From: Anaeromyces robustus
Lineage: Eukaryota; Neocallimastigomycota; Neocallimastigomycetes; Neocallimastigales; Neocallimastigaceae
Length of the DNA: 50,000 bases
Direction: 5' to 3'
Assembly: GCA_002104895.1 (NCBI GenBank)
Contig: MCFG01000263.1
Location: 32,501-82,500 of the forward strand
The notes below the pieces were generated by a model. It made no database searches, was not told the origin of the DNA, and saw nothing but the letters and a program-made list of their open reading frames with translations. The position numbers and the translations under genes are program-made. This document shows, one piece after another, positions 1 to 50,000 of the stretch. Each line of letters opens with the position of its first letter. Position 1 is the stretch's first letter.

Positions 1-246
1 CCAAAAGAAATTGGTAAATTAAAAAACCTTAGTTTATTGTAAGTTATTTATTGTATTTATTCAAAAAAATGAAAAATTAAAATATAATTTTTATATTTTA
101 AAAATTTATAATTATTATATTATTCATTCTTTTAAATATATGTTTTTATTAATATAGATGGTTAAGTAATAATAAAATTACTACAATTCCAAAAGAAGTT
201 GGTAATTTAGAAAATCTTACTGAATTGTAAGTAAATTAATTATATT

Positions 247-280
<34 letters not shown>

Positions 281-446
281 TATATATATATATATTTAAA
301 AAAAATATAATATTTTATAATAAATTATAAAGAAAAAAATTTTTTTTCTAAATTTATTTTAAAATAACAATATATAGAGATTTAACATTTAATGAAATTA
401 CTGCTATTCCTCAAAGAGTTTGTTCTTTGAAAAAGGATAAATTACA
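1..446 (+). other. Gene A, end of first visible LRR domain
   Basis: Exons 1-38 (partial), 158-226 and 378-446. The last repeat is divergent (IPQRVCSLKK) and carries Cys where ordinary repeats have the Gly of IGNL. In this family that marks the final repeat of a domain. Confidence 0.8.
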
Positions 447-3400
447 GTAAGTATTAATAATTAATTAAAATGAAATAATAGAGAAAATAATTGAATATTA
501 TGGATTAAAATAGTAATAAATAATAAATATAAATATTTAACAAACAAAATAATAAATAAAAAAAAATCCAAAAATTAAAATTTATTTTTTTTATTAACAC
601 ATTAAATATAAATATTGAAAATAAAAAAAAAATAAAGAAAACTAAGTCTCGATAGTAAATTTAATAATAAATTTTGTACTGTTCCAACTATTAAATGTAA
701 TGATCTGGAATGCTTGAATACTAAAAATGCACAAATTATTGAAGTGTAAAATATTTTAAAAATCATATTTTTATATATTATAAATATTTTTGGTTTAAAT
801 AAAAAATTAAAATATTAACATATTTAATTATTAATTTATATAAAATAAATTATATATTAATTTATTTTAATAATGAATTTTAAATAGTAATTTACCTTAT
901 CAAGGTTTAAAATCAATTCCAAGTAAAATTTTTGAATTCAAAAATTTGGAAGTTTTGTAAGTATTGTGATTTAATTATAATGATTTGATAAAAAAATAAA
1001 TACTAATAAATATATATATATATTTTTTATAAAAAAAAATACTACAAAAATGATATATCACAATATAGAATTTTAAATAACAATAAAATTACGACTATTC
1101 CTGAAGAAATTGGTAATTTAAAAAATCTTATAACATTGTAAGTATTAATAAAATTTATATAAAAATATTAAAAAAAAAAAGTAAATAAATCAATATATTT
1201 AAAATTTTGTAATGTTTAATACATTATTTTTTAAAATATCATATTTTTAATATTAATAAAAATATATAACAATATAGAGATTTAAGTAGTAATCAAATTT
1301 CTACTATTCCTACAGAAATTGGTAATTTAAAAGAACTTTTATATTTGTAAGTATATTAATTTTATATATTTAAAAAAAAATATTAAAAAAAAAAAAAAAT
1401 AGAAAAATAAAAATACATATATATTAAAAAATATGTTTATAAATATTTATTAAAATATATTTTTTTCACTCATTTTAAAAATTATAACATGTATAAATAA
1501 TGTAGATATTTATTCGAAAATCAGATTACCTCTATTCCTGAAGAAATTGGTAATATGGAACAACTTATTCATTTGTAAGTATTATTTACTATTAAAAATT
1601 TAAAATATATATTTTAAAAAATTTTTTTTTCTTTTTATAATATTTATTATTATTTATTAAAATCTATTTTTAATTTTAAAATAATAATATATAACAATAT
1701 AGATATTTATATAATAATAAAATTACCACTATTCCTGAAGTAATTGGTAATTTGAACAAACTTAATCATTTGTAAGTTTTAATTATATTTATTATGAATA
1801 ATTAGAAATAACATATATTTAAAAGATTTTGTAATATTTATCAATATTTATTAAAATACATATTAAAATATATATTTAAAACTTCGTGGTATTTATTATT
1901 ATTCATTAAAAAAAAAAAAAAAAAACATATTTTTTAATCTAATATAAAAATAATAATATATAAAAATATAGAATTTTAAGTAATAATCAAATTATTTCTA
2001 TTCCTGAAGAAATTGGAGATTTAGAAGAACTTATGTATTTGTAAGTATATTAATTATATTTATATTTAAAAATTTGAAAATATTTGTTAAAATTTTAATA
2101 TTTATTATTATTATTATTTATTAACATATATATATTTTTTATTTATTCATAAATTAAAATAACAATGAATAACAATATAGATATTTAAATAATAATAAAA
2201 TTACCAATATTCCTATAGAAATTGGTAATTTGGAACACCTTATTCAATTGTAAGTATTAATTATAATTACTATGAAATTTTAAATATATTATATAAAAAA
2301 AAATTGTAATATTTCTCATTATTTATTAAATTGTTTTTTTTTTTATTCTAATTTAAAATAATTATATTTAACATAATAGATATTTAAATGATAATGAAAT
2401 TACTAATATTCCTGAAGAAATTAGTAATTTAATAAATCTTACTCAATTGTAAGTATTATTATTAATTTAATTATATTTGTTCAAGAAAAAAAGAAATAAT
2501 ATATATATATATATGCTTATTTAAAAAATTTGTTATATTTATTATTATTTATTAAAATATATTTTTGATTATTTTAAAATAATAATATATATCCTTATTA
2601 TAGACGTTTATTTAATAATAATATTACCACTATTCCTGAACAAATTGGTAATTTGGAACAACTTAATCAGTTGTAAGTATTAAATATTTTTAATATAAAA
2701 AAAATTAAAATATATATTTTAAAAAAAATTTTTTTGTAATATTTATTAATTAAAATAAATTTTTAATCTAATTTAAAATAATAATATTTAATAATAAAGA
2801 TATTTATCTGATAATCAGATTACAACTATTCCTGATGAAATTGGTAATTTACTAAATCTTTCTGAATTGTAAGTATTATTAATTATATTTATTTATTTAT
2901 TAATTATGTTTATTTTTTTATTAAATATATTTATTTTTTTATTTATTTATTTATTTTTTTATTTATTTATTTATTTATTTATATATTTATATATTTATTG
3001 AAATATATATATATCTTTCTATTTAAAAAATTTATAATACTTATTATTATTTATTAAAATATATATTTTTAATCTTATTTTAAATAATTATGTAGATCTT
3101 TAAGTGGAAATAAAATTCCCAATATTACTAAAGAAATTAGTAATTTAATAAATCTTACTTATTTGTAAATATATTTTTTTATTTATTGAAAATATAGAAA
3201 AGAGAAAATATAAATTTTTAATAATTTGAAATATTTATTAATTTACAAAAATATATATATATTTATATTATTAATCTTATTTAAAATAACAATGTATAAC
3301 AATGTAGAGATTTAGGTAGAAATCAAATTACTACTATTCCCAAAGAAATTGGTGATATGACAGACCTTAAAGTATTGTAAGTATGAATAATATTTATGTA

Positions 3401-4595
3401 AAAATATTTTACAAAAGAAATAGATATATAAATATATATACATAAAAAAAATTTTTTTTTAAATATTTATTAAAAAATACATTTTTTTAATTTAATTTAA
3501 AAATAACAATACGTATAATAATATAGAAATTTTAATGAAAATCAAATTACCACTATTCCTAATGAAATTAGTAATTTAAAGGATCTTAATACATTGTAAA
3601 TATTATAAATATTTATTCAAAAATATTGAAATATATATATATATATTTAAAAATTCATAATATTTATTATTGTTTATAAAATAAAAAAAAAATTTTTTTT
3701 ATCTAATTTAAAATAACATCATTGTAGGTATTTAAATAATAATCAAATTACTTCTGTTCCAAAAGAAATTTGTAATTTAAAAAATCTTAACTTAGTGTAA
3801 GTATTAATAATGAATAATTAATATTTTTAAATATTATTTCATTGCTATTTTAAATTTAACGTAAAAAAATTTAAAAATTTCCTGAAAAATATTAATATAA
3901 AAAATAAAGTATTTTTAAATCAAATAAAAAAGAAAAAAAAAAAAAAAACTAAATAAATATTAAATTTTTTTTTCATTAATTATATTTAATATATTAATAA
4001 AAATTAATAAAGTAATTTTGATTTTGCTGAATTTTGTGATACTCCAGATATCCTATGTAAAGATTTAGAATGCTTGGAAATTATTAATCCAGATGAAATT
4101 ACTGAAATGTATAATATTTTAAAACTTTGTTTTATAATATATATTAAATTTTTAGTAAATTTCAGTTTCAAAAAAAAAAAATTAACAAATATTAATTTAT
4201 TCATTTAAATATTTTAATAAAATTATTTTTAAATAGTTATTTACAATCTAAAGGATTAAAAGAAATTCCAAATAAAATTTTTGAGTTAAATAATTTAATG
4301 ACCTTGTAAGTATTAAAAATTTATTTATATTGATTATTATGGAATGATAAAAAATTAAAAAAAAAAAAAGAAAATTATTTTTTTTTTATTTAATAAATAT
4401 TAATAAATATTAATAAATATATAATTAAATATTTATTTTTTAAAATTATTAATCAATTTAATATATAAATAATGAATAATATTATAGAGTTTTAAGTGAT
4501 AATCAAATTACCACTATTCCTAAAGAGATTGGTAATTTAACAAAACTAACTTATTTGTAAGTATTAATTATATTTATTTATAAATATATAAAATA

Positions 4596-4633
<38 letters not shown>

Positions 4634-7600
4634 TTTAAAATTTGAAATATTTATTATTATTTATAAAAAATTTATTTTTAATCTAATTAAAATTTAAAAA
4701 TAATAATTGTAATAACAATATAGATTATTAGATAATAATCAAATTACTGTTATTCCCAAAGAAATTGGTAATTTAAAAAACCTTGAATTATTGTAAGTAT
4801 TAATAATATATATTATGAATAAATTAAAAAATGTATATGTTTAAAAATTTAATATGATTTATTAAAATATATATATTTTCGAATTAAAATGATAATATAT
4901 AATAATAATGTAGATATTTAGATGGTAATCAAATTATCGATTTTCCCAAAGAAATTGGTAATTTAACAAAACTTACTGTATTGTAAGTATTAATAATAAT
5001 TATTTAAAAAATATAATATTTAATCAAGAATTCAAAAAAAAAAAATATATATATATATATATATAATATATATTTAAAAATCGAACTATTTAAAAAATAT
5101 ATTTAATTAATTTAATTTTTTATTAAAATTAAATTAATTAAATATATTTAATTAATTAAATATAATATTTATGAAATTATTGAAATGTATGTATTTTAAA
5201 TTTATGTCTAATATAAACATTTTAAAATATTTTATGGTATAAATAATTAAAATATTAATAAATATAAATTAATTTATTAATTTAAATATTTCAATAATTA
5301 TTTTTAAATAGCAATTTAAGTAACAATAATTTAGAAGAAATTCCAAAAAAAATATTTGAAATGAAAAATTTAAAGGTTTTGTAAGTATATCAATGATTTA
5401 ATTATTATGTTATTTTTAGAATGATGAAAAATAAACATTCTTTACTTATTAAATATCAATAACTATATAAATATATTATTTTAAAAAAATATTAATAATA
5501 TTTAAAATAACAATAAATTATAATATAGAAATTTAAGAGATAATCAAATTACAATTTTACCCAAAGAAATTGGTAATTTAATAGATCTAACTGATTTGTA
5601 AGTATTATATTTATTTAAAAAAAAAAAGTATGAAAAATAAATATATATATATTTAAAATTTTGTAATATTTATTATTATTTTATTTCAAAATTAAAAATT
5701 TATATATTATATAATAAAGATGGTTAAGTCACAATAAAATTAATACAATTCCTGAAGAAATTAGTAAATTAATAAATCTTAGTTCATTGTAAGTATTAAT
5801 TAATTATATTTATTTGATATATATATATATTTATATAAATTTAAAAATTATAATATATATATTCATTTTTTTTCAAAAATAATAATATGTAACAATGTAG
5901 ATGGTTAGATCACAATAAAATTAATACAATTCCTGAAGGAATTAGTAAATTAATAAATCTTAGTTCATTGTAAGTATTAATTAATTACATTTATTTGAAA
6001 TATATATATATATATATAAATTTAAAAAAATTTAAAAATTATAATATATATTTAATATCATTTTTTTCAAAAATAATAACAATGTAGATGGTTAAATAAT
6101 AATCAAATTTCCATTATTCCAAAAGAAATTGGTAATTTAACAAATCTAATTGATTTGTAAGTATTTAATTATATTTAATAAAAAAAATAAAATAATAATA
6201 TATATATATATACATTTAAAAAGTTTTGTAATATTCATTATTACATATTTAAATATATTTTTAATTTAATTTAAAATAATTATATATAATAACAATATAG
6301 ATATTTAAATTATAATGAAATTATCACTATTCCTGGAGAAATTGGTAATTTAATAAATCTTAATGAATTGTAAGTATTAATTAATTATATTTATTCATAG
6401 ACACTTAAATAATATATATATATTAAAGATTTTATCATATTAATTATTATTTTATATAATAAAAATATTTTTTAATATAATATAAATAACAATTTAAAAA
6501 TATAGATTATTATATAGTAATCATATTACCACTATTCCCAAAGAAATTGGTAATTTAATAAATCTTTCTGAATTGTAAGTATTATAATATTTTTTATAAT
6601 ATGGAAAAATTAAGATATTTAAATATTATATTAAAATTTATTATTATTTATTTTGATTTTAATTTAATATAATTATATATAATAATGTAGAGATTTACAA
6701 GATAATCAAATTACCAAAATTCTTAAAGAAATTGGTAATTTAGTAAATCTTTCTGAATTGTAAGTTAATTTTATTTATTCAAAAAATAAGAAATATATAT
6801 ATATTTAAAATATTTATAATATTTATTATTATTTATTTAAATATATATATTAATTTATTTATATTTAAAATATTTATAATATTTATTATTATTTATTTAA
6901 ATATATATGTTTTAAAATAACTATATATATATATAGATGGTTAAACGATAATAAAATTACCACTATTCCAAAAGAAATTTGTGATTTAAAAGACTTAAAA
7001 TTGAAGTAATTGTTAATTAAATTTATTTGAATATTTGAAAAATAAAAATAATAATATTAAATAATAATAATAATAATAATAATATTAAATATAAATTACT
7101 TAAAAAAATTTAAAATAAAAATTAAATTTAATAATAATTTTTATCTACTCTATATTTATAAGATCTCTTTATTTAGATGATCAGTTATGTGAAAAAAGTG
7201 CTTTTGAATCTACAACTACAATAATAGCAACTACTACTACATCTGTTACTACTGAAACTTCAATTGTTCCAACTATTAAATGCACTAATATTGAATGTTT
7301 GAATAATAATAATATAGATGAAATTGCTGAAGTGTATTTATTTTGAAAAAAATATATATATTAATATATTAAACTATTTCATTTTTATAAAAAATTATGT
7401 TAATTTTATTAATTTTTTTTTTGTTTTTAAATATTTTAATAATTTCTTTTTAAATAAGTGATTTACATAACACCCGTTTAAAAGAAATTCCAAATAAAAT
7501 TTTTGAATTAAACAATTTAAAAGTTTTGTAAGTTATAATTAATTATAATTATATATTAATATTGAGAAAAATGAAAAATAAATAATTATATAAAATTTTT

Positions 7601-8829
7601 TTTAATTTTTTTTTAATTTAATAAATATTTATAAATATATAATATTTTTTAAAAAAAATATTAATTAAATTTAAAATTGTAATACATACATAATAATATA
7701 GAAATTTAAATAATAATCGAATTACTTCAATTTCAGAAAAAATTGCTAATTTAAAAAATCTTACTGAATTGTAAGTATTAAAAACAATATATATATTAAA
7801 AAATTTGTTAACATTTATTATTTATATATTAAAAAATTTGTTAACATTTATTATTTATATATTTAAAAATATTATATCTAATTTAAAATATGTAAAATTT
7901 ATTATTAATATATTAAAATATATTATCGGATTTATAATAAAAATATAGATATTTAAATGGTAATAAAATTACTACTCTTCCCAAAGAAATTGGTAATTTA
8001 ATAAATCTTACAAAATTGTAAGTATTAATTTTAATTGAAAATATATAAAACAAAATGTAATATATACATAATTTGTATATTTAAAATTTTGTAACATTAA
8101 TTATTTTTTTTTTTAATATATATTATATATATATTTTAATTAATTTAAATTAACAATGTCAAATAATATAGAGATTTATTTAATTACCAAATTACCACTA
8201 TTCCTGAAGATATTGGTAATTTAATAAATCTTACTGAATTGTAAGTATTAAAAAATATATATATAATATATATATAAATTTAAAAATATTTTATATAATT
8301 TATTATTATTTTAAATAATATATTAAAAATAAAAATATATTTTGATTAAACAAAAATAATAAATAATTTAAAATATATTTTAACAATATAGATATTTAGA
8401 TGATAATGAAATTTCTATTATTCCTATAGAAATTGGAAATTTAGTTAATCTTACTGCATTGTAAGTATTAATTATTAATTATATTTATTTAAAAATTTAA
8501 AATAATTTATAATATTTATTAAAATATTTTATTTTTAATTTAATATAATATAAAATAATAATATAATGTATAACAAAAAATATAGATATTTAGATGCAAA
8601 TGACATTGCTATTATTCCTAAAAACATTTGTAATTTAAAGAATCTTAAGTTAGAGTAAGTATAATAATAATTAATTATATTAAAAATATTGAAATTGTTT
8701 GTATATAACTGGATTAACTAATTATATATTAAAATATATTTTAAAATTAAAAATAATCTTAACGTAACATTTAACAAAAAAAAAAAAAAAAGATCTTATG
8801 ATTTTGATGATCAATTATGTGAAGAATAA
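1..8829 (+). CDS. Gene A: multi-domain secreted-type LRR protein, 5' end outside window
   Basis: Forty exons are visible and together encode 951 residues plus a TAA stop (2856 nt, exactly in frame). Thirty-five exons are exactly 69 nt, each one LRR of the form NxITTIPKEIGNLxNL, and every intron is phase 2, splitting a codon that is usually Leu. Donors are mostly GTAAGT and acceptors mostly ATATAG. Three linker exons (647-745, 4013-4108, 7163-7333) separate LRR domains. The first visible exon is cut by the window edge at a CCA codon. The 23-residue LRR resembles the Shoc2/Ras-group class, which forms a curved solenoid for protein binding. No membrane segment is seen, and genes B and C of the same family start with signal peptides, so secretion is likely. 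The ligand is unknown. The gene ends with the conserved tail DFDDQLCEE. It converges on gene B. Expression is not shown. Confidence 0.85.
647..745 (+). other. Gene A linker exon 1 (C-cap plus N-cap)
   Basis: A 99-nt exon with phase-2 borders. It holds a Cys (KFCTVP) likely to pair with the Cys of the preceding LRR. It then has the Cys-x4-Cys N-cap motif KCNDLECLN, followed by IIEV, which leads into the next repeat. Confidence 0.75.
888..3796 (+). other. Gene A LRR domain of 14 repeats
   Basis: Exons 888-956, 1069-1137, 1278-1346, 1506-1574, 1703-1771, 1972-2040, 2181-2249, 2380-2448, 2604-2672, 2800-2868, 3096-3164, 3308-3376, 3527-3595 and 3728-3796, all 69 nt. The first repeat is the N-cap type (IPSKIFEFKNLEVL). 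The last has the C-cap signature KEICNLKNL. Confidence 0.85.
4013..4108 (+). other. Gene A linker exon 2
   Basis: A 96-nt exon. It has AEFC (C-cap Cys), then LCKDLECLE (Cys-x4-Cys N-cap) and DEITEM. It lacks the Thr-rich stretch of the third linker. An antisense ORF over this exon is a shadow. Confidence 0.75.
5164..5186 (+). pseudogene. Relic of a linker exon in gene A
   Basis: Only the final codons of a linker remain, reading NIYEIIE then AT, followed by a GTATGTATT donor. Upstream there is only an AATTAATT-type repeat and no acceptor. The exon before (4914-4982) has IGNL rather than the Cys C-cap form, so the whole cap pair is lost. Skipping the relic keeps the frame because all introns are phase 2. 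Confidence 0.6.
5703..6020 (+). repeat. Recent tandem duplication of one LRR exon with its intron
   Basis: Exons 5720-5788 and 5901-5969 are nearly identical and their downstream introns begin almost the same. The offset is 181 bp. This shows the exon-plus-intron unit by which the array grows. Confidence 0.75.
7163..7333 (+). other. Gene A linker exon 3, Thr-rich
   Basis: A 171-nt exon. The order is DDQLCEKSAFES (C-cap Cys), a Thr-rich stretch of about 20 residues likely to be O-glycosylated, VPTIKCTNIECLN (Cys-x4-Cys N-cap) and DEIAEV. Its first half matches the C-terminal exon of the gene, so protein ends and domain junctions share one ancestry. Confidence 0.8.
7459..8829 (+). other. Gene A last LRR domain (6 repeats) and C-terminal exon
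   Basis: LRR exons 7459-7527, 7702-7770, 7949-8017, 8172-8240, 8392-8460 and 8586-8654, then terminal exon 8793-8829 reading SYDFDDQLCEE and TAA. The last repeat has KNICNLKNLKLE. Gene C also ends with six repeats and a nearly identical tail. Confidence 0.85.
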
Positions 8830-9652
8830 TGTTTTTGAACTAACAACTATAATATATTAATTCTATAACTACTGGCACAACGTATAGAATTAATGATTAA
8901 TTTATAATATATAAATAATAAAATTATTATAAAAATTATCATTTTTTTTTTACTTTTTATATTTTAATTAAAAATATAATATAATCATTAAATATATAAT
9001 GATATAAAATGGTTAATATATTGTTAATAAACATATAAATAAATAAATAAACCAATTAAATAAAAAAATTAATAAGTAAATAAATAAAAAAATAAATAAA
9101 AAAATTAATAAGTAAATAAATAAAAAAAATAAATAAAAAAAATTAATAAAAGTCTCTAGCTTTTAAAAATTATATTTAAATAAAAAATAATAAAATATAA
9201 TATATATGAACTTTTTTAATTGTAAAATGGATAAAAGTAATAGATATTTTCATAAATAATACAATATATTATATAATTTATGATATATTTATTTATAATA
9301 TTAATTATAATTAATGTTATAAATAAATAATAATAATGAATAATAATAACATTAATTATTAATATATTAATGATATTATTAGTTAAAGTTTTAAATCTAT
9401 TTGATATCAAGAAAAAAAGTACATATTATCTTTCAAATTATTTATTATTTATTATTTATTATTTATTATTTATTATTTATTATTTATTATTTATTATTTA
9501 TTATTAATTATTTATTATTTATTATTTATTATTTATTATTTATTATTTATTATTTATTATTTATTTATTTATTTATTTATTATTATTATTTATATTATGT
9601 ATTATTATTGTTATTATTATTTATTATTTATTATTAGTATTATTTTTTTTTT
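8830..9652. other. Spacer with linker-like 3' flank and heptamer microsatellite
   Basis: Just after the stop, about 60 nt still resemble the Thr-linker DNA (TTTTTGAACTAACAACTATA), so the 3' untranslated region may be a decayed linker. From about 9435 to 9590 there is a TTTATTA-type 7-bp repeat. The open frames over it are low-complexity and are not called genes. Confidence 0.6.
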
Positions 9653-9889
9653 AAAATTAGTATATAAATAATTATGGTTTTATTTTAAAGTATTTTATTG
9701 TAATAGCTTTATTTCATGTTATATCTATAACATTAAATATAAATAGAAAATAAATTCTCTTTTACTTTATTTTTAATAGATTAAGTTTTATTTCTAATTG
9801 TGAATATAATAATATTTAGGGGTTATTTATTTATATAAATAATATAAGTTAACTATATTGTGATAAACACAATAAATATTATTCTGACA
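9653..9889 (-). repeat. Dispersed ~240-bp repeat, copy 3 (inverted, diverged)
   Basis: In reverse complement it starts TGTCAGAATAATATTTATTG and aligns over its length to 15497-15739 and 45041-45283 with scattered changes. It keeps the block around AAATAACCCC and the same approximate ends. No coding capacity is seen. It is probably a short non-autonomous mobile element; its class is not determined. Confidence 0.7.
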
Positions 9890-10290
9890 TTATTATTATG
9901 TATAATATATTATTTATTATTATTATTTATTATTATTTTTGTTTCTGTTGTTGTTGTTGTTATTATTATTTAAAATAATTATAAATAAGTATTGTTTAAT
10001 AAAATTTTATCATCTGGTCCAAAGAAATTTAATTAAACACTAATACTATAATAAATAAACAAATATATGAAATAATTAATATTTAAATAAATTAGCAATC
10101 AATTTCTTTGATTTTTTTTTTATATGTTTTGGTTTTTATTTTTTTTTATATAATATTTTTATAAAATTCATGTTTTATAAAATATAATTAATAACATGTA
10201 ATTATAATTAATTAATTAATTAATTAATTTAGATAAATTATTAAAAATAAAAAAAAATTGTAATGTTTATTATTATATTAGTGTATAACA
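9890..10290. other. Spacer, no gene seen
   Basis: A/T-rich sequence with TTATTA/TTGTTG runs at about 9890-9970. No coding pattern or splice-site order was recognised. Confidence 0.5.
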
Positions 10291-10295
10291 ATGAT

Positions 10296-10495
10296 CTAAA
10301 GAAATTTGTGAAATTGTAAAACTTAAAGGGTTGTAAGTATTACAAAAAAATGTATTATAAAAAATTTACAATTTTTTATTTGAAATTTATATTAATTAAT
10401 TAATAAATTAATGTGTAAAATTACAGAGGGTTAAATAATAATCAAATTACTACTATTTCAAAAGAAATTAACTATTTAACAAAACCTTTTTCATT
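10296..10495 (+). pseudogene. Orphan LRR exons
   Basis: A 5'-truncated exon ends at 10332 (reading KEICEIVKLKGL, then GTAAGT). A full 69-nt exon at 10427-10495 reads NNNQITTISKEI, with an ACAG acceptor and a GTAAG donor. No signal exon, linker or stop exon accompanies them, so they are remnants of another LRR array between genes A and B. Confidence 0.65.
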
Positions 10496-11374
10496 GTAAG
10501 TATTATTATTATTCAAAAATATGAAAAATAAATAAAATATATATACATTTAAAATTTTTGAAATATTAATTACTATAAATGATATATATAAAGCATCAAA
10601 AATTAAAAATATATATATATATTCCATATATAATATATTATTTAATAACAATGAGAATTGGTTAAGAATAATTGAATTCTTCGAATTAGGTATTGAACGG
10701 TTAAAATGTTATTAGATTTAAAATTGAAAAAGAATTAAATATTAAAATTGATTATTAATATATATATATGTGAAAATTAATAATTGATTTTAATGATTTT
10801 ATTGTAGAAATACTAAATAGTGATAATAATTACAATAAATTTGAGATAATTAAAAAATGTAATAGTAAAAAAAATTTCAAATATGTATTTAATTATCATA
10901 ATATATAAAAATTTTTATAATAAAAATAAAATATTAAATATATTTTAAGTAAAATCAAAAAAGAAAAAAAAATATTAATTTTTTCTATATATATTTCATT
11001 AGTTTTATATAATATATTAATAAAAATAAAAGTATTATCGAATGTTTATTAATGTGATAGTGAAACAAATAAAATATATTTATTTTAAATTGTATGTTTT
11101 TTTAATACTATGTATTTTAAATCATGTATTATATAATTAACTATTGAAAAAAAATTATTTTTTATTTTAAAAATAAAAATATTAATAAATAATTTATAGT
11201 TTTTCCATAATTATTATATTAATTAAACAGTAAAAAGTCTTATTAAAATTTATAAAAATTCATTGGCCATCCTTATTATCTTGATATTTTTATTATCTTA
11301 AATTACAGTTTTAATATAGATAAAAAGATTCGAAGTAATTAAGTCAATAACAATATCATATTTTTTCATTAACG

Positions 11375-11494
11375 ATGAGGAATTCACAAGAAGCATTTAT
11401 TAAGATTATCAGAAAAATAATTTTTAAAGTGAATGATGCATTTTCCAATGACGATAAATATAAAATAAATAACGTAATAAATTTTATAAAATAA
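11375..11494 (+). other. Small ORF of 39 codons, doubtful
   Basis: ATG to TAA, starting MRNSQEAFIKIIRKI. Its composition is less A/T-biased than the flanks and it encodes an amphipathic Lys/Ile-rich peptide. No domain is recognised and no splice partners are visible. It could be a fragment of an older gene or chance. Confidence 0.2.
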
Positions 11495-11499
11495 AAAAT

Positions 11500-12025
11500 A
11501 AAAATTTCACCTTTAAAATTTTTGTTAACACTAGAAAGAGATGTTGTCTCAAGTCTAATTATTTCAACTATTTCTTTCTTTATATTTTTATTTATTAACT
11601 TATTTATTAATATACTTATTTATTAATATATTTATTAATATATTTGTTTATTAATATATTTATTAATATACTTATTTATTAATATATTTATTTATTTATT
11701 TATTAATATATTTATATACTAATTTATTCATTTATTTTTATAAAGTGAAATTATCTTTTGTTAAAATAGTTTTTTTAATATTCATTATATGTTTATATAT
11801 TGATTATTGATTTTTTTTAGTTAATTTCATCAATTTTCATAATTGAGATTAACTCTTAAAGCATTATGATATTGAGCTAATATCATTAGTATTGTACTAA
11901 TCTACAATACCCTAAAGAGTAATCACAGTTAGAACGTGTTCCACATAAATGATTATCTAAATACCTTTATTTATTAATATTAATAAATTAGATAACAATT
12001 AGTGAATAATAAAAAATTATTTATA
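11500..12025. other. Spacer between convergent LRR genes
   Basis: A TATTAATATATTTATT-type repeat lies at about 11580-11735. The stretch at 11850-11960 has slightly higher G+C but no recognisable coding sequence. Confidence 0.45.
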
Positions 12026-12867
12026 TTATTTATCTTTTTTTTTTCTGCATTTATAACTGTTTTTATATTTAAACTTTTATTAATAAAATATAATACTTAC
12101 AACCAACATGATAAATTACAGATTTCTTTGGGAACAGAGGTAAGTTTATTATCACGTAAATCTCTATATTGTTATATATTTATATTAATAAAAAATAATA
12201 TAATATATAATAATTATAAATATTACAAATTTTTAAATATATATTTATTTTTCATTTGCTTAAATATATTATTGAATTCTTACATTTCATCAGCTTTAAC
12301 TAAATTACCAATTTCTTTAGGAATAGAAATAATTTGATTATTACGTAATCCTCTACATTGTTATAATATCGTTAATATAAATTAGATTTAAAAATATATA
12401 TGTTTTTAGTAAATAATATATAAATATTATAAAAGATTTTAAATATCTATTAATATTTTAAATAAATAAAATAAATTATTACAATATATGCAGCTTTTTA
12501 AGATTTTCAATTTCTTTAGGAACAATGGTAATTTGATTATTATTCATGAATCTATAATATATATTATTATTTTTAATTAAAAAAAATATTTTAATAAATA
12601 TTAATAAATATAAAAAAGTAATATATATTTAATAATTTTATTATTTTTTTTAAAAAATAAATTTTTATTATAAATATAAATTTTTAAATATTTATAAATA
12701 TATATATTTTAAATATTATTTTGAATAAATACAATTAATACTTACAAATCAAAAATTTCTACTAAATTACCAATTTCTTCAGGAATAGTAACAATTTGAT
12801 TGTTATCTAAATTACTTAATTGTTAATATAATATTATTATAAAATTAGATTAAAAATATTATTTTAA

Positions 12868-12922
<55 letters not shown>

Positions 12923-15200
12923 ATATAATTAATTCTTACAGTTCACCCATTGCCATTGCTATTAAATTACCAATTTCTTTTGGAATAGCAGTAATTTTAT
13001 TATTACTTAAATTTCTACATTTGATTATACATTAATTAAATATATATTTTAATAAATATAATTAAAGGTACCGATTTTTAAATATATAATATATAATATA
13101 TAATATATAATATATATTTTTTATTTTTTATTTTTTATTTTTAATTTTTAATTTTTATTTTTACTTTTTATTTTTTATTTTTTTTATTTTTAATTTTTTA
13201 TTATTTTTTAATATTTACTTTACTAATTCTAATATATACGAAAATTAATATATATATACTTAAAAATAAAGTTAAGTAATACTCACAGTTTAATAAGATT
13301 TACTAAATTACCAATTTCTTTGGGAATAATAGTAATCTGATTATTACTTAAAAATCTACATTGTAAATATTAAATTTATTTATTCAAAAATATATAAGAT
13401 AAATATATATATTAAATAAAAATTTGTTTATTAGTAATTTAATTTTAATAAACATTGTAATTACAAATGAATAAGATTTATTAAATTAAATAATTCTTTG
13501 GGAATAGTGGCAATTTGATTATTAGATAAATCTCTATATATTATTATTTAAATAAGATCAGCATTACATATTTTAATAAAATAATATTAAACAATAAAGA
13601 AATTTTAAATTTACATATATTTTATTCTTTGTATATTTTCGAAAAATATAAATAATGCTTACAAATAAGTAAGTTTTATTAAATTTCCAATTTCATTTGG
13701 AATAGAAGTAATATTATTAGCATTTAAATATCTATATTAATATAAAATGTTGTTTAAAATAAGACATATATATCAATAAATAAAAATAAATATAATAAAT
13801 TTTAAATATATATATTTTATTTTTTAAATATTTTCGAAAAAATATTTAAAAAATACTTATACTTACAAACTGTTAAGTTTTACTAAATTACCAATTTTAT
13901 TGGGAATAGTAGTAATCTGATTATAACTTAAAGATCTACATTGTTATTACAATGTTTATTTTGGAATTATATAAATTGAATTATATAAAAAGTATTTTAA
14001 TAAATAATAATAATAAATAATAAACAAATAATTATTAAATATATATATTTATTTTATATATTTTCAAATAAATATATTTAAATACTTACAAGTTTGTAAG
14101 ATTTATTAATTTAAAAATTTCTTCCGGTAGAATGGTAATTTGGTTACTAGATAAATTTCTACATTGTTATACACATTATTATTTTAATTAAATCAATAAT
14201 ATATATTTTAATAAATATTTATAAATATTATATAAATACTTTTATATGTAATTTTTATAGATATATTTTTTTCGAATAAATATAAATAACACTTACAAAT
14301 ATGTAAGATTTACTAAATTACCAATCTCATTTGGAATAATGGTAATGTTTCTATTACTATTCATTTTTCTACATTGTTACATTATAAATTTTATTTTAAT
14401 AAAATAATAATAAATATAAAAAAAATTCTTTTTTTTTTGAAAATATTTTTTATTTACTTTTATTTAATATTTAATACTTACAACAAATTAAGATTTTTTA
14501 AATTGCAAATTTCTTTGGGAATAAAGGTAATTTGATTACTACTTATTTCTCTATGTTGTCATAAAATACCGTTTTTATTAATATATACATATATATATTA
14601 ATATATATTATATATATATTAATATATATATGTATATATTAATAAAATAATAATAAATATTATAAATTTTTTAAATATATATATTATATATTTTCGAATA
14701 AATATATTAAATACTTACAATTTAGTAAGATTTATTAAATTTCCAATTTCATTTGGAATAATAGTAATTTTATTATCATTTAAATATCTAAATTTTTTTT
14801 AAATTAGAAATATATATCAATAAATTATAATGAATATTACAAATATTTAAATATATAATATATAATATGTAAAAAGATTAATAAATATAATGAATACTTA
14901 CAATTCATTAAGATTAATTAAATTACCAATTTCTTTGGGAAGAGAAATAATTTGATTACTACCTAAATTTCTATATTGTTATTCATTGTTATTATATCAA
15001 ATTAATATATATATATTTTAATTAATAATAATTAATTAAAAAATAATTAATTCAAAAAAAAAATATATCAAAAATATTTTAAATACTTCGAATATTTTTT
15101 TTCTTTTTTTTATAATAAATATTATGCTTACAATTTAGAAAGATTTTTTAAATTTCCAATTTTTTTGGGAATAGTGGTAATTTTATTACTATATAAATCT
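12026..15200 (-). other. Gene B 3' part: 15 LRR exons plus terminal exon
   Basis: In transcript order: 15132-15200, 14902-14970, 14719-14787, 14482-14550, 14297-14368 (72 nt), 14090-14158, 13867-13935, 13663-13731, 13465-13533, 13287-13355, 12940-13014 (75 nt), 12746-12814, 12483-12551, 12284-12352, 12101-12163 (63 nt) and 12026-12056 (end). Length variants are all multiples of 3. The last LRR carries the Cys C-cap form ICNL. Confidence 0.75.
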
Positions 15201-15936
15201 CTAAATTATTATTTTTAAATTTATTAATATTAATATTATTATTTAGTATTTATTACTATTATTATTATGATAAATATATTTATTATTATATTATTAATAT
15301 CATTATTTATTATAATTATTTTTATTATAATTATTATTAATTATTTATTTTAATTATTTATTATTATTATTTATTATTATTATTTAAAAAATTTTTATGA
15401 ATAATTATTTTTAATTATTCCTATATCAATATAATTAAAAGTATTAATACTTACAAAATTTTTAAATTTTTTAGTTCAAAAATTTTATTTGGAATTTGTC
15501 AGAATAATATTTATTGTGTTTATCATAACATAATTAACTTATATTATTTATATAAATAAATAACCCCTTAATATTATTGTATCAACCAATAGAAATAATA
15601 TTTAATCTTTTATTAAATATAAATAGGAAATAAATTCTCTATTTATTCTTTTGATTAAGAAAGATAATATGTAGTAAATTATTATAAAATATAATAAAGT
15701 ATCTTAACATAAAATAATAAATATTTATATATTAATTTTAAAAGTTTTATAATATTTATTTTAATTATTTTTCTAATATATATAATAAATACTTACAACA
15801 CAATGAGATTTATTAAATTTCCAATTACTTTAGGAATAATGGTAATATAATTATTATTTAAATAACTTCATTATTAAAGCATTGGTATTTTAAATTAAGT
15901 TTAAAAATATATTTTAATTAAATAGTTTATGTATAT

Positions 15937-16015
<79 letters not shown>

Positions 16016-16020
16016 TCTAT

Positions 16021-16051
<31 letters not shown>

Positions 16052-16686
16052 TTTGTTTGTTTGTTTGTTTATTTATTTATTTATTTATTTATTTTTTTAT
16101 TTTATTTTTATTTTTTTGTTTTTTGTTTGAATAAATATATTTCATATTTACAATTTAGTAAGCTTTTCTAAAAAACCAATTTCTTCAGTAATTGTAGTAA
16201 TTTGATTGCTAGTTAAATATCTATATTTTAATTTATTATCATTATTGAATTATTAAAAATATACATTTTAATATTTATAATTAATACATTTGGTATTATT
16301 TATTTAAATACAAATTTTTTAATTTTCATATATTAATATGATTAAATTGTTCATATTATTGAATGAATATATAATTAAATATTTACAATTCATTAAGATT
16401 TATTAAGTTAATAATTTCTTTAGGAATAGTGGTAATTTGATTATTATTTAAATTCCTATATTGTTTTATTAATATTTTAAATTAGATTTTTTTAATCATA
16501 TATATATATTTTAAATAAATATGTTTAATACTTACAATATCTTAAGATTTATTAAATTACCAATCTCTGTAGGAATACTAGAAATATGATTGCCTCCAAA
16601 ATATCTAGTAATAAAAATATATTTAATAAATGATTTATAAATATTAAATTATTTTAAAATATTTTAAAATAATTTAATATCATATA

Positions 16687-16717
<31 letters not shown>

Positions 16718-19613
16718 GAAAAATTATAATTAATACATACAAATTACTAAGATTCACCAAATTACCAATTTCTTTTGGAATAGTTGTAATTTTATTATTT
16801 TTTAAATCTCTACATTATAATACAATTGTTATTAAAAAATATATTAAATCTATTTTAATAAATAACAAATTTTAAATATTACAATTTTTCTACTCTAACC
16901 TATATTAATATAACATATATATATATATATACATTATGATTAAATATATTTAATACTTACAACAAGTTAAGATTTACTAAATTACCAATTCCTATAGGAA
17001 TAGTGGTAATTTGATTATTATTTAAACGCCTAAATTTAATTGTAATATATTTGATATTAAAAATTAGAATAAATATTTTTTTTTAAAAAAAAATAAAAAA
17101 ATAAAAAAGAATAAATATTTGTTATTTCGATTTATTTATTTATTTATTTATTTATTTATATATTTTTTATTTATCATATATTCTTTTATTTTAATAAATA
17201 TATTTAATACTTACAAATCACTAAGATTTACTAAATTAAAAATTTCTTTAGAAATAGTGGTAATTTGATTTTTATATAAATATCTACATTGTTATACATT
17301 TATTATTAAAAATTAGATTAAATTTGTTTTAATATATAATAATATATATCCTATATTTTTATAATATATATTTTTTATTTGAATAAATATAATTAATACT
17401 TACAAATCACTAAGATTTACTAAATTAACAATTTCTTTAGGAATAGTGGTAATTTTATTGTTATATAAATATCTACATTGTTATACATTTATTATTAAAA
17501 ATTAGATTAAATTTGTTTTAATATATAATAATATATATCCTATATTTTTATAATATATATTTTTTATTTGAATAAATATAATTAATACTTACAAATCACT
17601 AAGATTTACTAAATTAACAATTTCTTTAGGAATAGTGGTAATATTATTGTTATATAAATATCTACATTATTATATATTTGTTATTAATAATTAGATAAAA
17701 TATATCTTAATAAATAATAAATATTAAATAATACAAATTATTTGTTCTATCCTATATTTATATATTTTTTATTTATTAAGTATTTTGTGATTTAAATAAA
17801 TACATTTAATACTTACAACCAATTAAGATTTACTAAATTACCAATTTCTTTAGGAATAGTAGTAATTTGATTATCATTTAAACGTCTGAATTATAATACA
17901 TTTATTATTAATAAAAAAAAAAGATTAAATAAATTTTAATAAATAAGAGTAAATATTAAATATTTTAAATTATTTATTCTATCTTATATTTATATATATT
18001 TTAGTTATTATATAATTTTTTATTTAAGGAAGTATAATTAATACGTACAAATCACCAAGATTTACCAAATTACCAATTTCTTTAGGAATAGTAGTAATTT
18101 GATTATCATTTAAACGTCTGAATTATAATACATTTATTATTATTAAAAAAAATAGATTAGATAAATAAATTTTAATAAATAAGAGTAAATATTTCAAATT
18201 ATTTATTCTATTTTATATTTATATATATATTAGTTATCATAGAATTTTTTATTTAAAGAAGTATAATTAATACGTACAAATCACCAAGATTTACTAAATT
18301 ACCAATTTCTTCAGGAATAGTAATAATTTGATTGTTATATAAATATCTACATTATTAAATTTATTTTAATAAATAAATATAAATATTTTACATTTATATA
18401 TTTTTTATTTATTCTATTTTTGAATAATTATAATTAATACTGACAGCCAGATAAGATTTATTAAATTACAAATTTCTTTAGGAATAGTGGTAATTTGATT
18501 GTCATTTAAGTATCTACATATTATATATTATTAAAAATTATATTAAATTTTTTTTTAATAAATAATAAATATTAAGTATTACCAATCTTCTAACCAATAA
18601 TATTTATATATATTATATATTCTTTTAAATATAGTTAATATTTACAATCTCTGAAGATTTTTTAAATTGCCAATTTCCTTAGGAATAGTGGTAATTTTAT
18701 TATTATCTAAATCTCTACATTGTTATATATTTGTTATTAAATATAAGATTAAATTTATTTTAATAAATGATAATAAATAATAAATATTATTAATTTTTTA
18801 ACCAATAACATTTATATATTATTTAATTATTATATTTTTTACTCGAATAAATATAGTCAATATTTACAATGAATTAAGATTTATTAAATTACTAATTTCT
18901 TTAGGAATAATTGAAATTTGATTATTATTTAAACGCCTAAATTGTAACACATTTGATATTAGATTATTTTTAATGAATGATAATAAACATTAAATATAAA
19001 TAATTATTTTCTAATCAATAATATTATATATCATTTATTTCTTTAAATATAATTAATATTTACAATTTCTGTAGTTTTTTTAAATTTCCAATTTCTTTAG
19101 GAATAATGGTAATTTTATTATTTTCTAAATCCCTAAATGAATAATAATAAATATTATAAATATTTTAGCAATTATTTATATGTTTTTATTCTTAACACTT
19201 TTTTTTAATAAATATTTATAAATATATATTTTTGAAAAATAAAATTTAAAAATTTATTATTAAATTTATTAATATATTATTTACTTCATTATAACAATAT
19301 CATTTATACTACTTACAAAATTTCTAAATTTTTTAATTGAAAAATTTTTTTTGGAATTTCTATTAATCCTTCATTACTTAAATCACTATTTAAGAAAGCA
19401 ATTATTAAAAAGAATAAAAAATATTATTATCAAGTTCATTAATATTATAATTACAAATAGTATTATTTAAAAGTTATAGTCTTGAAATGCATACACTTCA
19501 ATAATTTCATTTATGTTATATTTGTTCAAGCATTCAAGATCATTGCATGTAGTAAATGCATAAATAACATTAATAAATAATAATACTATACCAAAAAAAT
19601 ATAAATAATTCAT
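12026..19613 (-). CDS. Gene B: secreted LRR protein, damaged in the middle by a repeat insertion
   Basis: The first exon (19613 down to 19495) starts with ATG and a hydrophobic signal peptide, then the N-cap TTCNDLECLN. Thirty-two further exons encode LRRs and a terminal exon follows. Skipping the truncated exon at 15455-15496 gives 786 residues plus stop, exactly in frame (2361 nt). Introns are phase 2 throughout. Repeats follow NxITTIPKEIGNL; three exons differ in length (63, 72 and 75 nt, all in frame). The last exon (12056 to 12026) reads FYKCRKKKDK then TAA, giving a C-cap Cys to pair with KEICNL of the last repeat; a closer acceptor would give LKKKDK. The gene is convergent with gene A and divergent from the hydrolase gene. 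It may yield one protein by exon skipping, or be broken near 15.5 kb. Confidence 0.75.
12865..12923. repeat. AAAT tetranucleotide microsatellite in a gene B intron
   Basis: An uninterrupted AAAT/TAAA run of about 60 bp, just downstream of the donor of the 75-nt exon in transcript sense. Confidence 0.8.
15455..15496 (-). pseudogene. Truncated N-cap LRR exon of gene B
   Basis: The 3' 42 nt of an N-cap-type exon remain, reading IPNKIFELKNLKIL and then a GTAAGTATT donor. The 5' 27 nt and the acceptor are replaced by a dispersed repeat beginning at 15497. The linker exon that should precede an N-cap repeat is also missing. Confidence 0.75.
15497..15739 (+). repeat. Dispersed ~243-bp repeat, copy 1, inserted in gene B
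   Basis: It starts TGTCAGAATAATATTTATTG and ends in TATTAATTTT. It is the same length as 45041-45283, with only one mismatch seen by eye. It lies in gene B antisense to the gene and abuts a half-destroyed exon. Terminal inverted repeats and clear target-site duplications were not found. The TG start and the internal TATAAATAGG resemble an LTR, but the shared 3' end is not CA. Confidence 0.85.
15931..16093. repeat. ATTT tetranucleotide microsatellite in a gene B intron
   Basis: About 160 bp of TTTA repeats with a few interruptions (TTTG, TCTA). The open frame over it is pure low complexity (YLFI repeats). Confidence 0.9.
17215..17781 (-). repeat. Three tandem 189-bp exon+intron units in gene B
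   Basis: Exons 17215-17283, 17404-17472 and 17593-17661 are spaced exactly 189 bp apart. The two introns between them are almost identical, and exons differ by only a few bases. This is a recent expansion of the LRR array. Confidence 0.85.
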
Positions 19614-19670
19614 TTTGATTTTATATCTTTTATAACTTTACTGATTCCTTTTTTATTTATTTTATTATAT

Positions 19671-19708
19671 ATTTATTTATTTATTTATTTATTTTATTAT
19701 ATATATAT

Positions 19709-19743
<35 letters not shown>

Positions 19744-19757
19744 TTAATTAATTAATT

Positions 19758-19806
<49 letters not shown>

Positions 19807-19832
19807 TTAATTAATTATTTATTTATTTTTTT
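19671..19832. repeat. ATTT/ATTA microsatellite upstream of gene B
   Basis: TTTA repeats with TTAA interruptions, starting about 60 bp upstream of the gene B start codon. Confidence 0.85.
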
Positions 19833-20247
19833 TTAATAAAAAAAAAAGAATTCTTTCTTCTTTTATTTGTAGACTATTCCTATAAATAATAAAAATAATT
19901 ATAGAAATTTATCTTATTTCAAATTATAAAAATAATAAATATGTTATTAAATAAAATTATAATAACATTTTTTTAAATTAATATTTTCTTTGGAAAATAA
20001 TAATAACTTTTTATTATTATTATTAGTATTATTATTATTAATTAGAGTTTAATAAAATTTTAATAACAATTAATATATATCAGTATAATGTAATATATTC
20101 ATAAATATATATATATAATATAATTAATATAATAAATGAAATTATTTAAAAATGATACATAAGAACAATCTTAAGCTTTGTCTAATTAAAACCAATTGGT
20201 TATTTATTCAGTTTTAAATTTTAATATTATCAAAAAAGTACATAATA

Positions 20248-20286
<39 letters not shown>

Positions 20287-21827
20287 TGAATAATAATTAA
20301 TAATAATAATAATTAATAATAATAATAATTAATAATAATAATAATAAATAATGAATAATAAATAATGAATAATAATGAAAAACAATAAATAATAATAATA
20401 ATAATTATAATAGTGAATAATAATAGTAATAATAAATAATAATAATTAAATAAATTAATAAACACTAATATATAAATTTAAATTATCAATAATTAACCAT
20501 ATTATAAATTTTTATTTCATTCAAATTTTTAAGTAAATCTATATTCTTTATTTAAAAATAATTTTTATTTATTATGTATTTATCAAAATTTCTTAAATAT
20601 TCTATTATTTTATAATTTATGTTAAATTTTTTTATAATATATGTATTAATTATTAATTATATTATGTTTATGTTTATCATAATAATAAATATTTTCTTTA
20701 TAAGATATATTCTATATAAGAATAGATAATGACATTCATAAAAGTCTTTTCTTATTCTTATACTTTTTTCACCAACAACAAATGTAAATGATATTAATTT
20801 GTTTATTTATGAATTTATAAATAAAAATAATACTAATTCAACTTTTTAAATAATAATTTTTAGAATTTTTGATCAAATTAATTTTATAAAGTTACACAAA
20901 AAATGAACCAATGAATTGAATTGAACATTTTATGTATGATACAATTTAAACTTTGAATTAAAGAATATCTTTAATTAAAATTTAATAATAATATGATTTA
21001 AAAATTATTATATATGATTTAAAAATAATTGTTTTTTAACTATGATATTTATTATTTAGATATTTAGTGGCATTTTTGATTTTTAATTGTATTTATAATA
21101 AAAAAATTTTATTATTATTATTATTATTCAAATTGTATATAATTAATTATTAAAAATAATAATAGTAAATTTTTTTTTTTATTATTTTTAATGATATAAA
21201 AAAATTTATTTTAATATATTTATATTATATTATATTGTATTATATTATATTGTATTATATTATATTATATTATATTATATTATATTATATTATATTATAT
21301 TATATTATATTATATTATATTATATTATATTATATTATATTATATTATATTATATTATTTTGAATATAAAATATATATAATACAATATAATAAAAATTTT
21401 TTAAAAAAAAATTAAAAAAAAAAAATGTTTTATTTACATGTAACACAGAATTAATTAAAATGAATTACAAGAATTATAAGTAAAAATAAATAGAATAAAG
21501 ATTTTTGTGTAAAATATACATAATTTGAATATAATACTAAAAAAGAAAAATTGTTTTTATTCTTATTTAATATTATATTCGGAATTAACATTAATTAAAT
21601 AAACTGTACATTAATTAATTTATTAATTAATGACTAGGGTAGTTTTCATTTTTGTATATATTAAATTTAATTCTCATTGGTAAAATACACCCTATATATT
21701 AATATATTTTACCTATAACAATTATTAAAAAATAATAAAATAAATAAAAAAAATGTTTTTAATTTTGTTTTTTTTAAGAAAATAAAATTAAAATATTTTA
21801 AAAAATTTTTTTAAATAATATTTATTT
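19833..21827. other. Spacer between divergent gene B and the hydrolase gene
   Basis: About 2 kb with no supported gene. It holds AAT/AATAAT repeats (about 20245-20460), a TATAT pentamer tract (about 21218-21356) and a 9-bp perfect inverted repeat GGTAAAATA/TATTTTACC at 21679-21687 and 21705-21713 around a G+C-richer loop. Promoters for both flanking genes presumably lie here, but no reliable core-promoter motif was identified. Confidence 0.5.
21218..21356. repeat. TATAT pentanucleotide tract
   Basis: Nearly perfect 5-bp repeat of about 140 bp, with two early TTGTA interruptions. Confidence 0.9.
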
Positions 21828-22095
21828 AAAATATTATTAATAAAAATAATATTTTAGAGAAAATAAAATATTTAAAATATTATTAATAAAAATAATATTT
21901 TAGAGAAAATAAAATATTTAAAATATTATTAATAAAAATAATATTTTAGAGAAAATAAAATATTAAAAATATTATTAATAAAAATAATATTTTAAAGAAA
22001 AAATAATAAAATATTTAAAATATTATTAATAAAAATAATATTTTAAAGAAAACATAATAAAATATTTAAAATATTATTGATAAAAACAATATTTT
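21828..22095. repeat. Six tandem hairpin-forming units upstream of the hydrolase gene
   Basis: The unit contains AAAATATTATT, a short loop, then AATAATATTTT (11-bp stem). Units are 46 bp for the first copies, each followed by TAGAGAAAAT; later copies are about 51 bp. The sixth (22068-22095) has stem changes. The array ends about 100 bp before the ATG at 22200. It may be a regulatory or structural element, or merely a minisatellite. Confidence 0.75.
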
Positions 22096-22199
22096 AAAAA
22101 ATATTAAATAAAATAAAAAAATTATATATTTTAAAATATTTTAAAAATATTTTAAGTAAAAGTAAAACAAAAAAGAAAGGCAAAAAATTTAAAACCAAA

Positions 22200-23157
22200 A
22201 TGAAATTTGGTATTTATCATTTTATATCATTATTATTGTGCCTTTTCTCTAATATATTTGTTAATACAGCACCCATTGACACTACAGATAATGTAAATAC
22301 GACACCAATTGGCACTACAGATAATGTAAATACGACACCAATTGGCACTACAGATAATGTAACAGTTGACATCAAAAATGAAATTAATTCATTTTCTATT
22401 AAAAAAAGGGATCAATCCGGTGGTGTTGATACTGGTAATAGTTCTGATAATAGTTCTGATAGTTCTGGTAGTAGTTCTGGTAGTAGTTCTGGTAGTAGTT
22501 CTGGTAGTAGTTCTGGTAGTAGTTCTGGTAGTAGTTCTGGTAGTAGTTCTGGTGACATTACTTTTGGAGTTAGTAGTTTAAGTAATTTTGGAGTTAATAG
22601 CAACTCAGGTAGTTTCAGTGGTTTCACTGGTTTAAGTAATTTCGGAGATAGTAGCAACTCAGGTGGTTTCAGTGCTTTCCCTAGTATTAATTTAGATTTA
22701 AGTAGTTTAGGAGATAGTAGCAACTCAGGTAGTTTTAGTGCTTTCCCTGGTATTAACTTAGGTGGCATTGACTTTGGTGGTACTAACACAGCTAATTCAG
22801 GCGGTAGTGGCTTAAATTTAGGTGGTATTAGTCTAAGTTTACCTAGTATTAATTTAAATGACTTAAGTAATAATGATTCAAGTAATACTGGTTTTAATAT
22901 TGCTAATATCCCAGGATTTAATAATGTAGATTCAAATAATCTTGGCGTTAAATATTCAGATATAAATGGTAGTAATTATTATGTAAAGTCTGAAATTAAT
23001 TCTAAAATCTCTGAAGTTACTCACAATGGTGTCACTAATACATATCAAATTACACATTTTAAGGGTGTGGATAAATATACAAGAACTGATGGCCGTGGTT
23101 ACTTTTTTATAGATGACCAAGGTTTAGTTTTCAATGTAGTTGGAGAACATTATTATG
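22200..23157 (+). other. Hydrolase gene exon 1: signal peptide, propeptide, Ser/Gly region, small domain
   Basis: The start codon is followed by a classic hydrophobic signal segment (LLLCLFSNIF). A 12-bp GGTAGTAGTTCT repeat (about 22463-22551) encodes SGSS units. Longer Gly/Ser repeats with SLGDSSNSG units follow. The last 70 residues form a folded-looking domain (THNGVTNTYQITHF, GYFFIDDQGLVFNVVG) that recurs in exon 3. Without splicing the frame stops two codons later, which supports the donor. Confidence 0.8.
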
Positions 23158-26100
23158 GTAATTGATATATTATAAATAAATAAATAATAAAAAAATGTTA
23201 ATAAATGATTTTGTTAATTTTTTATTATTATTTTTTTTATTTTATTTAACTTAATTATGTATATGTATATACATCATTTTAATCATTTTTTTAATGTTAA
23301 TTTTATTTTCGAACTTAATTTCAGAAAAAACTTCAAATGGTAATACACCAGGAATTAAAAATCCAGGAACAGGCACTAATAATGACTCAAATAATACTGG
23401 TTCTAATATTTCTGGCATCTCAAATAATAATTCTTCCAGTGGCAATTCTTCAAGTAGTATTAATCCAGGAACAGGTACTAATAATGACTCAAATAATACT
23501 GGTTTTGGTATTTATGTCATCTCAAGTGGTAATTCTTCCAGTGGCAATTCTTCAAGTGGTAATAATTCAGGTGTTAACAATCATGGCTCAAATAATTTAA
23601 ATCCAAATAATTCTCCTGAAACTAATTCTCATAGTATTAATCCAATAAATTATCCTTCTAATAATAATTCCAATGACTCAAATAATACTGGCTTTGATAA
23701 TAATTTAGGAAAAGCTTTAGATAAAAATGATGATAATAAGAATGATGGTGATTCTAATAAGAATAATGGTGACTCTAATAAGAAGAAAACTTTGGAAAAT
23801 CTAATTTCTAATAAAAAAAAGGAAATTTCTGATAAAAAAAATAATGAAAATTCAGTCAAAGGTAATAGTAATAATTTTATGTTTACATTATATTAATAGG
23901 TTGTAAATAAATTACAAAATAATAATAATAAATAAAAAAATAAAAATGAATGATTTAATTAATTATTTTTAAAAATATATATATATATATTTATATATAA
24001 TTTTAAAAAAATCTTTTTATTATATTTTTTTAATCGAATCTCATGATATTAATGTGAAATAGACGATCCTAATAATAATCCTAATGATTTAAATCTTTCT
24101 TCTGATATAGCTAATACTAATAATTCATTAGAAAACTCAGATAATTCTTTAAAACCTGAAGGTAATATGCATAAAGATAAAGATGGTAATGTTTACTATA
24201 TAAAAAAAGATGGAAGTGATTCCAATACCTATGTAGTTACTCATAACGGTGTTTCCAAGAAATATAAAGTTAAACATTTGATAAATAGAGATATGTATAA
24301 AAGAGTTGATGAAGATGCCGGCTTTTTTGTAGACAAAGATGGCATTATTTATAATATATATGGAAAAGCTTTTGATAAAAATAATGATAATGAAAAAATA
24401 AATCTAGAGAAGTTAATTTCTGATAAAAAAAAGGAAATTTCTAATAAAAAAAACAACGAAAATAATAAAAATCCAAACAATCAAGGTAATAATAATTTTG
24501 TATATATATATATACTGAAAAATAAATCCTAAAAAATAATAATGAATGAAAAATAATAATGATTAAATTTAATATCTTTTTTTAAATGAATATATATTTT
24601 TATATTTTTCTTAATTTTTATTGTCAAAAAAAATTTCAGGAGGAAGCAATCCTTCTGATGAACCTATATCAGGTGGAAGTAGTAATCAATCAGATGAAAC
24701 TATATTAAGTGGTAGCAGTCCTCCATCAGATGAACCAATACATGGAGGAGGAAATCTTCCATCAAATGAACCTATATCAGGTGGAGGTAGTAATCCATCA
24801 GATGAACCAATACATGAAGGAGGCAATCCTGATGATGAACCAATACATGAAGGAGGCAGTCCTTCTGATGAACCAATACATGGTGGAAGCAATCCTTCTG
24901 ATGAACCAATACATGAAGGAGGCAATCTTCCTGATGATGAACCAATACATGAAGGAGGCAGTCCTTCTGATGAACCAGTACATGGTGGAAGCAATACTTC
25001 TGATGAAACAATATCAGGTGGAGGTAGTCCTTCATCAGATGAACCAATACATGGAGGAGGAAATCTTCCATCAGATGAACCAATACATGGAGGAGGTAGT
25101 AATCCATCAAATGAACCTATATCAGGTGGAGGTAGTAATCCATCAGATGAACCAATACATGGAGGAGGCAATCTTCCATCAGATGAACCAATACATGGAG
25201 GAGGTAGTAATCCATCAAATGAACCTATATCAGGTGGAGGTAGTAATCCATCAGATGAACCAATACATGGAGGAGGCAATCTTCCATCAGATGAACCAAT
25301 ACATGGAGGAGGTAATCCTGATGATGAACCAATACATGTAGGAGGCAGTCCTCCTGATGAACCAATACATGGTGGAAGCAATCCTTCTGATGAACCAATA
25401 TCAGGTGGAGGTAGTCCTCCATCAGATGAACCAATACATGGAGGAGGCAATCTTCCATCAAATGAACCTATATCAGGTGGAGGTAGTAATCCATCAGATG
25501 AACCAATACATGAAGGAGGCAATCCTGATGATGAACCAATACATGGTGGAAGCAATCCTTCTGATGAACCAATTCATGTAGGAGGCAGTCCTTCATCAGA
25601 TGAACCAATACATGGAGGAGGAAATCTTCCATCAAATGAACCTATATCAGGTGGAGGTAGTAATCCATCAGATGAACCAATACATGAAGGAGGCAATCCT
25701 GATGATGAACCAATACATGAAGGAGGCAGTCCTTCTGATGAACCAATACATGGTGGAAGCAATCCTTCTGATGAACCAATACATGAAGGAGGCAATCTTC
25801 CTGATGATGAACCAATACATGAAGGAGGCAGTCCTTCTGATGAACCAGTACATGGTGGAAGCAATACTTCTGATGAAACAATATCAGGTGGAGGTAGTCC
25901 TTCATCAGATGAACCAATACATGGAGGAGGCAATCTTCCATCAGATGAACCTATATCAGGTGGAGGTAGTAATCCATCAAATGAACCTATATCAGGTGGA
26001 GGTAGTAATCCATCAGATGAATCAATACATGGAGGAGGCAATCTTCCATCAGATGAACCAATACATGAAGGAGGTAATCCTGATGATGAACCAATACATG

Positions 26101-28400
26101 GTGGAAGCAATCCTGATGATGAACCAATACATGGTGGAGGCAGTCCTTCTGATGAACCAATACATGGTGGAAGCAATCCTTCTGATGAACCAACAGGAGT
26201 CTATCTTCCATCAGATGAACCAACTCCAAGTTCAGGTGGTGACAATTCAAATAGTCCTTCACAATCTAATCCTCTCCCTAATTGTACTAAAGGTAACTTT
26301 TGGTGATAATTTTTATATAAAAGTATTTATATTAATAATATTAAAGGATATAAAAAAATAAAAAAATAATAATAAATAATTTTATATAATTTTTTTATGA
26401 TTTTTAATATTTTTATTTTTTTAGAGAATATTATAAATAATCTTGATAAATTAAATGTTACTTCTTATAAAAAAGAAGCTATGAAAACTGCTGCTCAAGA
26501 ATTATTAGATGCTAATTATGATCTTAAATTTATTGCTGGAATTTTAGGAAATATAGAAAATGAAGGTACACCTGGTGAATTCGAAAATTCAAACTATGAA
26601 TCCAATCCAGATAAATATCCGGACTATTTAAAATATATGGATGATAATTATAATTACAGAGAATTATATTCAGGAAAAACTATTAATACCGTTGGTATTG
26701 AAAGTGCTCTTAATATTACAAATAAAGCAAAAGATTCTAATTATAAAGGAAAATTTGGACTAGGTATGATTCAATGGACGGGTTCAAGAGCAACTAATCT
26801 GATGAAAGAATATGAAGAATATAAGAAGTCAAGTAATGTAGATATGCCATCAATAGATGAATGTAGTAAAATTGAAGCTAAATTTATGATGAAAGAACTG
26901 CAGTCTTCTTCATATTCAAGTATATATGAAAATTGGAAGAATAATCCTACTCCTTATAATGCAGGATATCTTATATGCACTGAATATGAAAAACCTAAAG
27001 ACAAAATAAATCAAGCTAAATTAAGAGGAAATAATGCTAAAACTATTTACAATTTAATAACTAATAATGGGGCTAATCCATGTTCAGGATCAACTTTAGA
27101 ATCAATTTTAGTAACAAAGAAATCTGTAGAAGAGATTGCTTGTGATGTTTTAAAAGGAAATTATGGAAATTATAAAGAAAGAAAAGAAAAACTTGAAAAT
27201 GAAGGTTACAATTATGAAGAAGTTCGAGCAAAAGTAAATGAAATATATAATGAAAATCCTGCATTTTGTAATGAAATTCCAGAAACAACAATATCAGAAA
27301 CAAAGAAATCCATTGAAGAGATTGCTTGTGATGTTATAAATGGAAATTATGGAAATGATAAAGAAAGAAAAGAAAAACTTGAAAATGAAGGTTACAATTA
27401 TGAAGAAGTTCGAGCAAAAGTAAATGAAATATATAATGAAAATCCTGCATTTTGTAATGAAATTCCAGAAACAACAATATCAGAAACAAAGAAATCCATT
27501 GAAGAGATTGCTTGTGATGTTATAAATGGAAATTATGGAAATGATAAAGAAAGAAAAGAAAAACTTGAAAATGAAGGTTACAATTATGAAGAAGTTCGAG
27601 CAAAAGTAAATGAAATATATAATGAAAATCCTAAATTTTGTAATGAAATTCCAGAAACAACAATATCAAAAACAAAGAAATCCATTGAAGAGATTGCTTG
27701 TGACGTTATAAATGGAAATTATGGAAATGATAAAGAAAGAAAAGAAAAACTTGAAAATGAAGGTTACAATTATGAAGAAGTTCGAGCAAAAGTAAATGAA
27801 ATATATAATGAAAATCCTGAATTATGTAATAAAACTCCAGAAACAGCTTCAAATGCAACTAATAATAATAATGTAACTATTGACAATTCTCGTTTAGCTG
27901 CTGCTGCTGTTGCTTATGCTTGGGAAACAAAAGATAAGGGTATGGGTAATGACGGTACTGAATTATATCGTGCACTTAAAGATGCCATGTTCCCTAATGA
28001 TAAACTTAAAGATATGTATCAATCATGTGATCGTGGTGTCGCAACAGGTATTGCATGGTCTGGTGCTGATGACGATTTTCCTGTTGGTAATACAGTAACT
28101 CAATATAACTATTTGAAAAACACTCCTAATAAATGGAAGTTTATAGGAAAATATGATGATAAATATACTCAGTTACAACCTGGTGATATTGTTATTATTA
28201 ATGGTGGTGGACACATTGTTATGTATGTTGGTAATGAAGAAGTTCGTAGAAAGTATCCAAATTCTGATGCTGAATTTGTTTCTGCATCATTAAATGAACA
28301 TTCACCTGTTTGTGAATATCGTACTTCTGCTTTTAAAGGGGAAGGATATTACATATATCGTTATATAGGTGATTATTCTGGAACAAAAAAGGATAATTAA
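22200..28400 (+). CDS. Secreted chimeric peptidoglycan hydrolase: repeats + phage-tail-lysozyme-like + 4 CW_7 + Cys/His peptidase
   Basis: Five exons: 22200-23157, 23325-23861, 24063-24485, 24640-26292 and 26425-28400, giving 1848 residues and TAA. All introns (167, 201, 154 and 132 nt) are phase 1; donors are G then GTAA, acceptors CAG or TAG. Domains: signal peptide 1-24; three 10-residue TPIGTTDNVN-type repeats; KKR at 68-70, a possible Kex2-type site; Ser/Gly repeats; a small unknown domain at about 250-318 and again at 675-742; Asn/Ser-rich spacers; about 50 SDEPIHGG-type repeats (641-1190); a phage-tail-lysozyme-like domain (about 1205-1400, with GNIENEG and GLGMIQWTGSRA; E1235 is a candidate catalytic Glu); CW_7 repeats (1422-1655); and a Cys/His hydrolase domain (1680-1840, C1725 in SCDRGVATGIAW, H1787 in GGGHIVMYVG). 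Such modules cut and bind bacterial peptidoglycan; the likely origin is transfer from a Firmicute or its phage. Enzyme activity is inferred. Confidence 0.88.
23325..24485 (+). other. Hydrolase gene exons 2 and 3: related by duplication
   Basis: Exon 2 (23325-23861) is Asn/Ser-rich with repeated GTGTNNDSNNTG units. Exon 3 (24063-24485) carries the second small domain (THNGVSKKYKVKHL, GFFVDKDGIIYNIYG). Both end in almost the same basic tail (LISNKKKEISDKKNNEN and LISDKKKEISNKKNNEN). Exon 3 is thus a mosaic of the ends of exons 1 and 2. Confidence 0.75.
24640..26292 (+). repeat. Hydrolase gene exon 4: SDEPIHGG minisatellite
   Basis: About 50 units of 11-13 residues built on DEPIHGGG/NEPISGGG with NP, NLP or SP between; the DNA unit is 33-39 bp. 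A higher-order duplication makes about 24726-25080 nearly identical to 25596-25950 (offset 870 bp, 290 codons). The acidic, Gly/Pro/His-rich sequence suggests a flexible stalk. Antisense and shifted frames are open only because the period is a multiple of 3. Confidence 0.9.
26425..28400 (+). other. Hydrolase gene exon 5: entire bacterial-type catalytic and wall-binding part
   Basis: One uninterrupted exon holds the lysozyme-like domain, four CW_7 repeats and the Cys/His domain. The 186-bp CW_7 units begin at 27117, 27303, 27489 and 27675. The last three are almost identical in DNA and the first differs (VLKGNYGNY). Each unit reads EIACDVINGNYGN, KLENEGYNYEEV and NPxFCNEIPETT. Extra Cys residues in each unit are unlike the usual bacterial CW_7 and may form disulfides. 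The absence of introns fits a bacterial source. Confidence 0.88.
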
Positions 28401-30070
28401 AATGGTGACGCTAGTGGTACAAATTAATTATAAAATAATAGTAAGAAGTCATCAATTTATTTTTATGAAAAATATCTATTATATTGTATTTCATAATATA
28501 ATACATGAAATATTATTTATTATTTTATTTTTTTTTCTTTATAATTTTAATTAAAAAAATAAAAAAAAAGTAAAAAATTAAAATTAAAAATTAAAAAATG
28601 TAAAAAATAAAAGTATAAAAATTGTAAAAAATAAAAATTAAAAATTAAAAAATGTAAAAAATAAAAGTATAAAAATTGTAAAAAATAAAAATATAAAAAA
28701 TAAAAAATATAAAAATAAAAATTTAATAAATAAAAAAAATAAATAAATAATATTAAAATTAATATTTTCTTTTTTTTTTATCTTTTTTTTTTTTTTTTTT
28801 TTTTTTCAATTATTATTTTATCATTTTTTCTTGAGTATAATTAATAATGTTTACAATATGAACAGAATGAATCATTCTTTTAAAAATTTTCTAATAAAAT
28901 TATCTTTATAGCAATAAAAAAGAATAATAATAATAAAATTTGTTTAATTTATTAGAAATCCCCTTTTTAGAATCTAATAAGCAAAGAAGTAGAAAGGTTT
29001 AAATCATTTTTAATAGAGGCCTTTTTTTTTTTGGAATCTTTAACAAAGCAATATCAATATCAATATCAATATTTGTACTATATGCAATTATTTACATATT
29101 TTAAATTTCACTTTTATCTGAATTATGTAAAATTGCTCAAATTTTCTGTTTCAATATATAAAAAAATGAAAAATCTTCTTGAATTAATAAAAAACTAACA
29201 TTACTTCTATACTTTATTATTATTATTATTAATAGTACAAGCATTAGTAATATTAGGATTATTAATAGTATTATTATCATTGTTATTTATTTATTAATTT
29301 TTATTTAGATAAATTGATTTTATATTAATAATTATATATATTTCCTAATGATTTTATTTTCAATTGTTGTTAAAAATATGTTAAAATATTAAATATTTAT
29401 ATTTATTTTTAATTTAATTTTCCATTTTATCCAATCTAACCTTTCACTTCAACAAAAAAATTCAAAAAAACTTAAAATATATATATAATTATTATTAAAT
29501 AAAATCCTTTTTTTTTTTAGTATTTTTTGTTTATTTTTATTTTGATCTTTTTTTTATTATTTTATTTTAAATATGATTTAATATAAATATATTTATAATT
29601 TTTTTTGTAAACATGTTCTCATTAACATTGATAAAAATTTGTTTCTATATATGGAAATAATTACAGCTTAATTTATATTTGATTTTACTTTGTTCATAGG
29701 TAAATGTATGTAAATGTTTTTAAGAAAGTAAAATAAAATAAAATAAAATAAAATAAAATAAAATAAAATAAAATAAAATATAATATAATAAAATAAAATA
29801 AAAGTATTTATTTTTTATTTATTAATTTTATTATATTAAAGAATATAAATAAGTTCTTAAATTATTTAATATTTAAAAACTTTTATTGATTTTAAATAAT
29901 AAATTGATAATATACCAACTATTTTATTATATTTTTAATTAAAAGTTAAAAATTAAGAAAAAAAAAATAATAATAATTTATAAGAAATTATATTATTATT
30001 AATATTAATTATATATACTACTCCAGGAGTTATAAAATTAATATATTATTGTTATAGTTGTTGATTCAAA
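28401..30070. other. Spacer downstream of the hydrolase gene
   Basis: No supported gene. There is a two-copy tandem repeat of about 55 bp (28570-28690), a poly-T tract at about 28786-28806 and an AAAAT pentamer tract (about 29727-29800). It lies between convergent genes, so it should contain both 3' ends. Confidence 0.5.
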
Positions 30071-30077
30071 AGTATCT

Positions 30078-30309
30078 TCATTCTTCACATAACTGATCAT
30101 CAAAATCAAAATCCATTATTTTATTTTAATATTAATGTTATTGTTTTTTTATTTATAATATATATTTTTATATTTATTAAGTTATTCATATACTATTTCA
30201 ATATAATTAATAATTATTTTTTTTTTTTTGATAAATTTACTTTAACATAAGATTTTTTAAATTACAAATGTTCTGAGGAATAGTTATAATTTGATCTTCA
30301 TCAAGATAT
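30078..30309 (-). pseudogene. Relic of the last two exons of an LRR gene
   Basis: 30241-30309 reads as a last-type LRR (DEDQIITIPQNICNLKNL) with a GTAAAT donor, but the acceptor AG is mutated to AT. 30078-30114 reads DFDFDDQLCEE and TGA, but no AG precedes it. These closely match the gene C exons 30863-30931 and 30710-30746, about 630 bp away, so the 3' end of gene C was tandemly duplicated and then decayed. Confidence 0.7.
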
Positions 30310-30544
30310 ATACATTTTTGTTATAAATTATTATTTTTTATATCATACTAAAATTTTATTATTATTTGTTATTTATTGTTTATTACTTAATTATTTATTG
30401 ATAATATAATTAACTATTTTATTACATTTTTAATTAAAAGATAAAAAACATTAATAGTTGTTAAAAAATATATTTTTATATACTATTATTAAGTTAACAT
30501 TAATTATATATGTTACGTTAGTAGTTATAAAATTAATATATTTT

Positions 30545-30602
30545 TGTTGTTATAATTGTAGGTTCAGTAGTATTCTTACATAACTGACCATTATACAAAT
30601 AA
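30545..30602 (-). pseudogene. Relic linker exon (QLCKNTTEPTIITT)
   Basis: In reverse complement it reads NGQLCKNTTEPTIITT before a stop, a decayed start of a Thr-rich linker exon. It lies between the gene C stop and the duplicated 3' relic. Confidence 0.5.
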
Positions 30603-30709
30603 ATTATCAAATTATTTGGAAAAATAAAAAAAAAAAATTAAATTCTTTTTTTTTAATATATATTTTTTAAAATTTCGTAATATTTATTACTCCTAAATTT
30701 TTAATATCT

Positions 30710-32291
30710 TCATTCTTCACATAGCTGATCATCAAAATCAAAATCCCTTAATTTATTTTTAATATTAATATTATTATTTTTTTAAAACATATTTTTTAAT
30801 ATTTAATTAGTTATAAAGTAATATACATTTAATATTTCATATATTTTAATTGATAAACTTACTTTAATTTATGATTTTTTAAATTACAAATGCTTTTGGA
30901 AATAGTGGTAATCTGATTTTCATCTAAATATCTATTTTTTTTTGTTATTTTGTTATATATTATTATTTTATATTTAAAATAAGAAATAGATTTTATTCAA
31001 CATTAATAAAAATTATATTAATTTAAAAATATATTAGAATATTTAAATAATATATAATTGATAATTAATACTTACAATGTAGTAAGATTAATTAAATTAC
31101 CAATTTCTTTAGGAATAATTGTAATTTGATTAACATCTAAATATCTGCATTGTTATACATTATTATTTTAATTAAATCATAATAAATATTATAAAATATT
31201 TTAAAAAATTAAATAAAAATAATAATAATAATAATAATAAATATTAAAAAAAATTAATTATATGTAATGTACTTACAATTCTGTAAGACTTATTAGATTA
31301 CCAATATTTTCAGAAATAGTACCAATTTGATTATTATTTAAATCTCTATATTATTTTACATTATTATTTTAAATTTAGATTAAAAATGTATATAATAAAT
31401 ATTTTTTAACATATATTTATATTTTTTATTTATTATTTATTTTTTGAATAATACTTACAATATAGTAAGATTTATTAAATTTCCAATCTCTTCAGGAATA
31501 GTGGTAATTTTATTATAATATAAATATCTATATTAAGTAAATATTGTTATATTTTAAATAATATTAAAATATATTTTACTAAATAATATTATAAATTTTT
31601 AAATATAATAAACATATATATATTTTTATACATACAATTCGGTAAGATTTATTAAATTACCAATTTCTTTGGAAATTGTGTTAATTCGATTACTATTTAA
31701 ACTTCTATAATATTTATATATTATTATTTTAAAACCAATTATTATTATTATTTTTTTAAAGAAAATAAAAAATTTATTAATATTTATAAAATAAAATAAA
31801 ATAAAATAAATAAAAAAAAAACTTTTATATTGGTTTTTCACTCTTTTAATATCAATATAAATATTAAAATAATTAAAATTATTATTATTTACAAAATTTT
31901 TAAATTTTTTAATTCAAAAATTTTATTTGGAATTTCTTTCAAACGTTTGTTATCTAAATTGCTATTTTACAAAAAAATAATTATTAAAATAATTTATTAA
32001 AAAAAAATAATAAATTAATAATTAAATTTATTAATATTTTAAATAAAAAAATATTATAAATTTAAATTTATATTTATATATTTATATATATATAAATAAT
32101 ATAATTTTTTTAAAAATACATACACTTCAATAATTTCATCTATATTATTATTATTTAAGCATTCAATATCAGTACATTTGATAGTTGGAACAATAGTAGT
32201 AGTAGATGTAGTATTAATAGTTGTTGTTACTATTATAGTTGTAGGTTCAAAAGCCTTTTTTTCACAAAATTGATTATCTAAATTAAGATAT
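30710..32291 (-). other. Gene C linker 2, six-repeat domain 3 and C-terminal exon
   Basis: Linker 32124-32291 reads DNQFCEKKAFE, a Thr-rich stretch, then KCTDIECLN. LRR exons are 31893-31961, 31636-31704, 31459-31527, 31277-31345, 31076-31144 and 30863-30931. The terminal exon is 30710-30746. The layout is the same as the last domain of gene A. Confidence 0.83.
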
Positions 32292-33550
32292 CTTTATTTA
32301 TATATTAAATATAAATAAAAAAATTTTTTTTATTTTTTATTTTTTTTTTTTTTTTGATTTAAAGATAAATATTTAATGTTATAATTTTTATAATAAATTT
32401 TTTTTATTTAATTTTAATAACATAAACCGTAAAAATATATTAAAATAATAATAATTATAAAGTATTTGAGATTTTTGAAATTTTTTTAATTAAATATATA
32501 TATATTATTTATTTTTCATTTATTTAAATAAATTTAATATTTACCTCAACTTTAGATTATTTAAATTACATATTTCTTCGGGAATAGAGATAATTATATT
32601 ATAATTTAACCATCTTGTTTTCCATTATTTTTTTTTAAATTAAAAAAATATATATTTAAATAAATAATAATTATTACAAATATTTTAATTATACCAATTT
32701 TATATTCATATTTTTAAATATGAAAAAAAAAACTTACAATTCAGAAAGATTTATTAAATTACCAATTTCTTTGGGAACAGTGATAATATTATTTCCAGTT
32801 AATGATCTACAATTTATAATTTTAAATTAAAATTAAAAATATATTTTAAGTAATAAAAATAAATATTACAAATATTTAAAAATATATATATTATTATATT
32901 TTATATTTTAAAATATAAAAAATAATAATAAATACTTACAACCATTCAAGATTTATTAAATCACCAATTTCTTTTGGAATAGTTGTAATTTGATTATAAC
33001 TTAAATCCCTATATTATTATATTATTATTTTAAATTTAAAAAAAATTTTTTTAAACTTATTAATATTTATTAAATAAAAAATATTTTTTTTTCTATAAAA
33101 TAAAATAAAATAAAATAAAAAATTTATTTTCTCATTATTTTAAAATCCATTTAATTAAATTATTAATACTAACAAAGATTTTAAATATTTTAATTTAAAA
33201 ATTTTTTTTGGAATTTCTTTCAATTCTGTAGATTTTAAATTTCTATTTAAAATAATTATTAAAATATTTTAAACAAAAATAATAATTAATGATTAATAAT
33301 TAAATAATTATAAAAATATTTTTTTTTATAAATCAAAAAATATAGGTTAAAATATAAGACTTAATTTTAAAATACATACATCTCAGCAATGTCATATATA
33401 TCATTATTATTTATACATTTAAGATTAGTGCATTTAATAGTAGGAACATTATTAAATGGTTCATCCAAATACAAATTTCTATTATGTTATATACATTATC
33501 ATTTTTATAATTAAAAAATATATTTTAAATGAAATATAGCAATAACAAAA

Positions 33551-33612
<62 letters not shown>

Positions 33613-36600
33613 CTTACAACTTATTACTATTTTTTTGGAAAATAATAATTTCCGTAGGTAAAGTGGTAATTTGATTATTAGCTAAATTTCTATATATATA
33701 ATTTTTTTTGATAAATTATTATTATTTAAGTGAATTATAATAAATATATAAAATATTTTTAAATATGTAAAATAAAATGTATTTATATTTTTAAATAAAT
33801 GAAATAATAAATATTTACAATTCAGTAAGATTTATTAAATTATCAATTTCTTTAGGAATAGTGGTAAGTGTATTATTATTTAACCATCTATATATTATTT
33901 ATTTTAAATTAAAATTGAATAATAATAAAAATGTAACAATTTTTTTAATGTATATTTATTTTAATTTTCTTTTTTAATTTTTTTTTTTTTTTTTTTAAAT
34001 TTTTAATAAATATAATTAGTATACTTACAACTCTGTAAGATTTATTAAATTTCCTATATTTTTATGAATAGTAGTAATTTGATTATTTTCTAAATCTCTG
34101 TTATACATTATTTTATATTATTATTCATTGTTATACATTGTTATTCATTATTATACATTGATATCCATTATTATACATCGTTATTTTAAATTAAAATTAA
34201 TAATATATTTAAATTTATATGAATAATAAATATTTTATTTATATTTATTTTTATTAATCTTATTTTTTTTAAAAAAATATAATTAATATACTTACAACCA
34301 TTCAATATTTACTACATTTCCTATTTCTTTTGGAATAACAATAATTTGATTATCACTTAAATCTCTACATTGTTATATATTGTTATGTATTTTAATGAAT
34401 AATAATAATGAAGAGATAATAAAAATTTATTAATTGATACATATATATATATTATATTCTTTCACAATTTTGAATAAATATAATATACTTACAACCACTC
34501 AAGACTTATTAAATTACCAATTTCTTTAGTAATGGTGGTAATTTTATTATTTTTTAAATTTCTAATAATATGATACATTGTTATTTTAAAATGAGATTAA
34601 AAATAGTTTTAAATTAATAATAATATATATTACAAATTTTTAAATATATATTATTATTCTTCATATTTTTGAATAAATATAATTAATATACTTACAACCA
34701 CTCAAGATTTATTAAATTACCAATTTCTTCAGGAATTGTGATAATTTTATTACCATTTAAATCTCTAACATTATGATACATTGTTATTTTAAATTATGAT
34801 TAAAATTAGATTTAAATTAATAATAATATATTACAAATTTTTAAATATATATTATTATTCTTCATATTTTTGAATAAATATAATTAATATACTTACAACC
34901 ACTCAAGATTTATTATATTACCAATTTCTTCAGGAATTGTGATAATTTCATTACCATTTAAATCTCTAACATTTTGATACATTGTTATTTTATATTATGA
35001 TTAAAATTAGGTTTAAATGTATAATAATTAACTATTTTTTTATAATTTATCATATTTATTTTAGAAAAAATATACTATTACTTACAATTTAGTAAGATTT
35101 ATTAATTTACCAATTTCTTTTGGAATATTAGAAATTTGATTGCCATTTAAATATCTACATTGTAATATGTTGTTATAAGTATCAAATAAAAGATATTATT
35201 TATAAATAATAATAAATAATATAATTTTTATATTTTTATTTTTCATATTTTTTAAATAACATATAATTAATATTTACAATTCAGAAAGATTTATTAAATT
35301 ATCAATTTCTTTAGGAATAGAAGTAATTAAATTATCTTGTAAATTTCTATATTGTTATAAATCGTTATTTTAAATTAAGATTAAAAATTATTTATTATAT
35401 AAATAATAATAAAAATTTTTTTTTGTATTTTATCATTTTTCTTTTTTGAATAAATAATAATTAAAAATTACAATTTAGTAAGGCCTTTTAATTTACTAAT
35501 ATCTTTAGGAAGAGTAGAAATTTTATTGCCAATTAAATATCTACATTATAATATATTGTTATAAAAAATTAGATTAAATATATATTTATTTTCTACAAAT
35601 AATAATAATAAAGTTATAAAATTCTCTATAATTAATATATAATTAATATTTACAATTCCTTAAGATTTAAATTAAAAATATTTTCAGGAAAAGTAGTAAT
35701 TTGATTATAATTTAAATATCTATATTAATAATACATTATTATTAAAATTAGATAAAAAAATTTTTATTTTAATATAATATTATCATAACTATTGTAAATA
35801 TTTTTTATATATTTTTATTTTTCAAAATTTTAATTAATACTAACAAAGCTTCAATTTTTGGTAATATTAACTCTTTTTCATGAATACTGGAAGATTGATT
35901 GTCAGTTACAGTTATATTTCTATATTATTATTATATATTGTTAGTATAAATTAAAAAATACATATATTACATATATATTAATAAATAATAATTTATTACA
36001 ACTTTTCTAATATATTTTTAAATATATATATATATATTTTTTTTTTTTGAATAAATTAGTACTTATAATTGACTTCCGATTATCTTACCAACTTGTTTAA
36101 AAAAAGATATATTATTATTATTTTTTAATTCAGGAAAATAAGTAATTTGATTATCCGATAAATCTCTTCGTTATTATTCATTGTTATCATAAATTAAAAT
36201 ATATATATATATATATAATTTAATAAATATTAATAGTTTATTACAACGTTTTCAACCAATATTTAAATATATATATTTTAATTTTTCATTATTATTTTTA
36301 ATAAATATAATTTAACGCTTACAATTCAACGATATTTAAATTATTAATTTCCATTGGAAATATGGTAATATTATTACTACTTAACTGTCTATATCGTTAT
36401 ATATTATTTTTATAAATTATATATAAATATATAAAAACATATAAAAATAAAAAAATAAAGTATTACAAATATCTTTTAATATATATATTAATATAATATG
36501 TTTTTTAAATAAATGTAATAAATACTTACAATGTAGTAAGTTTTTTTAAATTACCAATTTCTTCAGGAAGTGTAGTAATTTGATTAACTGACAAGTCTCT

Positions 36601-39359
36601 ACGTTGTAAATATATTTATATTTAAAATATTTTAAATTAGATAATATATAAATATTTAATATATGTAACATATAATATTAAACCAAATATTAATTTATAT
36701 AAAATATTTTTTATATTTTTGAATAAATATAATTAATATTTACAATTTCTCAAGATTTATTAAATTACCAGTGACTTTTGGAATTGTGGTAACTTGATTA
36801 AAACGTAAGTCTCTTTATTATAATACATTAATATTATAATTATTTTAAATTATATAATATAATAATATATACATTTAATAAATTATAATAAATAAAATAT
36901 TACAAGATTTTTAAGTTTTTTTAAAAATGTTTATTATTATTTATTTTTTATATTTTTGATTAAATGTAATCAATACTTACAATTCATTAAGTTTTACTAA
37001 ATTACCAACTTCTTCAGGAAAAGTACTAATTTGATTACCAGATAAATATCTATATTATAATATATTTATATTTAAAATATTTTAAAATAGATAATATATA
37101 TATTTAATATAAGTAATATATAATATTAAACCAAATATTAATTTATATAAAATATTTTTCATATTTTTGAATAAATATAATTAATATTTACAATTTCTCA
37201 AGATTTTTTAAATTACCAATGACTTTAGGAATTGTGGTAATTTGATTAAAATGTAAGTCTCTTTATTGCAAAACATTGATATTATAATTATATTAAATTA
37301 TATAATATATACATTTAATAAATAATAATAAATAAAATGATAAAAAGATTTTTAAATTTTTATATAAAAATATTTTATTATTATTTTTTTTTTATATTTT
37401 TAATTAAATGTAATAAATACTTACAATTCATTAAGTTTTTTTAAATTACCAATTCCTTCAGGAAGTGTAGTAATTTGATTAACAGACAAGTCTCTACATT
37501 GTAAATATATTTATATTTAAAATATTTTAAATTAGATAATATATATATTTAATATATGTAATATATAATAATAAACCAAATATTTATTTATATAAAATAT
37601 TTTTTCATATTTTTGAATAAATATATTTAATATTTACAATTTCTCAAGATTTATTAAATTACCAATGACTTTAGGAATTGTAGTAATTTGATTAAATCGT
37701 AATTCTCTTTATTATAATACATTAATATTATAATTATTTTGAATTATGTAATTATAATATATATATATTTAATAAATAATAATTAATAAAATAATACAAA
37801 ATTATTAAATTTTTTATAAAAATATTTGTTAATATTTTTTTTCATATTTTTAATTAAATGTAATAATTAATACTTACAATGTAGTTAATTTTTTTAAATT
37901 AACAATTTCTTCAGGAAGAGTATTAATTTGATTAGTAGATAAAAATCTACATTATAATATATTTATATTTAAAATAATATATATATACTTAATATATGTA
38001 ATATATAATAATTAACACAAATATTTATTTATATAAAATATTTTTCATTTTTTTGAATAAATATATTTAATATTTACAATTTCTCAAGATTTATTAATTT
38101 ACCAATGCCTTTAGGAATTGTGGTAATTTGATTAAATCGTAATTCTCTATATTATTATACATTAATATTATAATTATTTTAAATTATATAATAAATAAAT
38201 ATATGTTTAATAAATAATAATAAATAATATACAAAAATTATTAAATTTTTATAAAACTATTTGTTATTATTTATTTTTTATATTTTTGATTAAATGTAAT
38301 CAATACTTACAATTCTTTAAGTTTTACTAAATTATCAATTTCTTCAGGAAGAGTATTAATTTGATTAGTAGATAAATATCTATATTATAATATATTTATA
38401 TTTAAAATATTTTAAAATAGATAATATATATATTTAATATATGTAATATATAATAATTAACACAAATATTTATTTATATAAAATATTTTTCATTTTTTTG
38501 AATAAATATATTTAATATTTACAATTCCTCAAGATTTATTAATTTACCAATGCCTTTAGGAATTGTGGCAATTTGATTAAATCGTAATTCTCTATATTAT
38601 TATACATTAATATTATAATTATTTTAAATTATATAATAAATAAATATATGTTTAATAAATAATAATAAATAATATACAAAAATTATTAAATTTTTATAAA
38701 ACTATTTGTTATGATTTATTTTTTAAATTTTTGATTAAATGTAATCAATACTTACAATTCTTTAAGTTTTACTAAATTACCAATTTCTTCAGGAAGAGTA
38801 TTAATTTGATTACCAGATAAATATCTATATTATAATATATTTATATTTAAAATATTTTAAAATAGATAATATATATATTTAATATATGTAATATATAATA
38901 ATAAACCAAATATTTATTTATATAAAATATTTTTCATATTTTTGAATAATATAATTAATATTTACAATTTCTCAAGATTTATTAAATTACCAATAACTTT
39001 AGGAATTGTGGTAACTTGATTAAAACGTAAGTCTCTTTATTATAATACATTAATATTATAATTATTTTAAATTATATATAATAATATATACATTTAATAA
39101 ATAATAATAAATAAAATAATACAAGATTTTTAAATTTTTATATAAAAATTTTTATTATTTTTTTTTATATTTGTGATTAAATGTAATCAATACTTACAAT
39201 GTATTAAGAATTTTTAAATTACCAATTCCTTCAGGAAGAGTAGTAATTTGATTATTATATAAGTATCTATATTTTTATATATATTATCATTTTAAATAAA
39301 AAAAATAACGAATTTTAATAAATAATAATAAATAATAAATTTTTTTGAAATTTTTTTTT

Positions 39360-39407
<48 letters not shown>

Positions 39408-40806
39408 TACAGTTTACTAATACATAAATTACCAATTTCTTTGGGAATATTAGTAATTTTATTATTTTCTAAATATCTAAATTGTTATATATATTGGTAT
39501 ATACATTACATTTTTGAATAAAAGTATATTATAATAAATAATAATAAATATTATAAATTTTTAAATATTTATAAATTTATTTTTTTTTTTATTTATTTTT
39601 GTATTTTTGAATAAATCTAATTTGATATTTACAACCAATTAAGTTTTTTTAATTCACCAATTTCTTTAGGAATAGTGGTAATTTTATTACTATTTAACCA
39701 TCTACATTATTATATATATTTTATTTTAAATAAAAAAAATATTAATAAATATCACAAATTTTCAAATATTCAAATATATATTTTTTCATAATTTTTTTTA
39801 AAAAAAAATAGTTAATACATACAATCTTTCAAGGTATATTAAATTACCAATTTCTTTAGGAATACTAGTAATTTGGTTATTATATAAGTATCTAAATTGT
39901 TATATACATTGTTATATTTAAATTAAATAAATATATATATATATATATATTATAATAATATATTTATAAATAATATAAAAATTCTAAATGCTTCTATATG
40001 TAATTTAATTTTTTTTTTATATTTTTTTTAGAAATACAATTAATACTTACAGCTCTCCAAGACGTGTTAAATTACCAATTTCTTTAGGAATATTGGTAAT
40101 TTCATTATATTCTAAATATCTAAATTGTTATATACATTGTAATATTTAAATAAGATAAAAATATATACATATCATTAATAATATATTTATAAATAATATA
40201 AAAATTCTAAATGTTTATATATGTAATTTAATTTTTTTTATGGTATTTAAAAAAATCTTACTAATACTTACAACTCCCAAAGTGATTCTAAATTACCAAT
40301 TTCTTTGGGAATTATAGTAATTTCATTTACACTCAAATCTCTATATTATTACATATAGATATTTTAAATTAGATAAATATTTAATAAATAATATAAAATA
40401 ATATTATATTAAATAATATTTAATAACATTATATTAAATAATATTAAATATTTACAAAATTTCTAAATTTTTTAATTCAAAGATTTTATTCGGAATTTCT
40501 TTCAGACCTTTATTATTAAGATAACTATTGAATAATATATATATTATTAAAAAATTTAAAATATTAATTAATTTTTTTAATATATTAATTTAATAAAATA
40601 GAAACATCTTTTTTTTAAAAAAAAATAACAAACAAAAATATTTTATAATATTTATATAGAAGATATTATTTTTAATATACATACACTTCAACAATTTCAG
40701 TTGCATTATTATTATTCAAACATTCAAGATTATAACAATTAATAGCAAAAATGCTATTGATAAATAATAAAGTTAATCCTAAAATGTATGAAATGTATAG
40801 CTTCAT
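30710..40806 (-). CDS. Gene C: secreted three-domain LRR protein
   Basis: Forty-seven exons encode 1140 residues and TGA (3423 nt, exactly in frame). Exon 1 (40806 to 40685) has a signal peptide ending near SIFA, then the N-cap INCYNLECLN. Three LRR domains follow, of 33, 4 and 6 repeats, joined by linker exons 33380-33478 and 32124-32291, and the C-terminal exon reads DFDFDDQLCEE. Thirty-seven exons are 69 nt; the others are in-frame length variants. All introns are phase 2. One weak point is exon 36067-36165, whose donor reads ATAAGT instead of GTAAGT; without splicing there, the frame stops at once, while skipping that exon keeps the frame. Domain layout, Thr-linker and tail match gene A. 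It is probably a secreted binding protein with an unknown ligand. Confidence 0.83.
32545..33478 (-). other. Gene C linker 1 and four-repeat domain 2
   Basis: Linker 33380-33478 reads LYLDEPFNNVPTIKC and then TNLKCIN; it keeps the Cys-x4-Cys N-cap but lacks the C-cap Cys. LRR exons are 33174-33242 (N-cap type), 32940-33008, 32738-32806 and 32545-32613. The last has the C-cap form EEICNL. Confidence 0.8.
33558..33608. repeat. AAT trinucleotide tract in a gene C intron
   Basis: About 50 bp of TAA repeats just downstream (in transcript sense) of the 72-nt exon donor. Confidence 0.8.
34493..35030 (-). repeat. Tandem exon+intron units of about 200 bp in gene C
   Basis: Exons 34493-34561, 34696-34764 and 34897-34965 share near-identical exon and intron DNA with spacings of 203 and 201 bp. 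Confidence 0.8.
36530..39266 (-). repeat. Six tandem two-exon units of about 445 bp in gene C
   Basis: Exons alternate between two types. One type starts at 36530, 36981, 37425, 37878, 38311, 38756 and 39198; the other at 36744, 37192, 37638, 38078, 38523 and 38966. Spacing is 433-453 bp within each type. Introns are also conserved. The pair of LRRs was amplified as a block. Confidence 0.85.
39358..39405. repeat. Poly-A tract (poly-U in the gene C transcript) next to a donor site
   Basis: A run of more than 40 A on the plus strand ends at the donor of exon 39411-39476. In the transcript the GTAAG donor is followed directly by a long U run. Confidence 0.85.
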
Positions 40807-41592
40807 TTTTATTATATTATATTTTACTTTTTTTATATTATATTTTATTAATTGTAAAAATAATTAATGATAATCTAAATTTTATAATAATTAATTATTT
40901 TTTAATAATTTTTATCTTTTATTATTTTTATTATTTAAGTTTTTTTATTTTCCCTTTTTTAATTTTTTATTTTTTTTTTAATTTTTTTTTTATTTTTTTT
41001 TTAATTTTTTTTTTATTTTTTTATTTTTTATTTTTTTATTTCTTTATTCTTTATTATCTATTTTATATTTTTATTTTTTTTTTTTGACTTTTTATTCTTT
41101 AATCTTTTTTTTTTATTTTTTTAATTTTTTTTATTTTTTTATTTCTTTTTATTTTTTTATTTCTTTATTCTTTATTATCTATTTTATACTTTTTTAATTT
41201 TTAATTAATTTCAAATGAAATTATTTTAAAATGATTTTATTTTTTATTTACTGTATTTATTGGATTATTCTTTATAAAATATATTTTACATTATTTATCT
41301 ATATATGATTATTATTTATTTTTTAGGTATTAAATTATTTATTTTTGTTTAAATTTAATTTTTATGTAGTACAAGAGAAGAATCTGAAATTTTAATTTAA
41401 ATTATACAAAAAATTAATTAATAAATTATTATTATTTATAATACAAATTGACATTACAACAGGTTCACAATTGGTTCGTTCATCCGATCTTTCCTCCAAA
41501 TTATTATTATTCATTTTTTTATTTAGCATTATTTTTTTGTTTATTTATAATTTAATTATTATTTATTTATTTATTTATTTATTTATTCATAT

Positions 41593-41643
<51 letters not shown>

Positions 41644-42415
41644 TTCATTCATATTAATAACAATACTATTCAATTGAATTTTTATTGGACCATAATTTGA
41701 TGTAACATTTTGAAATTTAATTAAATTTAGTTATAAAAAAATTTTGTTACCAAAATTTTTTAAAATTGTATCCCCAAAACAATACAATACAATATAATAT
41801 ATTATAATAATATATTATAAATGTATAATTATATTATAAAAGGTAGAATAACACAGAACACATAATAAATGATATATTGTATATTGTATATTAATTTTTT
41901 TTAGAGTTTTTTTTTTATATTTTTTTTTTGTTCTTAATTTTATATAAAATTTAAATTAAGTAAAAATTATTAATGTGATATATTAGATATATAATATGGA
42001 ATAAAAAAAAATTTTCTATATTACATTTGATAGTAGGGATAATAATAATAAATTAGTAATAATAATAAATTAATAATAATATTAAATTAATAATAATATT
42101 AAATGTATTTATATGTATTATATGATAAAACAAAAACCAATTTTGAACAATAAATTTAATTAAATCTTTAGTTAAATCATTTATATTAATTAAAAATTAT
42201 ATATTAAAATATATTATTCTATATTTATAATATTTAAAAAAACAAAATATTTTAATTCAAAAGTTTTTTGTTTCTAAATCTATTTTAATTTTGTATTTTT
42301 TTTTTTTTTATGTAAGAAATTTTAAAAATTATTAAATTAAAAATCTAAAATTTGTGATACAAATTCTATTAAAAAAATTAAATCAAATTAAATTGGAAAA
42401 TACTTTAAAATAATT

Positions 42416-42463
<48 letters not shown>

Positions 42464-42600
42464 ATTTAATTTATTAAATATTAAAAATTTTTTAAATATT
42501 AAAAAATAAATTATTTTAAACTAATAAATAAAATAAATTTGATATATATTAATAATATATATTAAATTGCTTTTTTGTCGTTTAAACAATATTATACTAA
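40807..42600. other. Spacer upstream of gene C
   Basis: T-rich low complexity (about 40920-41190), an ATTT microsatellite (about 41555-41645) and a poly-T run of about 45 (42418-42462). Open frames here are low-complexity and are not called. No promoter motif was recognised. Confidence 0.5.
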
Positions 42601-42630
42601 AGTAGCTTCATCGTTTCGACGAAATTTTAA

Positions 42631-43151
42631 ATGTCTTGTTTCAAAATTATTTTTATTACATTTTTTTACAATGTAATGAATTATCAATATTATTTATTAC
42701 TTTATTATTTAAAAAAATGTAAATTATTTTTTTTTAATTTATACTCATTAAATAATGATTTTTCAAATATTTTATCTAAAATTATTGAAATATTATCTAT
42801 TTTTAATATTATATTAACACTCCAAAAAATTAGAGTGTTGATAAAATAAATAAGCAAATGATAAAAATTTTAATTGATTATGCTCAAGAATATAATATAA
42901 TATTAGAAATTAATGAAAAAAATGAAAAAAGGACATTACCCGTCATTCTTAAAGGAAGTATTTCAATTATAAAATTATTAATTAATTATGCCAGTAAGTA
43001 TAATATTATTTTGGAAATTAATGAAAAAAATCATATTGAATTATATCCCTTTTATTTATGTACAGGTGATATTTATCCAGTATTCGATTATATAAACATT
43101 TTATCTTTACCTTTCAAATTATTTTTACCTATATTATATGTAAAAAATTAA
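42631..43151 (+). pseudogene. Ankyrin-repeat gene fragment
   Basis: The segment 42858-43151 reads MIKILIDYAQEYNIILEINE and, 34 residues on, IIKLLINYASKYNIILEINE. These are two ankyrin-type repeats of the form common in anaerobic fungi. The flanking frame at 42631-42849 (Leu/Ile-rich, ending KIRVLIK) stops just before them, and only two repeats are recognisable. It is most likely a degraded fragment; a short gene or an exon of a larger gene is possible. Confidence 0.55.
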
Positions 43152-43209
43152 CTAACTATCTAACTCCTTGTTGTTTAATTCATTTTTAGAATTATTCATA
43201 TCTATTTTA

Positions 43210-43256
43210 TTGTTATTTACATATTTATTTATTTATATATTTATTTATTTATATAT

Positions 43257-43335
<79 letters not shown>

Positions 43336-43360
43336 TTAATTTATTAATTTATTTATTAAT

Positions 43361-43415
<55 letters not shown>

Positions 43416-43418
43416 GTT
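43210..43418. repeat. ATTT tetranucleotide microsatellite
   Basis: About 200 bp of TTTA repeats with ATAT and TTAA interruptions, ending in TTAG repeats. Confidence 0.9.
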
Positions 43419-45040
43419 AGTTAGTTAGTTTAATTGTTTGTTTTTTATTTCTTGATATTTATACTTTAATTTTTAAACATAAAATAACGTAATTTATAAT
43501 AATATTTTGATAATGGATTATTTTTTTTACAGAGATTGATTATTTATATTATTATTATCAATAGCTCTGATAATGAAAAACAATAAAAGAATAGATAAAG
43601 CAATAGTGAGACTTATTGTTAACGGTTTTAATTCCTTATGCTTTTTTTTTGTTTAATTTTTTTTTCGTTCAATCCATAATGTTCAATAATTCTGACACTA
43701 TTAAGTATAGAAAGTCTTGAATTCATTATTTATTTTCAATTTAAAAATTATTGTAAAAATTTAATAAATTAAAAAAATTTTTAAATTAAACTATTTTTTT
43801 CACAAAATAAATTAATAATTTATTTTATTTTAAACTTTATTTTCTTTGTAAAAATAAATAAGTAAATAAATATATAAAAAATTATAAAAAAATATCATAA
43901 AATTATATATTAATATAAAATAAAAAATTACAATTAAAATAAAAAAAATGAATATTCTCATTTATTAAAAAGATAAAATATTAAAATTTATCTATAATTT
44001 TAAAATAATTTTTAATAATAGAAATTAAAATTAAAAAAATAATATAATAAGAAAAACATCAAATATTACCCATATTTTATTTTATTTTTTATAATACTTT
44101 TTCTGTTTAAAATAATTATAGTTAAAATTTTTTTTGATTTTAGTAATTACAAAATTAAAATAATATATATATTCACATAATTAATATTTATTATAATTAT
44201 CATTTAAAAATATATTTAATTGGTTAAACTTATTTTTCATAATTCATTGAAAATAATTAAAAATATAATTTTAATATTTAAAATAAAAATGTAATTTTTA
44301 TATTATTTATTGTATTAACAATATTATTATACTTCATTTTTATAATATATCTTTTAAAATTTATATTACAAATATTTTGTTTTATAGAAAATTCTTTTAA
44401 TAATATATTATAGATTTTGAAAAAAAAATTAAAAAAACATTATTTAATTATATTAATAATGGAAATGTAAGTTAAAAATATGTATTATTTAATTTAATGT
44501 AAAAATATGATATATTTATTTTTAACTTATATTTCATTATATATAAAAGTCAATAAAATCCTTATTAAATTATTTAAAAAATAAAAAAATAACTAAGTAT
44601 TTAAAACATTAAAAAAAGCAAAAAGTAATTATCTTTTTTTAAATTTTTATTTTTAATAAAAATAAAAAATTATTAAATAATAATAACAATACTTGTAGTA
44701 ATAGTAATAATAATATAATGAATAATATCAAATTTAATAGATAATAATAATAATAGTATTGATAAAATGAATATTAATTCTTTAATATATATATATAATA
44801 CATATTTGAAAATTAATATAAAAAAAATAGAAAGATATAGTATAAATTTAAAAAAATTATTATAAAAATAATAATAAAACTGCTATTTTTTTAATTAATT
44901 AATATATATTTATTTTATTTTATTATTATATTATTAATATTTTTGTTTATAATTATAATATTATAAATGAATATAGTCTATTGTATGGATATTTTTTTTA
45001 ATTATAAATATTTTTATATTTATTATTAAAAGTTTATTCA
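43419..45040. other. Spacer, no clear gene
   Basis: A/T-rich. A short exon-like stretch (about 44415-44468, FEKKIKKTLFNYINNGN before GTAAGT) cannot be linked to other exons. Otherwise nothing is supported. Confidence 0.4.
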
Positions 45041-45283
45041 TGTCAGAATAATATTTATTGTGTTTATCATAACATAATTAACTTATATTATTTATATAAA
45101 TAAATAACCCCTTAATATTATTGTATCAACCAATAGAAATAATATTTAATCTTTTATTAAATATAAATAGGAAATAAATTCTCTATTTATTCTTTTGATT
45201 AAGAAAGATAATATGTAGTAAATTATTATAAAATATAATAAAATATCTTAACATAAAATAATAAATATTTATATATTAATTTT
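45041..45283 (+). repeat. Dispersed ~243-bp repeat, copy 2
   Basis: Same start (TGTCAGAATAATATTTATTG), same end and same length as copy 1 at 15497-15739, with one mismatch seen (AAAGTATC versus AAAATATC). Flanks differ immediately on both sides, which defines the element ends. Confidence 0.9.
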
Positions 45284-45408
45284 GAAAATTCAAATGATTT
45301 GGTATTTGTATATATATGGTTAGGACGTTTCACATTATTTTTTTAAATATTTTTTATATACCTAGAAAAGATAATACTTAAATTTTTTTGGAATAATAAA
45401 AATAATAA

Positions 45409-45412
45409 TGAA

Positions 45413-45449
<37 letters not shown>

Positions 45450-45487
45450 TTAATAATAATAATAATAATAATAGTAATAATAATATT
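45409..45487. repeat. AAT trinucleotide tract
   Basis: AAT repeats with a few interruptions. The antisense open frame over it is low-complexity. Confidence 0.85.
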
Positions 45488-45634
45488 AAAATGATTTTTC
45501 ATAATAAAAATAATATATATAATAAATAATAAATTTAAATTATTTTGACAAAAATAAAATAAAATAAAATAAAATAAAATAAAATAAAATGTAATCATAC
45601 TATAAGTATTGAATCTGATAATATATATATATAT

Positions 45635-46345
45635 ATCGGATGAACTTATTTATCATTTTAATACAACTAATAGTTTCATTAAAAAAGACTCACAAGGTAT
45701 TACTAGCTTTACTGAAAATTCTATAATAAATATTACTGAATTCAATGAAAATTATAGAGTAATTTGTAGTAATTACAATCCACGTAATTGTAAAGGTAAT
45801 ACGTGCATATATAAATAATGGTAAAAGTAGGATTAAACCCTTTTATTGAACTTCCAGATATAAAGGATTATATCCATAGATATATTTTAGTTCCTTATGA
45901 GGATACTTTTGAAAATTTTATATATGAATATAATACCGATGAAACTATTTATGTATCTATTAATTGTAAAACCGATTCTCAGTGTTTTAATATATAAAAG
46001 TGTTAATAATACTTGTACATATAATGCAAACTCTGATGTTAAATAATGTGATCTCATATATAGAAAATATAATTTTTTTTCACATAATAAAGATGGTAGT
46101 GGATATCAACAATGTAAATGTATAGTTGATGAATACTTCACCAAAAATACAGAGAATTCTTTTAATAATTGTGACTATAATAGATGTTCAAAAATTCAAT
46201 ATATACCTTCTGAATTTGATTTAGCTGAAATAGATTTTCAATATGTTTGTTTTATGATAGGATTTGTTATTATTTTATTTTAATAATTTTTGGTTGTTGC
46301 TATAGTTATTGTGATATTAAATGTTATAAAAAAAAGAGATGATTA
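45635..46345 (+). pseudogene. Relic of a Cys-rich, membrane-anchored surface protein
   Basis: Readable stretches in shifting frames: SDELIYHFNTTNSF, NPRNCKGNTCIY, VSINCKTDSQCFNI, VNNTCTYNANSDV, SHNKDGSGYQQC and NNCDYNRCSK. They end in a hydrophobic stretch (FMIGFVIIILF) followed by CCYSYCDIKCYKKKR. This is the layout of a secreted Cys-rich ectodomain with a single membrane segment and basic tail. At least two frameshifts and several stops interrupt it, and no start or intron order can be set. Confidence 0.6.
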
Positions 46346-46578
46346 CTTTAATTTAAACTAATAAAATTAAATTTTATAATAAATTGCAATGTAATATTTA
46401 TATATTAATTTTATAATTAAATATGTATAAAAAGTAATCATGTCAAAAAAATATTTGAAAAAATATGGATTTTAAATTTTAAATGAATATATAATTGCAT
46501 ATAACCATCCTTTAAAATGATTTTTCCATAAATAAATAAATAAATATAAAAAAATAATATAATTATATATTACTAAAA

Positions 46579-48290
46579 ATGAAATTATTATTTATCATCG
46601 TTATAGCTATTTTAATTAATTCTATTTATTGTAATATAAGTATAAGTAGAGGTACAAGATTTAAAGATTCGTATCTCGAATTGGATAATGTTTCTACATC
46701 AATTTATATGTTCGCTAATAATGGTAACTGTACAAAAGTATATATGTTTAAAACATATAATGGTAAAGCATTTATATCAGGTGGATTTATTTCAACATAA
46801 AATGTTTTAAAATATTTCTATTTTAGAAGTAAATCAATAAACCAAGAAATATATGTTTAATTCTGATAATTTGTGATATTAAAGGATATATTGATATTAA
46901 AGAATATATTGCTATTAATTCTGAACAATGTTATCATACAAATAATGGATATAATGTAATTCATAAAGATAAGATTAGTTATCAAAGGGCACGTTATTAT
47001 GATATCGATTTAACTAATTATCGTGTTTTAACTGAATTTGGTTTGTGTGATATTTTTAATAATGATCCTACCGATTATTGTTTGTATGGTAAGATTTTTT
47101 AAATTTTGAAACAAACAAGAGTGAATATTCTGAATGAATTGTTGAAAAATTAAACGATAATGGAAAAATCATTGATTCTATTGATAGTATTATTCAAAAT
47201 AATCCTAATTTAGTTGGGACTGATTATAACACTAAAAAAAAAAACATTTTAACTAATACAATAATCACATCTAATATTAAACCTACTTCATCTAATTGCT
47301 ATTTTGAAAATTTAGGTTATCCATGTTGTTCTGATCAAAATACTAAAGTCATTGAAATTGATGAAAATGAAAAATCGGGTGAGGAAAATAGATAATGGTG
47401 TGGTATGACTGATTCTACCAATACTATTTCAGTAATACCTATATCTACTGTTAAATCTACTTCAGATGGTTACATTAAAACTGCTTATCTATGTTGTTCC
47501 TTCGGAAATATTGTGGTAGCTTTTTTGTTGATGAGAATGGTAAAGGAGGTGTTGAAAATGGCGATTGGTATCTTTTAATCGAAATTAAATCTACTGCAAC
47601 AACATCAACCTCTATTAAACTAATTACTACTATTACTACTATCGCTACTAATAGAATTATTCTAACTTTAAATTACATGACTAAACCTGTCTGTCTTTTA
47701 TAATATAAATTTAAATGAATGTTTATTTGTTCAAGTTAACACAGATAAAAAATCTAAAATTCGTAAAATGTGGTAAATATACTAATCATAGATAATACAT
47801 TGATTCCATATCCTACAGGTTATTTTTGTCCATATGTTTTTCCTGAAAGATGGATTAAACTTTTAGATGTTCCAAATAGTACAATGACTAAGTCTACTTT
47901 ATCTAACGAATTTTTTGAGTAAAGGAGATAAATTAAATGATCCAAGTAATGTTTATGATGGATATTTAAAATCTTGTACAAAAGCCGATGAATAATTATG
48001 GCAAAATGTGGGAAAGATTTCCTTATAATATTGTTAATACCTAAAATAAAACAGTTTTGGATTTATAATTCAAAATTAAATAAATGTATTTATTCTTTTA
48101 ATAAAAAATCTAATAGAGTTTACATGAAAGATTGTCATAAAACTAATAAATATAAATAGATTGTACCTATATTATTAGAAGATTTTTATAAATTGGAAGC
48201 TAATAACTTTTGTTTTACTGTTTCTACTATACTTAATAATACCGGTTGTAGTCACAATAGTATTTTTGGATATAATAACAAAAATTAAAG
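46579..48290 (+). pseudogene. Relic of a secreted dockerin-bearing protein
   Basis: It starts with ATG and a good signal peptide (MKLLFIIVIAILINSIYC) but stops at 46798-46800. Later readable pieces include GYIDIKEYIAINSEQCYH and DLTNYRVLTEFGLCDI. A fungal dockerin-like module follows at about 47297-47407 (LGYPCCSDQNTK, then WCGM), with an in-frame TAA at 47393-47395 before WCGM. A second copy at about 47465-47580 is split by a frameshift (AYLCCSFGN, then FFVDENGKGGVENGDW). More Cys-rich fragments lie at 47800-48290 (GYFCPYVFPERWIKLLDV, NNTGCSHNSIFGYN). Fungal dockerins attach enzymes to cellulosomes. The gene is clearly broken and its original enzymatic partner is not visible. Confidence 0.65.
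47297..47580 (+). other. Two tandem fungal dockerin (CBM10-like) modules, both broken
   Basis: Module 1 shows CYFENLGYPCC, an acidic stretch, then EENR-stop-WCGM. Module 2 shows TAYLCCSF, a frame change, then GKGGVENGDWYLL, with the WC Cys replaced by Tyr. Spacing and Cys pattern match the roughly 40-residue fungal dockerin family. Paired dockerins are typical of anaerobic-fungal cellulosome proteins. Confidence 0.65.
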
Positions 48291-50000
48291 TGGATATCCA
48301 ACAGGATAATTTTTAGTTTTTTTTTTAATTTTTAAAAATAATTAATATGTGGAAAATTGTGTTTAAATATTTAAGTAATGATTAAGAAAGTTTATTTTTT
48401 TTATCTTTTAAATACTATGTTAATGATTTAAGAAAAATTAAAAATAATTAATATTTGTTATTGGTTTTTTATAAAGAATATTTGTAAAATTTATTTTTTT
48501 AATTTCTGTTTTAATTTATTTTTTTTAAACTATTATTATAATATATATTAACAATCCCAAAATTATAAATATATCTCTAAATAATGGAAACAATAAAAAA
48601 AAAATAAAATGATAAAATAATGTATTTAATTCTATTCACAAAGATAATTAATCAATTAATGAATTAATGATATTATTAAATTATTACTAAAATTATTTTT
48701 TTTTTTGTTAATTAATATCAAATTATTTAGTATTTTATTTTTATTTATGAGTTTTCAAATTCAAATTTATTTATTATACTTTTTATAATGCTTATTAATT
48801 ATATTTAACAATTAATAACATAATGAAAATATATTTTTACTTTTTTGTTTAATATAAAAATAAATAAAAAATAAAAATTAAATTATTACATATATAGTGT
48901 ATAAGTTCGTAATATGTTTATAAAACATGAATTTAATATACATAAGAGGAAAATGAAAAGTATGAAAAAATGGAATTAATAATAAAATGAAATTAATACA
49001 AAGAAAAAATATGAGGAAAAAGGAAAAATAAATGGTAAAGATCTAATATATAAAATATTTAATTGAAATGTAAAACATTAATAAGTAAAAATAATGACAA
49101 AGCTCTATTTTTTTTTCATGGAAAAAAAGGAAATGAAAATATTTTTAAATATTTAATTGTTGTGTGAAGAGATAAGTAACAGAAATAATTATAATGATAA
49201 TAATAATAAATTATAAATAGTAATAAATATTAATAAATAATAATAAATTAATAAAATGGATAAATTTTTAATAATTAATTAGATAAATAATCTTTTAATA
49301 CTAATTACAAAATATATTTTTTTATTTTAAATTATATAATCAATCATGTAACTTAATAGAATAGAATATTTGAATAAAAAAATTTATTTTTTTTATTTTT
49401 ATTTTAAACTTTTTGAGTCAAGATTAACATTCTCAATGAATAATAAAATAAAGTAATAATATAAAAACCATATACAAATAAAAACTAAATTCAGAATATA
49501 TTTTAAATAATTTTTTTTTAATTCATATGTTTTATTCAAAATTTTTTTAATATTATTGTTTTATTTATTATTAATTACTGCAACAACAATAACCTAGTAA
49601 GTGAGAATAACTCATATTCATTACAACTAATAAGAATTAAAATGGATTATTATTATTATTATTATTATTGTTATGGCTATTATTGTCTTTATTACCGGTA
49701 TTATTGTTGTTGTTGGAATGTTCAAGAAAATTAGGATGATTTATTATTTAAAAAAAAATGAAAAAATAATACATGTTATTTTTATTATTAATAATATTAA
49801 GTTTTAATAATAATTTTTTAATACAATCTAATTAAAATAAAATATTTGTAAAAAGAATTATAATATATTATTATCATAATTATTAAAATTATACAAGTCT
49901 TTTATTAATTACAATTTTTCAATATTTTTTTATTAAAAATTTTTTTAATTTTTTAATTTATTTATTATGCGCCTCATAACAAAAAAAAATATAATATGCG
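48291..50000. other. Spacer, no supported gene
   Basis: A/T-rich sequence. At about 49577-49745 a short stretch of higher complexity is open in two directions (plus strand with a hydrophobic Ile/Val run, minus strand with an Asn-rich tail), and neither reading can be chosen. Confidence 0.45.

Follow-up and report, generated by a model that had tools for sequence, protein, structure and literature searches.

Gut fungi have mostly been studied for fibre degradation, and the question of how they persist where bacteria far outnumber them has stayed open. The stretch of Anaeromyces robustus DNA that we analysed (50,000 nucleotides of contig MCFG01000263.1; here, the window) carries a gene that bears on it. 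Does this gene encode a secreted enzyme that cuts bacterial walls, and where did its parts come from? We put the probability at about 0.68 that its product is a secreted bacteriolytic enzyme whose parts entered the fungus from bacteria on more than one occasion and were fused there.

The predicted gene and its domains

We found that five predicted exons on the plus strand at 22200-28400 join into one open frame of 5,547 nt (1,848 aa) with no internal stop. A sequence-only reading had predicted this structure, with four introns and exon 5 starting at residue 1191, and the in-frame join bears it out. The features are as follows, in window coordinates.

22200..23157, plus: exon 1, with a predicted signal peptide (about residues 1-24), a propeptide with KKR, Ser/Gly repeats, and the first copy of a stalk domain of about 70 aa
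22401-22409, plus: KKR, residues 68-70, within the propeptide of exon 1
23158..23324, plus: intron 1, GTAA...CAG, phase 1
23325..23861, plus: exon 2, stalk rich in Asn/Ser; repeat at 23356-23571
23862..24062, plus: intron 2, GTAA...TAG, phase 1
24063..24485, plus: exon 3, carrying stalk domain copy 2 at 24158-24370
24486..24639, plus: intron 3, GTAA...CAG, phase 1
24640..26292, plus: exon 4, about 42 DEPIHGGG-type units in tandem, 10-11 residues each
26293..26424, plus: intron 4, GTAA...TAG, phase 1
26425..28400, plus: exon 5, the entire hydrolase part plus the stop codon
26478..27056, plus: Phage_lysozyme2 domain (Pfam profile match), Glu1237 at 26562-26564
27129..27245, plus: CW_7 repeat 1 (Pfam profile)
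27315..27431, plus: CW_7 repeat 2 (Pfam profile)
27501..27617, plus: CW_7 repeat 3 (Pfam profile)
27687..27803, plus: CW_7 repeat 4 (Pfam profile)
27858..28397, plus: C-terminal domain, probably of NlpC/P60 (papain-like) type, Cys1725 at 28026-28028 and His1787 at 28212-28214

All four predicted introns are in phase 1, begin with GTAA and end with CAG or TAG. They are 132-201 nt long with 7.6-10.4% GC, and exon GC is 24-42%. The signal peptide was called by eye, without a predictor; it and the KKR at residues 68-70 agree with the secreted N-terminus proposed earlier. The repeat-rich stalk of more than 1,100 residues in that proposal has the correct length in the joined translation. The second stalk domain copy is 36% identical to the first (E 5.6e-9), and a search of the genome gave no further match at E 0.01 beyond these two.

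The phage-tail-lysozyme-like domain was confirmed well above the Pfam cut-off (PF18013, E 1e-21, 78 bits against 28.2, profile positions 2-139 of 140). Among NCBIfam profiles, all matches were far below cut-off, the best at 36.9 bits against 210. A phage endolysin PHROG matched at 1.6e-60, with the top-scoring segment in the CW_7 repeats. Glu1237 aligns with Glu45 of phi29 gp13, which the cited sections of PMC10394673 suggest as catalytic and as the equivalent of Glu41 of the GH184 muramidase, proven by mutation. We found Glu in this column in 43 of 44 bacterial-type rows, the remaining row having a gap.

The four CW_7 repeats (PF08230, 4.9e-56 overall, four stretches) each scored 54.3-57.6 bits against a cut-off of 25, as expected from the earlier claim. 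Residues of Cpl-7 that contact muropeptide have been mapped, and exchanging Gln286 reduced binding (PMC5705596, in part). In the window repeats, the positions of Arg271 and Asn267 are kept in 4/4 and that of Ile261 in 3/4, and the Gln286 position is Arg in 4/4.

The C-terminal domain had been read as a Cys/His peptidase or amidase. What holds of this is the conserved pair: among relatives, Cys1725 is invariant in 61/61 rows and His1787 in 60/60 rows with a letter, and from this conservation we infer that they are the catalytic pair. The family assignment did not reach threshold, with 15.6 bits against Pfam NLPC_P60 (cut-off 23) and, for the C-terminal domain of paralogue C311, 16.9 bits against Amidase_5 (cut-off 21). 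Therefore, the label NlpC/P60-CHAP can be read no more finely than the superfamily. A single-sequence search gave one weak NlpC/P60 chain match (E 0.025), and a profile built from the domain's relatives, searched against solved structures, matched no NlpC/P60 chain.

A gene family in the same genome

The gene had been treated singly, which missed a large family in the same genome. We found at least 21 places with wall-hydrolase or CW_7 domains, 16 of which also carry an undescribed Cys-rich repeat. Fungal-type N-termini of three kinds are joined to this same Cys/His domain, and signal-peptide-bearing paralogues lie on many other contigs. The Cys-rich module had no match (0) among solved structures. 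Peptidase_C39_2 was found 0 times in this genome; it is present in gut-fungus-like proteins elsewhere. For seven paralogue pairs, a crude method gave dN/dS of 0.44-0.95 with third positions at 10% GC, and thus strong constraint is not shown.

In this family, the catalytic Glu is gone from 4 of 11 aligned lysozyme-domain copies, and some members may therefore act without catalysis. This bears on a different reading of the window gene, as a surface adhesin or sensor whose stalk presents wall-binding domains that stick to or detect bacteria, the catalytic folds merely binding. The long, repetitive stalk is consistent with such a role, as are the four copies without Glu, which remain open frames, and the Cys-rich modules fused to apparent multi-pass membrane proteins (P0127 and P0128, passes counted by eye). 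The window gene itself, however, keeps Glu1237, Cys1725, and His1787, and we consider an adhesin or sensor unlikely.

Joining and origin of the parts

A further question is whether exons 1 to 4 encode a secreted repeat protein and a separate hydrolase gene starts in or near exon 5. The exon 5 frame does extend upstream to 26376, with an in-frame Met inside intron 4. In contrast, four predicted in-phase introns with good borders hold a single frame, no clear signal peptide is visible by eye in exon 5 taken alone, and none of the 62 proteins listed for exon 5 is a window-encoded one of about 361-1150 aa, which would be expected if it had been annotated alone. The C146 gene of the same genome has an N-terminus that matches that of the window gene (0 of 2,000 shuffles reached the score) and carries its signal peptide and CW_7 repeats inside one uninterrupted frame. 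This match and layout indirectly support exons 1 and 5 as one gene. The CW_7 repeats of the two genes are up to 66% identical, compared with 66-68% to repeats of other proteins, and have two rare residues in common, a pattern that does not decide for or against a single origin of the repeats. We consider two separate genes improbable.

We then considered whether lysozyme, CW_7 repeats, and peptidase were transferred as one unit from a phage or bacterium. P0042 and P0048, phage-type lysins by their look, join Phage_lysozyme2, CW_7, and a CHAP-type domain, and bacterial-type proteins join Phage_lysozyme2 with the C-terminal domain found here. However, judged by listed Pfam domains and coverage, all three parts occur together in 0 of 62 exon 5 matches and 0 of 54 proteins in a second listing, sets that are limited in length and cover part of sequence space. 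Moreover, where bacterial-type proteins bear both catalytic domains, their lysozyme belongs to another lineage, split off at 100/100. In our trees, the lysozyme domain of the window gene groups with PG_binding_1 proteins, and the Cys/His domain nests among bacterial-type sequences, its neighbors being bacterial proteins that bear another lysozyme lineage. Because the bacterial neighbors of the two catalytic domains differ, acquisition as one complete enzyme is not supported. The window gene is not phage encoded, having predicted introns and lying on a fungal contig, and a tblastn search with the Cys/His domain at E values up to 0.01 matched 0 of 50,697 phage records. The window enzyme was probably not acquired as one complete phage enzyme, contrary to the earlier picture of a complete transferred enzyme, and we give transfer as one unit little credence.

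Horizontal transfer had also been proposed, and it stands in part. The nesting of the Cys/His domain among bacterial types agrees with it. For the lysozyme domain, a single clade of fungal-type rows was rejected in the Phage_lysozyme2 tree (p-AU 3.4e-7). A quick tree put the eight fungal-type rows of the window's lysozyme group together (support 99), and in a careful tree bacterial rows fell among them, so that the direction of lysozyme transfer is not fixed by the tree. Bacterial-type catalytic and wall-binding domains in a fungal gene with a predicted signal peptide and predicted introns fit horizontal transfer, and they fit a role in killing or digesting bacteria.

A phage donor for the C-terminal domain is disfavored by the phage search. 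Distant viral kin do exist: in IMG/VR, scans with the two-domain proteins hit 6 loci at 44-50% over 36-47 residues, the lysozyme domain hit 10 (29-30%), and the C-terminal domain hit a single one (26%). A plasmid source for the Cys/His domain is suggested. The domain matched 9 of 72,556 plasmids, typed as 3 mobilizable and 6 nonmobilizable; gene neighborhoods were viewed for two of them. Its nearest relatives look membrane tethered; around three more distant loci whose neighbors were viewed, a mobL relaxase gene lies near two and a TraG-type ATPase gene adjoins one. A scan of genome contigs gave 5 loci (best segment, 32-46% identical). Of 396 genomes in the Coriobacteriia locus's class, 5 matched, and the best-scoring one (33% identical) has no transfer gene among the neighbors by eye; in the class of another locus (L047), 0 of 391 matched, an absence that is uninformative without a positive. 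No transfer gene was seen by eye among window frames of at least 100 aa, and the window gene has a signal peptide and stalk, not the membrane tether of conjugation hydrolases.

Bacterial contamination misjoined to fungal sequence would account for the bacterial type of the domains, but introns predicted upstream of exon 5 and matching its frame, a GC content of 0.10 at third positions, a 95-kb contig with flanks mostly at 7-15% GC, and signal-peptide paralogues on other contigs point to fungal sequence, leaving this refuter, named in the sequence-only reading, a negligible chance.

Proposed function and comparison with known systems

The window gene most likely encodes a secreted peptidoglycan hydrolase that cuts two kinds of bond and is aimed by CW_7. 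According to this model, the signal peptide would export the enzyme, and a Kex2-type cut at KKR may release it. The long low-complexity stalk would space the enzyme outward or anchor it in fungal wall or mucus, and the four CW_7 repeats would grip peptidoglycan outside the cell. The lysozyme domain would cleave the sugar chain via Glu1237, and Cys1725/His1787 would serve the C-terminal domain in cutting a peptide or amide bond. Cutting both would lyse bacteria, leaving less competition or providing food for the fungus. Because a predicted exported, bacterial-type wall cutter belongs to a whole set in the genome, we suggest that the fungus attacks or eats neighboring bacteria.

A broader reading, somewhat short of an even bet, is that anaerobic gut fungi have a shuffled antibacterial arsenal. 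On this view, bacterial wall hydrolases from five or more families (Phage_lysozyme2, Cys/His peptidase, GH24, PF11860 muramidase, and M15_3 peptidase) were taken up repeatedly, partly from hydrolases of conjugation machines, and placed on secreted scaffolds made of the Cys-rich repeat or of stalk plus CW_7. One branch, having lost the catalytic Glu, might have become a peptidoglycan-recognition protein, which would give the fungus something equivalent to innate immunity toward gut bacteria.

Searches of an open-access library turned up no account of the gene or its family from gut fungi, and mentions of GH24/GH25 exist. If a genome-wide secreted set is real, fungal persistence among bacteria becomes testable in culture. 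Wall hydrolases of bacteria, gene-transfer machines perhaps having supplied some of them, would then be raw material for eukaryotic antibacterials, and the set would offer new lytic enzymes that function in the gut.

CwlT is a bifunctional lysozyme/NlpC wall hydrolase of conjugative elements that serves DNA transfer in bacteria. Like it, the window gene has a lysozyme and a probable Cys peptidase in one chain, a layout shared by relatives of the C-terminal domain. It differs in its predicted fungal export and CW_7 repeats, and the comparison covers domain layout.

Cpl-7, the endolysin of phage Cp-7, has a muramidase of another family, GH25. Per CW_7 repeat of the window gene, 18-19 of 38 residues are identical to Cpl-7. 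In both proteins, CW_7 repeats adjoin a glycan-cutting domain; Cpl-7, as far as the cited sections describe it, is phage encoded and lacks a peptidase domain and a eukaryotic signal peptide (PMC5705596).

Fungal GH24, GH25, and GH184 muramidases are likewise fungal peptidoglycan cutters (PMC10394673 and PMC7954357, in part). They belong to other families than the window lysozyme, and some have SH3-like binding domains (PMC10394673). GH184 structurally resembles phi29 gp13, with an equivalent catalytic Glu, and gp13 is placed in a different family (PMC10394673); the Phage_lysozyme2 profile of the window gene also finds gp13.

Trichomonas vaginalis, also a eukaryote among mucosal bacteria, has the Cys-peptidase wall hydrolases NlpC_A1/A2, which are laterally acquired and secreted, have bacterial SH3 domains, and reduce bacterial numbers in co-culture (PMC6299479). 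Their function is proven, whereas that of the window gene is predicted from sequence. In the cited sections, Trichomonas has nine genes, each encoding a single catalytic domain, and SH3b rather than CW_7; neither a lysozyme domain nor a long stalk is described (PMC6299479). Lactococcin-972-like bacteriocins of N. californiae and C. churrovis, putative peptides and so of a different kind from the window hydrolase, are similarly antibacterial-type genes in gut fungi that are thought to be laterally acquired (PMC8106346, in part).

Structure and active-site residues of the predicted hydrolase

We read a gene of five exons from the sequence:

22200-23157, + strand, exon 1
23325-23861, + strand, exon 2
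24063-24485, + strand, exon 3
24640-26292, + strand, exon 4
26425-28400, + strand, exon 5

When joined, the exons give a predicted gene model of 5,547 nt and 1,848 residues with no internal stops. We found that all introns are in phase 1, begin with GTAA, end with CAG or TAG, and span 132 to 201 nt at 7.6 to 10.4% GC. Exon GC is 24 to 42% (10% at third positions), and the flanks are mostly 7 to 15% GC. The N-terminal residues resemble a signal peptide by eye, and residues 68 to 70 are KKR. The stalk contains a 33-nt repeat, Ser/Gly runs, and ~42 DEPIHGGG-type units. It also contains two copies of a ~70-residue domain (36% identical, E 5.6e-9), of which no third copy was matched elsewhere in the genome at E 0.01. 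Exon 5 encodes Phage_lysozyme2 (1e-21), four CW_7 repeats (4.9e-56), and the C-terminal Cys/His domain, which barely touches the NLPC_P60 profile.

A profile built from the lysozyme domain and its relatives matched phi29 gp13 when run against PDB (E 5.5e-8), aligning Glu1237 with Glu45 of gp13. Mutation showed the equivalent residue, Glu41, to be essential in a similarly folded fungal family (PMC10394673). Alignment of the C-terminal domain shows the Cys of SCD in 61/61 rows; the GHI-type motif keeps its His in all 60 rows having a letter there. Among the CW_7 residues of the Cpl-7 endolysin that touch the muropeptide are Arg271, Asn267, Ile261, and Gln286 (PMC5705596). Equivalents of Arg271 and Asn267 are found in 4/4 repeats of the window gene and that of Ile261 in 3/4; the Gln286 position is Arg in all four, unlike in C146, the other CW_7 gene of the genome, whose five repeats all retain Gln. 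Units 1 to 3 of the array (62 residues each) share 95 to 98% DNA identity with one another and 89 to 93% with unit 4. Because the units are this similar in DNA, we concluded that the array expanded or was homogenized rather recently.

Elsewhere in the window, a second GC-richer stretch (45600-48300) holds short open frames, one resembling a secreted-protein exon. At 47138-47395 CBM_10 (fungal dockerin-like) matches with 21.4 bits, slightly below the cutoff of 23. An open frame at 42834-43151 has two ankyrin-like repeats by eye and no Pfam match at E 0.1.

Origin of the parts

The lysozyme domain has its best bacterial-type relatives among proteins of PG_binding_1-Phage_lysozyme2 architecture, 48 to 52% identical (domain content checked on one, P0007). 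The best non-fungal relatives of the C-terminal domain are mostly proteins of ~560 to 790 residues that also carry Phage_lysozyme2, 41 to 60% identical. Those examined, called tethered below, combine the lysozyme and the C-terminal domain with a tail of cytoplasmic type and, judged by eye, a membrane span.

For a careful lysozyme tree we used 50 of 65 picked rows, leaving out 15 rows that were near-copies, long, or poor, including that of the fungal-type protein P0020. In this tree, the window row grouped with full support (100/100) among 8 fungal-type rows, itself included, and 8 bacterial rows, separately from the lysozyme domains of the tethered proteins. The fungal-type rows needed three changes (four in a quick tree of 52 rows), and a single fungal clade was rejected (p-AU 3.4e-7, careful tree). 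In a quick tree of 61 rows, the C-terminal domain joined 10 other fungal-type rows (support, 83), and this group adjoined the bacterial-type protein P0065 (support, 92). Because the two catalytic domains have different bacterial neighbors in the trees, they most likely came together within the fungus.

The N terminus matches that of C146 (score of 80 versus 49 for the top of 2,000 shuffles) and neither of two signal peptides tried from the Cys-rich family described below. This likeness to C146 and not to the Cys-rich family argues for a third source for the window gene. C146 itself (L014, 4828-7323) has a signal peptide, a KR site, and five CW_7 repeats between Ser/Thr/Gly linkers; its C-terminal domain is CHAP-like by eye, with no Pfam match above the cutoff.

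We found no match to the C-terminal domain in 50,697 phage records and 9 matches in 72,556 plasmids (E up to 0.01 for both); 3 of the 9 plasmids typed as mobilizable and 6 did not. In Rhodococcus pGS01 and Gordonia pGKT2, one gene holds both domains a few genes ahead of the relaxase gene mobL. A distant relative with both domains, on a Saccharibacteria contig from horse feces, follows a TraG P-loop gene and a large gene of membrane-type appearance. These three cases, which are not the nearest relatives, suggest that the C-terminal domain belongs to DNA-transfer machines. Separately, P0016 to P0019, bacterial-type proteins of the window gene's lysozyme lineage, are listed with eCIS_core and LysM domains (checked for P0016), a hint that contractile injection systems deliver them.

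Wall hydrolases and a Cys-rich scaffold in the genome

We searched the genome (70.17 Mb, 769 contigs; the window's own contig is 95 kb) in six frames, so that place counts are lower bounds. The searches found PF18013 at 12 places, all above the cutoff (one a frame of just 127 residues), the C-terminal domain at four (C183, C438, C311, and C325), peptidase M15_3 at three, GH24 at two, muramidase PF11860 at one, CW_7 in two genes (four repeats in one, five in the other), and Peptidase_C39_2 at none. Together these are 21 distinct places, including the 127-residue frame and C146. One M15_3 peptidase, with a Cys-rich array, lies on the window's contig but outside the window (C183:11186-11476, L086), ~43 kb upstream of the window gene. 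For C438 and C311, two paralogues of the C-terminal domain, a crude method puts dN/dS near 0.95, which reflects either fast change or a codon-bias artifact.

At 16 of the 21 places we found an array of ~40-residue Cys-rich modules ending in CC. Twelve of these have a signal peptide in the same frame, usually along with a linker (Thr-rich or of another kind) and a single C-terminal hydrolase domain; the other 4 begin beyond the viewed sequence, in a different frame, or in an exon that was not seen. The array was not seen in the two GH24 genes, the window gene, C146, or a short piece on C193. Among the proteins tested, Pfam gives the module no name. Similar proteins in public sets join this scaffold to PF18013, PF11860, M15_3, C39_2, or GH24. 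By pattern count, the module is present in 19/21 chosen fungal-type and 0/58 bacterial-type proteins, a comparison that is not independent, since the module had helped label proteins as fungal. In P0126 a GH24 lysozyme precedes the array instead of following it. In P0127 and P0128 two modules lie at the N terminus of an apparent multi-pass membrane protein, which raises the possibility of an additional surface-receptor role for the module. The initial part of the array in C447 (L038, copy C447a) is out of frame with the remainder, and by its look this copy is broken or misassembled.

Seven of 11 aligned genomic PF18013 copies retain the catalytic Glu. The others (C384, C59, C230, and C273; L036, L037, L040, and L041) have Asp, Leu, Val, and Leu, form one branch (support, 100/96), and are all open frames; in each, the domain stands at the C-terminal end of a Cys-rich-array protein. 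This suggests that the branch would bind without cutting.

Proposed function and precedents

From its sequence, the window protein is probably a secreted bacteriolytic enzyme, targeted to peptidoglycan by CW_7 and cleaving both glycan and peptide bonds. Among the passages listed by searches of open-access literature there was no report of Phage_lysozyme2, CW_7, or the C-terminal peptidase in gut fungi, and the main text of two horizontal-transfer papers (PMC11291939 and PMC6712302) gave no hit for lysozyme or peptidoglycan. GH24 abundance in Piromyces (PMC8778642), GH25 transcripts in Orpinomyces (PMC4672494), and bacteriocins of gut fungi (PMC8106346) have already been noted. P0022, a gut-fungus-like metagenome protein, fuses Phage_lysozyme2 to a Lactococcin_972 bacteriocin domain (2.4e-7, above the cutoff).

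In Fibrobacter cocultured with A. robustus, some glycosyltransferases of predicted wall function are reported to go up, for which the authors propose use of sugars in the wall (PMC10734481); this rise is no more than compatible with wall stress. A parallel for the window gene comes from T. vaginalis, in which a laterally acquired eukaryotic wall peptidase is reported as proven to reduce bacterial numbers (PMC6299479).
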